A stretch of 64,000 nt of DNA, taken from positions 1-64,000 of the forward strand of contig CALBPI010000061.1 in assembly GCA_937899415.1 (NCBI GenBank). The letters are read 5' to 3'. Numbering within the stretch: the stretch's first letter is position 1; each line of letters starts with the position of its first letter. Under the pieces are notes generated by a model that was not told where the DNA came from, made no database searches, and saw nothing but the letters and a program-made list of their open reading frames with translations. The stretch is from an uncultured Gammaproteobacteria bacterium. GTDB lineage: Bacteria; Pseudomonadota; Gammaproteobacteria; Steroidobacterales; Woeseiaceae. Shown in pieces: positions 1 to 64,000 of the stretch. Position numbers and translations under genes: made by a program.

Positions 1-1084
1 GCTGCAGGGCGCGCATGACTTTGAGGCCACCGGCCGTCGAGCCCGCGCAACCGCCAATGAAGCTCGCAAAAATGAGCAGCGCGGGAATGGCGCCCGGCCA
101 CGCAGCGTAGTTGGCTGTTGTGAAACCCGTCGTGGTCGCGATCGATACAGACTGGAACAGGCTGTTGATGAAGACGGTCCCCGTGTCGTCGTAGGTGCGT
201 GTAATCGAGAGACCCACGAACACGGTGGCGGTCAGAACAAGCAGGATGAAGACGTAGGCCCGGAACTCGGGGTCTTCGACGTAGTGGCGAATCGAGTTGT
301 TGCGCCAGCCAAAGAAGTGCAGCGAGAAATTGATACCGGCCAGGAACATGAACACGACGGCCACGCCGTCGATGACCGGGTTATCGAAGTAGCCGATGCT
401 GAGATCGTGTGTTGAAAATCCACCGATGGCCACCGTCGAGAACGCGTGACAAATGGCATCGAACACGGTCATGCCCGCGAGCCAATAGGACACGGCGCAA
501 AGGGTCGTGAAGCCCAGGTACACGTACCAAAGCGCCTTGGCGGTTTCGGTGATGCGCGGTGTGAGCTTCGTGTCTTTGACGGGGCCGGGGGTCTCGGCGC
601 GGTAGAGCTGCATGCCACCGACACCCAGCATGGGGAGGATGGCGACGGCCAGCACGATGATGCCCATGCCACCCAGCCACTGCAGTTGCTGGCGGTAGAA
701 CAGGATGCCCTCGGGCAGGCCATCGAGGCCGCTGAGCACCGTGGCGCCTGTTGTGGTCAGTCCCGAGATCGACTCAAACACGGCTTCTGTCAGCGTCATG
801 CTCGGCGACGCCGACAACCACAACGGTGTCGCGCCCGCCATGCCCAGCACGAGCCAGAACGAGGCGACCACGAGAAACCCGTCGCGCAATCGCAGGTCGT
901 TTTTCGCGCGGCGTGCGGGCCAGAACAGAAAAAAGCCCAGCGCGATGATGAACAGAAACGAGTACACGAACACGCGCCAGGTGCCGTCGGCGTAGATCAG
1001 CGACACGGCCACGGGGGGCAGCATCGTGATGCTGAACATCATGAGCAGCAAGCCTAAGATGCGCTGGATGACTTGCCAGTTCAT
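1..1084 (-). CDS. trkH: Trk system potassium uptake protein TrkH (3' end cut by window edge)
   Basis: Membrane subunit of the Trk K+ transporter, which conducts K+ inward under control of TrkA. The visible 361 residues start at MNWQVIQRILGLLL and hold several hydrophobic segments plus all four selectivity-filter loops: SGLTTTGAT, STVAIGGFSTHD, ATTTGFTT and GGCAGSTAGGLK. Family members are about 480 residues, so only the last quarter lies outside the window. The ATG sits 15 bp after the trkA stop, so trkA and trkH form an operon in that order. The reading frame is intact up to the edge. Identification is firm; the start is supported by the typical N-terminus. Confidence 0.93.
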   Translation of the reverse strand, partial: MNWQVIQRILGLLLMMFSITMLPPVAVSLIYADGTWRVFVYSFLFIIALGFFLFWPARRAKNDLRLRDGFLVVASFWLVLGMAGATPLWLSASPSMTLTEAVFESISGLTTTGATVLSGLDGLPEGILFYRQQLQWLGGMGIIVLAVAILPMLGVGGMQLYRAETPGPVKDTKLTPRITETAKALWYVYLGFTTLCAVSYWLAGMTVFDAICHAFSTVAIGGFSTHDLSIGYFDNPVIDGVAVVFMFLAGINFSLHFFGWRNNSIRHYVEDPEFRAYVFILLVLTATVFVGLSITRTYDDTGTVFINSLFQSVSIATTTGFTTANYAAWPGAIPALLIFASFIGGCAGSTAGGLKVMRALQ

Positions 1085-1099
1085 GTCAGCGACGCGCGC

Positions 1100-2476
1100 C
1101 TAGAGGAAGGACACGCCCACCTGGAACAGCGACTCGACTTCATCCACCTTGCGCCGGTCGGTGAGGAAGATGATGACGTGGTCGTCGGCCTGAATCTGGG
1201 TGTCGTGGTGCGCGATGATGACCTGCTCGTCGCGCACGAGTGCGGCAATCGACGCGCCGCGCGGCAGCTTGAGGTTTTCGATGGTCTTGCCAACGACCTT
1301 GCTCGAGCCGCTGGCGCCATGCGCCACGGCCTCGATGGCCTCGGCCGCACCCCGTCGCAACGCGTGCACTTTGACGACGTCGCCGCGGCGCACGTGCGCG
1401 AGCAATGAGCCAATGGTGATCTGTTGCGGCGAAATCGCGATGTCGATGCTGCCCGACTCCATGAGCTCGGCGTACGACGGGCGGTTGATCAGCGCCATGA
1501 CTTTCTTGGCGCCGAGCCGGCGCGCGAGCATGGCTGACAGGATGTTGGCTTCCTCGGCGTTGGTCAGTGCGCAAAACACGTCAGCCGAATCGATGTTCTC
1601 CTCGAGCAGTAAGTCCTCGTTGGCCGCATCGCCGTTGAGCACAATGGCCTTCGAGAGCTGCTCTGAGATGTAGCGGGCGCGATCCGGATCGCGCGCGATG
1701 ATCTTGACGGAGTTGGTCTGCTCGAGCGTTTGTGCGAGCCGCAGGCCGATATTGCCGCCGCCCGCGATCACCACGCGTCGCACAGGATCCTCAAGCGCGC
1801 GCATCTCGCTCATGAACACACGGATGTCTTCACGCGCGGCGATGAAGAACACCTCGTCACCCTCGCGAATCACCGTGTCGCCCTTGGGCTCGATGGAGCG
1901 GCCCTCACGGTAGATGGCCGCGATGCGCGCCTCGGTGTTCGGGATGTGTTCCTTGATGTTTTTGAGCTGCTGGCCAACGAGCAGACCGTCGCGATCGGCG
2001 CGTGCGCCTACAAGCCGAACACGGTCATCGGCGAACTCGAGCACCTGCAACGCACCCGGATAGAGAATGAGTTGCTCGATGTATTCGCAGACGAGCTGCT
2101 CGGGGCTGATGCGCACATCAACAGGCATGCCCTCTTGCGCGAACAGCTTGTCGGCGTTCATGTACTCGGCGGCGCGGATACGCGCGATCTTGGTCGGCGT
2201 GCGGAACATCGAATAGGCAACCTGGCACGCGATCATGTTGGTCTCATCCGAGTCCGTGAGCGCGATGACGATATCGGCGTCGCGTGCGCCCGCGCGTTCG
2301 AGGACGTCCGGGAATGCGGCGTGCCCGACTACGGTGCGGATGTCGAGACGATCCTGCAGGTCGCGCAGGACCTCCGCGTTGATGTCGACCACGGTGACAT
2401 CGTTGGCTTCTTCGCGGGACAGCTGCGTGGCAGCGCTCGCCCCGACCTGGCCGGCCCCTAGAATCAGGATCTTCAT
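1100..2476 (-). CDS. trkA: Trk system K+ transporter NAD-binding regulatory subunit TrkA
   Basis: Cytoplasmic gating ring protein of the Trk system; binds NAD(H)/nucleotides and controls TrkH. The 458-residue product has the duplicated RCK layout of the family: an N-terminal Rossmann motif GAGQVG, a TrkA_C domain around residues 140-220, a second Rossmann motif GGGNIGLRLAQ near 240, and a second TrkA_C domain at the end. I chose the ATG at 2476 (MKILILGAGQVG) because it gives the standard N-terminus; an in-frame upstream extension to 2527 reads into the gap and adds no conserved sequence. Followed 15 bp later by trkH and preceded by uvrD on the same strand. Confidence 0.95.
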   Translation of the reverse strand: MKILILGAGQVGASAATQLSREEANDVTVVDINAEVLRDLQDRLDIRTVVGHAAFPDVLERAGARDADIVIALTDSDETNMIACQVAYSMFRTPTKIARIRAAEYMNADKLFAQEGMPVDVRISPEQLVCEYIEQLILYPGALQVLEFADDRVRLVGARADRDGLLVGQQLKNIKEHIPNTEARIAAIYREGRSIEPKGDTVIREGDEVFFIAAREDIRVFMSEMRALEDPVRRVVIAGGGNIGLRLAQTLEQTNSVKIIARDPDRARYISEQLSKAIVLNGDAANEDLLLEENIDSADVFCALTNAEEANILSAMLARRLGAKKVMALINRPSYAELMESGSIDIAISPQQITIGSLLAHVRRGDVVKVHALRRGAAEAIEAVAHGASGSSKVVGKTIENLKLPRGASIAALVRDEQVIIAHHDTQIQADDHVIIFLTDRRKVDEVESLFQVGVSFL

Positions 2477-2487
2477 TGCCGCGAATT

Positions 2488-4662
2488 CTACATCAGTTCG
2501 AGATTCGCATAGCTCAGGACGAGCCACTTGGTGCCCGCGCCCTCAAAGTTGACCTGAACCCTGGCATGCGCGCCGGAGCCCTCGCAGTTGAGGATGACGC
2601 CGTCACCAAAGCGCGCGTGCCGCACGGGCTGGCCCAGCTGCACGGTGGGCGCATCGGGGTCGTGCAAGGCTGTGTGACCACCGCCTCGCACGGGCCGCGA
2701 GGCCATGGGGCGTGACACCTGGGCACGAGGCCGAATCTCCTCGAGCAGACTCTTGGGGATTTCGTTGATAAACCGGGACGGCACGCCGTAGTTGTCCATG
2801 CCGTGCAGTCGCCGCTGCTCGGCGTAGGTCAGGTAGAGCTCGCGCATGGCGCGTGTGCAGCCGACATAACACAGCCGCCGCTCTTCCTCGAGCCCCGCCG
2901 GGTCCGTGATCGAGCGCTGGTGCGGGAACAGGCCGTCCTCCATGCCGCAGAGAAACACGAGCGGAAACTCAAGGCCCTTGGCCGAATGCAGTGTCATGAG
3001 CTGCACACAGTCTTCCCAGGCGTCCGCCTGGCCTTCGCCGGCTTCCAGTGCGGCGTGGGCCAGGAATGCGTCGAGTTCGTTCATCTCCTCGTCGCCGACG
3101 TCGGGGTCGAAGCCGCGCGCGGCCGAGACGAGTTCCTGCATGTTCTCGATGCGCGTGGCGGACTTCTCCTCGCCCTCTTTGCGGTAATGGCCGATGAGGC
3201 CACTGGCGTGCACGACGTGGTCCACCCTCTCGTGCAAATCAAGCGTGTCCGTTTCGGCCGCCATGCCTTCGACGAGGTTCAGGAAGCCCATGATGGCGTT
3301 GGCCGCACGCGCGGCCATCTGGTCGGCGACCACGGCGCCCGCAGCGCGCCATAGCGAGCAGGCGTTGGCGCGCGCGTAGGCACGAATGGCCTCGACGGAG
3401 CGCGCGCCAATGCCGCGTGCGGGCAGGTTGACCACACGCTCGAACGCGGCGTCATCGGCGCGGTTGCTGATAAGCCGCAGGTAGGCGAGCACGTCTTTGA
3501 TCTCGGCGCGTTCGAAGAACCGAAGGCCTCCGTAAACGCGGTAAGGCACGCGTGCGTTAAGCAGCGCTTCTTCAAGCGCGCGCGACTGCGCGTTGGAGCG
3601 ATACAGGACGGCGGTTTCGTCGCGGCGGTTGCCCTGGTTGACCCAGTCCTTGATGCGGTTGACGACGAAGTCGGCTTCATCGCGTTCGTTGTAGGCGGCG
3701 TAGAGTCGAACGGGTGCACCCTCGCCATCCTCGGTCCAGAGGTTTTTGCCCATGCGACCGCCGTTGTTGTCGATGATCGCGTTGGCGGCGTTCAGAATGT
3801 TGCCCGTTGAGCGGTAGTTCTGTTCGAGCTTGACGACGAGCGTGTCCGGGAAGTCGATCGTGTACTTGCCGATGTGCTCGACCTTGGCGCCCCGCCAGCG
3901 GTAGATCGACTGGTCGTCATCGCCCACGGCAAACGGGATCGCGCCACCTTCGGTGAGCAGTTTGAGCCAGGCGTACTGGATGGCGTTCGTGTCCTGGAAC
4001 TCGTCGACAAGCAGGTGTCGGAAGCGACGCTGGTAATGACCCAGCAGGTCCGGGTTCGCGCGCCAGGTTTCCAGCGAGCGCAACAGGATCTCGGCGAAAT
4101 CGACGAGGCCCGCGCGCTCGCAGACCTCCTGGTAGTCGGCATAGAACGCGATGAGTTGACGCTTGCTCGGGTCGCCACCGTCATCGATGTGCTGCGGCCG
4201 CAGCCCTTCGTCCTTGTTCGAATTGATAAAGCTCTTGACCTCGCGCGGCGACCACTCGCTGTCGCCTTTGCCCGAGTCCTTGATCATCCGCTTGATGAGC
4301 CGGTCCTGGTCGGCCGAGTCGATGATCTGAAAGTTCTGCGGCAAGTTTGCTTCGTGCCAGTGTCGGCGCAACAGACGATGCGCGAGGCCGTGGAACGTGC
4401 CGATCCAGAGGTGCTGCGTGGGCATGCCCAGCAGCTGCTCAATACGGCTGCGCATCTCGCTGGCGGCCTTGTTGGTGAAGGTCACGGCCAGCAGGCTCTG
4501 CGGTGAGACGTGTTCGACCTGCATGAGCCAGGCGGCCCGGTGCACGAGCACGCGCGTCTTGCCGCTGCCGGCGCCGGCGATAACAAGCGCAGGTCCGGGT
4601 GGTGCGGTAACGGCAGTACGTTGGGCCTCGTTGAGGCCCTCAAGAAGGGGGCTTACGTCCAT
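2488..4662 (-). CDS. uvrD: DNA helicase II (UvrD)
   Basis: ATP-dependent 3'-5' superfamily 1 DNA helicase acting in nucleotide excision repair, mismatch repair and removal of RecA filaments. At 724 residues it matches the usual UvrD length (about 720). Visible motifs are Walker A AGAGSGKTRVLVHR near residue 30, VDEFQDT (motif II), DDQSIYRWRGA (motif III), LEQNYRS (motif IV), LMTLHSAKGLEFPLVF (motif V) and YVGCTRA (motif VI). The start MDVSPLLEGLNEAQRTAV copies the family N-terminus; the frame is open further upstream, but that sequence runs through a terminator and is not part of the protein. The C-terminal Tudor-like region (FGDGVILNCEGSG...) is present. The stop lies 11 bp before the trkA start codon, so read-through to trkA-trkH is possible. 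Confidence 0.95.
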   Translation of the reverse strand: MDVSPLLEGLNEAQRTAVTAPPGPALVIAGAGSGKTRVLVHRAAWLMQVEHVSPQSLLAVTFTNKAASEMRSRIEQLLGMPTQHLWIGTFHGLAHRLLRRHWHEANLPQNFQIIDSADQDRLIKRMIKDSGKGDSEWSPREVKSFINSNKDEGLRPQHIDDGGDPSKRQLIAFYADYQEVCERAGLVDFAEILLRSLETWRANPDLLGHYQRRFRHLLVDEFQDTNAIQYAWLKLLTEGGAIPFAVGDDDQSIYRWRGAKVEHIGKYTIDFPDTLVVKLEQNYRSTGNILNAANAIIDNNGGRMGKNLWTEDGEGAPVRLYAAYNERDEADFVVNRIKDWVNQGNRRDETAVLYRSNAQSRALEEALLNARVPYRVYGGLRFFERAEIKDVLAYLRLISNRADDAAFERVVNLPARGIGARSVEAIRAYARANACSLWRAAGAVVADQMAARAANAIMGFLNLVEGMAAETDTLDLHERVDHVVHASGLIGHYRKEGEEKSATRIENMQELVSAARGFDPDVGDEEMNELDAFLAHAALEAGEGQADAWEDCVQLMTLHSAKGLEFPLVFLCGMEDGLFPHQRSITDPAGLEEERRLCYVGCTRAMRELYLTYAEQRRLHGMDNYGVPSRFINEIPKSLLEEIRPRAQVSRPMASRPVRGGGHTALHDPDAPTVQLGQPVRHARFGDGVILNCEGSGAHARVQVNFEGAGTKWLVLSYANLELM

Positions 4663-4753
4663 GGGTGCGGCTTGCTGGCGCGCGGTGCGGATCATGCGCG
4701 CGGTCGCCGCTAGTTTAACAGATGGTCTTCGTTTGCCCGGCAGCTCCGAGACC

Positions 4754-4779
4754 AAAAAAAAAGGCCCCCAGAGGGGGCC
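4754..4779 (-). terminator. Rho-independent terminator downstream of the receiver-like gene
   Basis: Read on the minus strand: a 7-bp stem GGCCCCC/GGGGGCC (4763-4769 with 4773-4779), a 3-nt loop, then nine T residues (the A-run at 4754-4762). It lies between the receiver-like gene at 4837-5241 and uvrD, so it should separate the two transcripts. Confidence 0.85.
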
Positions 4780-4836
4780 TACGGAATCAGCAGCTGACGA
4801 TCGTGGGAGAGAAGGCATCAGCAGCAATCCGATTTT

Positions 4837-5241
4837 TTAGTTCAACCATCCCTGGAGTTGGTCTGCGAGACGTTCCGCGTCCGTCGGAAACTCGATCGTC
4901 GGCAACCTGCGGCGCTGTTTCGCGGTGCGTCGCTCGACAATGAGAATGCGTCTCGCCAGTAATCGTTCCAGCCCGGCATCGATAAAGTCCGTTGCTCGCA
5001 TGCCTGGCATGTTTTCCCTGATGATGACCAGGTCGGGGTCGTGCCGTCCGCCGAGGCGGAGAGCAGCGCCGCCGTCCGTGGCAGCGACCGCCTGGTGCCC
5101 GAGGTTCGTAACGAACTGGGAGAGCATGCGACAGAGGCCTTCGTGCGGGGCCACGACCAAAACAGTTCCGTGTCTGCGGTCACGACGGTCTCCCGAAGGA
5201 GACCCACACCTCACATCCCGTGCGCTTGCCCAGTCCACCAT
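4837..5241 (-). CDS. Degenerate (pseudo-)receiver domain protein
   Basis: A 134-residue stand-alone protein with the alternating pattern of a CheY-type receiver: beta-1 TVLVV near residue 26, beta-3 PDLVIIRENMPGM near 69, and beta-4 RRILIVERR. The phosphorylation pocket is missing: the two acidic residues after beta-1 are Ala31-Pro32, and the phospho-acceptor Asp is Arg75 (the MPG that normally follows at +3 to +5 is intact). It should therefore not be phosphorylated in the usual way. The ATG at 5241 is preceded by AGGA with a 6-nt spacer; an earlier in-frame start exists at 5277 but has no good ribosome site. The gene follows a NarL-type kinase/regulator pair after 173 bp that contains palindromes, and ends at a clear terminator. 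Function unknown; an adaptor or protein-interaction role is an inference. Confidence 0.7.
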   Translation of the reverse strand: MVDWASARDVRCGSPSGDRRDRRHGTVLVVAPHEGLCRMLSQFVTNLGHQAVAATDGGAALRLGGRHDPDLVIIRENMPGMRATDFIDAGLERLLARRILIVERRTAKQRRRLPTIEFPTDAERLADQLQGWLN

Positions 5242-5275
5242 GATTCGTCCTGAAAATCGGGGCCCATCCGTAGGC

Positions 5276-5309
5276 ATTCGAATCCCGGGATTCGAATATT
5301 AGGTACCTA
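5276..5309. promoter_or_regulatory. Perfect 22-bp palindrome plus adjacent 10-bp palindrome, upstream of the pseudo-receiver gene
   Basis: Positions 5276-5297 read ATTCGAATCCC followed directly by its exact reverse complement, with no spacer. Two bases further, 5300-5309 is a second perfect palindrome, TAGGTACCTA. Both lie in the 173-bp gap between the response regulator stop and the pseudo-receiver start, 35-70 bp upstream of the latter. The position fits an operator for a dimeric regulator; no T-run follows, so a terminator is less likely. The binding protein is unknown. Confidence 0.55.
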
Positions 5310-5414
5310 TTCAAGGGCTTGGCATCGGGAAAAACCGGATTCGGACTCAGGGAAAACCCTGATTTTTCGGTCAAATCCTAGTCAATCTGGCCCAAATATC
5401 CCGTTTTGGTCGAC

Positions 5415-6056
5415 TTATTCGACCGAGGTCAGGCCATTGCGGATCGCGTACTTGGTGAGCTCGGCAACGCTGTAGAGGTCCAGCTTGCGACTGATTTGGC
5501 GCCGGTGGGTCTCCACCGTCTTCTCGCTCACGAACAGCGCCTTGGCGATTTGACGCGTCTTCATGCCTTCCGCGAGCAGCGTCAGTACCTCTTTCTCGCG
5601 GTCGGAGAGTGCCGGGCGGTCGTCGTCGTCGTCCATGATGTCGCTGGCAACAGCGATCTCGGCGATGCCGTCTCCGAGGTAGGTGCGGCCCTGCAATACG
5701 GCGTCGATGGCGGCAGAGATTTCCTCGAAGGCCGATTCTTTTCGGATGTAACCCTTCGCGCCCGCCTGCAGCATGCCCGCAATAAATGAGCGCTCCGCGT
5801 GCATGGTGACGGCCACGATTCGGATGTCGGGGTTTGCGGCCAGGATCTCGCGGGTTGCATCGATGCCGTTGATGCCCGGCATCGCCACATCGATGAGCAT
5901 GATGTCAGGTGCAAGATCAGCTGCGAGCTCAACCGCCTCACGACCCGTGGCACCGTGGCCAATGACGTCGATGCTGCCATCAAGGCTCTTGAGCATCGAC
6001 TCGAGGCCGTCGCGCACGAGCTGGTGGTCGTCAACGATAACGATCCTTGTTGTCAT
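5415..6056 (-). CDS. NarL/FixJ-family two-component response regulator
   Basis: A 213-residue transcription factor. An N-terminal receiver domain carries the acidic pair in VIVDDHQLVRDG, the phospho-acceptor Asp56 in LIDVAMPG and a conserved Lys in GYIRKES. The C-terminal LuxR-type helix-turn-helix covers about residues 148-205 (LSDREKEVLTLLAEG..., VSEKTVETHRRQI). Start ATG at 6056 lies 15 bp after the stop of the histidine kinase gene, so the two form a cognate pair. Targets cannot be read from the sequence; the position behind surf1 and a SCO-like gene suggests a respiratory or redox regulon, which is an inference. Confidence 0.92.
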   Translation of the reverse strand: MTTRIVIVDDHQLVRDGLESMLKSLDGSIDVIGHGATGREAVELAADLAPDIMLIDVAMPGINGIDATREILAANPDIRIVAVTMHAERSFIAGMLQAGAKGYIRKESAFEEISAAIDAVLQGRTYLGDGIAEIAVASDIMDDDDDRPALSDREKEVLTLLAEGMKTRQIAKALFVSEKTVETHRRQISRKLDLYSVAELTKYAIRNGLTSVE

Positions 6057-6071
6057 CGGGTCAAAATACCA

Positions 6072-8177
6072 TCAACCGTCTGCAGATGACGACCAGAACA
6101 CGATGGCGCGTGTGCCACCCCCCAGTCGCCGTTCAAACTTAATGTCGTAGCCGATGGGGCGTAGCCGCTCGCTTGCCGACAACAGGCCCAGGCCGGAAGG
6201 TTCGTCGGCAGCGGTTTCTCGCAGCCACCAGGCGTCACTGCGACCGTTGTCGCTGACCACGACGGCGTCGAGCGCGGCTTGCTCCCAATAGACGTCAATC
6301 CAGATCTGGCTGCCACCCGAGTGCTCGATACTGTTGTTCACGAGTTCCTGCACAACGAGGTAGATGCCGACCCGCACAGGCTCCTCGAGTGCACTGCCGT
6401 CACCATGTTCGCGCAGGGCCAATCGGAAGCGCCCTTCGGTTCTCTGGTCGTCAACGAGTTTCTCGAGTCCGGGGATCAGGCCCAATTCGTAAACGACCGA
6501 CGGGCTCAGGTCGTGAATGATGCCGCGCGATGCCGCCAGCGACTCGTCCACGATGTCGGTGATGGCCATGACGGGACCGGTGTCGCCTGCACGATGGCGC
6601 AGCTCGCCAAGTTTCATGCGTGCAACCGCGAGGCGTTGGATCAGACCGTCATGCAGTTCCACGGCGGTTTCGCGACGCACGCGTTCTTCGGCTTGGGCCG
6701 TGCGTGCTGCAAGCTCGCGCAGTCGACGCTGGTAGTTTCGAATGGAGCTCAGTGCGCGCTCGCGTGTGAGGTCGCTGACGTAGAACTCGGCGATCATGGT
6801 GAGCAATGGCGCGACCTCAAGGCGGCGGAAAGGCGAGTCGAACCGACTACCCAGGAAGGCGAAGCCGACAACGCGGCCGCCGAACGCGACCGGTTGCAGC
6901 AACGCCGCCTGCATTTCCCGTGCCCCAAATTGATGAAAGGCCTCGACCACCGCGTCGCCATTGGTGGCTGAGGTGCTGAGTTGTACGATGCGACCGAGTA
7001 GTACGGGTCCGAGGATGTCGCGCAACGGGCGGAGCGCGGTTTCGTGGTGTGCTGCCTCCCCCTCAGGGCTGGGCCAGCTATAGGCGACGCCGACACTGCG
7101 GCGGTCGTTGTCGAGCCAGTAGAGCGTGGCCTGGCTTGCGTAGCTGAACTCGGCGACGACGGACAGGGCCCGTGTGAATTCATCGCCTATCGCCAGGGTT
7201 TCATCGGCCCCGCGTTCGGTGCGACCGAGCATGATGTGCGAGACGGCCTCTTGCGCACGGCGCTGGTCGTTGGCGCGCCGCACGCTGCCGATGAGTGCCT
7301 GGCAGGCCAGAAGGACGAGCAGCACGCCCAGTGCGCTGATCTGCCAGTTCAGCCGCTCGTCGACAGTGGGCGAATGGTTCAGGAAGTAAGTGGCCGTGCC
7401 CGTCAGCGCTACGAGTGCGACGACCCATGCCGCGCCTATCGTGTGTGTGCGCATGGCCATGAGGATGCCCAGCGACAATGCGATCCAGGGCCACGCTGCC
7501 GTGAAGGGACCCAGAGTTTCCCAGACAGGCTCGGGGAAATGGCCCAGTGCGAATACGCCTGCGGCCGAGAAGATGATGATGCACACCACCATGTCCAAGA
7601 CACGGCGCAGGGATGCGGGTCGTGGCGCGTGCGTATGCCGACCCAGCACGACAATGGGAGGCCCCGCGGTGATCAGACCGAGAAACAGCGCCAGACTGGT
7701 GATTGCCGCTTCGGAAATGGGTGTGGCGCTGTCGATCATCAGCAAGCGCAGCAGTCCCACGGCGGCTGCACCCGCTAGTGCCAGAGATACGGTCGTGGCC
7801 ACGAGCTCAAATGGCGGGACTTCCGCTTCCTGTTTGCGGGCCAGCAGCCAGGGCGTGAGCCCAACAAGTACGGCGACCGCGATCACCCCGCCGGTGCTCA
7901 AAAGAAAAGAGATGACGGACGCGACGCCCACCACAACGGCAATGAACGCCCCACGCAGCACGAGCGAGATGCCAATGAGTGACAACCATTGCGGGCGCCG
8001 CGTGACGAGCAGAACCGCCTCGAGGACACCCGCGCTCAGCGTGACGGGCGCTGTGTTAACCCTGGGATCCCAGAGCAGCCACTCGAAGGCGAGCCCAATG
8101 CTGAATGCGAAGGCGAACAACACCAGCGCGAGTGGGCGACGGGTCCGGATCGCTTCAATGAGTGCGGCCTGATCCAT
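6072..8177 (-). CDS. Membrane sensor histidine kinase, HisKA_3 class with GAF domain
   Basis: A 701-residue kinase of the NarX/DegS type. The first 300 residues are strongly hydrophobic with about eight predicted membrane segments, resembling an integral-membrane sensor module. A GAF-like domain follows (about 325-475), then a dimerisation/phosphoacceptor segment ELHDGLIQRL with His509, and a C-terminal HATPase with an N-box QELVNNSIEH near 612, a VSDNGR loop and a GLGLLSASERL G-box. The ATG at 8177 begins 11 bp after the stop of the SCO-like gene, and the response regulator follows after 15 bp, so surf1, SCO-like, kinase and regulator look like one transcript. The ligand sensed is unknown. 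Confidence 0.88.
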   Translation of the reverse strand: MDQAALIEAIRTRRPLALVLFAFAFSIGLAFEWLLWDPRVNTAPVTLSAGVLEAVLLVTRRPQWLSLIGISLVLRGAFIAVVVGVASVISFLLSTGGVIAVAVLVGLTPWLLARKQEAEVPPFELVATTVSLALAGAAAVGLLRLLMIDSATPISEAAITSLALFLGLITAGPPIVVLGRHTHAPRPASLRRVLDMVVCIIIFSAAGVFALGHFPEPVWETLGPFTAAWPWIALSLGILMAMRTHTIGAAWVVALVALTGTATYFLNHSPTVDERLNWQISALGVLLVLLACQALIGSVRRANDQRRAQEAVSHIMLGRTERGADETLAIGDEFTRALSVVAEFSYASQATLYWLDNDRRSVGVAYSWPSPEGEAAHHETALRPLRDILGPVLLGRIVQLSTSATNGDAVVEAFHQFGAREMQAALLQPVAFGGRVVGFAFLGSRFDSPFRRLEVAPLLTMIAEFYVSDLTRERALSSIRNYQRRLRELAARTAQAEERVRRETAVELHDGLIQRLAVARMKLGELRHRAGDTGPVMAITDIVDESLAASRGIIHDLSPSVVYELGLIPGLEKLVDDQRTEGRFRLALREHGDGSALEEPVRVGIYLVVQELVNNSIEHSGGSQIWIDVYWEQAALDAVVVSDNGRSDAWWLRETAADEPSGLGLLSASERLRPIGYDIKFERRLGGGTRAIVFWSSSADG

Positions 8178-8188
8178 CGCGGTTACGG

Positions 8189-8767
8189 TCAGCCGATACG
8201 CGAAAGCTTAAGCAGCTTTTTGAGGTCGCCGAGCAGGCGCTTGCGTTCCGGCGCCATGGGGTAGCTCAGGATGACATTGCCGATCGGGTCCATGATGTAG
8301 ATTTGTCCTGCGGGCAGTGTCGCGAGCGCCGTCGTCATGGCGGTAGCCGACGGTTTGTCGGGACCGGGCTGTAGCACGACGAGGCCTGGGTGCGCGGCAG
8401 CGGTGCCTGCGCTTAAGTCGACCCCGGCAGGCAGCAGCAGCGCCCGTTCGATGCGGTCAATTTCCCGCCCTGTGGCGAGTCGTATCTGGCGTACGTCGAT
8501 GAGCGCTCGTTCGCAGTTGTCATCGCAATCGCCCCCGGGCTTGACGATGAGCGTCCAGCGCTCGCGTAAGCCCGAGTCGAAGTGCAGCTTGGCTTCGACG
8601 GACACGGGTGGCTCGAGGAAGCTGCCGTAGTTGACGCCGTCACCGTTGCCCGAACCGCCTGTGAAGTACATGGCGATGGCGACGGCCAGCGGGCCGAAAA
8701 AGACGAGCGCGAGCAGGATCAGTTGCAGGCGGCCACGGCGCCGGTTGGCTTCAGTGGCGGTGTTCAT
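8189..8767 (-). CDS. SCO/thioredoxin-like cytochrome oxidase assembly membrane protein
   Basis: A 192-residue protein with an N-terminal membrane anchor (LQLILLALVFFGPLAVAIAMYF, written here only as the region of residues 14-35) and a periplasmic domain that contains the CX3C motif CDDNC, as in SCO copper chaperones. The C-terminal strand pattern QIYIMDPIGNVILSYP resembles the end of a thioredoxin-like fold. Small proteins of this kind are common between surf1 and cox15 in gammaproteobacterial cox loci. The ATG at 8767 overlaps the surf1 stop (ATGA), which indicates translational coupling. A role in delivering copper or reducing cysteines in the oxidase is a family inference; the canonical metal-binding His of SCO1 is not obvious. 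Confidence 0.7.
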   Translation of the reverse strand: MNTATEANRRRGRLQLILLALVFFGPLAVAIAMYFTGGSGNGDGVNYGSFLEPPVSVEAKLHFDSGLRERWTLIVKPGGDCDDNCERALIDVRQIRLATGREIDRIERALLLPAGVDLSAGTAAAHPGLVVLQPGPDKPSATAMTTALATLPAGQIYIMDPIGNVILSYPMAPERKRLLGDLKKLLKLSRIG

Positions 8768-9489
8768 GGTTCTTGTTGTGCTCCAGGGCGTTTCCAGGCC
8801 ACGATCACGGCCAGCACGGTCAGTGCGAACGCCATCGCGAACCACTGCACGGCGTAGCCTAAATGGCGCTCGGGGGGCAAACCACCGGGTTGCCAGTCGC
8901 GCTCAAAACCGTCCCTGGCATTAGGCTCGAGAAGCAACACCCAGTCTGTCAGGGGTTGCTCGAGCTGGGCCGCTATTGCCGTGATCGTCGGGAACTGTAA
9001 TACCCGCGGCCACGCGCCGCCAGCCGGATCGCCGTCACCGAGTTTGAGTCCACCCACCGGGAGTGTGCCGATGCGCCCCGTGATCGCGCGTGATCCGGCC
9101 TCGACCGCGAGGTTGCCAATCGGTTCCCGCGTTGGCGTCTGCGGAATCCAGCCACGATTTACGAGTAGCGTCCCGCCGTCGTCGAGCTCGAATGGCGTGA
9201 TCACGAAAAAGCCATTGCGACCGCCACGCACCATGTTGTCGATGAGTACTTGGCGGTCACCCTGAAACCGCCCCGTGATGCGTATGCGCTCGAATCGCTG
9301 TGCAACCGGGTCGACGTCCACGATCGCATTGACGACCGCCGCACCTGCCGCTTCAAACGCGGCATTGCGTTCGGCCTGGCGTTCGGATTTGTCGAGCTGC
9401 CAGAAGCCCAGCCAGAGCATTGCAGGCATCAGGACCAAGTAGGCTGCGACGGGAACCCAGATGGGTCTGCGGTTGTTGGTGCTGCTCAC
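8764..9489 (-). CDS. SURF1 family cytochrome oxidase biogenesis protein
   Basis: A 241-residue inner-membrane protein that helps insert haem a into subunit I of cytochrome oxidase. It has the family layout: a first transmembrane helix with the hallmark GFWQLDKSERQ near residue 28, a long periplasmic domain (RFERIRITGRFQ, LVNRGWIP, NARDGFERDWQPGGLPPERH), and a second transmembrane helix ending with GYAVQWFAMAFALTVLAVIV. The frame opens with GTG at 9487-9489; no better ATG precedes the first helix. It is divergent from the DUF2909 gene and overlaps the SCO-like gene by four bases. Usual downstream partners cox15 and ctaB are absent here. Confidence 0.9.
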   Translation of the reverse strand: MSSTNNRRPIWVPVAAYLVLMPAMLWLGFWQLDKSERQAERNAAFEAAGAAVVNAIVDVDPVAQRFERIRITGRFQGDRQVLIDNMVRGGRNGFFVITPFELDDGGTLLVNRGWIPQTPTREPIGNLAVEAGSRAITGRIGTLPVGGLKLGDGDPAGGAWPRVLQFPTITAIAAQLEQPLTDWVLLLEPNARDGFERDWQPGGLPPERHLGYAVQWFAMAFALTVLAVIVAWKRPGAQQEP

Positions 9490-9525
9490 GGTATAATTAT
9501 GCGCTCGCTTCCGGAAACTGCACGT

Positions 9526-9720
9526 ATGCGCATCATCATCATTCTACTGCTTGTGGCCATCATCGTTTCGCTGGCGTCGGGCTTTCGCCATCTCGCTCGC
9601 GGCGATGACTCTGGCAAGTTAGCCCGTGCATTGACCTGGCGTGTCGGTTTGTCGGTCGCGCTGCTTGGCGCGCTGGTGCTTGCCGCTATGATGGGTTGGG
9701 TGGAACCGGGCGCACTCTAG
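9526..9720 (+). CDS. Twin transmembrane protein, DUF2909 family
   Basis: A 64-residue protein made of two hydrophobic helices (MRIIIILLLVAIIVSLASG at the start and VALLGALVLAAMMGW near the end) joined by a short polar loop, the typical DUF2909 arrangement found next to coxC and surf1 in many proteobacteria. It runs opposite to its cox neighbours. A TATAAT hexamer at 9492-9497 lies just upstream, although I see no good -35 at the right distance; an alternative in-frame ATG at 9499 would add nine residues. A strong terminator follows at 9744. Role in oxidase biogenesis is inferred from context only. Confidence 0.8.
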   Translation: MRIIIILLLVAIIVSLASGFRHLARGDDSGKLARALTWRVGLSVALLGALVLAAMMGWVEPGAL

Positions 9721-9743
9721 GGCGACCCGCGTCGAAATAGAAA

Positions 9744-9778
9744 GGGCCCGGTGCAGGCGAGCACCGGGCCCTTTTTTT
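9744..9778 (+). terminator. Rho-independent terminator between DUF2909 gene and coxC
   Basis: An 11-bp GC-rich stem, GGGCCCGGTGC at 9744-9754 paired with 9761-9771, closes a 6-nt loop and is followed by seven T residues. It ends the DUF2909 transcript. On the minus strand the same stem is followed by CTTTCTATTTC, so it may also stop the coxC transcript. Confidence 0.9.
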
Positions 9779-9794
9779 GTGCTTGCGACGTTGC

Positions 9795-10664
9795 TTAGAG
9801 CCAGTACACGAAGATGTAGAGACCGAGCCAGACGACGTCGACGAAATGCCAGTACCAGGCCGACGCCTCGAACGCGAAGTGATGCTTGGCCGTGAAGTGG
9901 CCGCGCATGATGCGGATCCATACGATGAACAGCATCAGCGCACCGATAGACACATGCATGCCGTGGAAGCCCGTGAGCATAAAGAACGTGGATCCGTAGA
10001 TGCCCGTCTCAAGCGTCAGGTTCAGTTCCTTGTAGGCATGGATGTACTCGACCGCCTGCAGGTAGACGAAGACAAAACCGAGCAGGAAGGTCGCGGCCAG
10101 CCAGAATTTCACGACGTTGCGCTTGTCGGCGACCAGCGCGTGATGCGCGATTGTGATCGTGACACTCGAGCTGATCAGGATCAGCGTGTTGATCAGCGGG
10201 AGACCCAGCGGGCCCATGCTTTGGAAGGTGCCGCCGATGCCTGACGGACCGTTGCTGGGCCAGGAAGACTCGAACCCGGTCCAGAGCAACGAGTTCGTGA
10301 AGAAGTTGTTGCTGCCACCGTCCAGCCAGGGCAGGGCGTAGCTGCGGGCGTAGAACAAAGCGCCGAAAAACGCCGCGAAGAACATGACCTCGGAGAAGAT
10401 GAACCAGCTCATCCCCATTCGGAATGAAGTGTCCACCTGGGCTGAGTAGATGCCGCCTTCGCTCTCGTCGATGACGTTGCCGAACCAGCCGAACATCATG
10501 AATACGACGACACCGAGGCCCGCGTAGAAGGTCCACATACCAAACGTGCTGCCGTTGAGCCAGGCCGACACGCCGGCCATCGTCAGCAACAGACCGATGG
10601 CGCCGACGACGGGCCAATGGCTGCCGTGCGGAACGTAGTACTTGGATGAATCTGCAGTTGCCAT
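9795..10664 (-). CDS. coxC: Cytochrome c oxidase subunit III
   Basis: Integral membrane subunit of the haem-copper oxidase; 289 residues with seven predicted transmembrane helices. Family signatures include FFAAFFGALFYARSY, the acidic helix E in SWFIFSEVMFF, and the C-terminal TGFHGMHVSIGAL and AWYWHFVDVVWLGLYIFVYW. The ATG at 10664 has AGGGGA upstream and gives the usual N-terminus (MATADSSKYYVPHGSHWP). It lies 37 bp after ctaG in the cox operon and ends before a terminator. Confidence 0.96.
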   Translation of the reverse strand: MATADSSKYYVPHGSHWPVVGAIGLLLTMAGVSAWLNGSTFGMWTFYAGLGVVVFMMFGWFGNVIDESEGGIYSAQVDTSFRMGMSWFIFSEVMFFAAFFGALFYARSYALPWLDGGSNNFFTNSLLWTGFESSWPSNGPSGIGGTFQSMGPLGLPLINTLILISSSVTITIAHHALVADKRNVVKFWLAATFLLGFVFVYLQAVEYIHAYKELNLTLETGIYGSTFFMLTGFHGMHVSIGALMLFIVWIRIMRGHFTAKHHFAFEASAWYWHFVDVVWLGLYIFVYWL

Positions 10665-10701
10665 GTTGGCTGTCCCCTGGGAGTACGCTTGCGCGCCGCG
10701 A

Positions 10702-11232
10702 TCAGGTCCCACTGTTCGCGGCGGACTCTATATTAAAGAACGTGTAGGAAAGCGTGATCGTGTCGATGTACTCGGGCAGGCCCCGGTCGACCATGAACAC
10801 GAGCGGCATTTCCTTGGTCTCACCACCCACGAAAGGCTGGTTGTTGAAACAAAAGCACTCGGTCTTTCGGAAGAACTCGCCGGCGCGATTCGGTACGACG
10901 CTCGGGATGGCCTGGCCAACGCGGTTCTTACTGGTCAGGTTTTCTGCAATGAACGTGGCGTCGTAGACCTTACCGACCTCGACTTCCATGCTCGATACCG
11001 AGGGCTGGAAGGCATACGGCGCATATTCATTGACCGTGGTCGTGAACTGCACCGTGACCATGCGGCCTGTGTCGGTTTCGATCAGCGCGACGGGCGCGGT
11101 ATTCGTGCGGCCACCGAATCCTGTGAGCTCGCAAAATGCGTCGTAAAGCGGTACGAGCGAGAATGCAAAACCGAACATCGCTGCCGTCATGGCGACAAGC
11201 TTCAGCGAAAGCCAGCGATCAGGCGTGTTCAC
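10702..11232 (-). CDS. ctaG: Cytochrome c oxidase assembly protein CtaG/Cox11
   Basis: Copper chaperone that delivers Cu to the CuB site of subunit I. The 176-residue product has one N-terminal membrane helix and a periplasmic immunoglobulin-like domain with the copper-binding motif CFCFNNQPF, preceded by the conserved NRVGQAIPSVVP region. I start it at the GTG at 11230-11232 (coding VNTPDRWLSLKL), placed two bases outside the stop codon of the preceding 45-residue gene and with AGGGG upstream inside that gene. Translation is probably coupled. Longer in-frame starts run through the upstream gene. Confidence 0.93.
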   Translation of the reverse strand: MNTPDRWLSLKLVAMTAAMFGFAFSLVPLYDAFCELTGFGGRTNTAPVALIETDTGRMVTVQFTTTVNEYAPYAFQPSVSSMEVEVGKVYDATFIAENLTSKNRVGQAIPSVVPNRAGEFFRKTECFCFNNQPFVGGETKEMPLVFMVDRGLPEYIDTITLSYTFFNIESAANSGT

Positions 11233-11233
11233 T

Positions 11234-11371
11234 TCAGACCCCTGCACCGCTGCGCAACACGGTTGCCGCAATGAACGCCACGAACACGGCCACCGCAACC
11301 ACCCCGAGGATGGCTGCGCTGCGCCGTGCCGCGCGTCGTTGCGCCGTTGTGTCGCGGACGTCCGTGCTCAT
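11234..11371 (-). CDS. Small single-helix cox-operon protein (45 aa)
   Basis: A 45-residue protein with an Arg-rich start (TTAQRRAARRSAA) followed by one transmembrane helix (GVVAVAVFVAFIAATVL). Its ATG is one base beyond the coxA stop and its TGA nearly touches the ctaG start, so it is sandwiched in a coupled cox operon. Small one-helix proteins at this position are known in proteobacterial cox loci and sometimes annotated as CoxD-like or hypothetical. Too small for standard gene callers, but position, coupling and membrane helix support it being real. Function unknown. Confidence 0.7.
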   Translation of the reverse strand: MSTDVRDTTAQRRAARRSAAILGVVAVAVFVAFIAATVLRSGAGV

Positions 11372-11372
11372 A

Positions 11373-12968
11373 TCACTTGACGACAGGCGGCTCGTCGAAG
11401 GTGTGGTGCGGTGCCGGCGAGGGCACAGTCCACTCAAGGCCGACCGGATTCTCCCAGACCTCGGCCGTTGCTTTCTTGCCGCCGCGTGCGCACTGGACAA
11501 TGATCCAGACAAACAGCAGCTGCGAGAGGCCGAAGCCGAAGGCGCCCACGGTCGCGACCAGGTTGAAGTCCGCGAACTGCGTGGAGTAATCGGGAATACG
11601 CCGCGGCATACCGGCCAGCCCCAGGAAGTGCATGGGGAAGAAGGTCAGGTTGACGAAGATCGTCGTGAGCCAGAAGTGCGCCTTGCCCAGGGTTTCGTTG
11701 TACATGTGGCCCGTCCACTTGGGCAGCCAGTAGTACACGCCCGCGATGATCGCGAAGATGGCTCCGGGCACGAGCACGTAGTGGAAGTGCGCGACGACGA
11801 AGTAGCTGTCGTGGTACTGGAAGTCGGCGGGCACGATGGCCAGCATGAGCCCCGAGAAGCCACCAATTGTGAACAGGAACAGGAACGCCACGGCAAACAG
11901 CATGGGCGTCTCAAATGTCATGGCGCCCTTCCACATCGTGGCGGCCCAATTGAAGACTTTCACGCCAGTAGGCACGGCGATGAGCATCGTCGTGAACATG
12001 AAGAACAGCTGCCCCGTGAGCGGCATACCGGCCGTGAACATGTGGTGTGCCCAGACGATGAACGACAGGAACGCGATCGACGCGGTGGCGTAGACCATCG
12101 AGGTGTAGCCGAACAGCGGCTTGCGCGAGAACGTCGGGATGATCTCCGAGATGATGCCGAACGCCGGCAAGATCATGATGTAGACCTCGGGGTGCCCGAA
12201 GAACCAGAAAATGTGCTGGAACATGACGGGGTCACCGCCACCGGCCGCGCGGAAGAAGCTCGTGCCGAAGAACTGGTCTGTCAGCAGCATCGTCACGGCG
12301 CCGGCCAGTACCGGCATGACCGCGATGAGCAGGTAGGCCGTAATCAGCCAGGTCCAGACGAACAGCGGCATCTTGAGCAGTGTCATGCCCGGTGCACGCA
12401 TGTTGAGAATCGTGACGATGATGTTGATCGCGCCCATGATCGACGAGATGCCCATGAGGTGCACCGCGAAGATCAGCATGGGGAAGGCGTCACCCGTTTG
12501 CAGCACGAGCGGCGGGTACATAGTCCAGCCGCCGGCCGGGGCGCCGCCCGGGACGAACAGCGTCGCCAGCAGGATGCCGAAGGCGACCGGCAGGATCCAG
12601 AACGACCAGTTGTTCATGCGCGGCAGCGCCATGTCGGGCGCACCCACCATGAGCGGGATCATCCAGTTGGCGAGACCGACGAAGGCTGGCATGACGGCAC
12701 CGAAGATCATGATGAGCGCGTGCATCGTGACCATCTGGTTGTAGAAGTCGGGCTGCACGAACTGCATGCCGGGCTGGCCCAGCTCCGTGCGGATCACGAG
12801 CGCCATGGCGCCGCCCACGAACAGCATCACGAGGCTGAAGATCAGATACATCGTGCCGATGTCTTTGTGGTTCGTCGTGAACAGCCAGCGCTTGATGCCG
12901 GTGAGCTCGGGACCGTGGTCGTGGTGATCGTCCGCGTGGTCGGCGTCGTTGTGTGTCGTTGCAGTCAT
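11373..12968 (-). CDS. coxA: Cytochrome c oxidase subunit I
   Basis: Catalytic subunit of the aa3-type oxidase carrying haem a, haem a3 and CuB; 531 residues and 12 transmembrane helices. Signature sequences include RWLFTTNHKDIGTMY at the start, WFFGHPEVYIMILPAFG (CuB His and the cross-linked His-Tyr), VWAHHMFTAGMP, and VVAHFHYVLVPGA with the haem ligands. The first 20 residues are rich in His and Asp (His at 6, 11, 15, 16, 18), an unusual but not unique extension. It lies 13 bp downstream of coxB and one base from the next small gene. Confidence 0.98.
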   Translation of the reverse strand: MTATTHNDADHADDHHDHGPELTGIKRWLFTTNHKDIGTMYLIFSLVMLFVGGAMALVIRTELGQPGMQFVQPDFYNQMVTMHALIMIFGAVMPAFVGLANWMIPLMVGAPDMALPRMNNWSFWILPVAFGILLATLFVPGGAPAGGWTMYPPLVLQTGDAFPMLIFAVHLMGISSIMGAINIIVTILNMRAPGMTLLKMPLFVWTWLITAYLLIAVMPVLAGAVTMLLTDQFFGTSFFRAAGGGDPVMFQHIFWFFGHPEVYIMILPAFGIISEIIPTFSRKPLFGYTSMVYATASIAFLSFIVWAHHMFTAGMPLTGQLFFMFTTMLIAVPTGVKVFNWAATMWKGAMTFETPMLFAVAFLFLFTIGGFSGLMLAIVPADFQYHDSYFVVAHFHYVLVPGAIFAIIAGVYYWLPKWTGHMYNETLGKAHFWLTTIFVNLTFFPMHFLGLAGMPRRIPDYSTQFADFNLVATVGAFGFGLSQLLFVWIIVQCARGGKKATAEVWENPVGLEWTVPSPAPHHTFDEPPVVK

Positions 12969-12981
12969 ATCGTGTCTGCCT

Positions 12982-13800
12982 TCAATCGTTGTTCGCGAGG
13001 CGCGGGGTGTCCGTGCCGAACTCGGCCTTCATGGCCGCCAGGCGTGCGTCGTAGGCGTCTTGCTCGAGCACTTCCACTACGATCGGCATGAAGCCGTGGT
13101 CCTGGCCACAGAGCTCGGCGCACTGACCGCGGTAGATGCCGGGTTCCTCAGCCCTGAACCAGACCTGGTTAATGTAGCCAGGGATCGCGTCTTTCTTGAT
13201 CGCGAAGTCGGGCATCCACCAGGCGTGCAACACATCGTTTGACGTGAGCAAGACGCGCACTTTTGCGTTGACGGGTACGACAACGTGGTTGTCGACCTCG
13301 AGCAGGTAGTTCTCGACTGACTCGGGATCGATGCCCGATCCGGTGCGCCGGGCATCGTTGCTCGTGCGCGCCAGCGTCGAGTAGAAGCTCACACCTTCGT
13401 CGAGATATTCGTACTGCCACTTCCACTGGTAAGCCGTGGCTTTGATCGTGAGATCGGGATTGCGGTCGTCCTCGATGGCGATCATCGTCTTCGCTGCGGG
13501 TACCGCCATGGCGACCAGAATCACGGCCGGGATCAGCGTCCAGATGATCTCTGCCTTGGTGCTGTGTGAAAACTGCGCCGCTTCGACACCGCGTGACTTA
13601 CGGTGCAGCACAAGCGCCACGATCATCCAGCCGAAGACAAACACGGCGATGGCGCAACAGACCCAGAAGATGAGCATGTGCAGGCCGTACACCTCACGGC
13701 TGATCGCCGTGACGCCTTCGCGCATGTTCAATTCCCAGTCCGCATGAGCGGCGCCCGTGGGCAGCAGCGCGATCAGTGCCGCGGCAATCCTGCGTGTCAT
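12982..13800 (-). CDS. coxB: Cytochrome c oxidase subunit II
   Basis: CuA-bearing subunit that accepts electrons from cytochrome c. The 272-residue product has a signal peptide (RRIAAALIALLPTGAAHA), two membrane helices, and a periplasmic cupredoxin domain with the CuA site RGQCAELCGQDHGFMP, and a His in DVLHAWWMPDF. No cytochrome c domain is fused at the C-terminus, so the oxidase is aa3-type rather than caa3. I prefer the ATG at 13800 with GAGAA five bases upstream; a GTG at 13812 is in frame but weaker. First gene of the coxB-coxA-small-ctaG-coxC operon. Confidence 0.96.
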   Translation of the reverse strand: MTRRIAAALIALLPTGAAHADWELNMREGVTAISREVYGLHMLIFWVCCAIAVFVFGWMIVALVLHRKSRGVEAAQFSHSTKAEIIWTLIPAVILVAMAVPAAKTMIAIEDDRNPDLTIKATAYQWKWQYEYLDEGVSFYSTLARTSNDARRTGSGIDPESVENYLLEVDNHVVVPVNAKVRVLLTSNDVLHAWWMPDFAIKKDAIPGYINQVWFRAEEPGIYRGQCAELCGQDHGFMPIVVEVLEQDAYDARLAAMKAEFGTDTPRLANND

Positions 13801-13992
13801 AGTCGTTCTCACGTCTTGTGTTGAGTGGCGCCCCCGCGCTCCTTGGCCGGCCGGGTGGCGCTTGCGAGACGCGTGTCCCCACGTCTCAAGCCCCGTTTAT
13901 TGTACTGATATTCCAGCGCAAAATGGAGACTTACGTCGCGCCCGAAGGCGCGGATTCGTCGGGTTTTTCGCGGGTCGAAGTTTCGTCGCGGA

Positions 13993-14475
13993 TCAGCGTG
14001 GCCCGATGTGCCCGTTCTGTCGAAGAACCTGGCTCAGGCGCTGGTGCAGGCGTCTGCGTTCTTCCTCGCCCAGGAAGCGACCAATGACCCACCAGCGGCC
14101 CTGCTGACCGAGCGCCAGCTGCTCACCGCCGCGTCGGTCACGGACCTCGATAAGCGCGGCCTTGGTCCAGGACCGCGGCAGTCGCGTCGTGCTCGGTGCT
14201 TCCGCATTCGGGTCCCAGCGTGTGATGACGATTTCGTCGCTGTCGATCACGAGTTTCTCGCGGGCTTGCCCTGCACGCCAACTGGCGCGCAAGGCCCAGG
14301 CGAGGAAGGCGAGCTCGGCGCCTGCGAACGGCAGCACAGGCCAGTAACCGCGCGTCACAAACAGCACAGCAATGCCGAGGCTGACGGCGGCGATGCCTGA
14401 GAAAAACGCCACGGCCTGTCGCGCGCTCAGTGCGCAGTTCGCCTGCAGGTTGAAGGTATGTCGCCCGGACTCCAT
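13993..14475 (-). CDS. DUF2244 family membrane protein
   Basis: A 160-residue protein with two adjacent transmembrane segments (residues about 20-65) and a cytoplasmic domain holding the family pattern RWDPNAEAPSTTRLPRSW and GRFLGEEERRRLHQRL. DUF2244 proteins are often encoded next to coxB in proteobacteria, as here (192 bp upstream, same strand), but their role is not known. That gap probably holds the cox promoter; a TACAAT hexamer on the minus strand near 13900 is the best -10 I can see, with no clear -35. Confidence 0.8.
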   Translation of the reverse strand: MESGRHTFNLQANCALSARQAVAFFSGIAAVSLGIAVLFVTRGYWPVLPFAGAELAFLAWALRASWRAGQAREKLVIDSDEIVITRWDPNAEAPSTTRLPRSWTKAALIEVRDRRGGEQLALGQQGRWWVIGRFLGEEERRRLHQRLSQVLRQNGHIGPR

Positions 14476-14536
14476 GTCGCGAGCATAGCGGCGTGATGCG
14501 CCCGCGGTAAACGCGCTGTAGCAGGCGTGTCGCGGT

Positions 14537-15415
14537 TCAGCCGTCGCGGCGCCGCATGCCGATGGCGTCGGGCGTAATCGCGACCTCGCTCGAGGCGCGT
14601 CGCCCGGCCGTGCCCCAGCATTGCGCGTAGACGAGCTCCACGCTCAGACGCAAGGCGCCGTCGCGCATGAGTCGGTCGCACATATCACGGAACCGGCGTC
14701 GCCCCGTCAGGCCGCGCTGACGGCCGGGCAGACAGTTGCGTGCGCCCAGTGCCGACAGATCGAGCCAGAGCGCGCCCACGTCGTTGTAGGTGAGCGAAAG
14801 CGTGTCCACATCGAGCACGGGTTCGGCAAAGCCCGCCCGCCCGAGTGCATCGCCAATGTCGTGCATATCGGTGAACGTCGCGACGTGGATGCCGCCGTCG
14901 ACGTCGCCCCAGGCCTCACGTAACTCGCGAAGCGTGTCGGGACCCAGTGTGACAAAGCTGAAGGCGCCGCCAGGTTTGAGCACGCGCGCCACCTCGGCCA
15001 GGACGTCGTCGGGCTCGGCAAACCGCGGCAAGGCCAGGTTGCTGGCGACGAGATCGACACTGTCATCGCCGAGCGGGAGGTCATCGAGCGCGGCGGCCTG
15101 TCGCTGCACGGGACGTGTCCGGCTGAGCAGCCGCTTCAACGCGCCGATATCGGGCATCTGGGCGGCCAGCGCCTGGTTGAGTTCGACCGCCGACACCTGC
15201 GCGCCCGGGTAACGCCTGGCCAGCCGTTGTGCGAGCGCGCCCGTCGCCGCGCCCGCATCGAGGATGGCCTCGGGCTCGATACGTAACAGGTCCAGCCGCG
15301 AGACGAGCTCATCCGCGCAGCGTTCGTGCAGAAACGCGTGTGCCGGGAACGTGCTCGCCGCACGCGTGAGCCGGCGTTGCAGGTCCCGGTTGGATTCGCG
15401 CAGTGTCGCGGTCAT
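14537..15415 (-). CDS. bioC: Malonyl-ACP O-methyltransferase BioC-like SAM methyltransferase
   Basis: A 292-residue class I methyltransferase. The SAM-binding motif ILDAGAATGALAQRLARRYP is near residue 50, followed by the acidic loop AVELNQ and the post-motif SVDLVASNLALPRFAEPDDVLAEVARVLKPGG, which is typical of BioC. BioC methylates malonyl-ACP to start pimelate synthesis for biotin. It is divergent from comF, a gene that normally borders the bio cluster, which supports the call, but no bioB, bioF, bioH or bioD is present here. A general SAM methyltransferase is the alternative. Start ATG at 15415 gives the typical N-terminus; a much longer open frame upstream overlaps comF. Confidence 0.75.
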   Translation of the reverse strand: MTATLRESNRDLQRRLTRAASTFPAHAFLHERCADELVSRLDLLRIEPEAILDAGAATGALAQRLARRYPGAQVSAVELNQALAAQMPDIGALKRLLSRTRPVQRQAAALDDLPLGDDSVDLVASNLALPRFAEPDDVLAEVARVLKPGGAFSFVTLGPDTLRELREAWGDVDGGIHVATFTDMHDIGDALGRAGFAEPVLDVDTLSLTYNDVGALWLDLSALGARNCLPGRQRGLTGRRRFRDMCDRLMRDGALRLSVELVYAQCWGTAGRRASSEVAITPDAIGMRRRDG

Positions 15416-15488
15416 TAGCCAATTATCGTTGCGTTGCGCCGGGAATGGCAGCGGCAGGCCATGTTGCCTGTCGGGCACGTTGTCCGGA

Positions 15489-16208
15489 ATGAGTGGATTC
15501 TGGAAATCCGGCGCGCGCGCCCTCGTCGATGTGCTGTCGCCGCCCGCGTGTGTGCTGTGCGGGCTCGAGGCCAGCGACCCCGTCTGCGCAAACTGCGCTG
15601 ATGTGTGCCCCACGCTCACAACCGCCTGCCCGCGGTGTGCGTTGCCACTGCCGCACGATCACGCGCGCTGCGGTGCGTGCCGGCTGGTGCCCCCCGTCTG
15701 GCGCTTCGCGGCGGCCGCGCAGCGCTATACGTTTCCCGTCGACGTGGTGTTGCAGCGGTTCAAATACCACGGTGACCGCGCGCTGGCGCCCGCGCTTTCC
15801 GCGTTGTTGCAGCCGCTTGCGGCGCTACCTTGGCTTGTGGGCGCGGAGCTTGTGCCGCTGCCGTTGCACCGGCGGCGCGAACGCCGGCGCGGGTTCAACC
15901 AGGCGCAGGTGCTGGCGCGCTCGCTCGCGGTCGGCTCCGGCCGGCCGTTGCGCCAGCACTGGCTGTCACGCTGTGTCGATACGCCCGCGCAGGTGGGGCT
16001 CAGCGCTGCGGCGAGACGACGCAATCTTGTGGGCGCGTTTGTCGCGACGCCCGAGGTGGCCGGTCGGCACATTGTGCTCGTCGATGACGTGATGACGACG
16101 GGCGCAACGCTGACCGCCGCGACACAGGCGCTGTTCACACACGGTGCGCGTCAGGTCGACTGCGTGGTGCTGGCGCGAGCCGTCAGTGCCGCTCAGGCCG
16201 GGGCGTAG
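15489..16208 (+). CDS. comF: ComF family protein (phosphoribosyltransferase-like)
   Basis: A 239-residue protein with an N-terminal zinc-ribbon made of paired cysteines (CVLCG, CANC, CPRC, CGAC) and a C-terminal phosphoribosyltransferase fold with the PRPP-binding motif IVLVDDVMTTGATL. ComF homologues assist uptake of transforming DNA in competent bacteria and are usually found next to biotin genes. The substrate is not known. ATG at 15489 has GG(A) just upstream; the open frame before it is antisense to bioC. Its last 16 bases overlap the 3' end of ubiA tail to tail. Confidence 0.88.
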   Translation: MSGFWKSGARALVDVLSPPACVLCGLEASDPVCANCADVCPTLTTACPRCALPLPHDHARCGACRLVPPVWRFAAAAQRYTFPVDVVLQRFKYHGDRALAPALSALLQPLAALPWLVGAELVPLPLHRRRERRRGFNQAQVLARSLAVGSGRPLRQHWLSRCVDTPAQVGLSAAARRRNLVGAFVATPEVAGRHIVLVDDVMTTGATLTAATQALFTHGARQVDCVVLARAVSAAQAGA

Positions 16209-17089
16209 AGGTAGTGCAGCGCCAGCCCGATGAACACCGCCATGCCGACATGGCGGTTATTGAGAAAAGCGGCGAAGCAGGCTTTCGGTTCGCGGTCTCT
16301 GATCAGATATTGCTGGTAGGCCATAAAACCGGCCACGGCCAGGAGCGCGCCGTAGTACCAGGGCGTCGCAGTAATGCGATCGCCGAGCACAACGAAGGCA
16401 AGCAGCAACATGATCTGCATGATGCCGATAATGAAGCGGTCCGCATCGCCGAACAGTATGGCCGTTGACCGTATCCCGGCTTCGAGATCATCGGGCCGGT
16501 CGCACATGGCATACATTGTGTCGTAGATCACAGCCCAAAGCACCGTGATGGCGAACACAAACCAGGCGATGGGATCGATGCTGCCGGTTTGCGCCGCAAA
16601 GGCCATCGGGATCGCCATCGCGAATGCGGCACCCAGTATGAGCTGTGGCACGGACAGCACGCGTTTCATAAACGGGTAGACAACCATGAGCACCACAGCA
16701 CCCGCAGCCAGCACCTGGGTCAGCGGGTTGAGTGTGGCCACGAGGCCGATGGCGATGAAGCCCAGCCCGACAAAAACCATGAACGCTTCGACGACGCCGA
16801 TCTCGCCCGAGACCAGCGGCCGCGACCGCGTGCGAGTGACCTGCGGGTCGAACTTGCGATCGGCGATGTCATTGATCACGCAGCCCGCGGACCGGGTGAC
16901 GACGCAGCCGGCGAGAAATACGATGAGGATGTTGGGCGCGGGCCGGCCTTCGCCGGCAATCCAGAGTGCCCAGAGCATGGGCCACATGAGCAGCCAGATA
17001 CCCACGGGCCGGTCGAGCCGCATGAGCCGACCGTAGACGCCAAGCTGGCCGATGACGGCCCGCGCTGTCGCGCCGGCGCCGCCGCTCAT
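16193..17089 (-). CDS. ubiA: 4-hydroxybenzoate octaprenyltransferase
   Basis: Inner-membrane enzyme that attaches the polyprenyl chain to 4-hydroxybenzoate in ubiquinone synthesis. The 298-residue protein has about eight membrane helices and both Asp-rich prenyl diphosphate sites: NDIADRKFD near residue 78 and YDTMYAMCDRPDD near 200. It follows ubiC with a 4-bp overlap, so substrate synthesis and prenylation are translationally coupled. It converges on comF with a 16-bp overlap. Confidence 0.95.
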   Translation of the reverse strand: MSGGAGATARAVIGQLGVYGRLMRLDRPVGIWLLMWPMLWALWIAGEGRPAPNILIVFLAGCVVTRSAGCVINDIADRKFDPQVTRTRSRPLVSGEIGVVEAFMVFVGLGFIAIGLVATLNPLTQVLAAGAVVLMVVYPFMKRVLSVPQLILGAAFAMAIPMAFAAQTGSIDPIAWFVFAITVLWAVIYDTMYAMCDRPDDLEAGIRSTAILFGDADRFIIGIMQIMLLLAFVVLGDRITATPWYYGALLAVAGFMAYQQYLIRDREPKACFAAFLNNRHVGMAVFIGLALHYLYAPA

Positions 17090-17634
17090 GAGGCGTCGTC
17101 TTCCGTTTGTCGCGGCACGCCCACGAAGCCGGCCGAGAGATGCTCGAACAACACGATTGGAGCACCGCCGATGTCGAACAGTGAGCGGCGCGACCAGCCA
17201 CCCGCGCCGACGCGCGCGTCGCCTGCGGTCAGCGTGTCGCTGCGACTGTAGTGCTGCGCCACACGCGCAACATCGTTGCGCTGTGCCAGCTGGCCGCCCA
17301 GCGGGTTCGCGCCCAGGTCCATGAGCCAGGGGTGTGCCGCCAGCGTGCGTTCGGGTGCGTAGCAGAGCGCATGCACGAGCAAGGTGTCGCCCGAGTACAT
17401 GACGATCTCGCGAAGCCAGCCGGCGGCAGCGTCGTTACCGGCCACGAGTGCGGCGACTTCGTCGGGCAGCGCCGCGGCACCTTCGGCCAGGACCTCGATG
17501 CGCACGGGTGCCTCGAATGAGCGCCGGATGTCGGGCGTCATGAGGCGTTCGCTGACAAGCCAGTCGGCAAAATCGCCCGTGACAGCGGCGGTGGCCTGCC
17601 ATTGCGAATTGTCACGGGTTGCCTGGGTCAGCAC
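17086..17634 (-). CDS. ubiC: Chorismate lyase
   Basis: Converts chorismate to 4-hydroxybenzoate and pyruvate, the first committed step to ubiquinone. The 182-residue product has the family core: WLREIVMYSGDTLLVHALCYAP (quoted in part; WLREI holds the conserved Arg), the NPLGGQL loop and the C-terminal WSRRSLFDIGGAPIVLFEHL. The frame opens with a GTG at 17632-17634 with GGAG about ten bases upstream. Overlaps ubiA by four bases. Sequence is divergent from the E. coli enzyme but the gene pair makes the call secure. Confidence 0.88.
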   Translation of the reverse strand: MLTQATRDNSQWQATAAVTGDFADWLVSERLMTPDIRRSFEAPVRIEVLAEGAAALPDEVAALVAGNDAAAGWLREIVMYSGDTLLVHALCYAPERTLAAHPWLMDLGANPLGGQLAQRNDVARVAQHYSRSDTLTAGDARVGAGGWSRRSLFDIGGAPIVLFEHLSAGFVGVPRQTEDDAS

Positions 17635-17675
17635 GTTGGGTTGCTCCGTCGGCCTCGGTTGGCCAGCACGCTATT

Positions 17676-19760
17676 TTATACGTTCCCGTATCGGCTCGCG
17701 CTGCCAATCCAGCGCGCGACGAGCGCGTCAATCCGGCGGGTAATCGTCGCGTCATCACCGTCGAGCACGGTCTGTGCCGTCGCGTGCACGGTTGGCAGCA
17801 GATCGGCGTCGCGGGCCAGGTCGGCGATGCGCAGATTCATGGCGCCCGCCTGGCGCGTCCCCAGCACTTCACCCGGACCACGCAGCTCGAGGTCCTTGTC
17901 GGCAATCACGAAACCGTCCGTGGATTCCCGGAGCACGGCGAGACGTTCCTTTGCCATTCGCGAGAGTGGTGCCTTGTACAGCAGTACGCAGCTCGACGCG
18001 GCGCTGCCGCGACCGACGCGGCCGCGCAACTGGTGCAGTTGGGCGAGTCCCATGCGTTCGGCGTTCTCGATGATCATGAGGCTTGCGTTAGGCACGTCGA
18101 CACCGACCTCGATGACCGTCGTGGCGACGAGCACGTCGCTGTCACCACGCGAGAACGCAGCCATGGCACGCTCCTTGTCGCGCGGCTTCATGCGCCCGTG
18201 GACGAGACCAATGGTGTTCGCGGGCAGTTGTTCGCGCAGCATGGCTGCCGTGGTTTCGGCGGCCTGGTAATCGAGCACCTCGGAGTCTTCGACGAGCGGG
18301 CACACCCAGTAAGCCTGGCGCCCCTCGGCGCAGGCTGCCGCGACGCGTTGCACGACTTCGTCGCGGCGCTGCTCAGGCACCACCACGGTCGTGACGGGCG
18401 TGCGCCCGGGCGGCAGCGCATCGATGACCGAGGTGTCGAGGTCGGCGTAGGCCGTCATGGCGAGCGTGCGCGGAATGGGTGTTGCCGTCATCACGAGTTG
18501 GTGCGGAATCGAGTCGGCGGTGCCCTTGTCGCGCAGGCTGAGCCGCTGGTGCACGCCGAAGCGGTGCTGCTCGTCGATGATCACGAGCCCGAGTGCTGCG
18601 AACTGCACCTGCTCCTGGAACAGCGCGTGCGTCCCGACCACCATCCTGGCGCTGCAGTCGGCCACTGCGGCCAACGCCTCACGACGTTCCGCGGCGCGCT
18701 GGCTGCCCGTGAGCCAGGCGACCTCGACGCCGAGCGGGTCGAACCAGACCTTGAAGCTTCTGAAGTGCTGCTCGGCGAGCAGCTCCGTGGGCGCCATGAG
18801 CGCGCACTGGTGTCCCGCACCGATCGCGGCGAGTGCGGCACCTGCGGCCACGACGGTTTTGCCCGCGCCCACATCGCCCTGCACCAGCCGCATCATAGGC
18901 TCGGCGTCCGCCGTGTCCTCGAGAATCTCGTCGAGCACTCGTTGCTGTGCGCCCGTGGGTTCGAAGGGCAGACGCGAGATGAAGGCGTCGAGCAGGCTGC
19001 GGTCGCCGGCGAGCACAGGCGCCTGTGTATCGCGCACCTGCACGCGCAGTTGCCGAAGGCTCACGTGGTGCGCCACGAGTTCTTCGAGTGCGAGTCGCCG
19101 TTGACAGGGATGGGTGCCGTCAGCGAGCGCATCCAGGCTCACGTCGGGCGGCGGCGCGTGCAGAAAGCGAATGGCCTCGGCGAGAGTCGTTTGACTGCCC
19201 GCCACGCGTGTTCCGGGCGGCAGCAGTTCTGCGGGCGGCTCGCGGTCGAGTTGCGCGAGCGCCTTGCCCACGAGTGTGCGCATGCGGGCCTGGTGCAGAC
19301 CCTCGGTGGTCGGGTAGACGGGTGTGAGCCGGTCGGAGAGCTTTGGCGTGTCGTCCTCGGACACCACCCGAAATTCGGGGTGGACCATTTCGGGCCCCGA
19401 GGGTCCGTGCCGGAATTCGCCGTAGCAGACAATCCAGCGTCCGCGCTGCAGCATGTTCTTCTGCGCGTTGGAAAAATGAAAAAAGCGCAGCGTGAGCTGC
19501 CCCGTCCCGTCACCCACGCGCACGAGCAGGCTGCGGCGGCCGCGAAACACCACTTCGGCGAGCAGGATTTCGGCGTGGATCACGCACCGGGTGCCCGCGA
19601 TGGCCGCGCCGACGGGTGTCACGCGGGTGCGGTCCTCGTAGCGGATCGGGAGCTGAAACAGCAGGTCGGCGACGCGTTCGACGCCGAGGCGCTCGAGCTT
19701 CCCGGCGATGGCGGGACCGACGCCCGAGAGCGCCGTGACAGGCGCGTCGAGTCGGCTCAT
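17676..19760 (-). CDS. recG: ATP-dependent DNA helicase RecG
   Basis: Branched-DNA helicase that regresses stalled replication forks and processes Holliday junctions. 694 residues, normal for RecG. An N-terminal OB-fold wedge domain (FRGRRSLLVRVGDGTGQLTLRFF near 75) precedes the helicase core: Walker A GDVGAGKTVVAAGAAL, Walker B VIIDEQHRFGV, TATPIPRTLAM (motif III) and QLRGRVGRG (motif VI). The ATG at 19760 gives MSRLDAPVTALSGVGPAIA, the usual RecG start. It follows ridA by ten bases. Confidence 0.95.
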   Translation of the reverse strand: MSRLDAPVTALSGVGPAIAGKLERLGVERVADLLFQLPIRYEDRTRVTPVGAAIAGTRCVIHAEILLAEVVFRGRRSLLVRVGDGTGQLTLRFFHFSNAQKNMLQRGRWIVCYGEFRHGPSGPEMVHPEFRVVSEDDTPKLSDRLTPVYPTTEGLHQARMRTLVGKALAQLDREPPAELLPPGTRVAGSQTTLAEAIRFLHAPPPDVSLDALADGTHPCQRRLALEELVAHHVSLRQLRVQVRDTQAPVLAGDRSLLDAFISRLPFEPTGAQQRVLDEILEDTADAEPMMRLVQGDVGAGKTVVAAGAALAAIGAGHQCALMAPTELLAEQHFRSFKVWFDPLGVEVAWLTGSQRAAERREALAAVADCSARMVVGTHALFQEQVQFAALGLVIIDEQHRFGVHQRLSLRDKGTADSIPHQLVMTATPIPRTLAMTAYADLDTSVIDALPPGRTPVTTVVVPEQRRDEVVQRVAAACAEGRQAYWVCPLVEDSEVLDYQAAETTAAMLREQLPANTIGLVHGRMKPRDKERAMAAFSRGDSDVLVATTVIEVGVDVPNASLMIIENAERMGLAQLHQLRGRVGRGSAASSCVLLYKAPLSRMAKERLAVLRESTDGFVIADKDLELRGPGEVLGTRQAGAMNLRIADLARDADLLPTVHATAQTVLDGDDATITRRIDALVARWIGSASRYGNV

Positions 19761-19770
19761 GGCGTTCGGG

Positions 19771-20151
19771 TCAGAGCGCGACGATGGCGTCGGCCTCGAT
19801 GTCGGTGCCCTTGGGCAGACTCGCAACGCCGATGGCGGCGCGTGCCGGGTACGGCGCCTCGAAACGTTCGGCCATCACCGCATTGACGATGGGGAAGTTG
19901 GCCATGTCAGTCAGGTAGATGGTCAGCTTGACGGCGTCGTTGATGCTTCCGCCGGCGGCCTTCGCGACGTGGTCGATGTTGTCGAACACCTGGCGCACGC
20001 GGTCGGCAAAGTCACCCTGGATGAGGTCCATGCTGACAGGATCGAGCGGGATCTGGCCCGAGAGGAACAACAGGCTGCCGTGCTGCATGGCCTGCGAATA
20101 AGTGCCGATCGCGCCCGGCGCGAGTTCGGTGGCAATCGGTTGGCGCGACAT
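19771..20151 (-). CDS. ridA: RidA family enamine/imine deaminase
   Basis: A 126-residue YjgF/RidA protein that hydrolyses reactive 2-aminoacrylate intermediates. Diagnostic pattern: GTYSQAMQHGSLLFLSGQIPLDP, given here as the GPYSQA-like and SGQIPLDP motifs, the catalytic Arg in YPARAAIGVASLPKG and the terminal IEADAIVAL. In this protein the conserved P of GPYSQA is T (GTYSQA). The ATG at 20151 gives the standard N-terminus. It lies between spoT and recG, a position this gene takes in many gammaproteobacteria. Confidence 0.93.
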   Translation of the reverse strand: MSRQPIATELAPGAIGTYSQAMQHGSLLFLSGQIPLDPVSMDLIQGDFADRVRQVFDNIDHVAKAAGGSINDAVKLTIYLTDMANFPIVNAVMAERFEAPYPARAAIGVASLPKGTDIEADAIVAL

Positions 20152-20220
20152 GAGGATCTCCGTGTGCGGTCGGCGCGACGTTGGGACCCACATTATACCG
20201 GGCGCGGGCGCGCCTGGGGC

Positions 20221-22401
20221 TCAGCCGAGCTGGCGCGAGACGCGCAGCACGCTCTTCATCGAGCGGATGCTGCGAATGACCTCAGCCAGGTGTTTGCGGT
20301 CGCGCACCTCAATGTTAAAGGTGAGCTGTGACGAATCGAGGTCGCGCGAGCGGACCTCGACCTGGTCGATGTTGGACTCGACCTCCGCAATGGTTGCGGC
20401 GACCTCGGCGAGCACGCCCATCCGGTTGACGGCCTCGACGTTGAGCTGCACATGGAAGGTCTGATCGATATCGGGCAACCACTCGACGTCGATCCACTTG
20501 CGGGCTTCCTTGCGGTAACTCGCGAGGTTCGAGCAGCCATCGCGGTGTATGACGATGCCGCGGCCGGAACTCAGGTGCCCCATGATCGTGTCGCCCGGGA
20601 TCGGGTAACAGCAGCGGGCGTAGCTCACGACCATGCCCTCGGTGCCCGAGATCGTCAGCGGCTGGCCGCGGGCCGAATCGACCTCGTCTTCCTTGGGTTC
20701 GGCCACGAGGTGTCGCGCCGCCAGTGGCGCCAGGCGTTCACCCAGGCCGAGCTGTTCGAACAGCTCCGTGCGGTTGTTGAGGCCGAAGTCCTCGAGCAGC
20801 GCGCTCATGCGCTTCGCCGGCACCTTGCGTACGCTCGTGCCGAACTCGGCCAGCGCCTGGTTGAGCATGCGCTTTCCGAGATCGCGCGCCTCGTCGAGCC
20901 GCAGCTGCTTCAGGTAGGCACGGATTGCCGTGCGGGCTTTGGCCGTGACCACGAAGTTGACCCAGTTCGGGTTGGGCTTGGCGCCCTTGGTCGTGATGAT
21001 CTCGACGCTCTGGCCACTCGACAGTTGCGTGCGCAGCGGCACGAGCCGACGGTCGACCTTGGCCGCAACGCAGCGGTTGCCGACGTCGGTATGAACGGCA
21101 TAAGCGAAGTCGACAGGCGTCGCACCACGGGGCAGGCGCTTGATGTCGCCGCGCGGTGTGAACACATACACCTTGTCCGGGAACAGGTCGACCTTGACGT
21201 TCTCCAGGAACTCCTCGGAGTTCTCTGTCTGGTCGAGATCCATGAGCCGGCCCAGCCACTCGCGCGCACGCGCCTGCGAGGCGCTTGCGGCTTGATCGGT
21301 CGCCTTGTACTGCCAGTGCGAGGCGATGCCGTCTTCGGCCACCATGTCCATGGCCGCCGTGCGGATCTGGATTTCGAGCGGCATGCCGCTTGGACCGAAG
21401 CAAGTGGTGTGCAGCGACTGGTAGCCGTTGATGCGCGGGATCGCGATGTAGTCCTTGAACCGGCCCGGCATCGGGCGGTAGAGCTTGTGAACGACGCCAA
21501 CGGTGCGGTAGCAGGTGTCGACGGAATCGACGATGAGGCGAAAGCCGAACACGTCAACGATTTCCGAGAGCGACGTACCCTTGCGCTGCATCTTCTGATA
21601 GATGCTGTAGAGGTTCTTGCGCCGACCCATGACTTCGCCGCGGATGTCGTGTGCATGAAGCGCGGCACCCAGTTCTTCGCGCAGCTTGCTGACGCTTTGT
21701 TTCTGGTGCCCGATGGCCTTGCGCAGCGAGTTGCTCAGCACGGCGTACCGGTAGGGGTGCAGGTAACGGAAGCCCAGGTCCTCGAGCTCGGTCTTGATCG
21801 TGTTGATGCCCATGCGGTTGGCGATGGGTGCGTAGATCTCAAGCGTTTCGCGCGCGATGCGGCTCTGTTTCTCGCGCGGCATCGACTCGAGCGTGCGCAT
21901 GTTGTGCAGTCGGTCGGCGAGCTTCACGAGGATCACGCGAATGTCCTCGATCATCGCGAGCAGCATCTTGCGGAAGCTCGAGGCTTGAGCCTCGGCGCGA
22001 CTCTTGAACTGGACCTGGTCGAGTTTGGTGACGCCCTCGACGAGCGTGGCGACCGCTTTGCCGAATTTTTCTTCGAGCTCCTCGGCGGCGGCCGGGGTGT
22101 CCTCGATGACGTCGTGGAGGATGGCCGCCGCGATCGTCTCCGAGTCCATGCGCATCTCTGCGAGGATCGTGGCAACGGCAACCGGGTGGCTGATGTAGGG
22201 GGCGCCCGACTTACGCTTTTGACCGTGGTGGGCCGCCGCGCCGAATTCGTAGGCGCGCAGCACCTCGGCGATTTGCTCCGGGGGCATGTAGGCCTTGATG
22301 GCCTCGAGGAGTTTGGGCAGGCCGGTGGCCCAGCGGCTGTTGGGGATGCGTGCCAGCAGTCCCGCCGCATAGTCCATGCCACGCTCGCTCACGGACGACA
22401 T
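20221..22401 (-). CDS. spoT: Bifunctional (p)ppGpp synthetase/hydrolase SpoT
   Basis: Makes and degrades the alarmone (p)ppGpp. 726 residues. The N-terminal HD hydrolase domain has HHGQKRKSGAPYISHP and the metal-binding HDVIEDT; the synthetase domain has VFGFRLIVDSVDTCYR, GRFKDYIAIPRINGYQSLHT and the EDGIASHWQYK end. TGS (VYVFTPRGDIKRLPRGATPVDFAYAVH, near 400) and C-terminal ACT domains follow. Both catalytic domains look intact, so bifunctionality is expected. The ATG at 22401 has AGGAGA at a good distance. 46 bp downstream of rpoZ, as in E. coli. Confidence 0.96.
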   Translation of the reverse strand: MSSVSERGMDYAAGLLARIPNSRWATGLPKLLEAIKAYMPPEQIAEVLRAYEFGAAAHHGQKRKSGAPYISHPVAVATILAEMRMDSETIAAAILHDVIEDTPAAAEELEEKFGKAVATLVEGVTKLDQVQFKSRAEAQASSFRKMLLAMIEDIRVILVKLADRLHNMRTLESMPREKQSRIARETLEIYAPIANRMGINTIKTELEDLGFRYLHPYRYAVLSNSLRKAIGHQKQSVSKLREELGAALHAHDIRGEVMGRRKNLYSIYQKMQRKGTSLSEIVDVFGFRLIVDSVDTCYRTVGVVHKLYRPMPGRFKDYIAIPRINGYQSLHTTCFGPSGMPLEIQIRTAAMDMVAEDGIASHWQYKATDQAASASQARAREWLGRLMDLDQTENSEEFLENVKVDLFPDKVYVFTPRGDIKRLPRGATPVDFAYAVHTDVGNRCVAAKVDRRLVPLRTQLSSGQSVEIITTKGAKPNPNWVNFVVTAKARTAIRAYLKQLRLDEARDLGKRMLNQALAEFGTSVRKVPAKRMSALLEDFGLNNRTELFEQLGLGERLAPLAARHLVAEPKEDEVDSARGQPLTISGTEGMVVSYARCCYPIPGDTIMGHLSSGRGIVIHRDGCSNLASYRKEARKWIDVEWLPDIDQTFHVQLNVEAVNRMGVLAEVAATIAEVESNIDQVEVRSRDLDSSQLTFNIEVRDRKHLAEVIRSIRSMKSVLRVSRQLG

Positions 22402-22447
22402 GTGTGTCTCCTGTCAGCGTTACGTGGCACGGCGATGTCGCCTGCGG

Positions 22448-22729
22448 TCAGTCGCCGAGACCCAGCGCGCGCAGCGGCATGATGTCTTCGGGCGTGGCCT
22501 CGGCCGGCATCAGCTCCTGCGGAGGCTGATCGGGCTCGTCGAGGATGGCCGTCGTCACATTGCCTTCGGCGATTTCGCGCAGGGCCATGACCGTGGGCTT
22601 GTCGTTTTCCCACTCGAGCGTGGCATCCGCGCCGTTCGAAAGGCGGCGGGCACGCTTGGCGGCAACGAGCACGAGGTCAAAAATGTTGTCGATTTTGTCG
22701 AGGCAGTCCTCAACGGTAATTCGGGCCAT
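22448..22729 (-). CDS. rpoZ: RNA polymerase omega subunit
   Basis: Small RNA polymerase subunit (93 residues) that aids assembly and forms part of a ppGpp binding site. The N-terminal [20 protein letters not shown] pattern and the helix RARRL are diagnostic; the family's variable acidic C-terminus follows ([17 protein letters not shown]). Start ATG at 22729; upstream open sequence is intergenic. Precedes spoT and follows gmk after a 211-bp gap in which I see no clear promoter. Confidence 0.95.
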
Positions 22730-22940
22730 GGTCTGATTCTCTGTGGCGGTCGCTGGACGGGCCGCAACGCCTTGGGTGGGCATGCGCCAGTGTACGGGCA
22801 ACCGGGTGGACTCAAAATTCTGTCGCGCGCCACGCAACGCCTCGGGCAGGAGCTGGGCGGTTTTCGCACGTCGGTCAGTTAGTTTAGCGGAAGCGCTTAC
22901 AAAATAACCAGACGTAGGGCGTGTTTTGTGGCGTGTACGC

Positions 22941-23573
22941 TCAGTTCGCGCCGGTCGCCATCACGCGGTCCATGATAGCCGCCGTGCGGGCCGTGCCGAC
23001 TCGGTTGCGGCGCAGCCTGCCACTGGCGATGCCAGCCAGCTCGTCGAGCGCTGTGCCAAGGTCGTCGTTGACGACGATGTAGTCAAACTCGTCCCAGTGC
23101 GACAGGTCGGTGATGGAGTCCTGCAGGCGGCGCCGGATCACGGCGTCGCTGTCCGTCTGGCGGCTGCGCAACCGCTCCTCGAGCGCCCGTACCGACGGCG
23201 GCACAATGAAAATGGAGATGCACTCGGGCAACCGGGCCCGTACCTGCTGCGCGCCCTGCCAGTCGATTTCGACGATCACGTGCTTGCCTTTGGCGAGCAG
23301 TGATTCGACGGCGGGACGGCCCGTTGCGTAGAAGTTGTCGAAGACCTGTGCAAATTCGAGAAATTCACCCGCCTTTCTGAGCCGCTCGAACGCGTCTTTG
23401 GTGATGAAGTGATAGTCCTCGCCGTCGGTCTCGGTCGGGCGCTTGTCCCGCGTCGTATAGGACACCGAAAACTCGAAGCGCGGGTCGCGGTCGATGAGGC
23501 CGCGTACGAGCGTGGTCTTGCCCGCACCCGACGGTGCCGAAATCACGACGAGGCGCCCGCGGCGCTTACTCAA
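22941..23573 (-). CDS. gmk: Guanylate kinase
   Basis: Phosphorylates GMP to GDP. The 210-residue protein begins with the P-loop [18 protein letters not shown] and contains the GMP-binding [21 protein letters not shown] region and the lid [19 protein letters not shown]. Length and motifs are normal. It overlaps the end of yicC by eight bases, so the two genes are coupled, and rpoZ and spoT follow on the same strand. Confidence 0.96.
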
Positions 23574-24441
23574 TGTTCTGCACCTGTTCCCGCATCTGCT
23601 CGATGGCGACTTTCATGTCGACTACGGCGCGCGTGGTGTCGGCGTCCGCGGACTTCGAACCGATGGTGTTGGCCTCCCGGTTGAACTCCTGCACGAGAAA
23701 GTCGAGTCGTCGCCCGCTGGGGCCGCCCGTATCGAGGATGCGGCGCGCCTCGGCCAGGTGGCCATCAAGCCGGTCAAGTTCCTCGTCGACATCGAGCTTT
23801 TGCGCATTGATGACGATCTCGGTTTCGAGCCGCGCCGGATCGGCGTCAACATCGAGCCGGTCGAGACGCTGGCGGATCCTGGCCTCCATGGCCTCAACGA
23901 CGGCGGGGCGGCGCGTTCGAATTTCACCGGCGAGTCGCTCGATGTCGTCGCAGCGCTCGCGCAGCACGGTCGCCAGGTGGGCGCCTTCGCGTGCCCGGGC
24001 GGCCGCCATCGCCTCGAGTGCGGTGTCGAGTGCGGCCAGCAGGGTCGCTTCGTCGAGCTGTTCATCCGGAGATTCCTCGCGTACGACGCCCGGCCAGCGC
24101 AGCAGGTCGAGCGCCGTGGGTTCGTCAACTTCCCCAAACAGCTTCTCGGCCTTGCGGGTCGTATCGCGCAGACGCCTCAGCAATGCGGCGTCGAGCACCA
24201 TGGCCGGGGCCTCATCGTCGGCGCGGCGCAGCGACACCGAGCAGTCGACCTTGCCGCGTGCCAGCCGAGCGCCGATCTGGCGCCGCAGCGCGGGCTCAAA
24301 GCTGCGCAGGGCGTCCGGCATCCGGAACTGGACATCCAGGTAGCGGTGATTGACGCTTCTGAGCTCGAAACCCAGTGTGCCGGCGGCCGTGGCGGCTTCA
24401 GCGCGGGCGAAGCCGGTCATGCTGTTTATCGTATCGGTCAT
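23566..24441 (-). CDS. yicC: YicC family endoribonuclease-like protein
   Basis: A 291-residue member of the YicC/YloC family, shown in E. coli to act as an endoribonuclease. Family signatures are the start INSMTGFARAE, the ELRSVNHRYLDVQFRMP segment and the C-terminal GRRLDFLVQEFNREANTIGSK motif. ATG at 24441; a second Met five codons in (the NSMTGF start) is possible. First gene of a yicC-gmk-rpoZ-spoT-ridA-recG minus-strand block. Confidence 0.93.
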   Translation of the reverse strand: MTDTINSMTGFARAEAATAAGTLGFELRSVNHRYLDVQFRMPDALRSFEPALRRQIGARLARGKVDCSVSLRRADDEAPAMVLDAALLRRLRDTTRKAEKLFGEVDEPTALDLLRWPGVVREESPDEQLDEATLLAALDTALEAMAAARAREGAHLATVLRERCDDIERLAGEIRTRRPAVVEAMEARIRQRLDRLDVDADPARLETEIVINAQKLDVDEELDRLDGHLAEARRILDTGGPSGRRLDFLVQEFNREANTIGSKSADADTTRAVVDMKVAIEQMREQVQNIE

Positions 24442-24647
24442 CGTGATGCGCGCGGGATGTGCGTCATGTCATGGTTGCGGCTCGCGGCCTGCGTTATCTT
24501 CCGGCCTGCTGAGGGGCGACCGCACGTGGCGGACGGCTCGACATTGGCCGGGAGGACTGGCGCCGCGGGGCGGTGCAGCCCGGGATGATAACGTGCCACC
24601 GGATGGCAGGACAGAGCGCGACGACGCGCACACAGTAGCCGAACCGT

Positions 24648-25391
24648 TTGAAAATTGAATATGCCAAGCTGAGCCTTACGGGCAACCGCAAGGACAACCA
24701 GGATCGTGTCGCGATTGCCGTTGGCAACGAGGCGGCGCTGCTTATGGTGTTCGACGGCATGGGCGGACACTCTGACGGCGCCGTTGCCGCGGAGACGGCG
24801 CTTGCCGCGGTGCAGCAGGTGTTTGAGGCCACGCCGCAGCCCATTTTCGACCCGCAGGGCTTTCTCTACCTGGCCACGAGCGCGGCCCACGAGGCCGTGG
24901 TCAGCGTGGCCCGCGATCTCGACGTCGATCAACGCCCCAGGGCCACCTGCGCGGTGTGCCTTGTGCAGGACGACGCCTGCTATTGGGTCCACGTCGGCGA
25001 CTCCCGTATCTACCTGCTGCGCGACTCGGCCGTGCACCGCGTCACGCGTGACCATTCGCACGTCGAGGTGCTCATCGCCGAGGGCGTGATCAGCCGCTCC
25101 GAGGCGCTGGAACACCCCATGCGCAACTACGTCGAGAGTTGCCTGGGCGGCGACGACGCGTTACCGGGTATCACGGTCTCGCGGCGCCACGAGCTACATC
25201 CTGGCGATGTGCTGCTGCTCTGCAGTGACGGCCTCTGGTCGGGCCTCACTGACCCTGAAATCGTGAAGCTGGCCTATGAGTCTGCGGCGCCGTTTCCGAC
25301 GGTGCTTAAGGTCATGTGCGAAGTCGCGATCAAGAACAACGGCAAGCGCGCGGACAACACGTCCGTGACGGCCCTGCGCTGGTTGCCCTGA
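24648..25391 (+). CDS. PP2C-type serine/threonine protein phosphatase
   Basis: A 247-residue PPM-family phosphatase. All metal-binding motifs are there: RKDNQDR near residue 14, VFDGMGGHSDG near 36, HVGDSRIYLLR, CSDGLWSGLTD and ADNTSV at the end. The frame seems to begin with a TTG at 24648: a stop lies four codons upstream and the conserved N-terminal LTGNRKDNQD leaves no room for a later start. Ribosome binding is weak. In related genomes a protein kinase gene often accompanies this phosphatase beside yicC and rph; none is seen here, so its substrate is unclear. Divergent from yicC across about 200 bp. Confidence 0.87.
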   Translation: MKIEYAKLSLTGNRKDNQDRVAIAVGNEAALLMVFDGMGGHSDGAVAAETALAAVQQVFEATPQPIFDPQGFLYLATSAAHEAVVSVARDLDVDQRPRATCAVCLVQDDACYWVHVGDSRIYLLRDSAVHRVTRDHSHVEVLIAEGVISRSEALEHPMRNYVESCLGGDDALPGITVSRRHELHPGDVLLLCSDGLWSGLTDPEIVKLAYESAAPFPTVLKVMCEVAIKNNGKRADNTSVTALRWLP

Positions 25392-25424
25392 TACGCGGTA
25401 CGACCGGCCCGGGGGCGCAGGCGG

Positions 25425-25430
25425 TATAAT
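25425..25430 (+). promoter_or_regulatory. TATAAT -10 element upstream of rph
   Basis: A perfect -10 hexamer 30 bp before the rph start codon. The expected -35 position (about 25402-25407, GACCGG) matches poorly, so the promoter may rely on an activator or on extended contacts. Confidence 0.4.
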
Positions 25431-25459
25431 CCGCGCCCCGCCCCACCCGAGCCGGCACC

Positions 25460-26176
25460 ATGCAACGACCCAGTGGCCGCGCCAGCGATGTGCTGCGCGA
25501 CATCAGTATTCAGCCCCATTACACCCGCAATGCCGCTGGCTCTGCGCTGATCGCCTGTGGTGACACGCGCGTGTTGTGCACGGCCAGCGTGGAGGACCGC
25601 GTACCGCCGTTTTTGCGCGGCAAGGGCTCGGGCTGGGTCACGGCCGAGTACGGCATGCTGCCTGGCTCGACGCACAGCCGTGTGTCGCGTGAAGCCGCGC
25701 GCGGCAAGCAGTCGGGGCGCACGCTCGAAATCCAGCGGCTCATCGGCCGCAGCCTGCGCGCCGTCGTTGATTTGAAGGCACTCGGTGAACGCACCGTGAC
25801 CCTGGACTGCGACGTGCTGCAGGCCGACGGCGGCACCCGCACAGCGTCGATTACGGGGGCCTACGTCGCGCTGATGCTGGCGATTACCCGTCTTCGTGAA
25901 CAGGGTCTGCTCAAGGCGAGCCCTGTGCATGGCGCCGTCGCGGCCGTGTCCGTGGGCATTTACCGCGGCGAGTCCGTGCTCGACCTCGACTACCCCGAAG
26001 ACGCCGAGGCCGAGACCGACATGAATGTGGTCATGAACGACGCCGGTGGCTTCATCGAGGTGCAGGGCACGGCCGAGGGGCACGCGTTCCGGCGCGACGA
26101 GCTCGACAGGTTGCTTGACCTGGCGAGCCAGGGCATCGAGGCGCTCATGGTCGCGCAACGGGAAGCACTGGCGTGA
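25460..26176 (+). CDS. rph: Ribonuclease PH
   Basis: Phosphorolytic 3'-5' exoribonuclease that trims tRNA precursors. 238 residues, the normal length. Recognisable parts: [21 protein letters not shown], the [19 protein letters not shown] phosphate-site segment, [20 protein letters not shown], and the acidic active-site region [17 protein letters not shown]. Unlike the truncated E. coli K-12 gene, this copy is complete. It overlaps rdgB by four bases (GTGA). Confidence 0.96.
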
Positions 26177-26793
26177 CCGCATCGCCCCGCGAGCTCGTGC
26201 TTGCCACGGGCAACGCGGGCAAGCAGCGCGAGCTCGAGGCTCTGCTGTCGGGGCTCGAGGTCACGGTCCGTTTGCAGTCTGCATTCGGCTTGTCCTCCGC
26301 CGAGGAGACGGGACTGACCTTTGTTGAAAACGCGATCCTGAAGGCGCGCCACGCGGCGCGCGAGACGGGCTTGCCTGCGCTGGCCGACGATTCGGGTCTC
26401 GAGGTGGATGCCCTGGCGGGCGCACCGGGCGTGTTCTCGGCCCGCTATGCAGGTCCCGAGGCCAGCGATACCGACAACGTCGACAAGTTACTCGCCGCGC
26501 TCGCCGAGACGCCCGACGACGATCGGGGTGCGGCGTTTCGTTGTGTGGTGGTGTTGCTGCGCCACGCCGATGACCCGGCGCCGATCATTCGCGAAGGCCG
26601 CTGGGCCGGGCGGATCGCGCGACAGCCCACGGGCGCGGGGGGCTTCGGTTACGACCCCGTATTCTTCGTGCCAGAGTACGCGGTCACGGCGGCCGAGCTG
26701 GAAACGGCAACCAAGAATGCCGTGAGCCACCGGGCGCAGGCGCTGACGGCGTTGCTGCCGGCGCTCGAGGCCTGGTGCGCGGGTGCCCGCTGA
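26173..26793 (+). CDS. rdgB: XTP/dITP diphosphatase (RdgB/HAM1)
   Basis: House-cleaning pyrophosphatase that removes XTP, ITP and their deoxy forms. 206 residues with the family motifs [34 protein letters not shown] and [16 protein letters not shown]. The GTG start at 26173 overlaps the rph stop codon, and its own end overlaps the hemW start by 11 bases, so rph-rdgB-hemW is a tightly coupled operon. Confidence 0.96.
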
Positions 26794-27934
26794 GCTGCCA
26801 CCGCTGTCGGACTACCTGCACCTGCCCTGGAGCCTGGCCAAGTGCACGTACTGCGACTTCAACAGCCACCGCGTCCCGGATGCGCCCGACACGGCGCGCG
26901 CGGTCTATGTCGATGCCCTTGTACAGGATATTGCGCAGCAGGCGCCGGGCATTGCGGGACGTACCGTCGAGACGGTGTTCCTGGGTGGGGGCACGCCGTC
27001 GCTCTTCACGCCCGAAGAGATTGGGCGCGTCCTGACCGCCCTCGACGAGGCTGTAAGCCTGGCTGCCGATGCCGAGATCACCATGGAGGTGAACCCGGGC
27101 GCACTCGAGCGCGGCAGTTTCGCAGGCTACCGCGCCGCGGGCGTCAACCGGGTCTCGATTGGCGGTCAGAGCTTCGATGCGGCGCAGCTCAAGCGTTTGG
27201 GCCGCCTGCACGATCCGGCCGCCATAGGGCGCGCTGTGGATGCCGCGCGCCAGGCCGGTTTCGAGCGTATCAACGTCGATATCATGTACGCCTTGCCCGA
27301 ACAGTCGGTCGACGCGGCCGTCGCCGATGTGCGCGCCGCAGTCGCGCTGGATCTGACGCACGTCTCGCACTACCAGCTCACGCTGGAGCCCAACACCGTG
27401 TTCCACGCGCAGCCGCCAACACTGCCGGGTGACGATGACGTTGCCGACATGATGCAGGCGACCGACGCGGTGTTTGCTGCCGCCGGGCTCGCACGCTATG
27501 AAGTCTCGGCGCTGGCGGCCCCCGGCGAAGCCTGCCGGCACAACCTTAACTACTGGGGTTTCGGGGACTACCTGGGCATCGGCGCAGGCGCCCATGGCAA
27601 GCTCAGCGATGGCGAGCTGGTGACGCGTACCGTCCGGCCGAATCACCCTCGGGGGTACCTGGACGCTCTGGCGGCGGGCGCTGCGGTGGTCTCACAACCC
27701 GTGTCAGGTTCGAGGCTGGCGTTTGAGTACATGCTCAACGCGCTGCGGCTCGTCGACGGGTTTTCACTGCAGGATTTCGAGGCCCGAACCGGTCTGCCGC
27801 GGGCCGCCGTGACCGGACGCTTGGCGGAGGCCTCAGAGCGTGGGCTCATGCTTGAGCGCGAGGACCATATCTGGCAGCCGACAGCGCTTGGCGCGCGCTT
27901 TCTTAACGACCTGCAGGCGCTGTTTCTCGATTGA
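26783..27934 (+). CDS. hemW: HemW-like radical SAM haem chaperone with an incomplete cluster motif
   Basis: HemW binds haem and a [4Fe-4S] cluster and was long misnamed oxygen-independent coproporphyrinogen oxidase. The 383-residue product follows the family closely ([11 protein letters not shown] start, [57 protein letters not shown]). The radical SAM motif should be CX3CX2C; here it reads [11 protein letters not shown], so the first ligand is Ser17 (codon AGC) while Cys21 and Cys24 remain. No other Cys lies upstream. Cluster binding or SAM cleavage should be impaired unless Ser or a neighbour serves as ligand. The GTG start at 26783 overlaps rdgB by 11 bases. The frame is otherwise intact. 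Confidence 0.9.
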
Positions 27935-28193
27935 TTGAGGCCGCGATTTGGATTTCGTTATTCACATCCGTGAGCGCGCCGCTAAAAAAGTAAGGCAGAA
28001 TGCCACTCGCCTACAGTCAGCACTTCAGAAGCGGCGGTAAGATGCTGAAAAAGATAGTTATTATTTTTTGGCGATATTTTAACCATTTTAAGGGCCGTCC
28101 CCGTGGCATGCGGGATTCAGGCCGTTGCCCAAAATCAATTCACAGAGTTATCCACAGGATTTGTGGATAACCGCGAGCGACGCGGTCCGTGGC
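27935..28193. other. Intergenic region with three consensus DnaA boxes and an AT-rich tract
   Basis: This 340-bp gene-free stretch between hemW and rpmE is much richer in A+T than its surroundings. It holds three exact matches to the DnaA box TTATNCACA: TTATTCACA at 27958-27966 (plus), TTATCCACA at 28148-28156 (plus), and TGTGGATAA at 28162-28170 (the same box on minus). The last two form an inverted pair with a 5-bp spacer. Between the first box and the pair lies a 46-bp AT-rich run (28046-28091) with a T6 stretch that could act as an unwinding element. This resembles a small replication-origin or DnaA-controlled region. It could instead be a DnaA-bound regulatory site for rpmE, whose promoter starts right after it. 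No dnaA, dnaN, gidA or rpmH is nearby. Confidence 0.55.
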
Positions 28194-28222
28194 TTGTCAA
28201 AGGCAGGCCCGGCCTTTATAGT
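28194..28222 (+). promoter_or_regulatory. Sigma-70 promoter of rpmE
   Basis: TTGTCA (-35, 28194-28199), exactly 17 bp, then TATAGT (-10, 28217-28222). Each hexamer is one mismatch from consensus and the spacing is optimal. It lies 53 bp upstream of the rpmE ATG and 24 bp downstream of an inverted DnaA-box pair. Confidence 0.8.
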
Positions 28223-28274
28223 ACGCGGCCTTTTTCCTGACGCGGCGCAGCATTCGCGCGCCTGAGGTCCTGAA

Positions 28275-28475
28275 ATGAAAGCTGAAATTCACCCCGAGTA
28301 CACCGAGATCACGGTGAGCTGCGGTTGCGGGGCAAGCTTCAAGACGCGCTCCACGCTTGGCGAGGACCTGCAAGTCGAAGTATGCGCGTCCTGCCACCCG
28401 TTCTACACGGGCAAACAGAAGATCCTCGACTCCGGCGGTCGCGTAGACCGCTTCAAGCGTCGTTACGGCAAGTAA
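28275..28475 (+). CDS. rpmE: Large ribosomal subunit protein bL31, zinc-binding type
   Basis: A 66-residue L31 of the C+ type: the paired cysteines CGC and CASC that bind zinc are present, with the conserved [20 protein letters not shown] ending. Preceded by a near-consensus promoter and a leader of about 45 bases. gltA follows 124 bp downstream on the same strand; I found no terminator between them. Confidence 0.97.
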
Positions 28476-28598
28476 CCCGGTGGCGGCAGACCCGACCATA
28501 GTCGCAAGGCACAGTCGGGTCGTCGCTTATACAATGAGTGTCGGCGCCGCCAGGCGCTGAGCTGAGTCCGGAATCATCCGCAAGGAGCACCGCCCCCG

Positions 28599-29891
<1,293 letters not shown>

Positions 29892-29920
29892 TCGGGGTGG
29901 CGCCAGCCCGGCGCCGTGCC

Positions 29921-30523
29921 TCAACTCGCAAGCAGCCGCTTGACCTTCTTGATCGACGCCCGTCGCATGGGTTTGCCGTCGACGGGCGATAGTGGCGCCT
30001 GACGTAAACCGTCGTAAGCGAATACGGTCGCCTCGATCGTCAATGCGTTCCAGTCAAACCGGTAGCCCGGGTAGGCGCAGCTTTGGTCGCGCCGCACGCG
30101 CAGCCGGCGCTCGAACAGGCGGTGCTCGATGCCGCGAGCTTCGAGGAACCAGGCGATATCCTCAGCCGAGTCCGAAAACACGTGCAGGTTGGCGGGCGCA
30201 TCGGAAGCGGCTGTGCCCGCAAGCAACGGACCGACGAGCCGCGGTTCGAACGCCACCATTTCGTGCATGACCTCGAGTGCCAGGCCGCGACGACGTCGCA
30301 GGGACTCGAAATGGTCTTCTTCTTCGTAGATGCGGCGGTGCTCGATGAGTGCCGCTTCGACCTCGATGTTGCTGGGCAACGTACCGTGCTGGTCGAGTCC
30401 GAGGCGCTCGGCGGCTTTGCGTTTGGCGGCGTGAAAGTCCGTGACGCCGTGGTCGGCCATGATGCGCGCTGCCTCCTGGGCCACGCTCAGGCGTGAACGT
30501 TCGTTGCCGTTCGGCGGCGACAT
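29921..30523 (-). CDS. Conserved protein of unknown function downstream of ponA
   Basis: A 200-residue soluble protein I cannot place. The N-terminal half looks helical (RLSVAQEAARIMADHGVTDFHAAKRKAAERLG), with many charged residues; the centre has an alternating strand pattern (LHVFSDSAEDIAWFLEARGIEHRLFERRLR), and it ends in a basic KKVKRLLAS tail. The pattern of a small alpha/beta enzyme, perhaps nucleotidyltransferase-like, is only an impression. It lies 39 bp downstream of ponA on the same strand, so it may be co-expressed with the penicillin-binding protein. No membrane segment or signal peptide. Confidence 0.75.
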   Translation of the reverse strand: MSPPNGNERSRLSVAQEAARIMADHGVTDFHAAKRKAAERLGLDQHGTLPSNIEVEAALIEHRRIYEEEDHFESLRRRRGLALEVMHEMVAFEPRLVGPLLAGTAASDAPANLHVFSDSAEDIAWFLEARGIEHRLFERRLRVRRDQSCAYPGYRFDWNALTIEATVFAYDGLRQAPLSPVDGKPMRRASIKKVKRLLAS

Positions 30524-30562
30524 CAGACTTCCCGGGTGGCCAGCAGCACTGCGCGGATTAAC

Positions 30563-33079
30563 TCAGAAAACGTCGTCAAGCTCAACGGGTGTGTCGTCAT
30601 CGCCGAAGGGCGAGACCGTGGGCGCGTCATCGCGACGCTTGGGCTCGGTACCGTCAATGAACGTTTCGAAAATAAAATTGGTTTCGCCAACGCCCGCCAG
30701 TGAGCCGTCTTTGGGCGACACGCGCACCGTGACGAGACCCGGCGGTTGCGGGTAGCGTTGCTCGGGCGCGCCGGCCATCGCGTCACGCATAAAGTGAATC
30801 CACATGGGCAGCGCAGTGCGGCCGCCTTCCTCACCGGCGCCGAGCGGCTCATCGCTGTCAAAGCCCACCCAGGCGACGACGGCCAGGTCCGGGTTGAAGC
30901 CCGCGAACCACGCGTCGCGCTGATCGTTCGAGGTCCCCGTTTTGCCCGCGAGGTCGCCACGGCCGAGCGTGAGTGCGCGGCGGCCCGTACCCAGACGGAT
31001 CACGTCACGCATGAGGTCTTGCACGATCCACACGTTGGTGGCCGGCACCACGCGTTCGGCGATGCGGTCTTCGCCGATGTGCGCGGTCATGTCTTCGGGT
31101 GACAGCGTGGGCATGCGCGTGTCGTCCTCGGCGAGCGGCGTCGGTGCACGTCGCGGCTGTGCGGACGTCGGGTCGCAAGCCGAGCACACCATGCGCGGTG
31201 TCGCCGCCTCGAGCAGCGTGCCATCGGCGAGCTCGATGCGGTCAATGTAGTAAGGCTCGACACGGTAGCCGCCATTGGCGAGCACGGCGTAGGCGCTCGC
31301 CATTTCGAGGGGCGGGACCGCGCCGCTGCCCAGCGCCAGCGACAGGTTGTTGGGCAGGGCTTCATCACCGAAACCAAACGCGCTGATGTGCCGACGTGCT
31401 GACGACACACCCATCTCGAGCACCATGCGCACCGAGACGAGGTTCAGCGAGCGACGCAGCGCCTCGCGCATGCGGATCTCGCCGAAGAACCGGCCGCTGT
31501 AGTTCTTCGGTCGCCAGACGCCCTCATACTCGGCCGACTCAATCACAATCGGCGCGTCGTTAATGATGCTTGCGGCCGTAAAGCCGTTGGCGAGTGCCGC
31601 CGAATAAATGAACGGTTTGAAGCTGGAGCCGGGCTGCCGCTTCGCCTGCACGGCACGGTTGAACTTGCTGGCCGCGTAGTCGAAGCCGCCGGTCAGTGCC
31701 GCGACGGCGCCGTCGTTCGGGTCGATCGCCACGATGGCGCCCTGCGACTCGGGCAGCTGCGCCAGCGCCGGGAATCCCGACACCGTGTCGATCACGTAAA
31801 CCAGGTCACCCGGCGCCAGGATGTCGTCGACGGTTTCAGGCGGGTCGCCGATCCGGTTGCGGTCAACGTGCGCGGCCGCCCAGCTCATACCCTGCCAGGG
31901 TATGCGCGCCGTCTCGCCACCCGAGAAGCGAATGCTGGCGGTGTTGGTAGCGGCGTCCGTGGCTGTGACGAGCGCCGTGCGCAAACCACCCGGTTCGGCG
32001 AAGTCCGACAGCGCCTGCTCAATTGCAGGGTCGTCTGTGCCGACGAGATCGACCGTCGCCAGTGAGCCGCGGTAGCCGTGGCGGCGGTCGTACTCGAGCA
32101 GGCCGTCGCGGACCGCATAGTTGGCTGCGCGCTGCATGCTGCTGTCGATGGTCGTGTAGACGTTGTAGCCGCGCGTGGTGATGTCTGTGCCGTAGCGGTT
32201 GACGACATCGCGGCGGACCATCTCGGCCAGATAGGGCGCCGAGAGTTCAATGGCCGGGCCGTGCAGCTTCGAGAGCATCGGATGGTCCATGGCCTCGCGG
32301 TACTGCGCGTCGTCGATGTAGCCGAGGTCGAGCATGCGACCCAGCACGTAGGTGCGGCGATTCCGCGCGTTCTCGGGACCGTTGACGGGGTTATAGCGCG
32401 ACGGTGCCGGCAGCACGCCCGCGAGCGTGGCCGCCTCGGCAATACTCAGATCTGCGAGGTCGCGATCAAAGTAGATCTGCGCGGCCGCCGCGACGCCGTA
32501 GGCGCGCTGGCCAAAGAACATTTTGTTCAGGAAGAGCGTCATGATCTCTTCCTTGGTGAACTCCTGCTCGATCTTGTAGGCCAGGAAGGCCTCGCGGAGC
32601 TTGCGCACAATCGTGCGGTCGCGGGATAGGAAATAGTCGCGCGTAAGCTGTTGGGTCAGCGTACTCGTACCCCGCGCCTCGCTGCGGGTCACCGTAGCGA
32701 CGACGAGCGCCCGCGCCAGGGCGATGGGGTCGATGCCCCAGTGCTCAAAGAAGCGCTTGTCCTCAGCCGCGACAAACGCGTGCACCACGTAGTCCGGGAC
32801 TTCTTCCCAGGTGACGGGGATACGTCGCCGCTCACCGATTTCCTGGATCAACCGTCCGTCGCGGCTGTAGACACGCAGCGGTACCTCAAGCGGGATGTCT
32901 CGTACCGTGGCCGCGTCGGGCAGGTTGGGCAGGGCGTAGTGGTAAGCCGAAAACACGGCGCCTGCGGCACCAATGGTCGATGCCAGACCCAGCGTCGCGC
33001 CCAACACCGCGATTCGAATGAGGATTTTGTACTTCAAGCTGAGATTTCGGTCCTTGTCACTGCGGGGCGTATTATGCAT
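30563..33079 (-). CDS. mrcA: Penicillin-binding protein 1A (bifunctional transglycosylase/transpeptidase)
   Basis: Class A PBP that polymerises and cross-links peptidoglycan. 838 residues: one N-terminal membrane helix (residues about 25-45), a GT51 glycosyltransferase domain (EDKRFFEHWGIDP with the catalytic Glu, RGTSTLTQQLTRD, KEEIMTLFLNK), an OB-like insert, and the transpeptidase domain with PGSSFKPFIY (SXXK Ser), RRSLNLVS (SXN) and KTGTSNDQRDAWFAGF (KTG). I start at the ATG at 33079; a GTG at 33103 is in frame. As usual in gammaproteobacteria it is divergent from pilM. The hypothetical gene follows 39 bp downstream. Confidence 0.95.
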   Translation of the reverse strand: MHNTPRSDKDRNLSLKYKILIRIAVLGATLGLASTIGAAGAVFSAYHYALPNLPDAATVRDIPLEVPLRVYSRDGRLIQEIGERRRIPVTWEEVPDYVVHAFVAAEDKRFFEHWGIDPIALARALVVATVTRSEARGTSTLTQQLTRDYFLSRDRTIVRKLREAFLAYKIEQEFTKEEIMTLFLNKMFFGQRAYGVAAAAQIYFDRDLADLSIAEAATLAGVLPAPSRYNPVNGPENARNRRTYVLGRMLDLGYIDDAQYREAMDHPMLSKLHGPAIELSAPYLAEMVRRDVVNRYGTDITTRGYNVYTTIDSSMQRAANYAVRDGLLEYDRRHGYRGSLATVDLVGTDDPAIEQALSDFAEPGGLRTALVTATDAATNTASIRFSGGETARIPWQGMSWAAAHVDRNRIGDPPETVDDILAPGDLVYVIDTVSGFPALAQLPESQGAIVAIDPNDGAVAALTGGFDYAASKFNRAVQAKRQPGSSFKPFIYSAALANGFTAASIINDAPIVIESAEYEGVWRPKNYSGRFFGEIRMREALRRSLNLVSVRMVLEMGVSSARRHISAFGFGDEALPNNLSLALGSGAVPPLEMASAYAVLANGGYRVEPYYIDRIELADGTLLEAATPRMVCSACDPTSAQPRRAPTPLAEDDTRMPTLSPEDMTAHIGEDRIAERVVPATNVWIVQDLMRDVIRLGTGRRALTLGRGDLAGKTGTSNDQRDAWFAGFNPDLAVVAWVGFDSDEPLGAGEEGGRTALPMWIHFMRDAMAGAPEQRYPQPPGLVTVRVSPKDGSLAGVGETNFIFETFIDGTEPKRRDDAPTVSPFGDDDTPVELDDVF

Positions 33080-33337
33080 ATTGATCCGGCCGCAGGGGGA
33101 CACAATCGCCGGGTACCCGGTGACGCAAGAAAATGGGGATCTGCGTCACCCTTAGCCAACCTGTCAACGGTACCTGGTTCACAGAATCCACGTTAAATGC
33201 TGCCGTACCATACGAATGTCAAAAAGCGGTACGCAGTCACATTTTATTCGTACAAACGTTGATATATAGTTAACTTCGATTTTTCAAGCGATCGGCAATA
33301 AAAAGTCGTAAGTTATTAATTTCTAAGGAAGAACTGA
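33080..33337. promoter_or_regulatory. Divergent ponA-pilM regulatory region (258 bp)
   Basis: AT-rich compared with the flanking genes, especially 33240-33330. It must contain promoters in both directions. On the minus strand a perfect TTGACA occurs (TGTCAA at 33217-33222) but no good -10 follows at 16-18 bp. On the plus strand TTGATA (33259-33264) and TATAGT (33265-33270) are present but cannot pair as one promoter. AAGGAAG at 33326-33332 is the pilM ribosome site. No palindromic operator stands out. Confidence 0.5.
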
Positions 33338-34399
33338 GTGCTTTTCGGCAAGAATAACCGCACGTTGCTGGGGCTCGACATTACGACTTCCTCGATCAAG
33401 CTGGTCGAGCTGTCTGAAGCCGGTCGGGGCTACCGGGTTGAGTCCTACGCAGCAGAGGCTACGCCCGCCAATTCCATCAACGACAAGGCCATCGTCGACG
33501 CTCAGGCTGTCGGCGAGGCGGTCCGCCGCGCGGTTAAGCGCTCGGGCAGCAAAGCGCGCGATGTCGCGATTGCGATCAGTGGCGACGCGGCCATCACCAA
33601 AACCATCCAGATGTCGGCCGGTTTGTCCGAAGCCGAAATGGAAGGCCAGGTCGAGATCCAGGCGGACCAGTACATCCCCTTCCCCATGGATGAGTTCAGC
33701 TACGACTTTGAGGTCATCGGCCCGAACGAAGCCGACCCGGAGATGAATGACGTCCTGCTCGTCGCAACGCGAACCGACAATGTCGATCAGCGTCAGGCTG
33801 CCGTGCAGGCCGCGGGGCTCAAAGCCTCGGTGGTCGACGTCGAAGCGTTTGCGCTTGAGAACGCCTGCCGCCTGCTGACCCACCAGATTCCCAACAACGG
33901 CATCGGCCAGTCCGTCGCCGTTGTGGATCTCGGCGCCAGCAACACCACCTTCGGCGTGCTGCAGGACATGAAGGTCGTCTACACCCGAGACTTTGCCTTC
34001 GGTGGCCAGCAGCTCACCGAAGAGATCATGCGGACCTACGGCCTGTCGATGGAAGACGCGGGCCGCGCCAAGAAAGAAGGCGGTCTGCCCAGTAACTACG
34101 AGCCTGAAGTGCTCGACCCGTTCCTCGACGACGTGACGCAGCAGGTCAGCCGCTCGCTGCAGTTCTACCTGGCGTCGGGCGGCGGTCGTGAGCAGCCCGA
34201 CCTGATCCTGGTATCTGGCGGTTGCGCCAACATCCCGGGCATCGCCGACCTCATCGCGAGCCGCGTCGGTATTCCGACCGAAATCGGTGACCCGCTGGGC
34301 CAGATGAAAGTATCCGCACGCGCCAAAGGTCAGGGCGTGCAACGCGACGCCTGTGCACTGCTAACCGCGTGCGGCCTGGCATTGAGGAGCTTTGACTAA
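33338..34399 (+). CDS. pilM: Type IV pilus assembly ATPase-like protein PilM
   Basis: Actin-like cytoplasmic component of the type IV pilus alignment complex, which binds the N-terminal peptide of PilN. 353 residues with the FtsA/actin fold signatures LLGLDITTSSIKLVEL (phosphate 1), VAVVDLGASNTTF (phosphate 2) and ILVSGGCANIPGI. The GTG start at 33338 is preceded by AAGGAAG. Its TAA overlaps the pilN ATG by one base. First gene of pilMNOPQ. Confidence 0.95.
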   Translation: MLFGKNNRTLLGLDITTSSIKLVELSEAGRGYRVESYAAEATPANSINDKAIVDAQAVGEAVRRAVKRSGSKARDVAIAISGDAAITKTIQMSAGLSEAEMEGQVEIQADQYIPFPMDEFSYDFEVIGPNEADPEMNDVLLVATRTDNVDQRQAAVQAAGLKASVVDVEAFALENACRLLTHQIPNNGIGQSVAVVDLGASNTTFGVLQDMKVVYTRDFAFGGQQLTEEIMRTYGLSMEDAGRAKKEGGLPSNYEPEVLDPFLDDVTQQVSRSLQFYLASGGGREQPDLILVSGGCANIPGIADLIASRVGIPTEIGDPLGQMKVSARAKGQGVQRDACALLTACGLALRSFD

Positions 34400-34971
34400 T
34401 GCCACAGATTAATCTGCTGCCGTGGCGCGAGGAGCAACGCAAGGAACGCCAGAAGGTGTTCCTGATTTCCGTTGCCGGCGCTGTTGTCGTTGGTCTCGGT
34501 GTCATCGCAGCGACCAACTTCGTGTTCTCGAGCCGTATCGACTACCAGCAAGACAGAAACGACCTGCTTCGCGGCGAGATCAAGAAGCTCGACGAGCGCA
34601 TCAAGGATATTGATGGCATCGAGGAGCAAAAAGATCGTCTTCTCGCGCGCATGGAGGTTATCGAGCAGCTGCAGCAAAGCCGTCCGGAGGTCGTGCACCT
34701 GTTCGATGAGTTGACGCGGACCGTGCCCGACGGCGTGCACCTCGACTCGGTCACGCAGAGTGGCCGCAATGTGAAGATTTCCGGCGTGGCGCAGTCATCG
34801 ACCCGTGTGTCGTCTTACATGCGCAATGTCAACGAGTCCGGTTGGCTCGAAAACCCGGATCTCGAGAAGATTCAAACGGTGACGGGTGGGCGCTCGCGCG
34901 AACGATTCTCGTTCGAGCTCAGCGCACGCCAGAAGAGCACCGATCCCGAAGCGACCGGGGGTGACGAATGA
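34399..34971 (+). CDS. pilN: Type IV pilus inner-membrane protein PilN
   Basis: A 190-residue bitopic inner-membrane protein. It begins with the PilM-binding motif INLLPWREEQRKERQK, has one transmembrane helix (residues about 22-43), a coiled-coil stretch (about 45-95) and a ferredoxin-like periplasmic domain. It pairs with PilO to form the alignment complex. Overlaps pilM by one base and pilO by four. Confidence 0.95.
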   Translation: MPQINLLPWREEQRKERQKVFLISVAGAVVVGLGVIAATNFVFSSRIDYQQDRNDLLRGEIKKLDERIKDIDGIEEQKDRLLARMEVIEQLQQSRPEVVHLFDELTRTVPDGVHLDSVTQSGRNVKISGVAQSSTRVSSYMRNVNESGWLENPDLEKIQTVTGGRSRERFSFELSARQKSTDPEATGGDE

Positions 34972-35573
34972 GCGTACTCGACGATCTGCAAGCGCTTGAT
35001 GTCAACGACATCGGGCGCTGGCCTCTGGGCTTTCGTATCGCAGCCATCGTGATCGTATTCCTGGTTGTAGCTGCCGGTGGTGTCTACATGACCATCGTCA
35101 AGGACAAGCAGATGGTTCTCGAACGCGAGCAGGCCAAAGAGCAGGAGCTGCGCGGCACGTTTGAGAACAAGCAGCGCAAGGCCGCCAACTACGAGGAATA
35201 CAAGGCACAGCTCGTTGAGATGGAGCAGTCCTTCGGGGCCATGCTGCGTCAGTTGCCGGGTGAGACCGAGATTCCCAACCTGATTATTGATATCTCGCAG
35301 ACGGGCCTGGCTGCCGGTCTCGAAGAGAAGCTGTTTGAACCCCAGGACGAGATCCAGAAGGAGTTCTACGCCGAGAAGCCGATCAAGATCCGGCTCACGG
35401 GCAGCTACCACGCGTTTGCCAACTTTGCGTCCAGCGTAGCCGCGCTGCCGCGCATCGTGACCTTGCACGACATCAAAATCGTGCCCGAGTCGCGCGGCAA
35501 CCTCGCAAACCCCGACGAACTGACGCTGGACGTCACTGCCAAGACGTACCGCTACCTGGAAGAAGAGGGCTAG
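34968..35573 (+). CDS. pilO: Type IV pilus inner-membrane protein PilO
   Basis: A 201-residue partner of PilN with the same topology: a short cytoplasmic N-terminus, one membrane helix (IAAIVIVFLVVAAGGVYM), a coiled coil (residues about 48-95) and a periplasmic domain whose TGSYHAFANFASSVAALPRIVTLHDI core (quoted in part: YHAFANFASSVA) is the PilO family hallmark. ATGA overlap with pilN; pilP follows after six bases. Confidence 0.95.
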   Translation: MSVLDDLQALDVNDIGRWPLGFRIAAIVIVFLVVAAGGVYMTIVKDKQMVLEREQAKEQELRGTFENKQRKAANYEEYKAQLVEMEQSFGAMLRQLPGETEIPNLIIDISQTGLAAGLEEKLFEPQDEIQKEFYAEKPIKIRLTGSYHAFANFASSVAALPRIVTLHDIKIVPESRGNLANPDELTLDVTAKTYRYLEEEG

Positions 35574-35579
35574 TCGAGC

Positions 35580-36128
35580 ATGTCCGCCAACCGAATTTCG
35601 TTGACGCGAATCCGCCGCGCCGCCTTGTGCGCGGTTGCCGCTGCCACGCTGGCCCTCACGGGTTGCGGCGGCGACATGGATGACCTCGAGCGTTACGTCG
35701 ACCAGATCAAGAGCCGCCCCGGCAAACGCCCGGACCCGCTGCCCGAAATCAAGCCTTACGAGACGTTCACCTACATCGCTGATGCCGAAGGCCTGCGCTC
35801 GCCGTTTGAGCCGGACACGCCCGCGGCAGCCAGCGGCGGTGGTAGCGGCGGCGTGCGTCCCGATTCGACGCGCAGCCGTGAGTACCTTGAAGAATTCCCG
35901 CTCGATTCGTTTGACATGGTGGGCACGCTGACGCTCGGTGGTAACACCTTCGGTCTGCTTCGGGCGCAGGACGGTCTTGTGCACCGCGTCCTGCCCGGCA
36001 ACTACATCGGTCAGAACGACGGTCGCATTACGACGATCAGCGAGTCTGAAATCGCATTGACAGAAATCGTGTCCAACGGGATCGGCGGCTACATCGAACG
36101 TGATGTCGCGATCGCCCTTGCAAATTAG
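35580..36128 (+). CDS. pilP: Type IV pilus lipoprotein PilP
   Basis: Links the inner-membrane PilNO complex to the secretin PilQ. The 182-residue precursor has a lipobox LALTGCGG (lipidated Cys near residue 29), a Pro-rich linker with a Gly/Ser run, and the C-terminal beta domain (SFDMVGTLTLGGNTFGLLRAQDG). ATG at 35580. Sits in the expected place between pilO and pilQ. Confidence 0.94.
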   Translation: MSANRISLTRIRRAALCAVAAATLALTGCGGDMDDLERYVDQIKSRPGKRPDPLPEIKPYETFTYIADAEGLRSPFEPDTPAAASGGGSGGVRPDSTRSREYLEEFPLDSFDMVGTLTLGGNTFGLLRAQDGLVHRVLPGNYIGQNDGRITTISESEIALTEIVSNGIGGYIERDVAIALAN

Positions 36129-36159
36129 GCCAGAGACAATGGCATTCGGAGAACAGACA

Positions 36160-38358
36160 ATGAAGCGCACCACACACGCGGCGCAACTGACACGGACCCG
36201 ACACTCGTGGCGCAGCATTGCCGCTGCCTGCAGTCGTGCTTTTGGTATTGCCGCTCTGAGCTTTGCCATGTTCGTCCCGTCGGTTCAGGCCCAGGAAGAA
36301 GCTGCCAACGGGCTGCGCGACATCCAGATCCAGTCGCTGCCTGATCGCGGTATCGAGCTGCGACTCATCATGCGCGAAAGTGCGCCTGAGCCGCTGGCGT
36401 TCACGATCGATAGCCCCGCGCGTATCGTTCTCGACATTCCGGACACGGCGCTCGAGATCGGCACGCGTCGCCAGCAGGTAGACCTCGGCCCGCTCGACAC
36501 CGTACTTATGGCTGAAGCCGGTGGCCGAACGCGCGCCGTGCTTAACCTCTCGCAGCTCGTCGAATACGAGACGCGCGTCGCGGGCAACGCCATTATCGTG
36601 ACCCTGGCCGGTGGTGCCACGGGTGCCTCGACGGGTGCTACGACCTTCACGTCGGCACCGTCGTCGAGCCAGCAGGACTACTCCGGCCCGCGCGCCATCG
36701 ACAACGTCGACTTCCGCCGCACACGTGATGGCGGTGGCCGTATCGTCGTATCGTTGACAGATCCGTCGACGCCCGTCGATATCCGCCAGGAAGGCGGCCG
36801 CGTCATCGCACTGTTCAAGGGCACGCAACTGCCCGACGACCTGCTGCGTCGCCTCGACGTGCAGGACTTCGCAACGCCCGTCACCACGGTCGACACGATC
36901 CGTGTTAATGATGACGTTCGTCTCGTGATTTCTGCCGACGGTGCGTACGAGCAGCTGGCCTACCAGTCTGATGGCACCTTCGCCATCGAGATCACGGAAG
37001 TGGTCGACCAGGCAGCCGAAGGCGGCCTGTTCAGCGAGGACAAGGAATACTTCGGCGAGCGTGTCACGCTCAACTTCCAGGACATTGAAGTTCGTGCCGT
37101 ACTGCAGGTACTAGCCGAGATTTCAGGACGCAACATCGTTGTCTCGGACACGGTATCGGGCAGCCTCACGCTGCGCCTGAAGAACGTGCCCTGGGACCAG
37201 GCGCTCGACATCGTGATGACCACGCGTGGCCTCGACAAGCGCGAGAACGGTAACGTCATCATCGTCGCGCCGGCGACGGAGATTGCTGCACGTGAGCAGG
37301 CTGATCTCGAGTCGAAAGCCGCGATCCAGGAACTGGAGCCCGTGTACTCGGAATTCCTGCAGATCAACTACGCCAAAGCCGGCGACATGGCGACGCTCAT
37401 CAGCGACGGCATCCTCACCGAGCGCGGTGCGGTGTCGATCGATGAGCGCACCAACACGCTGCTGCTGCGCGACACGGCTGACAGCCTGCGCAACATTCGC
37501 CGACTCGTGCAGGAACTCGATATTCCCGTACAGCAGGTACTCATCGAGTCGCGAATCGTGACGGTCAACGACGACTTCACGCGTGAGCTCGGCGCACGCC
37601 TGGGCCTGACGGCACTCGACAGCTCGGACCCCGACAACCTCGTGGCCGTTACGGGTACCGCCAACAACGCCAACAACATTGTGGCGTCGGCAACGGATAA
37701 CATTGCTTCGGGCGTACCGACGTCACCGTTCCCCGTGAACGTCGGCACGGCCTTCGATCGCTACAACGTTAACCTGCCGATTGCCAACCCGGCCGGTACG
37801 TTTGCACTGGCCATTCTTGAGTCGGATTACATCGTCGACCTCGAGCTGTCGGCGCTGCAGGCTGAAGGTCGTGGTGAGATCGTATCGAGCCCGCGCGTGG
37901 TTACGGCCAACCAGACGGAAGCCGTGATCAAACAGGGTGTTGAGATTCCGTTCCAGGAAGCGGCGGCTAGTGGTGCGACGGCCGTAACCTTCAAGGAAGC
38001 GGTCCTGTCGCTGACAGTCACGCCGCAGATTACGCCTGATGGCAACATCGCCATGGACCTGCGCGTGAGTCAGGACACGGTCGGTCAGGTCTTCACCGTG
38101 ATCGGCGGTGGTGCGATCCCCAGTATCGACACCCGCGAAGTTGAGACGCAGGTGCTCGTCAACAACGGCCAGACCGTTGTACTTGGCGGCATCTACGAAA
38201 CCGAAGTGCGCGAGACCGTCTCGAAGGTACCGTTGCTCGGTGACATTCCGGGTCTGGGTCACCTGTTCAAGACGACTCAGCGTATCAATAACAAGTCGGA
38301 ACTCCTGATCTTCGTGACGCCGAAGATCCTTGAGGAAGGCTCGTTCATCAGCCCCTGA
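36160..38358 (+). CDS. pilQ: Type IV pilus secretin PilQ
   Basis: Outer-membrane channel for the pilus fibre. 732 residues: signal peptide ending at VPSVQAQ, two AMIN domains (about 50-130 and 185-285) that bind peptidoglycan, a secretin/TonB short N-terminal domain and N1 domain (about 310-480), and a C-terminal secretin domain ending with VPLLGDIPGLGHLFKT and LLIFVTPKIL. The ATG at 36160 has GGAGAA six bases upstream; an ATG at 36139 is in frame but less well placed. A strong terminator follows. Confidence 0.95.
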   Translation: MKRTTHAAQLTRTRHSWRSIAAACSRAFGIAALSFAMFVPSVQAQEEAANGLRDIQIQSLPDRGIELRLIMRESAPEPLAFTIDSPARIVLDIPDTALEIGTRRQQVDLGPLDTVLMAEAGGRTRAVLNLSQLVEYETRVAGNAIIVTLAGGATGASTGATTFTSAPSSSQQDYSGPRAIDNVDFRRTRDGGGRIVVSLTDPSTPVDIRQEGGRVIALFKGTQLPDDLLRRLDVQDFATPVTTVDTIRVNDDVRLVISADGAYEQLAYQSDGTFAIEITEVVDQAAEGGLFSEDKEYFGERVTLNFQDIEVRAVLQVLAEISGRNIVVSDTVSGSLTLRLKNVPWDQALDIVMTTRGLDKRENGNVIIVAPATEIAAREQADLESKAAIQELEPVYSEFLQINYAKAGDMATLISDGILTERGAVSIDERTNTLLLRDTADSLRNIRRLVQELDIPVQQVLIESRIVTVNDDFTRELGARLGLTALDSSDPDNLVAVTGTANNANNIVASATDNIASGVPTSPFPVNVGTAFDRYNVNLPIANPAGTFALAILESDYIVDLELSALQAEGRGEIVSSPRVVTANQTEAVIKQGVEIPFQEAAASGATAVTFKEAVLSLTVTPQITPDGNIAMDLRVSQDTVGQVFTVIGGGAIPSIDTREVETQVLVNNGQTVVLGGIYETEVRETVSKVPLLGDIPGLGHLFKTTQRINNKSELLIFVTPKILEEGSFISP

Positions 38359-38393
38359 CGTCGCGACGACCACCTCAGGGTGCGTATCATGCT

Positions 38394-38436
38394 GCCGCCG
38401 GCCCCGACTCTGTCGGGCGCCGGCGGCGGCGTTTTT
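38394..38436 (+). terminator. Rho-independent terminator after pilQ
   Basis: A long GC-rich stem: GCCGCCGGC then CCCGAC pairs with GTCGGG and GCCGGCGGC around a 3-nt loop (38394-38430), followed by five T residues. It separates the pil operon from aroK, although some read-through is likely because aroK starts only 19 bp later. Confidence 0.8.
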
Positions 38437-38454
38437 GTCTGAGCGGTTTGTGCG

Positions 38455-38976
38455 GTGAGTGAGCGGATTTTTCTCGTGGGCCCCATGGGTGCCGGCAAGT
38501 CAGCCGTCGGCAAGGCGCTCGCACGCTCACTGCGTCTCGACTTCGAGGACTCCGATCACGTCATCGAGGCGCGCACGGGCGTGGATATTGGCTTCATCTT
38601 CGAAAAAGAAGGTGAGCCCGGCTTCCGGCGGCGCGAAGCCGAGGTCATCGACAGCCTGAGCCGCCATGATGGCATCGTGCTGGCCACGGGTGGCGGTGCG
38701 GTCGTCACGCCCGCCAACCGGCGACGGCTCGGTCGCCGCGGCACTGTGGTGTACTTGTTTGCGACGCCCGAGCAGCAGTACGCGCGCGTGCGACACTCGA
38801 CGCACCGGCCGCTCCTCGACACCGATGACCCTCAGTCGGCACTGCGCAAACTGTTTGAAATCCGCGACCCGCTCTACCGCGGTATCGCCGACATCGTCGT
38901 CGAAACCGACGGCGCCCGCGTGGCCGAGGTGGCGGGCCGAATCCGCACGGAACTCGAGGCGCTCGGAGACCGCTGA
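38455..38976 (+). CDS. aroK: Shikimate kinase
   Basis: Fifth step of the shikimate pathway, phosphorylating shikimate with ATP. 173 residues with the P-loop [14 protein letters not shown], the shikimate-binding [13 protein letters not shown] and FRRREAEVI, the GGGAVV motif and the lid [20 protein letters not shown]. The GTG start at 38455 gives the usual N-terminus (SERIFLVGP). Followed 31 bp later by aroB, the standard arrangement after pilQ. Confidence 0.96.
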
Positions 38977-39007
38977 ACCGGCGCCAAATGCGTTATCCTC
39001 GCGGGCC

Positions 39008-40093
39008 ATGAACGGCCCCAGCAACAGCACGACAGACACCCTGCGCGTCGATCTCGGCGAGCGCGCCTACGACATCCTGGTAGGCCAGGGACTCGTCAGC
39101 GCGCCAGCCTCTTTTGCGGGCGCGATCACGGGCCGCGATGTCCTTGTCGTGAGCAACGAGACCGTCGCACCGCTCTACGGCGAGGCGCTCCGCGCAGGCC
39201 TGGCCGACTACCGCGTGTCGGAGCACCTGCTGCCCGACGGTGAACAGTACAAGTCGCCCGAACAGGCACTTGGCATTATCGACACGGCGCTTGCCGCTGG
39301 TGCGGGTCGTGACCTTACGATCGTAGCCCTGGGTGGCGGTGTGGTTGGCGACATGGCCGGGTTTGCGGCCGCCTGCTTCATGCGTGGCATTCGTTTCGTG
39401 CAGGTCCCGACGACGCTGCTGGCACAGGTCGACTCATCCGTGGGCGGCAAGACGGGCGTTAATCACCCCGCGGGCAAGAACCTCATCGGCGCCTTTCACC
39501 AGCCCGTTCGCGTCGTCATCGACACGGACACGCTCAAGACGCTGCCGCCGCGCGAATATGCGGCCGGCCTGGCCGAGGTCATCAAATACGGGGCCATCAC
39601 CGACCTCGAATTCCTGGGCTGGCTCGAGCAGAACATGGACAGCCTGCGTCACGGCGACACCGAGGCGCTGCGCCACGCGATCGTGCGGTCGTGTGCGCTC
39701 AAGGCCGCGGTGGTCAGCGAAGACGAGCGCGAGGCAGGGCGCCGCGCGATCCTCAACTTCGGACACACCTTCGGGCACGCCATCGAGGCCTGCACGGGCT
39801 TCGGCCCCTGGCTGCACGGCGAAGCTGTGGGCGCAGGCATGCGCATGGCGGCGCGTATGAGCGACATCGATACCGAGAGCCGCGGCCGACTCGACGCGGT
39901 GATCGACGCCGCGGGACTGCCCAAACCGCCCGATGACATTGCGGCTGATGATTTGCTCGCGGCCATGGGCCACGACAAGAAGGTCCAGGCCGGCAAGATC
40001 CGGCTCGTGCTGCTCAAACGCCTGGGCGACGCGTGCCTGACCGACGACTACGATCCCGACCGGCTCTACGCCGTACTGGCCGGCCGTGGCTGA
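39008..40093 (+). CDS. aroB: 3-dehydroquinate synthase
   Basis: NAD-dependent second enzyme of the shikimate pathway. 361 residues with the family motifs PDGEQYKS, LGGGVVGDMAGFAAACFMRG, VPTTLLAQVDSSVGGKTGVNH and the zinc-binding RAILNFGHTFGHAIE. ATG at 39008; a longer frame runs antisense-free into aroK but lacks conservation. Its last eight bases overlap the dgt start. Confidence 0.96.
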   Translation: MNGPSNSTTDTLRVDLGERAYDILVGQGLVSAPASFAGAITGRDVLVVSNETVAPLYGEALRAGLADYRVSEHLLPDGEQYKSPEQALGIIDTALAAGAGRDLTIVALGGGVVGDMAGFAAACFMRGIRFVQVPTTLLAQVDSSVGGKTGVNHPAGKNLIGAFHQPVRVVIDTDTLKTLPPREYAAGLAEVIKYGAITDLEFLGWLEQNMDSLRHGDTEALRHAIVRSCALKAAVVSEDEREAGRRAILNFGHTFGHAIEACTGFGPWLHGEAVGAGMRMAARMSDIDTESRGRLDAVIDAAGLPKPPDDIAADDLLAAMGHDKKVQAGKIRLVLLKRLGDACLTDDYDPDRLYAVLAGRG

Positions 40094-41204
40094 GCTGGCG
40101 TCCTGGGCGGCGCACCCGGAGACGTCGGGCGGCCGGATTCACGACGAACCGGCGCCGCCGCGCCGTAACCCGTATCAGCGCGATCGTGATCGCATCGTGC
40201 ACAGCAATGCGTTTCGCAGGCTCATGTACAAGACCCAGGTGTTCGTCAATCACGAAGGCGACCACTACCGCACCCGGCTCACGCATTCGCTTGAGGTCGC
40301 ACAAATCGCGCGCACGATCGCGCTGGCGCTGGGACTTAACGAAACACTCACCGAAGCCATCTGCCTGGCACACGACCTGGGCCACACGCCCTTTGGTCAT
40401 GCCGGACAGGACGCGCTCAATGCCTGCATGCGTGAGCACGGCGGGTTCGAGCACAACCTGCAGTCGCTGCGCATCGTCGATGCGCTCGAGGAACGCTACG
40501 CCGACTTCGATGGGCTCAATCTGACCTTTGAGGCGCGTGAGGGCATCCTAAAACACTGCTCCAAACGCAACGCCGAAACACTGGGTGAGCTCGGTCGCCG
40601 ATTTATCGAGCGCACGCAGCCAGGCGCCGAGGCGCAGCTTGCCGATCTCGCGGACGCCGTGGCCTACAACAACCACGACGTCGACGACGGCTTGCGCGCC
40701 GGCCTGCTCGATATCGACGCGCTGCGATCAGAGCCACTGTTCGACGAACCCTATCGCGAAGTCACGGCCAAACACCCGGGCCTCGCGCGCGAACGGCTCA
40801 TTTACGAGGTGAAGCGGCGCATGATCGCGCGCGTGGTCTACGACCTCATCGACACGAGTCGCGCGCAGCTCGAGGCGGCGGCACCAGTCGACATCGAAGC
40901 CGTTCGCCAGCACGGGCAACGGCTCGTGGGCTTTTCCGAATCGGTCGGTGAACATCATCGCGCGCTCAAGCGTTTTCTCTACGCCAATCTCTACAACCAC
41001 CCCGACGTTGTTCGCATGCAAGACCGCGCGCGCGACATCGTGACGGCGCTCTATGAGACTTACACCGATGATCCGGCGCGCATCTCTGAGGAATTCGCGA
41101 CACGGGTCGCGGCCGGAGCACCATTGCACCGTGGCGTGGCCGACTACATCGCCGGTATGACCGACCGTTTTGCCATCACCTGCCACGAGCGATTGCAAGG
41201 TTAA
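40086..41204 (+). CDS. dgt: Deoxyguanosinetriphosphate triphosphohydrolase-like protein
   Basis: HD-superfamily dNTP triphosphohydrolase, 372 residues (the shorter subclass). The metal-binding motif is complete: YRTRLTHSLEVAQIA, then AHDLGHTPFGHAG, and the later DLADAVAYNNHDVDD Asp. N-terminal RNPYQRDRDRIVHSNAFRRL is typical. The GTG start at 40086 overlaps aroB by eight bases. In many gammaproteobacteria damX follows aroB; here it is dgt. Confidence 0.92.
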   Translation: MAELASWAAHPETSGGRIHDEPAPPRRNPYQRDRDRIVHSNAFRRLMYKTQVFVNHEGDHYRTRLTHSLEVAQIARTIALALGLNETLTEAICLAHDLGHTPFGHAGQDALNACMREHGGFEHNLQSLRIVDALEERYADFDGLNLTFEAREGILKHCSKRNAETLGELGRRFIERTQPGAEAQLADLADAVAYNNHDVDDGLRAGLLDIDALRSEPLFDEPYREVTAKHPGLARERLIYEVKRRMIARVVYDLIDTSRAQLEAAAPVDIEAVRQHGQRLVGFSESVGEHHRALKRFLYANLYNHPDVVRMQDRARDIVTALYETYTDDPARISEEFATRVAAGAPLHRGVADYIAGMTDRFAITCHERLQG

Positions 41205-41271
41205 ACGGGCCTTCGTCCACGGCCCGGGTAGGCTAGAATACGGCGCGGGACAAGCGGGGACACACCCAGCA

Positions 41272-41979
41272 GTGAGCAAAGATATCGCGGCCGAAGATCG
41301 CCTGATCTTCGCATTGGACGTGCCTGATGCCGACGCGGCGCGGGCGCTCGTCGATGAACTCGGCGATGCCGTCAGCTTCTACAAGATTGGTCTCGAGCTG
41401 GCCATGCGCGAGGGCTATTTCGAGCTGCTCGACTGGCTGATCGCCCGCGGCAAGAAGACCTTCATTGACGTGAAGCTGTTTGACGTACCGGCGACGGTGG
41501 CGGCTGCGGTTCGCAATCTGTCCGAACGCGGCGCGACCTTCTGCACCGTGCACGGCAACCAGTCGATCATGGAAGCCGCTGCCGCTGAGAAGGGCGACCT
41601 CAAAGTCCTCGGTGTCACGGTGCTGACTAGCCTCGACCGCGGTGATCTTGACGATCTTGGTTTCGACTGTGACATCAGCGAGCTCGTACTGTCGCGCGCC
41701 CGCCGTGCGCTCGCAGCCGGTTGCGACGGCGTGATTTCCTCGGGCCTTGAAGTGCCGCGTCTGCGTGCGCAGGTCGATGACCGCCTGCTCGTGGTCTGCC
41801 CGGGCATCCGCCCCGTCGAGAACCGCCCGGCTGATGACCAAAAGCGTGTCGTCAGCGTCGAGCAAGCCTTTGCCAACGGCGCCGACCACATCGTCGTTGG
41901 CCGGCCGATCCGCAACGCACCATCGCCGCGTGCAGCGGCGGAGTCGATCGTCGAGACCATTCGACAGCAATTCAATTAG
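41272..41979 (+). CDS. pyrF: Orotidine 5'-phosphate decarboxylase
   Basis: Last step of UMP synthesis. 235 residues with the catalytic [11 protein letters not shown] Lys/Asp motif, [16 protein letters not shown] at the start, [11 protein letters not shown] and the phosphate-binding [13 protein letters not shown]. The GTG at 41272 is the best start; a longer frame upstream crosses the gap after dgt and holds a GGGCC hairpin. The hemE gene follows after 20 bp. Confidence 0.96.
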
Positions 41980-41999
41980 ACCTGGTATCAGGGACCCCC

Positions 42000-43070
42000 A
42001 TGAGCGAACTCAAGAACGATTTGCTGCTACGCGCGCTGATGCGCCAGCCCGTATCACGCACGCCCGCATGGATGATGCGCCAGGCGGGCCGTTACCTGCC
42101 CGAGTACCGGGCCACGCGCGCCGAGGCCGGTGACTTTATGTCGCTGTGCCGAAACGCCGACCTGGCCTGCGAAGTGACCTTGCAGCCGCTGCGTCGCTAC
42201 GCGTTTGATGCGGCCATCCTGTTCTCGGACATCCTCACGGTGCCTGACGCCATGGGGCTGGGCCTGTACTTCTCGGCGGGCGAAGGCCCGCGCTTCGAGC
42301 GACGCATCGAGCGCGCCGCCGATGTCGAGAAACTGCCTGTGCCCGACGTCGAGGACACGCTCGGCTACGTCACGAATGCGGTTCGCACCATCCGCGGTGC
42401 GCTCGAGGGCAGCGTGCCGCTCATCGGCTTCGCGGGCAGCCCCTGGACCGTAGCGACCTACATGGTCGAAGGCGGCAGCAGCAAGAACTACGAGAACATC
42501 AAAGGGCTGCTTTACAGCGACCCGAAGGCCGCCGATGCCCTCATCGCCAAGCTCGCGACCGTCACCACGAACTACCTCAACGCGCAGATTCGCGCGGGCG
42601 CGCAGGCGGTCATGGTCTTCGACACCTGGGGTTCAGTGCTTGAGCCTGAGGCCTATCGTCGCTTCTCGCTGTCGGGCATGCAGGCGATCGTTGATGGGTT
42701 GATTCGTCACCACGACGGGCGCGATGTCCCCGTGGTGTTGTTCACGAAAGGTGCGGGCACTAGACTCAACATCATGTCCGAAACGGGCTGCGATGCGCTG
42801 GGTGTTGACTGGACCACGGACCTGGCAGAGGCGCGTGAGATCACGGGCGACCGCGTGGCACTGCAGGGCAATATGGACCCGTCGCTGCTTTACGCAAGCG
42901 ACGATGCCATCCGCGCGGGTGTGAAGCGCGTACTCGACAGCTATGGCGACGGCCCGGGCCACGTGTTCAATCTCGGGCACGGCATCCATCCGGAAATCGA
43001 TCCGTCCAAAGTGGGCGTCATGGTGGACACAGTCCGCGAGTACAGCCCGCGCTTTCACAGTCCGGGTTGA
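42000..43070 (+). CDS. hemE: Uroporphyrinogen decarboxylase
   Basis: Decarboxylates uroporphyrinogen III to coproporphyrinogen III in haem synthesis. 356 residues, with the signature [20 protein letters not shown] (conserved Arg residues), [11 protein letters not shown] with the catalytic Asp, [19 protein letters not shown] and [13 protein letters not shown] at the end. ATG at 42000, normal length. Confidence 0.97.
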
Positions 43071-43078
43071 CGCAGGCT

Positions 43079-44332
43079 ATGGATCGCAACGCCGATCCGG
43101 ACCCGGTACGCCGCGCGCGACTCGCGCGCATGAAGTGGACGGCGCACGGCCTGCTGGTCGCGATGTTCGTGCTCTACCTCGTGACCGGCTATTACGAGGA
43201 CGCGCACCCGGCACTCGGCTATCTCCGCGCGTTCGCGGAAGCCGGTACTGTGGGCGCGCTCGCAGACTGGTTCGCCGTGACGGCGCTGTTTCGCGAACCC
43301 ATGGGTCTGCCGATCCCGCACACGGCCATCATCAAGCGGCGCAAGGACGACATCGGCGAAACACTGGCCGATTTCATTGCGACGCACTTCCTGACGCGCG
43401 ACGCGCTGTCGCCGCGTCTCGAGCGCATCGACGTCGCCGGCGTTGCCGCTGACTGGCTCGCGCGCGACAACAACGCGAATCGCCTTACCGAGGACGTCAT
43501 CCAGATCCTCGACCGTATTGTGGGCGGTGACGACAATACGGCCCTGCGCGCGCTCGTCAGCGATAACCTGTCGGCGGCCGTGGAGCGTGTGCGCGTGACG
43601 CCCTTGCTCGCGCGCGTACTCGAGCTGCTTGTCGTCAACGACCCCGATGACACCTTGCTGACCGGGCTCGTCACGCTGGCGCAGAACCAGTTCGACGAAA
43701 ACCGTGGCACGCTGCGCGATACGGTCGGCGACCGGACGCCCTGGTGGCTGCCGGGTTTTGTCGACGAGCGCATCTACGAAAAGCTGGTCAGCGAGGTCGA
43801 AACTGCGCTGGCCGACGAAGAAACGGATGGCGACAAACGCGCCCGCGAACACCTGCGGCGCTTTCTCATTGACCTCATCGATGCGCTGCGCAATGACGCC
43901 TCACTCGTGACGCGCGGCGAACAGCTCAAACAGGACCTGCTGCAACACCCGCAACTCAAGCGCTACCTCAACACGGTGACGCGAGATGTCTCGTCGTTCT
44001 TTGCCCGCGAAGTTCGCGATCCGGACTCTGCGTTCCGTAGACGCCTGGCCGCCGCGCTGGCCGGCATGGGCGCAGCACTCGCCGATGAACCCAATCTGCG
44101 CGACGAGATCAACACCTCACTACGTGACGCGGCCATCTATGTGCTCACGCGCTACCGCAACCGCATCACACGCGTGATCTCTGAAACCATCCAGGGCTGG
44201 GACGCCGACACGGCCGCCGACCTCATCGAAACGCGAGTCGGCCGCGACCTGCAGTTCATCCGCATTAACGGGACGCTCGTGGGCGGATTGGCCGGGCTTA
44301 CGCTGTATACGCTCTGGCACGCGTTGTTCTGA
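43079..44332 (+). CDS. DUF445 family inner-membrane protein (YjiN-like)
   Basis: A 417-residue DUF445 protein. It has an N-terminal membrane helix (GLLVAMFVLYLVTGYY), the family motif GALADWFAVTALFREPMGLPIPHTAII, given in part, a long helical cytoplasmic or periplasmic middle, and a C-terminal membrane helix (LVGGLAGLTLYTLWHAL). ATG at 43079 chosen; a TTG at 43067 overlaps the hemE stop. Function of the family is unknown. It is the last gene of the plus-strand run before a REP-like intergenic region. Confidence 0.85.
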   Translation: MDRNADPDPVRRARLARMKWTAHGLLVAMFVLYLVTGYYEDAHPALGYLRAFAEAGTVGALADWFAVTALFREPMGLPIPHTAIIKRRKDDIGETLADFIATHFLTRDALSPRLERIDVAGVAADWLARDNNANRLTEDVIQILDRIVGGDDNTALRALVSDNLSAAVERVRVTPLLARVLELLVVNDPDDTLLTGLVTLAQNQFDENRGTLRDTVGDRTPWWLPGFVDERIYEKLVSEVETALADEETDGDKRAREHLRRFLIDLIDALRNDASLVTRGEQLKQDLLQHPQLKRYLNTVTRDVSSFFAREVRDPDSAFRRRLAAALAGMGAALADEPNLRDEINTSLRDAAIYVLTRYRNRITRVISETIQGWDADTAADLIETRVGRDLQFIRINGTLVGGLAGLTLYTLWHALF

Positions 44333-44340
44333 GTACACGG

Positions 44341-44384
44341 GTCATTGCGAGGCCGCGAAGCGGCCGCGGCAACCTCCCAATGAT
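44341..44384 (+). repeat. REP-like palindromic element, copy 1
   Basis: A 44-bp element starting GTCATTGCGAG. Its core is a hairpin, GGCCGC-GAA-GCGGCC (44351-44365), set inside outer arms that pair partly (GTCATTG with CAATGAT). The same element occurs inverted at 44522-44565 with 37 of 44 positions identical. Confidence 0.75.
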
Positions 44385-44521
44385 ATTGTGTGGTTCACCA
44401 TCACGACCTGCTCACCATTCCCGCCAGCCCGCACCGCCGATCGGTGTTGTCGGGAACGCGTCCGGCAAACCCCTCCGATCCGGCGGGATGGCGGGGTAAT
44501 GGTTTTGTTTGGCTATACGAT

Positions 44522-44565
44522 GTCGTTGCGAGGTTGCCGCGCCTGCTTCGCAGGCTCGCAATGAC
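44522..44565 (-). repeat. REP-like palindromic element, copy 2 (inverted)
   Basis: Read on the minus strand it begins GTCATTGCGAG and has the core hairpin GCCTGC-GAA-GCAGGC. Compared with copy 1, two stem base pairs differ by changes on both sides (G-C to C-G and C-G to T-A), so base pairing is kept. The two copies face each other across 137 bp that contains no gene I can identify. Such pairs are known as REP doublets or tyrosine-transposase REPs; no rayT transposase is seen nearby. Confidence 0.75.
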
Positions 44566-44607
44566 GTTTCACGTTGAGAGATCGCCGCGGCGCTGCGCGC
44601 GCCGCCG

Positions 44608-46272
44608 TCAGGCGTCGCGGAGCTCGCGGCGCAGGATTTTGCCAACGTTGGTTTTGGGCAGCTCTTCGTCGCGGAAGACGACTTCTTTCGGGACCTTGTA
44701 GCCCGTCAGGTTTTCGCGGCAGTAGGCAATCACAGCTTTGGCATCCAGCGAAGGGTCGTCGGCAAAAACATAGAGCTTCACGATCTCGCCTGATTTTTCG
44801 TCGGGCTTGCCCACGGCTGCCGCCTCGATGATGCCTTGCATCTGTACCACGACGTCTTCGATTTCGTTGGGGTACACGTTGAAGCCCGAGACGAGAATCA
44901 TGTCTTTCTTGCGGTCTTCGATAAAGATGAAGCCCTTTTCGTCCATGCGGCCCACGTCGCCCGTGCGCAGCCAGTCGCCTTCCATGACGTTCTCGGTTTC
45001 TTCGGGGCGCTGCCAATAGCCCTGCATCACCTGCGGGCCGCGGATGCAGATTTCGCCGATCTCGCCAACGGCCAGATGGTTGCCGTCGTCATCCATGATG
45101 GCCACTTCTGTTGATGAGATCGGCAGACCGATGGCGCCTGTGTATTCGAGGTCTTCGGTGAACGGGTTGATGACGGCTGCTGGCGAGGTCTCTGTCAGAC
45201 CATAGGCCTGGATCAGCGGCGTGCCCGTCACCTGGTGCCATTTCTCAGCCACAGCGCGTTGGACCGCCATGCCGCCGCCGATGGTGATGCGCAGGTGTGA
45301 GAAGTCGAGCGATGCAAAACGCGGGTGACCGAGCAGCGCATTGAACAGCGTGTTCACACCCGTGAAGTAGGAAAACGGGTATTTCGCGAGCTCGTCGACG
45401 AAGCCGTCGAAATCGCGCGGGTTGGCAATGAGTACGTTGAGCCCGCCCTGTTCGAGCAGACTGAAGCAATTCCCTTCAAGCGAAAAGATGTGATAGAGCG
45501 GCAGCGCGCAGATACCAATGACGGGCGTATCGTCGAGCTTGTTGCCGAGCCAGGCGTTGGACTGCTGCACGTTGTGCACGAGGTTGCCGTGACTGAGCAT
45601 CGCGCCCTTGGCCACGCCCGTGGTGCCGCCCGTGTATTGCAGAAAGGCCAGGTCATCGAGGGTGATCTCGCGTCGCTCAATCGTTTTGCCTGCGCCGCCG
45701 GCGAGTGCCTGGCGGAAGGTCGCGGCGCCCGGCAGTGCAAACTCGGGCACCATCTTCTTGACGCGCTTCACGACGACGTTGGTGATCATGCGCTTCAGCC
45801 CGGGCAGCATGTCGCCGATCTGTGTCGTGATGACGTGCTCGAGGCCCGTCTTGTCGATAACCGCTGAAAGGGTCGAAGCAAAGTTTTCCACGATGACGAT
45901 GGCCTTTGCGCCCGAGTCGTTCATCTGGTGTTCGAGCTCCCGCTTCGTGTAGAGCGGGTTGACGTTGACGGCCACTAGCCCCGCACGCAGCACGCCGAAC
46001 AGCGCAATCGGATACTGCAGGATGTTGGGCATCATGAGCGCGACGCGCTCGCCCTTGGCCAGCCCCAGCTCGTGCTGCAGGTAGGCTGCGAACTGCGCCG
46101 AGAGCCGGTCGATGTCGGCGAAGCTCAGGGTCACGCCCATGTTGGCGTACGCCGGCTTGTCGGCGTGCTTCCGGCAGTTCTCTTCGATGAGGTCGCGCAA
46201 CGAATCGTAGCCCGCGTTGTCGATAAACTCGGGTGTGCCTTCGATGTACGAAGAAAGCCAGATCTTTTCCAT
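44608..46272 (-). CDS. fadD: Long-chain fatty acid--CoA ligase
   Basis: Activates fatty acids to acyl-CoA for beta-oxidation. 554 residues of the ANL adenylating family: P-loop-like QYTGGTTGVAKGAMLSH near residue 210, QAYGLTETSPAAV, LRTGDVGRMDEKGFIFIEDRKKD and the acyl-binding KMILVSGFNVYPNEIE, with Lys in GKILRREL at the end. ATG at 46272. Preceded by tesA, eight bases upstream on the same strand, so acyl-CoA synthesis and thioester hydrolysis genes are co-transcribed. Confidence 0.95.
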   Translation of the reverse strand: MEKIWLSSYIEGTPEFIDNAGYDSLRDLIEENCRKHADKPAYANMGVTLSFADIDRLSAQFAAYLQHELGLAKGERVALMMPNILQYPIALFGVLRAGLVAVNVNPLYTKRELEHQMNDSGAKAIVIVENFASTLSAVIDKTGLEHVITTQIGDMLPGLKRMITNVVVKRVKKMVPEFALPGAATFRQALAGGAGKTIERREITLDDLAFLQYTGGTTGVAKGAMLSHGNLVHNVQQSNAWLGNKLDDTPVIGICALPLYHIFSLEGNCFSLLEQGGLNVLIANPRDFDGFVDELAKYPFSYFTGVNTLFNALLGHPRFASLDFSHLRITIGGGMAVQRAVAEKWHQVTGTPLIQAYGLTETSPAAVINPFTEDLEYTGAIGLPISSTEVAIMDDDGNHLAVGEIGEICIRGPQVMQGYWQRPEETENVMEGDWLRTGDVGRMDEKGFIFIEDRKKDMILVSGFNVYPNEIEDVVVQMQGIIEAAAVGKPDEKSGEIVKLYVFADDPSLDAKAVIAYCRENLTGYKVPKEVVFRDEELPKTNVGKILRRELRDA

Positions 46273-46280
46273 GCGCCGTG

Positions 46281-47036
46281 TTACTCCTGGACGTCGGAAG
46301 GTTGTTTAAAGCGTTGCAGCACAGGCTCAATTACGGGCCATACAGCGTCAAGCATGATGGGCTGTGCGTTTGCGTTGGGGTGAATGCCGTCCGCCTGCAT
46401 GAGCGCCGCATCAAGTGCGACGTCCTCGAGGAAGAACGGCACGAGCGGGACTTCGTTGTCCGAAGCCACAGCATCGAACCGCTTCTGGAAATCTTCGGTG
46501 TAGCGTGCGCCGTAGTTGGTCGGGATCATCATCGCGAACAACACGACGTCGCTGCCAGCGCCGCGCGATGCGGCGATCATCTCGTTGAGATTGCCTTCCA
46601 TTTCTTCGAGCGGGAAACCACGCAGCCCGTCATTGCCGCCGAGCTCGATGACCGTGATCGCGGGCGCGAAGCGGTCGAGCGCTGCGGGCAGCCGGGCGCG
46701 CCCGCCGCGTGTCGTGTCGCCGCTGATGCTCGCGTTGACGACGCGAATTGCATAACCTTCGCTGCGCAGGCGCGCCTGCAGCAGTGCGACCCAGCCCTCG
46801 GTGACGCGCTCGAGGCCGTAGCCTGCGCTGAGGCTGTCGCCCACCACGAGCAACACCGGTGCGTCATCCGGTAAGGCATCAGGTGCCGATACCGTCGCCG
46901 GGGCGTTCGGAGTGGCGGCCGCCGCAGGCGCATCCGGGCTTGCAGGCGCCTCGAAATCACGAGAGGCAAGCGCCCACGCGGCTAGTAGCGCGAGGGCAAC
47001 GGCAATAACGAGCAGGACATTCTTGCTGGCACGCAT
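46281..47036 (-). CDS. tesA: SGNH-family lysophospholipase/arylesterase TesA
   Basis: A 251-residue esterase. An N-terminal signal anchor (NVLLVIAVALALLAAWALA) is followed by an Ala/Pro-rich linker (residues about 28-60) and the GDSL hydrolase domain: VVGDSLSAGYGL with the nucleophile Ser68, NASISGDTTRGG, ELGGNDGLRG and the ADGIHPN His/Asp. The linker is not seen in the short E. coli TesA. Divergent from ybbA as in E. coli, with start codons 19 bp apart. Confidence 0.9.
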   Translation of the reverse strand: MRASKNVLLVIAVALALLAAWALASRDFEAPASPDAPAAAATPNAPATVSAPDALPDDAPVLLVVGDSLSAGYGLERVTEGWVALLQARLRSEGYAIRVVNASISGDTTRGGRARLPAALDRFAPAITVIELGGNDGLRGFPLEEMEGNLNEMIAASRGAGSDVVLFAMMIPTNYGARYTEDFQKRFDAVASDNEVPLVPFFLEDVALDAALMQADGIHPNANAQPIMLDAVWPVIEPVLQRFKQPSDVQE

Positions 47037-47055
47037 AGGGGCCGGATCGAGCACG

Positions 47056-47778
47056 ATGGAACACGAAACTGCAAGTGTAACGCAGCGCGACGCTGCGACG
47101 GACCTGGTGCTGTCTGCACGGGGCCTCGGCAAAACCGTGACGGGTGCCGACGGCGACCTGACGATACTGGATGATGTGACATTTGACGTCAGCCGGGGCG
47201 AGACGCTGGCGGTCGTTGGACCCTCCGGTGCCGGCAAGTCGACGTTGCTGGCGCTGCTGGCGGGCCTCGATACGCCCTCTCGCGGAGATGTGACGCTCGA
47301 CGGCGTGTCGCTGACCGGTCTCGACGAAGACGGGCGCGCCAAGGTTCGCGCGGGCCGGGTCGGCTTTGTGTTCCAGTCGTTTCACTTAATCCCGGCGCTG
47401 ACGGCCATCGAGAACGTCATGATGCCGCTCGAGCTCGCTGGTGAGCGCCAGGCGCGCAAGGTGGCGACCGAGATTCTCACGGATGTCGGGCTTGGTGAAC
47501 GCCTGCGCCACTACCCCGCGCAACTCTCGGGTGGCGAGAAACAGCGCGTCGCAATCGCGCGCGCCTTCGCCTCGCGCCCGGCGTTGCTCTTCGCCGACGA
47601 GCCCACGGGCAACCTCGACACAGGCACAGGCGAGAACATCGAGCGCCTGCTCTTTGACCTCAACCAACGACACGATGCGACCCTGATCCTCGTCACGCAC
47701 GATCAGGGGCTGGCGCAGCGCTGCAGTCGCCGGCTCGCGATTGAAGGCGGCCGACTCGCGCGGGATGAGCGCGGCTGA
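47056..47778 (+). CDS. ybbA: ABC transporter ATP-binding protein YbbA
   Basis: A 240-residue ATPase of the LolD/MacB group. Walker A VVGPSGAGKSTLLALL, Q-loop VFQSFHLIPALTAIENV, signature YPAQLSGGEKQRVAIARA, Walker B ALLFADEPTGNLD and H-loop ILVTHD. Partner of the permease YbbP, with which it overlaps by one base (TGATG). ATG at 47056. Neighbours tesA and ybbP are conserved in gammaproteobacteria; the substrate is not established. Confidence 0.94.
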   Translation: MEHETASVTQRDAATDLVLSARGLGKTVTGADGDLTILDDVTFDVSRGETLAVVGPSGAGKSTLLALLAGLDTPSRGDVTLDGVSLTGLDEDGRAKVRAGRVGFVFQSFHLIPALTAIENVMMPLELAGERQARKVATEILTDVGLGERLRHYPAQLSGGEKQRVAIARAFASRPALLFADEPTGNLDTGTGENIERLLFDLNQRHDATLILVTHDQGLAQRCSRRLAIEGGRLARDERG

Positions 47779-50267
47779 TGGGGACCTGGCGGTTTGCACT
47801 GAACGGGCTATGGCGCGAACTACGCTCCGGTGAGCTCGTCGTGCTCATGGCGGCGCTCGTCGTGGCCGTGGGCTCGATCACGGCGATCAGCTTTCTCACG
47901 GACCGCATCGGCAAGGCCGTGGCGCGCCAGGCCAGCGAAGTGCTCGCCGCCGACCTGCGGGTGGGCTCGGGGCGTGAGCTCGATCCGGATTGGCTGGCGC
48001 GGGGCGAGGCTGCGGGGCTCGACACCGCGCAGGCGCTGAACTTCCCCAGTGTCGTGTTCGCGGGCGACCAGCGCGTGCTCGTGAATCTCAAGGCGGTTTC
48101 GACGCGCTACCCGTTGCGCGGTGAACTGCGGCTCGCCCCCAAACTGTTTGGGACGCCCGCCGCTGCGCGCGGTGCGCCCCCGTCGGGTACGGCCTACGCA
48201 GACGCGGCCATGCTCGCGCGGCTGGGCGTCGACGCGGGCGACACGATCGAGGTCGGCCGGCTGACGCTCGAGGTCGATTCGGTGCTTGTGTACCGTCCCG
48301 ATCAGTCGCCGGGCTTTACCGCGCTGGCGCCGACGCTGCTCGTGAACATCCGGGACATTGAAGCCAGCGGTTTGCTCGCTGAGGGTAGTCGTGTGCGTTA
48401 CACGCAGCTCTACGCGGGTAGCGAGGCCGACGTGGCAGCGTTTGGCGCTGCGCTGCGCGAGGAAGACGTGGAAGGCGTGCGCATCGAAGACGAAGCGGCC
48501 GCGGGCACGCAGCTGGCCTCGGCCATCTCGCGCGCCGGTCGATTCCTTTCGCTGGCGTCACTCGTGAGCCTGATTCTCGCCGCCGTGGCCGTGGCCATGT
48601 CCGCGCGGCGTTACGCCGAGCGTCGCCTCGACAGCGCCGCACTCATGAAGACGTTTGGTGCACCGCAGGCGCTCGTGCTGCGCGTTGGGCTCGTTCACCT
48701 TATGGCCGTCGGTGTCGTCGCAAGTCTCATCGGGACCGCGCTCGGCTTCGCGGCCGAGCGGGGGTTGTCCGCGCTGCTTACCGGTTGGCTGCGCGGCGAC
48801 CTGCCGCAGCCGGGCTGGGAGCCCGCGCTGCCGGGCATGATTACCGCACTCGTACTGATGGCGGGCTTCGCACTACCGTCATTGTTCCAGCTTCGCGATA
48901 CGCCGCCGTTGCGCGTGCTGCGCAACGATATTGCGCCGCCGCCGCCAGCGGCCTGGCTGACCTGGGGCTTGGCACTCGCGACACTGGCGCTGCTCGTCTG
49001 GTGGGCCGTGCGCGACACCACGTTGCTCACGGTCATCATCGGTGGCACCGTGATCACGGCGGCTGTGCTTTACGGTGCGGGGCGCCTGCTCGTGGGCGGG
49101 CTGTCGCGGCTGCGCGGCAACGTCGGTGTGTCCTGGCGTTACGGGCTCGCCAACGTGGCGCGCCGGGGGCAGAACAGCGCGATCCAGGTCGTGGCCTTCG
49201 GGCTTGGGCTCATGGTGTTGCTGTTGCTCACACTCGTGCGCAACGACCTGCTGTCGGGCTGGCGCGCAACCGTCGATGAGTCGGCGCCCAACCAGTTTCT
49301 GATCAACATCCAGCCCGAGGAGCGCGACAGCATCGGTGGCATCTTCAGCGAGGCAGGGCTCGGTGACGTGGTATTCACCCCGCTCGTTCGCGGCCGCATC
49401 ACGGCCGTCAATGACACAGCCGCCGACGACTGGTCGTCGCCGGCGGGTGAAGGCACGCGACGGCTGGGTCGTGAGATCAACCTGAGCTGGTCTGCAACAC
49501 TCGATCCCAGCAACGAGGTTGTCGACGGCCAATTCTGGGGCGCCGACTATTCGGGCGCGCCGCAGGTCTCCGTTGACGAGGACACGGCCCAGGAATTGGG
49601 CGTCGGGATCGGCGACACGCTGTCGTTCGATTTTGCGGGTGTGCCGATCACAGCCGAGATCACAAGCCTGCGCCGCATCGACTGGGACTCCTTCAAGCCC
49701 AACTTCTTTATGGTGCTGAGCCCGGCTGGCATGGCCGAGCTGCCGCAAACCTATATCACGTCACTCTACATACCCGAGACGACCAACGGCGTGCTGCTGA
49801 CGCTCGTGCGAGAACACCCGAGCGTCTCGGTCATCGACATCGAGGCGGCGCTGGCGCAGGTGCGCGGCATCATCGATAAGGCCTCGCTGGCCGTGCAGTA
49901 CGTGTTCCTGTTTACGCTGGCCGCCGGCCTCGTGGTGCTGTTCGCCGCGATCCAGTCGACGCTCGATGAACGTCGCTACGAGAGCGCTTTGCTGCGCACG
50001 TTCGGCGCGACACGCGGCACCATACTTGCGGGCATCCTGGCCGAGTTCTCGGCGCTGGGTCTGCTCGCCGGTGCCTGCGCGGCCACGGGTGCGACCGCTA
50101 TTGGCATCGTTGCGGCAAGGGAGCTGTTCGACCTGGAACTCGGCGTGAATCCCGTACTCTGGTTCGCGGGGCTCGTGGCCGGGCTGGTCATGGTCGGGGC
50201 GAGCGGGACGCTCGCGGCGCGGTCGGCGGCCGATACGCCCCCTGTGCGGACGCTCAGGCGCGGCTAA
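47778..50267 (+). CDS. ybbP: ABC transporter permease YbbP (FtsX family)
   Basis: An 829-residue permease with about ten membrane helices in two FtsX-type modules. The first begins after a membrane helix (VVLMAALVVAVGSITAISFLTD) and a long periplasmic domain (about 45-250); the second lies at 700-829 and ends with the typical AARSAADTPPVRTLRRG. Substrate unknown; the family has been linked to release of lipophilic compounds and to membrane homeostasis. It ends two bases before the opposing gene. Confidence 0.92.
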   Translation: MGTWRFALNGLWRELRSGELVVLMAALVVAVGSITAISFLTDRIGKAVARQASEVLAADLRVGSGRELDPDWLARGEAAGLDTAQALNFPSVVFAGDQRVLVNLKAVSTRYPLRGELRLAPKLFGTPAAARGAPPSGTAYADAAMLARLGVDAGDTIEVGRLTLEVDSVLVYRPDQSPGFTALAPTLLVNIRDIEASGLLAEGSRVRYTQLYAGSEADVAAFGAALREEDVEGVRIEDEAAAGTQLASAISRAGRFLSLASLVSLILAAVAVAMSARRYAERRLDSAALMKTFGAPQALVLRVGLVHLMAVGVVASLIGTALGFAAERGLSALLTGWLRGDLPQPGWEPALPGMITALVLMAGFALPSLFQLRDTPPLRVLRNDIAPPPPAAWLTWGLALATLALLVWWAVRDTTLLTVIIGGTVITAAVLYGAGRLLVGGLSRLRGNVGVSWRYGLANVARRGQNSAIQVVAFGLGLMVLLLLTLVRNDLLSGWRATVDESAPNQFLINIQPEERDSIGGIFSEAGLGDVVFTPLVRGRITAVNDTAADDWSSPAGEGTRRLGREINLSWSATLDPSNEVVDGQFWGADYSGAPQVSVDEDTAQELGVGIGDTLSFDFAGVPITAEITSLRRIDWDSFKPNFFMVLSPAGMAELPQTYITSLYIPETTNGVLLTLVREHPSVSVIDIEAALAQVRGIIDKASLAVQYVFLFTLAAGLVVLFAAIQSTLDERRYESALLRTFGATRGTILAGILAEFSALGLLAGACAATGATAIGIVAARELFDLELGVNPVLWFAGLVAGLVMVGASGTLAARSAADTPPVRTLRRG

Positions 50268-50269
50268 CG

Positions 50270-51217
50270 CTAGCCGCCGTCCTTGCGCGCGGCCTTGGCC
50301 GCCTTTTTGTCGGCCTTCTGCTGTTTTTTCTCGGCCTTGCGTACAGCCTTTTCGGCCTGCTTTTGCTCGCGCTTCTCGATCTCCGGGTCGACGAGTCGCC
50401 GTACGGTTTCGATGATGTCGACTTCACCGGTCTCGAGCAGCTCGGGAAAGGCCTTTCGGCACACGGTCCAGGTGGCGCCGATGATCGCAAAATAGAGCAC
50501 GAACAGGATGGCGGCGTAAGTGAGCTGATCGACGAACTCGCCCATCCAGGGTGGCAGCCGGAAACCAAAGATCGCGTCGACCAGGGCTGAGAGTATGCGC
50601 TCCATGATGCTGATCTCGAGCATGATGTAGAGCAGCACGGCGAGCACAATCTGCAATGCGAGCAGGCGCCAGGCCAGTGTTCTGAGTGCCGCGATCCAGT
50701 TTTCGCTGTAACAGAGCGCGGCGAAAGCGATGGCGATTCCCGCAGCCACCTCGCTGCCGTCGGCCAGCCATTTCGCGATGCCGCCCAGATAGGCCCAGAA
50801 GGGTGCGTCCTCGAGTGTCTCGATACCTGAGTCGACGAGGCTAAAGCCCAGCGACAGAAACACGAGCAGCGCCGTCGCCGGGATGATGGGCGCGACAAGC
50901 CAGACGAAGTCCTGGTGGGTTGCCGCGCCGCTCTGGAACAGGTAGCGCCGCACCGCGAGTGCGAATGCGATGCAGACGAAAGCGGCGGGCCAGTTCACGA
51001 GCCCGGGCAATCCCATCTCTGCGACCAGGCGGTTGGCCACGAGCCCCACAACGATGGCCGCCAGCGTCAGCATTATGATGCGCAGCCGAGGCCGCGCACC
51101 GAAGACCTGGCTCAGGTTGTCGTCGAGCGGGTCGTCATTGAACGCGCGGCGCAGCGCCGGCGCCATGTCGTCGAAGCCGTCACGCGCAATCTGCAGCAGG
51201 TGGCGGAAGCGTTTCAT
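50270..51217 (-). CDS. Uncharacterised multi-span membrane protein with Lys/Ala-rich tail
   Basis: A 315-residue protein with about six hydrophobic segments (for example LRIIMLTLAAIVVGLVANRLV, in part, and IVLAVLLYIMLEISIM) and a strongly basic C-terminus of repeated KK/KA units (residues about 280-315) that looks like a coiled coil or a nucleic-acid or phospholipid contact. I do not recognise the family; it has loose similarity in design to mechanosensitive-channel-type membrane proteins, but no signature is present. It starts four bases after the oxyR stop and may be part of the oxyR operon. Confidence 0.7.
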   Translation of the reverse strand: MKRFRHLLQIARDGFDDMAPALRRAFNDDPLDDNLSQVFGARPRLRIIMLTLAAIVVGLVANRLVAEMGLPGLVNWPAAFVCIAFALAVRRYLFQSGAATHQDFVWLVAPIIPATALLVFLSLGFSLVDSGIETLEDAPFWAYLGGIAKWLADGSEVAAGIAIAFAALCYSENWIAALRTLAWRLLALQIVLAVLLYIMLEISIMERILSALVDAIFGFRLPPWMGEFVDQLTYAAILFVLYFAIIGATWTVCRKAFPELLETGEVDIIETVRRLVDPEIEKREQKQAEKAVRKAEKKQQKADKKAAKAARKDGG

Positions 51218-51221
51218 GAAA

Positions 51222-52133
51222 TCAGCGGCCGGGTACGGCGTCCATGATCGTGCCGCAGACATCGCGGATGAGATCGCCACGCGGGTGGCTGGCGCGCCAG
51301 ACGCCCACCACGGTGCGCGACGGTTCTGGTGCTTCAAAACGCAGCGTGACCAATCGGTCATCGTCCGAGACCTGGTCACGGACGGCGAGTTCAGGGAGCA
51401 GCGTCACGCCCGCGCCGCCGGCGACCATCTGGCGCAGCGTCTCGAGACTTGTGGCGCGGAACTCGTCCTCGTTCACACCGCCGGCCATATTGCAGACCTC
51501 AAGCGCCTGGTCGCGCAGACAGTGACCGTCCTCAAGCAACAGGAAGTGCTCGTCGGCGATGACGTCCTGCTTTACGACTCGCTGGCCCGCGAGCTCATGG
51601 TCGGCGCCGACGGCGAGCAGGAAAGGTTCTACGAACAACTCGTGCGAGTCGCAACCCGCGAGATCGAGCGGCAGCGCCAGTACGCCCATGTCGACATCGC
51701 CGCTGCGGATCGCCGCCATGAGCGGGTCGGTTTGCAGCTCGAGGTAGAGACAGCGCAGGCGCTCAAAGCGGTCGGCGAGTGCGGGTGCCGTGTGCGGCAA
51801 CAGGTAAGGCGCGATGGTCGGGATCAGTCCGATGCGCAGGCGGCCTGCTTGCGGGTCCTGGTGCATCTGCGCGAGTTCGTTGATGGATTCGGCCTCGCGC
51901 AGCAGTTCGCGGGCGCGCTCCGCGATGGCCGTACCCGTCTGGGTCAGCGTGATGCCCCGCGAGTGTCGCTCGACCAGTGTGACACCGAGCTGTTCCTCCA
52001 GTTTCTTCACCTGGGTGCTCAACGTGGGCTGGGTGACGAAACAGGCTTCCGCGGCGCGGCCGAAATGGCGGTGCTCATCGAGCGCCACGAGGTAGCGCAG
52101 CATGCGCAGGTTGAAATGCAGGTTGCTGGCCAT
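51222..52133 (-). CDS. oxyR: Hydrogen peroxide sensor OxyR (LysR family)
   Basis: LysR-type activator of antioxidant genes. 303 residues. HTH at about residues 22-45 (GRAAEACFVTQPTLSTQVKKLE, in part). The two redox cysteines are Cys205 and Cys214 in LLEDGHCLRDQALEVC, with the E. coli OxyR spacing, followed by FRATSLETLRQMVAGGAGVTLLP. Its ATG overlaps the phrB stop by one base. Downstream is the membrane protein at 50270. No katG or ahpC is adjacent. Confidence 0.95.
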   Translation of the reverse strand: MASNLHFNLRMLRYLVALDEHRHFGRAAEACFVTQPTLSTQVKKLEEQLGVTLVERHSRGITLTQTGTAIAERARELLREAESINELAQMHQDPQAGRLRIGLIPTIAPYLLPHTAPALADRFERLRCLYLELQTDPLMAAIRSGDVDMGVLALPLDLAGCDSHELFVEPFLLAVGADHELAGQRVVKQDVIADEHFLLLEDGHCLRDQALEVCNMAGGVNEDEFRATSLETLRQMVAGGAGVTLLPELAVRDQVSDDDRLVTLRFEAPEPSRTVVGVWRASHPRGDLIRDVCGTIMDAVPGR

Positions 52134-53578
52134 CAGCTGGCTTCCTTGAGGGTTTGAAAGGCGTCAAGCGCGGACTTGCGCGAGGTCTTCAGGTCGACGA
52201 CGGGGCGCGGGTAGTCGCGCCCAAGCGTGACGCCCGCCTCGCGCAGCACGGTTTCAGGTGCTTCCCAGGGCTTGTGCAGATACTTCTTGGGCAGCGCCGC
52301 GAGCTCGGGTACCCAGTGGCGGACGTACGCGCCGTCGCCATCGAACTTCTCGCCCTGGGTCACGGGATTGAAGATGCGGAAGTAAGGTGCCGCATCGGCC
52401 CCCGTACCCGCCGACCACTGCCAGCCCATTGTGTTGGCGGGCAGGTCAGCATCGACAAGCGTGTCCCAGAACCAGCGCGCGCCGTGCAGCCAGTGGGCGC
52501 GGATGTTCTTTACGAGCAATGAAGCGACGATCATGCGCACGCGGTTGTGCATCCAGCCTGTGCGCCAGAGCTCGCGCATGCCCGCGTCCACGATGGGTAT
52601 ACCCGTGCGGCCGCGCTCCCAGGCGCGAATGTCGCGGGCCGCCTCGTCGTCGTCGCGCCAGGGGAAGGCCGCAAACCGTTCGTTCATGGGTGCGTCGGTC
52701 GTGTGCGGGAAGTGGAACATTACGTAGTGCGAAAACTCGCGCCAGCCGATCTCGGTCAGGAACACGCGGCAGCCGTCGGACTCCGGGTCCTGGGCTTCCT
52801 CGACGAGGCGCCAGACTTGGCGGGGCGAGATCTCACCGAAGTGCAAGTGCGGCGACAGGCGCGAGGTGCCTGCCGTACCGGGCAGATCGCGCGTGGTGTC
52901 GTAGTCACGAACGGGATCAGCGACGAACGCACGTGCGCGAGACATGGCGCCTGCCTCGCCAGGCGTCCAGGCTGCCTCGAGGCCATCATCCCAGTCGATG
53001 GTCGGCTCGAGCCCGAGTGCAGCGAGTGCGAGCGAATCCATCTCGACACCCGCGATCGTGGCGGGCGCCGCCAGCGGGTCTTGCCGGTGCAGCTTTGCGC
53101 GCGCGGTGCGCCAGTAGGGCGTGAATACCCGGTAGGGTGTATCCGTCTTGGTCATGACGGCCCAGGGCTCCTGCAGCAGCGCGCCGTTGTGGCTGTACAC
53201 CGCGATGTCGTCATCCTTCAGCGCCGACTTGATGGCCTTGTCGCGGTCGATGGCCGCGGGCTCGTAGAGGCGGTTCCAGAACACGGCCGAGGCACCCGTC
53301 TCCGCAATGACCGCGCGCAGCGTGTCGAGCGCAGGCCCGCGTCGGAGCGTCAATGTGGCGCCACGCGACGCGATGTCGCTGCCGAGCGCTTCGAGACTCT
53401 GGTGCAACCACCAACGACTGGCCGCACCCGCAGCCCAGGTCGTCTCTGTCTCGCTGTCGTCGACGTAGAGCAGGACCAGCTGGTCGCAGTGCTCAAGCGC
53501 GCCGCGCAGCGCGGGTTGATCGGTCAGCCGCAGGTCGCGGCGAAACCAGACAATGCCGGTTTCGTGTCGGTCGGTCAT
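52133..53578 (-). CDS. phrB: Deoxyribodipyrimidine photolyase
   Basis: Light-driven repair of cyclobutane pyrimidine dimers. 481 residues, class I photolyase: the N-terminal antenna domain WFRRDLRLTDQPAL, and the FAD domain with TSRLSPHLHFGEISPRQVWR, RTGWMHNRVRMIVASLLVKN, and the triad Trp region WQWSAGTGADAAPYFRIFNP. Immediately follows the hydroxyacid dehydrogenase gene and overlaps oxyR, so repair and peroxide sensing are in one operon. Confidence 0.95.
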   Translation of the reverse strand: MTDRHETGIVWFRRDLRLTDQPALRGALEHCDQLVLLYVDDSETETTWAAGAASRWWLHQSLEALGSDIASRGATLTLRRGPALDTLRAVIAETGASAVFWNRLYEPAAIDRDKAIKSALKDDDIAVYSHNGALLQEPWAVMTKTDTPYRVFTPYWRTARAKLHRQDPLAAPATIAGVEMDSLALAALGLEPTIDWDDGLEAAWTPGEAGAMSRARAFVADPVRDYDTTRDLPGTAGTSRLSPHLHFGEISPRQVWRLVEEAQDPESDGCRVFLTEIGWREFSHYVMFHFPHTTDAPMNERFAAFPWRDDDEAARDIRAWERGRTGIPIVDAGMRELWRTGWMHNRVRMIVASLLVKNIRAHWLHGARWFWDTLVDADLPANTMGWQWSAGTGADAAPYFRIFNPVTQGEKFDGDGAYVRHWVPELAALPKKYLHKPWEAPETVLREAGVTLGRDYPRPVVDLKTSRKSALDAFQTLKEAS

Positions 53579-54574
53579 TCAATCGTCCGGGTCGATGTCG
53601 ATGCGGTTGCGTCGACCGTCGTTGAGAAACACACGGAGGTTCTCGGCCGTCTGGTCGATGGCGCGCTGGCGCGCCTCGCGGGCCGCCCATGCCGTGTGCG
53701 GTGTCACGATGAGATTATGCAGCCCCGCGCCGATGAGTGCATTGCCGTCGACGGGCGGCTCCTGTTCGAGCACGTCGATGGCCGCGCCGCCGATACGTTC
53801 TTCGCGCAGCGCCGCGGCCAGCGCCTCGGCGTCGACAAGTCCGCCGCGGGCGGTATTGATGAGCACGGCATCGGGTTTCATGCGCGCAAGCATGGCTGCG
53901 TCGACGAGGTGGTGTGTGCTGGCGTCAAGCGGGCAGTGCAGGCTGATGACATCGGCGACTTCGAACAGCGATTCAATGGGTACACGGCCTGGCCGGTCAT
54001 CGCCGGCGTCACGCTGCGCGACGCGCACGGTCATCCCGAAGGCTTCGGCAAGGCGCGCGACAGCGCGACCCAGTTCGCCGTAGCCGACGATGCCCATAAC
54101 CCGCCCCGTGAGTTCGCGGATGGGAAAGTCGAGCAGACAGAAATTGCCGGGGCGCTGCCAGCCACCGGCCTGCACGCGTGTGTCGTAGTCAACAATGCGG
54201 TGGGTTAAGGCCAGCAGCACGGCAAAGACGTGTTGTGCGACGGACTGCGTGCAGTAGGCCGTAATATTGGTGACGGCGATGCCGCGCGCGCCGGCCGCGA
54301 CGAGATCGACGCCGTCCGCGCCCGTCGCCGTGAGCCCGATGTAGCGCAGCTTGGGCAGTGCGGCCAGCGTGTCCGCGTCGAAGCGACACTTATTGGTGAT
54401 CACGACGTCGGCGCCCTGGCTGCGTTCGACGACGTCATCTGCTGCTGTTACGTCGTACAACGCGAGGCTGTCCACAGCCGCGGCCAACGGGGCCGTGGTG
54501 ATATCCTCACCCACGCTCGCGACGTCGAGAAAGACCGCCCGCATGCCAAGTTCCATTGCAAAAACGCGCGTCAT
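53579..54574 (-). CDS. D-2-hydroxyacid dehydrogenase (HprA/glycerate dehydrogenase-like)
   Basis: A 331-residue NAD-dependent reductase. NAD-binding [17 protein letters not shown] near residue 160; catalytic Arg in [11 protein letters not shown], Glu in AIDVLEQEP, His in IVTPHTAWA. The closest-looking subgroup is hydroxypyruvate/glycerate dehydrogenase. ATG at 54574 used; an in-frame ATG at 54556 is possible. phrB begins on the next base. It is divergent from ycgN with only 18 bp between start codons. Confidence 0.87.
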
Positions 54575-54592
54575 TGTATCGCGCTCCGTGCC

Positions 54593-55069
54593 GTGACTCG
54601 GCCACGATTCTGGGAGCGCTACACGCTCGACGCGCTGCAGCCCGACGAGTGGGAGGCGCTTTGTGATGGTTGTGCCAAATGCTGCCTGCACAAATTCGAG
54701 GACGCCGATACGGGCGAGGTTTGGTACGCCGACGTCGCCTGCGCGCTGCTCGACCTGGATCGCTGTCGCTGCGGCGACTATTCGAATCGACTGCGGCGCG
54801 TACCCGCCTGCGCGACCATTTGCCCGGAGACGGTTCTCGAGATGCACTGGCTGCCCGCTACCTGCGCCTATCGCCGCCTGGCCGAGGGCCGCGAGCTGGC
54901 GCCCTGGCACCCGCTCGTGAGCGGCGATCACAACTCGGTGCACACCGCGGGGGTTTCGGTGCGCGGCTTCGCGCGTCAGACCGAGGGCGAGCCCGAACCC
55001 GATGACGTGGTCCTGACGCAGTGGCAGTATGACCACGACCCCGATGAAGGAATCGACCCGGATGGCTGA
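54593..55069 (+). CDS. ycgN: YcgN/UPF0260 family cysteine-cluster protein
   Basis: A 158-residue protein of the YcgN (UPF0260/YkgJ-like) group, thought to bind a metal or cluster through Cys residues. Conserved elements: [34 protein letters not shown], and [22 protein letters not shown]. The GTG at 54593 is the first start after the opposing gene; the E. coli homologue has a comparable length (153). Function unknown. It overlaps the nitroreductase gene by eight bases. Confidence 0.85.
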
Positions 55070-55730
55070 GCCCAAGTTCGTGCCGCTCGAAGGCTACGTA
55101 CAACTCGATGACACCGAAATGGCCGAGCGCGCCGCGGTGCTGTTCGCACAAATGGACCGTCGCCGTACGGTGCGTGAGTTTTCTGACGAGCCTGTGCCGC
55201 GCGCCGTGATCGAAGACTGCCTGCGTGTGGCCAACACCGCGCCAAGTGGGGCCAACATGCAGCCTTGGCATTTCACCGTGATCTCGGACCCCGAGATGAA
55301 GCGCCGTGTGCGCGAGGCGGCCGAAGCCGAGGAGCGCGAGTTCTACGAGCACCGCGCCTCTGACGAGTGGCTCGAAGCACTCGCGAAGTTTGGTACCGAT
55401 GCCAACAAGCCGTTCCTGGAAACCGCGCCCTACCTGATCGCGATTTTCATGCAGAAGTTTGCCGTCGATGACGAGGGCAACAAGACTAAGCACTACTACC
55501 CGCAGGAGTCCGTCGGCCTGGCCACAGGCATGCTCATTGGGGCACTGCATCAGTGCGGGCTGGCGTCGCTCACGCACACCCCGAGCCCCATGGCGTTCCT
55601 TAATGAGATCTGCGAGCGGCCCAAGCACGAGCGGGCGTTCCTGCTGCTCGTGGTCGGAAAGCCCGCTGAAGGCGCCACGGTACCTGCGATCTCGCGCAAG
55701 GCACTCGAGACGTTTACCGACTTCCGATAG
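55062..55730 (+). CDS. Nitroreductase family protein
   Basis: A 222-residue FMN-dependent oxidoreductase. Typical parts: [38 protein letters not shown] (FMN phosphate binding), [27 protein letters not shown] and [14 protein letters not shown]. The ATG at 55062 overlaps the ycgN stop; an earlier ATG (55044) is possible. Substrate unknown. An operator-like dyad begins 47 bp downstream of its stop. Confidence 0.9.
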
Positions 55731-55776
55731 CCCGCTCCGAGGATGCCCAGCCGGCTGCTTGCCGGCAGATGTCCTA

Positions 55777-55796
55777 TTGTCCTATCCTTAGGACAA
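55777..55796. promoter_or_regulatory. Perfect 8-4-8 dyad operator upstream of the cupin/GntR operon
   Basis: TTGTCCTA, four bases, then TAGGACAA, an exact inverted repeat (20 bp). A possible promoter overlaps it: TTGCCG (55759-55764), 18 bp, TATCCT (55783-55788). The dyad lies 37 bp before the 90-residue gene and ends an otherwise short gap. A GntR/UTRA regulator is encoded at the end of the operon, so autorepression is the simplest reading. A half-repeat (GTCCTAT, 55771-55777) directly precedes it. Confidence 0.65.
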
Positions 55797-55833
55797 CTCA
55801 CGTCGCGACGTTGAACACCGGGGGAGTGTGGCT

Positions 55834-56106
55834 ATGGGCGATCGTGTACAGCACAAAAAGCCGTCAATGAGCGCTGAGGCGCGCGAGTGGCTCGAACAGG
55901 AAACCGACGCGCAGGAGCGCCGCTACGCCGGCATTGTCGCGGAGCAGGAGGCACTGACGCCCGATCGGGAGCAGTGGTACGCCCAGTTTCTCGAGATCGT
56001 GAGCACGCGCGGCTTCAATGTCACGGGCGACCAGCGCCGCGTGATTCCCGAAGACGAATTGCCGACGCGGCCCGATCGCGACGACGCGATGAACGTCGTC
56101 TGGTAA
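55834..56106 (+). CDS. Small acidic protein of unknown function in the cupin operon
   Basis: A 90-residue soluble, mostly helical protein with clusters of Glu and Arg (SAEAREWLEQETDAQERRYA, then TPDREQWYAQFLEIVSTRGFNVTG) and a short acidic C-terminus. ATG at 55834 has GGGGGAG seven bases upstream; a GTG at 55828 is in frame. The cupin gene follows after nine bases and shares the operator upstream. No recognised family. Confidence 0.75.
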   Translation: MGDRVQHKKPSMSAEAREWLEQETDAQERRYAGIVAEQEALTPDREQWYAQFLEIVSTRGFNVTGDQRRVIPEDELPTRPDRDDAMNVVW

Positions 56107-56115
56107 GGGGGCAAC

Positions 56116-57147
56116 ATGACGCGACCGCATATTGAGCCTTACGTCGAACTCAACGAGGACTACAAGGCCTTCGGGTTGCCCGGTTTCACGGGTAGCGATT
56201 TCAAGACGCTGTCGCTCGACCCCGAGACGGGCGCCTGCAGTCTCAAGGTGCGCTTCAACGCGGGCTACTCGCGCAAGCCCGGGATGTCGTACTCGGACAT
56301 GGAGCTGTTCGTGCTGGGCGGCACCATGCAACTCGGTGACCAGGTGATTGGCGAAGGCCACTACCTGTTCGTGCCGGCTGGTATGGCCCTGCCCGCGATC
56401 ACGAGCGAAGACGGCTGCGAGACGCTGGTGTTCTTCAATGACGCCGAACCGCACTGGCAGGAATCCGACGAGCACCACGAGCTGACACTCAAGGCGGGCT
56501 ACGTCTCTCTGAACACCTACAAGGACGCGCCCTGGAGCGGCGGGTCCATCGTGTCACCGTCTGTCGCCACCGGCTGCATGATCAAGTTGCTGCGTTACGA
56601 CCCGCTGACAGAGGCCATGACCTTTCTCTACTGCATGACGCCCGAGTTCATGCAGGACAACATCAGCTACCACGACTGCGGTGAGGAGAGCTACCACATC
56701 TGGGGTACGAGCTGGATGATGCAGTTCGGCGACCTGCCGACCGGCGGCTATTTCTGGCGCCCGCCCTACATCAACCACGGCTCGTTCAGAAGCAAGCTTG
56801 GCTGCATCGCGTTGGGGCGCACGGACTCCAAGCTGCACAACTATTTCCACTTCAACCCGTGGACGAATCCCAGCGAAAACCTGCACCGCGCCGCCTCGAT
56901 GCTCTACCGTCAACGACCGCAGCTGTTCAAGTGGGTGGCCGCGCACGGCGGGCACAATCACCCGCACGGTCCCGTCGGTCAGACTGCGGCCGTGGCCCCC
57001 ACGGACGTGGCCCCCACGGACGTGGCGCCCAACGACTTTGAACACGTAGACTATGGGGACGACCCCCAGGTGCAGATGCTCGCGAACCAGGTCATGCGCT
57101 TCCTCGAAGCCGACCGCAGCGGCCATCATCACCACCACGACGACTGA
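56116..57147 (+). CDS. Bicupin-type protein of unknown function with His-rich tail
   Basis: A 343-residue protein with two cupin-like beta-barrel halves. The first (about 40-115) has ELFVLGGTMQLGDQVIGEGHYLFVPAG, in part, with His in EGHYLF; the second (about 165-255) has FGDLPTGGYFWRPPYINHGSF. Metal-ligand candidates are present, but the classical cupin HXH...E set is not obvious. The C-terminus is low-complexity and His-rich (GGHNHPHG, then repeats of APTDV, and a final HHHHHDD). It has AAGGGGG before the ATG. No family name with confidence; similarity in layout to DUF4437-type cupins is an impression. Confidence 0.75.
   Translation: MTRPHIEPYVELNEDYKAFGLPGFTGSDFKTLSLDPETGACSLKVRFNAGYSRKPGMSYSDMELFVLGGTMQLGDQVIGEGHYLFVPAGMALPAITSEDGCETLVFFNDAEPHWQESDEHHELTLKAGYVSLNTYKDAPWSGGSIVSPSVATGCMIKLLRYDPLTEAMTFLYCMTPEFMQDNISYHDCGEESYHIWGTSWMMQFGDLPTGGYFWRPPYINHGSFRSKLGCIALGRTDSKLHNYFHFNPWTNPSENLHRAASMLYRQRPQLFKWVAAHGGHNHPHGPVGQTAAVAPTDVAPTDVAPNDFEHVDYGDDPQVQMLANQVMRFLEADRSGHHHHHDD
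56992..57036 (+). repeat. 15-bp tandem repeat inside the cupin gene
   Basis: Unit GTGGCCCCCACGGAC occurs twice exactly (56992-57006, 57007-57021) and a third time in degraded form (57022-57036). It encodes the VAPTD repeats in the linker before the last helix and is likely unstable in copy number. Confidence 0.8.
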
Positions 57148-57201
57148 CGTCCGCTGCGCGAGCGCGCCGGGCGACACCGGCTGCCTCGAGAACCGATCTG
57201 C

Positions 57202-57957
57202 ATGAATGACATCCTGGAAAAACTTGGTACGCGATCGGTGGATCCGTCGTCGCCTACGCCGCTGTATTTCCAGGTGTACAACATCCTGCATGACTCCATT
57301 GCCGATGGGCGGCTGCCCAACGGCACCAAGATCCCGTCGGAGAAGGCTTTGGCCGCGACCTTTGACGTGTCTCGCATTACGGCGCGTCGCGCGCTCGACG
57401 AGCTCGCGCTCAAGCGTATGGTCGTGCGTCACCGTGGCAAGGGCACCTTCGTCGAGCACCGCTACCAGCCTGACACCATTCACGCGCCGCTTGATGATCT
57501 CATGTCGAGCCTCGACCACATGGGTCGCGATACGACGGTCACCGTGCTCGAAATGGCGTTTCGTGTCCCGGGCGCGCCTGTGCGCGAGTTGTTCTCCACC
57601 GACGACAAGACACGGCTTTGTTATACCCAGCGCGTGCGCAGCAAAGAAGGCGTGCCGTTTGGTCACTACCAAAGCTGGTCACGCGGCTTTGATCGCACGC
57701 TGACCAAGCGCAAGCTTGAGAAGCACGCGCGACTCGAGCTGTTTCGCATGTACGACATCGAAATCGCGCGTGTCGAGCAGAGCCTGTCTGCCGTGGGCGC
57801 GTCACCCGAAGTGGCTGAAGCGCTCAATATCCGCAGCGGCAAGCCCATGTTGCGCCTCAATCGCTTCAGCTACGACGGCGAAGGCCAGCTCGTCGACCAG
57901 CTCATCGCGCTCTACAACCCCGACCTGTTCCGCTACCACATGGAGACCGTGCTGTAG
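57202..57957 (+). CDS. GntR-family transcriptional regulator, HutC/UTRA type
   Basis: A 251-residue regulator. N-terminal winged HTH (about 18-88): PLYFQVYNILHDSIADGRLP, KIPSEKALAATFDVSRITARRALDEL, VVRHRGKGTFV. C-terminal UTRA ligand domain (about 105-245) with YTQRVRSKEGVPFGHYQSW and LRLNRFSYDGEGQLVD. UTRA domains usually bind a small-molecule pathway intermediate. It lies 55 bp after the cupin gene on the same strand and probably controls the dyad at 55777. ATG at 57202. Confidence 0.9.
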   Translation: MNDILEKLGTRSVDPSSPTPLYFQVYNILHDSIADGRLPNGTKIPSEKALAATFDVSRITARRALDELALKRMVVRHRGKGTFVEHRYQPDTIHAPLDDLMSSLDHMGRDTTVTVLEMAFRVPGAPVRELFSTDDKTRLCYTQRVRSKEGVPFGHYQSWSRGFDRTLTKRKLEKHARLELFRMYDIEIARVEQSLSAVGASPEVAEALNIRSGKPMLRLNRFSYDGEGQLVDQLIALYNPDLFRYHMETVL

Positions 57958-58046
57958 CCGCGGCGCCCGAGCGCGACCCATTCGCTTGATTCGCCGGGGG
58001 ATTCCGGCATCCTTGTTGGTTGGAGACACCAACCCCGGGGACCACC

Positions 58047-59807
58047 GTGAAGAGATTTTTCGGACTGACCGCACTTGCGGTCATGCTGTCGCTGTCTGCG
58101 TGCGGCGGCAAGGACGAGGCCGCATCGGTCGAGAAGGCGGCGGAATCGGCGCTGCTTGAGTACGTGCCGGCTGACTCACCTTACGTGTACGGCGCGCTGG
58201 CGCCTTCGCCTGACGACGTCGCCGACAAGCTCGAGACGCTCATCGACGCCGTGATGCCGGCGTTCAAGGCGCAGCTCGATGTCGTCAGCGAAGGCCTGGC
58301 GATGGCCGAAGAAGGCGGCAGCGACGAGGCCAACAAGGTCATCGACGCATTCGCCAAGCGCATGACGCCTGAGATAGCTGAGACTTTTGGTTTCAGCCGA
58401 AAGGACACGGCCGTGTTCTATGGCAACGGCCTGCTGCCTGTCGCGCGTATCACGCTGACCGACGAAGCCCGTTTCGAAGCCGAACTCGCGGCAATTGCCG
58501 AAGAGATTGGCAAAGAGCGCGTACAAAAGACACTGGGCGACGACGCGTTTGACGTCATAACCTTCGGTGACGCGCTGTCGATCCTCATCGGCGTTCAGGA
58601 CGGTATGGTCGTTATGGCGCTGGCGCCTGCAAGCCTTGACGACGACACGCTCGGCGAGCTCGTGGGTACCACGAAGCCCGGCCAGTCCATCGCTGATGGC
58701 GGCGCGCTGACGGCACTGGCTGACAAGTACAGCTACGTGGCGCAGGGTCTGGGTTTCATCGACCTCGAAGCCATCGCCGGTGTGTTCCTCGACGGCCCGA
58801 CAGGTCTCGACGCCAAGCTGCTTGAAGCCACGGGCGCAGACCTGCCCGAGCTCACCGACGCGTGTCGTGCGGAGATTCGTGGCCTGACGCAGATCGCACC
58901 GCGCCTGACGTTGGGTTACCAGCGTCTCGACACCGAGGTCTTCGAAATGCTGCCGGTCATGGAGATTCGCAGCGACCTCGCACAGGCGATGCAGCCCATC
59001 GCGACTAACGTACCGGGCCTCAATGACTCGGGCACAGGCATGATGAAGTTCGCCATCGCCATGGACCTCAAGGCGCTGCGCAGCTTCGTCGAGGCGCAGG
59101 TCGAGAAGATCATGGCTGCCCCTTACGAGTGCGAAGAGTTGGGCACGCTCAACTTTGGCGCCATGCAGGCACAGGAAGCGCTGTCGCAGCCGCTGCCGCC
59201 CATCGCCTACAACTTCAAGGGCCTCGTGTTCGACGTCAACAACATCGACGGTATCGACTTCGAGAACCCGGGCATGCCCGAGAACCTCGACCTGTCTGTA
59301 CTGCTCGCATTCGACAATGTGAGCGCGTTGCTGCAGATGGGCCAGATGTTCCTGCCGCCGCTGGCGATGGTTGAAATCGCGCCCGACGGTGAGCCTGTCG
59401 AGATCCCGCAGGAGATGCTGCAGGGCTACCCGGCCTCGGTGTTCGCGGCGATGTCAGACAACCTGCTGTCGTTCTCGACGGGGGGTTCCGACAGCGAAGG
59501 CCGCGCCAAGGCCATGGTTGCCGCAAGTACTGACGGTGAGCCCGCCGTGCTGGCCATGTCTGTCGACATGGCCGCCTACATGGGCTTCATCTCGGCCATT
59601 CAGCAAAGCGCCATCGACGACATCAGCGCTGAAGCCGCCGATGCCGACAACGAAGATGCTGCTGCGGCAGCGCGTTTGGCAGAGGCCGCGCTGGAGAGCA
59701 ACCAGGCGATCCAGGACGCGTACGGCAAGGTGTTCGATCGTGAGACGGTCCACATCCGCATCACGCCGAACGGCTTCGAGCTGCCGACGACGATTACACT
59801 GAAGTAA
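58047..59807 (+). CDS. Large lipoprotein of unknown function
   Basis: A 586-residue precursor with a lipoprotein signal (KRFFGLTALAVMLSLSACGG; lipidated Cys in LSAC near residue 19), starting from the GTG at 58047 with GGGGA upstream. The mature protein is acidic, rich in Ala, Glu and Asp, with repeated amphipathic stretches and only a few Cys (in TDACRAE and YECEELG). It has no domain I recognise; the secretion signal and size suggest an envelope-located structural or binding protein. Codon use looks like its neighbours. It ends at a strong terminator. Confidence 0.8.
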   Translation: MKRFFGLTALAVMLSLSACGGKDEAASVEKAAESALLEYVPADSPYVYGALAPSPDDVADKLETLIDAVMPAFKAQLDVVSEGLAMAEEGGSDEANKVIDAFAKRMTPEIAETFGFSRKDTAVFYGNGLLPVARITLTDEARFEAELAAIAEEIGKERVQKTLGDDAFDVITFGDALSILIGVQDGMVVMALAPASLDDDTLGELVGTTKPGQSIADGGALTALADKYSYVAQGLGFIDLEAIAGVFLDGPTGLDAKLLEATGADLPELTDACRAEIRGLTQIAPRLTLGYQRLDTEVFEMLPVMEIRSDLAQAMQPIATNVPGLNDSGTGMMKFAIAMDLKALRSFVEAQVEKIMAAPYECEELGTLNFGAMQAQEALSQPLPPIAYNFKGLVFDVNNIDGIDFENPGMPENLDLSVLLAFDNVSALLQMGQMFLPPLAMVEIAPDGEPVEIPQEMLQGYPASVFAAMSDNLLSFSTGGSDSEGRAKAMVAASTDGEPAVLAMSVDMAAYMGFISAIQQSAIDDISAEAADADNEDAAAAARLAEAALESNQAIQDAYGKVFDRETVHIRITPNGFELPTTITLK

Positions 59808-59840
59808 ACGCGGCAGCTACCGCCTTGTGCGGCACGAAAA

Positions 59841-59867
59841 ACGGGGCCTTCGGGCCCCGTTTTTTTG
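59841..59867 (+). terminator. Rho-independent terminator with UUCG loop
   Basis: Stem ACGGGGCC/GGCCCCGT (59841-59848 with 59853-59860) closed by the stable TTCG tetraloop and followed by a T-run to 59867. An A-run (59837-59841) before it lets it work in both directions, so it serves the lipoprotein gene and the opposing gene at 59884. Confidence 0.92.
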
Positions 59868-59883
59868 CTGCATGCCAGTGCGC

Positions 59884-60396
59884 TCAGGCCACCTGCGCGA
59901 TCTCGTCGTAGCTGAACGACTTGCCGTCGAACGCGCGCCAGTCCTCGGAGACACGGCGCTCGTCCACGAGCGTGCGCTGGAAGAGGCGGTCGTTGCGGAA
60001 CCAGTGCCACGTGCGCGCGCGCGCCGTGCCGCAGTCCGAGATCTGGATCATCTCGTAGAGGTAGAGCGAGGGGTCGTCGCGCCGGCGCCAGTTGAGCAGC
60101 ACGGTGCGCTGCTCAGTGTCGAGCGGTTCGTCGGCGGCCCAGCCGTCGATGTCGGTGAAGAAGATCAGGCGCCCGTCTTCAACCCGCGTCGGAAAGTCGC
60201 GTGTTTCAAAGCGGCCATCGGCCCAGTAGTAGTAGTTGGTCTGGTGGTAGGTGTCGTCATCGGGGAAGCGGCACAGCAGTCGCGAGCGGTGCTCGTCAGT
60301 CTTCTCGCCGTTCGCGTCGTACTGCCGGTAGTAGCCGTCCCAGACACCTTCGTGTCGGGCGAGGATGGGCAGTTGCGCTTTCAGTGTCGCCGTCAT
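59884..60396 (-). CDS. Calycin-like (DUF3598-type) hypothetical protein
   Basis: A 170-residue protein with the alternating beta-strand pattern of the calycin superfamily: GVWDGYYRQYDANGEKTDEH at the start, LLCRFPDDDTYHQTNYYYW, RVEDGRLIFFTDIDGW, and TWHWFRNDRLFQRTLVDERR. Aromatic residues line the predicted barrel, which suggests a lipophilic ligand. No signal peptide. Divergent from the LeuC-like gene across 75 bp with a perfect dyad, so shared regulation is likely. The family name is a tentative match. Confidence 0.7.
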   Translation of the reverse strand: MTATLKAQLPILARHEGVWDGYYRQYDANGEKTDEHRSRLLCRFPDDDTYHQTNYYYWADGRFETRDFPTRVEDGRLIFFTDIDGWAADEPLDTEQRTVLLNWRRRDDPSLYLYEMIQISDCGTARARTWHWFRNDRLFQRTLVDERRVSEDWRAFDGKSFSYDEIAQVA

Positions 60397-60416
60397 CGAC
60401 GCCTCTCCGTTGCTGC

Positions 60417-60440
60417 TATAATGTTATAGACTTATAACAT
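60417..60440. promoter_or_regulatory. TATAAT overlapping a perfect 8-4-8 dyad between divergent genes
   Basis: ATGTTATA (60421-60428), four bases, TATAACAT (60433-60440) form an exact inverted repeat. TATAAT (60417-60422) overlaps its left arm and lies 50 bp before the LeuC-like ATG; no strong -35 is visible at 17 bp. The dyad sits between divergent genes, so one regulator could repress both. No regulator gene lies within this divergent unit. Confidence 0.6.
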
Positions 60441-60471
60441 ATTCGTGTGACACCCCGCACGGCCTGTTTCC

Positions 60472-61848
60472 ATGGCTCGAACCCTGTTCGACAAGCTGCT
60501 CGCGGCGCACGAGGTGCGCCGTTTTGAAGACGGTACGGCCCTCGTCCTGGTCGATCGCGTGATGCTGCACGAGCGCACGGGCAGCCTCGCGCTGCAGGCG
60601 CTGGCCGAACGCGACCGGCCGCTTGCGGCGCCTGCGCAGGTGTTCGCCGTCATGGACCACATCGTGTCGACGGCGCCGGGTCGCGGCGACGCCTCCTCCG
60701 TGCCCAACAGCGCGGCCTTTGTTAGGGCCATGCGCGATGCGGCGCGCGATGCGGGTATCCGGCTGTTCGATATCGACGACCCCGACCAGGGCATCAGCCA
60801 TCTCGTCGCGGCCGAGCAGGGCATCGCGTTACCCGGACTCACCATGGTCTGTCCCGACTCGCACACCTGCACACTGGGCGCACTGGGGATGCTGGCCTGG
60901 GGTCTGGGCACAAGCGACTGCGAGCACGTGCTCGCGACCGAGACGTTGCGTGTCCGGGTGCCCAAGACGATGCAGGTCTGGTGCTCGGGGCGGCTGCCTG
61001 AAGGCGTCACCGCCAAGGACCTCGTGCTCACACTGATCGGTCGCTACGGTGCGGGCGGCGGTGCCGGCTACCACCTCGAGTACGCAGGCCCCGCCGTGCA
61101 GGCGCTGGGCATGGCGGGTCGATTTACACTCTGCAATATGGCCGTTGAGTTTTCGGCCTTCAGCGGTGCTGTGGGCGTTGATGCGACTACGATCGACTAC
61201 CTGCGTGACCGCGATCTCGCGCCTGCGGTTACGCCCGTCCAGGAACGGCAATGGCTGGACTGGGCGAGTGATGCCCATGCCGCGTTCGACCGCCGCATCG
61301 AGATCGACTGCAACGCGCTGTCCCCCATGGTCACCTGGGGCACGAGCCCGGCGCAGGTGCTTCCGCTGGGTGCGCCGGTGCCCGACAATGCGGATTCCCG
61401 CGCGCTGCACTACATGGGGCTCGAACGCGGCAAGCCCGTGGCCGACCTGCCCATCGACGCCGCTTACATCGGCTCGTGCACGAACGCACGCCTCGACGAC
61501 TTGCGTGCCGCAGCCGAGATCGTGCGCGGCCGGCGCGTGCCCGGAGGGATCACGGCACTCGTGGTGCCGGGCTCTACGCGCGTCCGCCGCGCTGCCGAAG
61601 CCGAAGGGCTGCACGAGATCTTCGAGGCGGCCGGCTTCGAATGGCGCGAGTCCGGTTGCGGGCTCTGCTTTTATGCGGGCGGTGAGGGCTTCGCGCCGGG
61701 TAGCCGCGTGATCTCGACCACCAACCGCAACTTCCAGGGCCGGCAGGGGCCCGGCGTTCGCACGCACCTGGCCAGCCCGCAAACGGTGGCCGCGAGTGCC
61801 GTCAGTGGCCGGATTCGGGGCGCCCTCGGCCTGGCAGAGGCGGCGTAG
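60472..61848 (+). CDS. Large subunit of an isopropylmalate dehydratase-type hydro-lyase (LeuC paralogue)
   Basis: A 458-residue aconitase-superfamily protein. The [4Fe-4S] ligands are Cys336 in GSCTNAR and Cys396/Cys399 in GCGLCF; VMDHIVSTAPGR and VCPDSHTCTLGALGMLAWGLGTSD are conserved. It ends with TTNRNFQGRQGPGVRTHLASP. It pairs with the LeuD-like gene that overlaps it by one base (TAGTG-type junction at 61848). No leuA or leuB is near, and the sequence departs from LeuC (GCGLCF in place of GCSMCL), so leucine synthesis is not certain; a related hydratase is plausible. Confidence 0.85.
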   Translation: MARTLFDKLLAAHEVRRFEDGTALVLVDRVMLHERTGSLALQALAERDRPLAAPAQVFAVMDHIVSTAPGRGDASSVPNSAAFVRAMRDAARDAGIRLFDIDDPDQGISHLVAAEQGIALPGLTMVCPDSHTCTLGALGMLAWGLGTSDCEHVLATETLRVRVPKTMQVWCSGRLPEGVTAKDLVLTLIGRYGAGGGAGYHLEYAGPAVQALGMAGRFTLCNMAVEFSAFSGAVGVDATTIDYLRDRDLAPAVTPVQERQWLDWASDAHAAFDRRIEIDCNALSPMVTWGTSPAQVLPLGAPVPDNADSRALHYMGLERGKPVADLPIDAAYIGSCTNARLDDLRAAAEIVRGRRVPGGITALVVPGSTRVRRAAEAEGLHEIFEAAGFEWRESGCGLCFYAGGEGFAPGSRVISTTNRNFQGRQGPGVRTHLASPQTVAASAVSGRIRGALGLAEAA

Positions 61849-62474
61849 TGGAGCCTTTCATTCGCCACGAGGGCATCGCGGCACCCCTGCCCATTGATAA
61901 CGTCGACACCGACGCCATCATCCCCTCCCGCGAAATGTCGCGCGTGTCGCGCCGCGGACTCGGTCGGGCGCTGTTCGCCAACTGGCGCTACCTGGCGCCC
62001 TATGACCCGACACCGGACCCCGACTTTGTGCTCAACCAGCCGCCATTCGATGCGGCCACCCTGCTCGTGGCCGGCAGCAACTTCGGTTGTGGGTCGTCAC
62101 GGGAGCACGCCGTCTGGTCGCTGGCCGACTTTGGTATCCGCGTCATCATCGCGCCCTCATTCGGCGCCATCTTCGAGTCCAACTGCTGGGGCAACGGCAT
62201 CTTGCCGCTTCGGTTGCGCGCCGACGTCGTGGCGCAACTGCTAACGGCGACGGCTAAAGGTCTGTTCGCCGTCGACCTTGAGGCGTGCACGCTCGCGGCA
62301 CCGGGCCTCGAGACACTGCACCTCGAGGTGCCGGCGCGTCGCCGCTCGGACCTCATGGCTGGCGCCGATGCCATTGACCAGACCCTGGCCGAACACGCGG
62401 CCATTGCCACGGCGCGAGCGCGTCGCAATTCCCTCATTCCCTGGGCTGTTCCCAAGATTGGAGACACACCGTGA
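61848..62474 (+). CDS. Small subunit of an isopropylmalate dehydratase-type hydro-lyase (LeuD paralogue)
   Basis: A 208-residue swivel-domain subunit partner of the preceding protein. Conserved: APLPIDNVDTDAIIPSREM, NWRY, PDFVLNQPPF, SNFGCGSSREHAVWSLADFG and IIAPSFGAIFESNCWGNGILP. At the substrate-recognition loop, E. coli LeuD has RTGFG while this protein has RRGLG, and the final DSIGLTL region reads DAIDQTL, which suggests a different substrate. The start at 61848 is a GTG. It overlaps the next gene by four bases. Confidence 0.85.
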   Translation: MEPFIRHEGIAAPLPIDNVDTDAIIPSREMSRVSRRGLGRALFANWRYLAPYDPTPDPDFVLNQPPFDAATLLVAGSNFGCGSSREHAVWSLADFGIRVIIAPSFGAIFESNCWGNGILPLRLRADVVAQLLTATAKGLFAVDLEACTLAAPGLETLHLEVPARRRSDLMAGADAIDQTLAEHAAIATARARRNSLIPWAVPKIGDTP

Positions 62475-63349
62475 AATTACTAACAACGTTTGCCCTGTTG
62501 CTTATTGCCGCCGTCCCCGCGATGGCCGAGCTCGACCCCAACGACCCCGCCGACGCGATGACGATCTCGCGCAAGGTCGCCTGCTCGACGATCGACGGCG
62601 AGGCCATCACCTACGCTTGGTACGGGAACCTCTGGGTGCGCCGCGCGGGCGAACGCGACAAGCTCCTGTTCCGCATTGAGGGCATGAACGTGCGCACCTG
62701 CAGCACGGTCTCAGACCCCGAGCGGGGCTCGGGCTACAAGCTCGTGTCGCGCGAGATCATGCTCTACAAAGACCCCAAGACGGACAAAGTGCTCACGACC
62801 TGGGAAAACCCCTGGACGGGCAAGACCAACACGGTCATGCATGTCGCCAATGACCCCGTGAACTTCGCGCAGTACGAAGTCGGGCGCAGCGGACAGCCCG
62901 CGCGCTGGGGCGGTGTCGTCGAAGGCGACCTGTTCCGCCAGACCAACACGGTGCCGCTGTTCTACACGAACCCGCTGGGTGGTGAGTTCCAGAAGGAAGT
63001 GGGCGGCACCTACCACGCCACCGAGATGTTCAACTTCTTCGGTGACGCGGGTGCGCTGCTCGACCCCGACACGACGACGGTCATGCCGCACGTCGGTTGG
63101 GTACGCATGTCAACCTGGCTGCCCTGGATGGAAATGAACGGGCGCGACGGGCTGCTCTACGTGCACGCCTCGGGTCGCAAGCTTGAGAGCTGGAACGACC
63201 TCTCCGACACGATGAAGGCCGAGATCCGAAAACACTACCCCGACTACGTGGCTCCCCCGCCGGTTGATGATGACCGTCGCAACGAGACGAGCTGGATCTA
63301 CTACAAGCGTATCCAGTCGGGCGAACGCGAGCTGCCTGACCGCGACTGA
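62471..63349 (+). CDS. Exported DUF1838 family protein
   Basis: A 292-residue precursor with a signal peptide (KLLTTFALLLIAAVPAMAEL, predicted cleavage after AMA). The mature domain has the DUF1838 aromatic-rich pattern: ITYAWYGNLWVRRAGERDKL, VLTTWENPWTGKT and HVGWVRMSTWLPWMEMNGR. Family function is unknown. GTG at 62471 overlaps the LeuD-like stop (GTGA) with GGAGAC upstream, so it is translationally coupled to the dehydratase pair. Periplasmic location next to a cytoplasmic hydro-lyase is unexpected. Confidence 0.85.
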   Translation: MKLLTTFALLLIAAVPAMAELDPNDPADAMTISRKVACSTIDGEAITYAWYGNLWVRRAGERDKLLFRIEGMNVRTCSTVSDPERGSGYKLVSREIMLYKDPKTDKVLTTWENPWTGKTNTVMHVANDPVNFAQYEVGRSGQPARWGGVVEGDLFRQTNTVPLFYTNPLGGEFQKEVGGTYHATEMFNFFGDAGALLDPDTTTVMPHVGWVRMSTWLPWMEMNGRDGLLYVHASGRKLESWNDLSDTMKAEIRKHYPDYVAPPPVDDDRRNETSWIYYKRIQSGERELPDRD

Positions 63350-63430
63350 ACCTGAAGGTGTCGGTCCGGCGCTGCGCCGGGCCGACCCGCTGCGGTATCC
63401 TTCGCCTCCCGTTTCCCTGGGTGACTGGTC

Positions 63431-64000
63431 GTGACTGATACCAACCGGCTGTTCGAGCTGCTGCCATTTCTCGAGCCGCTCGCCAAGTGGCACCCGACGC
63501 TGCCGTCATTCGTCGTGCTGGCAGCGTTACTTCTCATTGCGGTCGCGGCGCACTTCATCGCGAGAACCATCTTCGTGCGCATCGCTCGCGCCCTGTCACG
63601 CCGGACCCAAACGGTCTGGGATAACGCCCTTATCGATCGCGGTGTCATCGGTCGTGTGGTTCAGCTGCTGCCCGCGATGATCGTCTATATCGGGCTCGAT
63701 TTCGTACCAGGCCTGGGCGATGACATCGCGACGTTGCTGCGCAACCTGACCCAGGGCTACATGATCCTCGTGCTGACGAGTGCGATTACGCGCGCGCTCA
63801 GCGTCGGCAATGCCATGTATGCGCGACACGCCGCGGCCGAACACCGTTCCATCAAAGGCTTCGTGCAGCTCATCCAGCTGGGTCTCTGGCTGCTCGCGAC
63901 CATTCTTGTCGTGTCCGTGCTCATCAACCGCTCGCCGCTGCTGCTGCTGTCGGGCTTTGGTGCGATGACGGCGATCATCCTGCTCGTGTTCCGCGACACT
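63431..64000 (+). CDS. MscS-family mechanosensitive channel (3' end beyond window)
   Basis: The first 190 residues of a small-conductance mechanosensitive channel. It starts from a GTG at 63431 (coding MTDTNRLFELLP) and has at least five membrane helices before the window edge. The segment LLLLSGFGAMTAIILLVFRDT matches the pore-helix TM3 region of the YbdG-type subgroup. Downstream beta domain and C-terminus are missing from the window. An 81-bp gap separates it from the DUF1838 gene. Confidence 0.85.
   Translation, partial: MTDTNRLFELLPFLEPLAKWHPTLPSFVVLAALLLIAVAAHFIARTIFVRIARALSRRTQTVWDNALIDRGVIGRVVQLLPAMIVYIGLDFVPGLGDDIATLLRNLTQGYMILVLTSAITRALSVGNAMYARHAAAEHRSIKGFVQLIQLGLWLLATILVVSVLINRSPLLLLSGFGAMTAIILLVFRDT

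Follow-up and report, generated by a model that had tools for sequence, protein, structure and literature searches.

What does a cluster of DnaA boxes do between hemW and rpmE? In the window (the whole stretch of DNA analysed, 64,000 nucleotides of a contig from an uncultured bacterium of the Woeseiaceae) the 340-bp gap between these two genes (27935-28274) had been read, from its letters alone, either as a candidate replication origin or as a DnaA-regulated locus such as a DnaA-controlled promoter of rpmE. Here we describe the parts of the locus, their conservation in relatives and their likeness to the DnaA-cycle sites of Escherichia coli, and we weigh these readings against one another.

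The box cluster and its parts

Exact matches to TTATNCACA number three in the window, where 100 dinucleotide shuffles gave a mean of 0.21 and a maximum of 1, which bears out the sequence-only reading that such boxes would be rare here by chance. All three lie in the gap, of which they cover 213 bp: an outer box, TTATTCACA (27958-27966, plus strand), starting at -190 as counted from box II; box II, TTATCCACA (28148-28156, plus strand); and box I, again TTATCCACA (28162-28170, minus strand), which faces box II head to head across 5 bp. These places, the inverted pair included, are as first described, and so is the AT-rich run between the boxes (28046-28091), which is the richest 46-mer of the window (37/46 A/T), no other being as high. 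The tract overlaps two further putative sites on the plus strand, an IHF-like site, TAAGATGCTGAAA (28038-28050, -110 to -98, 7/9 of the consensus), and a Fis-like site, GGCGATATTTTAACC (28070-28084, -78 to -64, 5/6 of the consensus). A weak box III, CAATTCACA (28136-28144, plus strand, 7/9), is found 3 bp behind box II. The IHF-like site, the Fis-like site and box III of the window are weaker than most of the copies in relatives.

The open reading frames of hemW (26783-27934) and rpmE (28275-28475, ribosomal protein L31) flank the gap and gltA follows, all of them on the plus strand. The change of gene polarity that had been placed near the gap holds for the counts (among the 49 called ORFs of at least 150 amino acids, 8 plus and 15 minus to the left, 19 plus and 7 minus to the right), but not for the three genes around the gap itself. 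The window gave no Rfam match at gathering level and no tRNA in a tRNA search.

The window's own genome contains 23 exact boxes (13 plus, 10 minus) against 22 for a reversed control pattern; as there is no overall excess, the cluster itself is the unusual part. An accidental cluster of boxes would fit the lack of a genome-wide excess, but shuffles of the window reach one box at most and the layout is kept across relatives, which leaves chance with a negligible probability. Two more exact DnaA boxes, in the same direction and with starts 177 bp apart, lie at G000:C59:101340-101525 of this genome, and no degenerate second pair was found in it with up to three mismatches.

A fixed layout across Gammaproteobacteria

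The element is found across Gammaproteobacteria, in many related bacteria, with the same fixed layout: a TTATCCACA-N5-TGTGGATAA pair with box III 3 bp behind it and, farther out, a Fis-like site, an IHF-like site and an outer box, which lie at -78, -110 and about -190, respectively. With the gap plus rpmE as the query, a same-family search matched 93 of 107 genomes (the window's own included), several of them only over the 30 bases of the pair and without rpmE. Among the 29 best-ranked other Woeseiaceae loci the exact pair was present in 28, and the exact outer box in 27 of these. Class-wide, the exact pair occurred in 154 of 370 genomes of at least 90% completeness and was missing from 216; a spacing of 0-14 bp was allowed, and every pair among the matches listed has a spacing of 5 bp.

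A scan of the named contigs of GTDB for pairs preceded by an outer box at 186-193 bp, a spacing that is fixed by the manner of selection, yielded at least 118 stretches. The matches listed include Woeseiaceae, Steroidobacteraceae, Methylomonas, Methylobacter, Methylotetracoccus, Sedimenticola, Ectothiorhodospira, Granulosicoccus, Halieaceae, Dasania, Wenzhouxiangella and Collimonas, the last of which is traditionally betaproteobacterial.

The outer parts were counted in three sets of elements. The first comprises 153 elements selected by an exact pair and an exact outer box at -184 to -196, so that the outer box stands there by selection; they were oriented via the outer box and not via box III. 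An IHF-like site of at least 7/9 lies within 3 bp of -110 in 146 of them (local shuffles: mean 20.6, maximum 27) and a Fis-like site of at least 5/6 within 3 bp of -78 in 133 (local shuffles: mean 12.8, maximum 20), while each of the last bases of box III, CACA, is kept in 148-153 elements. In the alignment of this set, the interval from the IHF site to the outer box shows no block like the Fis-like site.

The other two sets took the exact pair as their start, and the outer box, the IHF-like site and the Fis-like site played no part in the choice; the orientation of their elements was taken from the better box III, and each element needed 215 bp of upstream sequence together with a box III of at least 6/9. 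Removal of duplicates from 50 class loci (30 from the class search and 20 hand-picked, these mostly from genomes with two pairs) left 41 class elements, and 28 Woeseiaceae elements were obtained from the 29 best-ranked loci, the window's own excluded and the remaining one being cut by a contig end. Within 500 bp of the pair, the 41 class elements have 25 exact TTWTNCACA boxes in the direction of box II at -187 to -193 and five elsewhere (four of these at -176 to -199), and one in the opposite direction; in the 28 Woeseiaceae elements the respective numbers of boxes are 27, one and one. IHF-like sites of at least 8/9 occur in the class elements at -109 to -111 in 23, at -99/-100 in 4 and not at all in 14 (shuffled control: 3), and Fis-like sites of 6/6 at -77/-78 in 8, at -67/-68 in 5 and not at all in 28. 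The Woeseiaceae elements have the IHF-like site at -110 in 20 cases (other places in 4) and the Fis-like site at -78 in 23.

Some variation and multiplicity were also observed. In a subclass of elements (L121, L122, L123, L125, L139 and L145) the IHF-like site, the Fis-like site or both are about 11 bp, one helical turn, closer to the core. More than one exact pair is present in several genomes of the class (five pairs in G269), some with an outer box on both, and an uncultured Ectothiorhodospiraceae contig has two pairs about 1.2 kb apart, each with an outer box (L201, 585-607 and 1741-1763).

Neighbouring genes and the replication origin

A single sigma-70-like promoter, TTGTCA-17-TATAGT (28194-28222, plus strand), was found before rpmE (shuffles: mean 0.3). 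It begins 23 bp past box I, which speaks for a promoter of rpmE under the control of DnaA; the geometry of the element, however, is unchanged beside other genes in other lineages. The context is hemW-rpmE-gltA in the Woeseiaceae, and hemW and rpmE are neighbours also in Steroidobacteraceae and some others. The element adjoins priA in Collimonas, Granulosicoccus, Methylotetracoccus and Sedimenticola, guaA in Methylomonas, a TIGR04282 glycosyltransferase gene in Methylobacter, mtgA in Ectothiorhodospira, a cut rlmKL gene in a Halieaceae genome, a gene with a partial dUTPase match (below cut-off) in Dasania, and proS and rsmA in further class genomes; these identities come from family tests on 27 ORFs from 18 chosen loci, 10 of the 27 being without a family at 1e-10.

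Since the neighbouring genes differ among lineages, the element is not an rpmE operator, and the spacing of the IHF-like site, the Fis-like site and the outer box is probably more than a repressor site needs. We consider it highly improbable that the boxes serve as a DnaA-controlled promoter of rpmE, and the sigma-70-like promoter is a neighbour rather than a part of the element. Of the earlier proposal of a DnaA-regulated locus, the conservation supports a DnaA-binding control locus, while the rpmE promoter is not the main reading because of the varying neighbours. A literature search, with most subscription papers and supplements outside its range, found nothing that joins DARS2, DnaA and rpmE.

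An origin of replication at the gap is likewise unlikely and is not supported. As had been noted, the usual origin markers are not in the window, the neighbours being hemW, rpmE and gltA; the dnaA gene of this genome is located on another contig (C19; 605.3 bits in a profile search), with dnaN after it and, as it seems, rpmH and rnpA before it (all three recognised by eye). One exact box stands before dnaA, and the gap between dnaA and dnaN has boxes and AT-rich DNA of its own, two oppositely directed boxes 25 bp apart being found there. In three closed genomes (G137, G221 and G175; twenty 20-kb samples each) the sign of the GC skew changes at dnaA and about half a chromosome away, and one and the same sign runs across the element, 0.5-1.0 Mb from dnaA. 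The element shares DnaA boxes and AT-rich DNA with oriC, but it differs from it by a head-to-head core instead of head-to-tail arrays, by its place off the skew switch in the three closed genomes and by having no origin genes beside it in the window.

Within the Woeseiaceae the GC-skew check is mixed, G010 favouring dnaA and G105 neither place. In the closed genome G105, dnaA lies at the contig start and the element at 3.997 Mb. The skew summed over 360 kb around the contig ends shows a wide trough that runs from about 4.010 Mb to 70 kb and contains two nearly equal minima of -2088 (the 5-kb step ending at 4.010 Mb) and -2082 (65-70 kb), and the minimum at 4.010 Mb lies 8-13 kb from the element. 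A strand-bias likelihood, for which the G105 baseline was used for G105, G010 and the window, sets the best boundary of G105 at neither place, though nearer to the element (about 17 kb) than to dnaA (46 kb), dnaA being 56.6 and the element 37.2 log units below the best. For G010 the boundary falls about 14 kb from dnaA, which is 12.8 log units below the best, against 111.3 for the element. The log-likelihood ratio for the plus strand as the leading strand of the window is 32.2 to the left and 6.1 to the right, thus there is no sign switch at the gap. Around dnaA on contig C1 of G105 and contig C1 of G010, the GC skew forms a plateau of about 100-120 kb with no sharp switch, as if the origin region had been rearranged.

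The mixed skew in the Woeseiaceae is the reason why the origin is kept as a rival and rejected as the main reading. In this rival, the chromosomal origin of the Woeseiaceae would have moved to rpmE, with the boxes and an AT-rich unwinding region; the three boxes and the tract are indeed present, and in G105 a skew minimum falls near the element and the likelihood is worse for dnaA than for the element. The likelihood in G010 prefers dnaA, however, the skew of the three closed genomes flips at dnaA and not at the element, the strand sign is the same on both sides of the gap in the window, the dnaA-dnaN gap is equipped with its own boxes, and several genomes have two pairs, all of which makes a moved origin very unlikely.

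Resemblance to the DnaA-reactivating sites of E. coli

The function of DARS sites has been worked out in E. coli. There, DARS1, located at bioD-uvrB, reads TAATACACA-N3-TTATCCACA-N5-AGTGGATAA on the minus strand, and the DARS2 core of the rppH-mutH region (MG1655 2969135-2969169) reads TTCTTCACA-N3-CTATCCACA-N5-GGTGAATAA, the core having been placed from the deletion primers printed in PMC4585315, matched to MG1655 by eye. According to the papers on these sites, boxes I-III have identical spacing in DARS1 and DARS2, box I being opposed to boxes II and III (PMC5742627), and the head-to-head arrangement of boxes I and II is termed characteristic and functionally essential (PMC10380432). The window shares the head-to-head boxes I and II with their 5-bp spacing, both of them exact, and has box III in the same place and direction, 3 bp off box II, as a weak copy (7/9).

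The likeness to DARS2 extends beyond this three-box core of identical spacing and direction. DARS2 is reported to require IHF at IBS1-2 and Fis at FBS2-3, and translocation tests imply the order core, IBS1-2, FBS2-3 (PMC4245941). Counted from box II of E. coli DARS2, IHF matches lie at -99 on the same strand and at -83 on the opposite one. A Fis match lies at -137, and the opposite strand carries a full-consensus box from -197 to -189. The IHF matches and this box would correspond to the published IBS1-2 and box V. The IHF consensus at -99 on the strand of box II is shared with 4 of the 41 class elements, a fixed IHF-like site beside the core is held by the group (7/9 in the window's copy), and E. 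coli, too, has a full-consensus box about 190 bp away. The genome of the window encodes IHF alpha (163.6 bits), IHF beta (148.8), Fis (108.8) and Hda (202.3); the models of these four and of DnaA each score above the curated cut-off, hence the proteins acting at E. coli DARS2 are encoded in this genome.

The core boxes of E. coli DARS2 are each one base off the consensus; its outer box is on the opposite strand compared to the elements described here; and the Fis-like site of these elements lies between the core and the IHF site, whereas E. coli has its required Fis sites (FBS2-3) on the far side of the IHF sites. The distance between E. coli DARS2 and oriC is about 0.96 Mb, and the neighbour genes there are others, whereas the element is about 38-193 kb from dnaA in the Woeseiaceae (6 of 8 genomes, those with both on one contig); in other genomes of the class the distance ranges from 54 kb to 1.03 Mb (7 of 9, with both on one contig). 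Two of these departures from E. coli DARS2, in the orientation of the outer box and in where the Fis-like site lies, make the element a variant.

MG1655 was scanned with a matrix derived from the 153 elements, on both strands of six chosen 50-kb stretches (around DARS1, DARS2, oriC, datA and priA-rpmE, and one more) that add up to 300 kb and 597,912 positions. DARS1 ranks first (36.5), a second pair at the DARS2 locus second (23.6), the DARS2 core third (22.1) and a datA box fourth (21.6), close to the DARS2 core; the first two pairs follow from the opposite strand (18.3 and 15.2), and the first eight positions include nothing from oriC. DARS1, the top of the ranking, resembles the element in the spacing and direction of its core, but it is 101 bp long, is reported to need no protein besides DnaA and has no exact box at -190.

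The second pair at the DARS2 locus (MG1655 2969451-2969473; L265 1452-1474) is also head to head with a 5-bp spacing, about 315 bp from the DARS2 core, and has an IHF match at -109; as a candidate for the DARS2 core itself it was ruled out by the deletion primers of PMC4585315.

The main rival is a datA-like element, in which DnaA assembled around an IHF bend near the origin would be inactivated through ATP hydrolysis or titrated. In datA an outer box (-162), a perfect IHF consensus (-97), an inner box (0) and an opposed box 3 bp on follow one another in the same order as here, and both the closeness of the element to dnaA in the Woeseiaceae and the fourth rank of the datA box in the matrix would suit such a relationship. 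However, the opposed boxes of datA are 3 bp apart instead of 5, no box stands at the place of box III, the other distances differ, the reported function is the opposite one, and the essential datA boxes are reported to point all in one direction (PMC5742627). The new elements, moreover, keep box III together with the 5-bp head-to-head pair (the pair being the search key). We judge a datA-like element to be unlikely.

We consider it likely that the gap holds a DARS2-type DnaA-reactivating element, a reading in which structure and conservation are observed and function is inferred from E. coli. Several points weigh against it besides the differences from E. coli DARS2: 14 of the 41 class elements have no IHF-like site of 8/9 and 28 no Fis-like site of 6/6, the IHF-like site and box III of the window are weak, the datA box comes close to the DARS2 core in the matrix, and the exact pair is missing from 216 of the 370 class genomes. 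By analogy, ADP-DnaA would bind boxes II and I head to head, box III would stabilise the DnaA assembly, and IHF and Fis would bend the DNA next to the core. The AAA+ domains, in contact head to head, would then make DnaA release ADP, and the freed DnaA could take up ATP and start replication at an origin elsewhere, probably that between dnaA and dnaN. The outer box, about 190 bp away, may reach the core across the IHF bend, or it may be a feedback site like box V of E. coli, from which assembled ATP-DnaA is reported to displace Fis as a negative feedback (PMC8682772). DARS activity is also reported to be lowered by transcription through the site, and chromosomal position to matter (PMC5010248).

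The DARS2 core has been described as conserved among gammaproteobacteria related to E. coli (PMC4245941), and the species in which homologues have been shown extend to Vibrio cholerae and Shewanella denitrificans (PMC8682772). Similar sequences are mentioned for many proteobacteria (PMC10380432). No description of the layout with the outer box and the Fis-like site was found in the DARS literature searched, most subscription papers and supplements lying outside the search. A broader proposal can be put forward tentatively, namely that a wider DARS2-type element with a rigid plan serves many Gammaproteobacteria, Collimonas among them, as their general DnaA-recycling site, that E. coli DARS2 and perhaps datA are rearranged relatives of it, and that the outer box, about 18 helical turns from the core, senses the state of DnaA and is looped onto the core. 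Boxes IV-VI of DARS2 are reported to be dispensable for the stimulation of initiation in E. coli (PMC4245941), which speaks against a required outer box and lowers the probability of this wider element; we regard it as possible but rather doubtful.

The layout, in which an outer box is kept at about 190 bp and the core and the IHF site enclose a Fis-like site, provides a sharper search pattern for DARS2-type elements, and it points to a site of the DnaA cycle in the Woeseiaceae, a family represented here mostly by metagenome assemblies.
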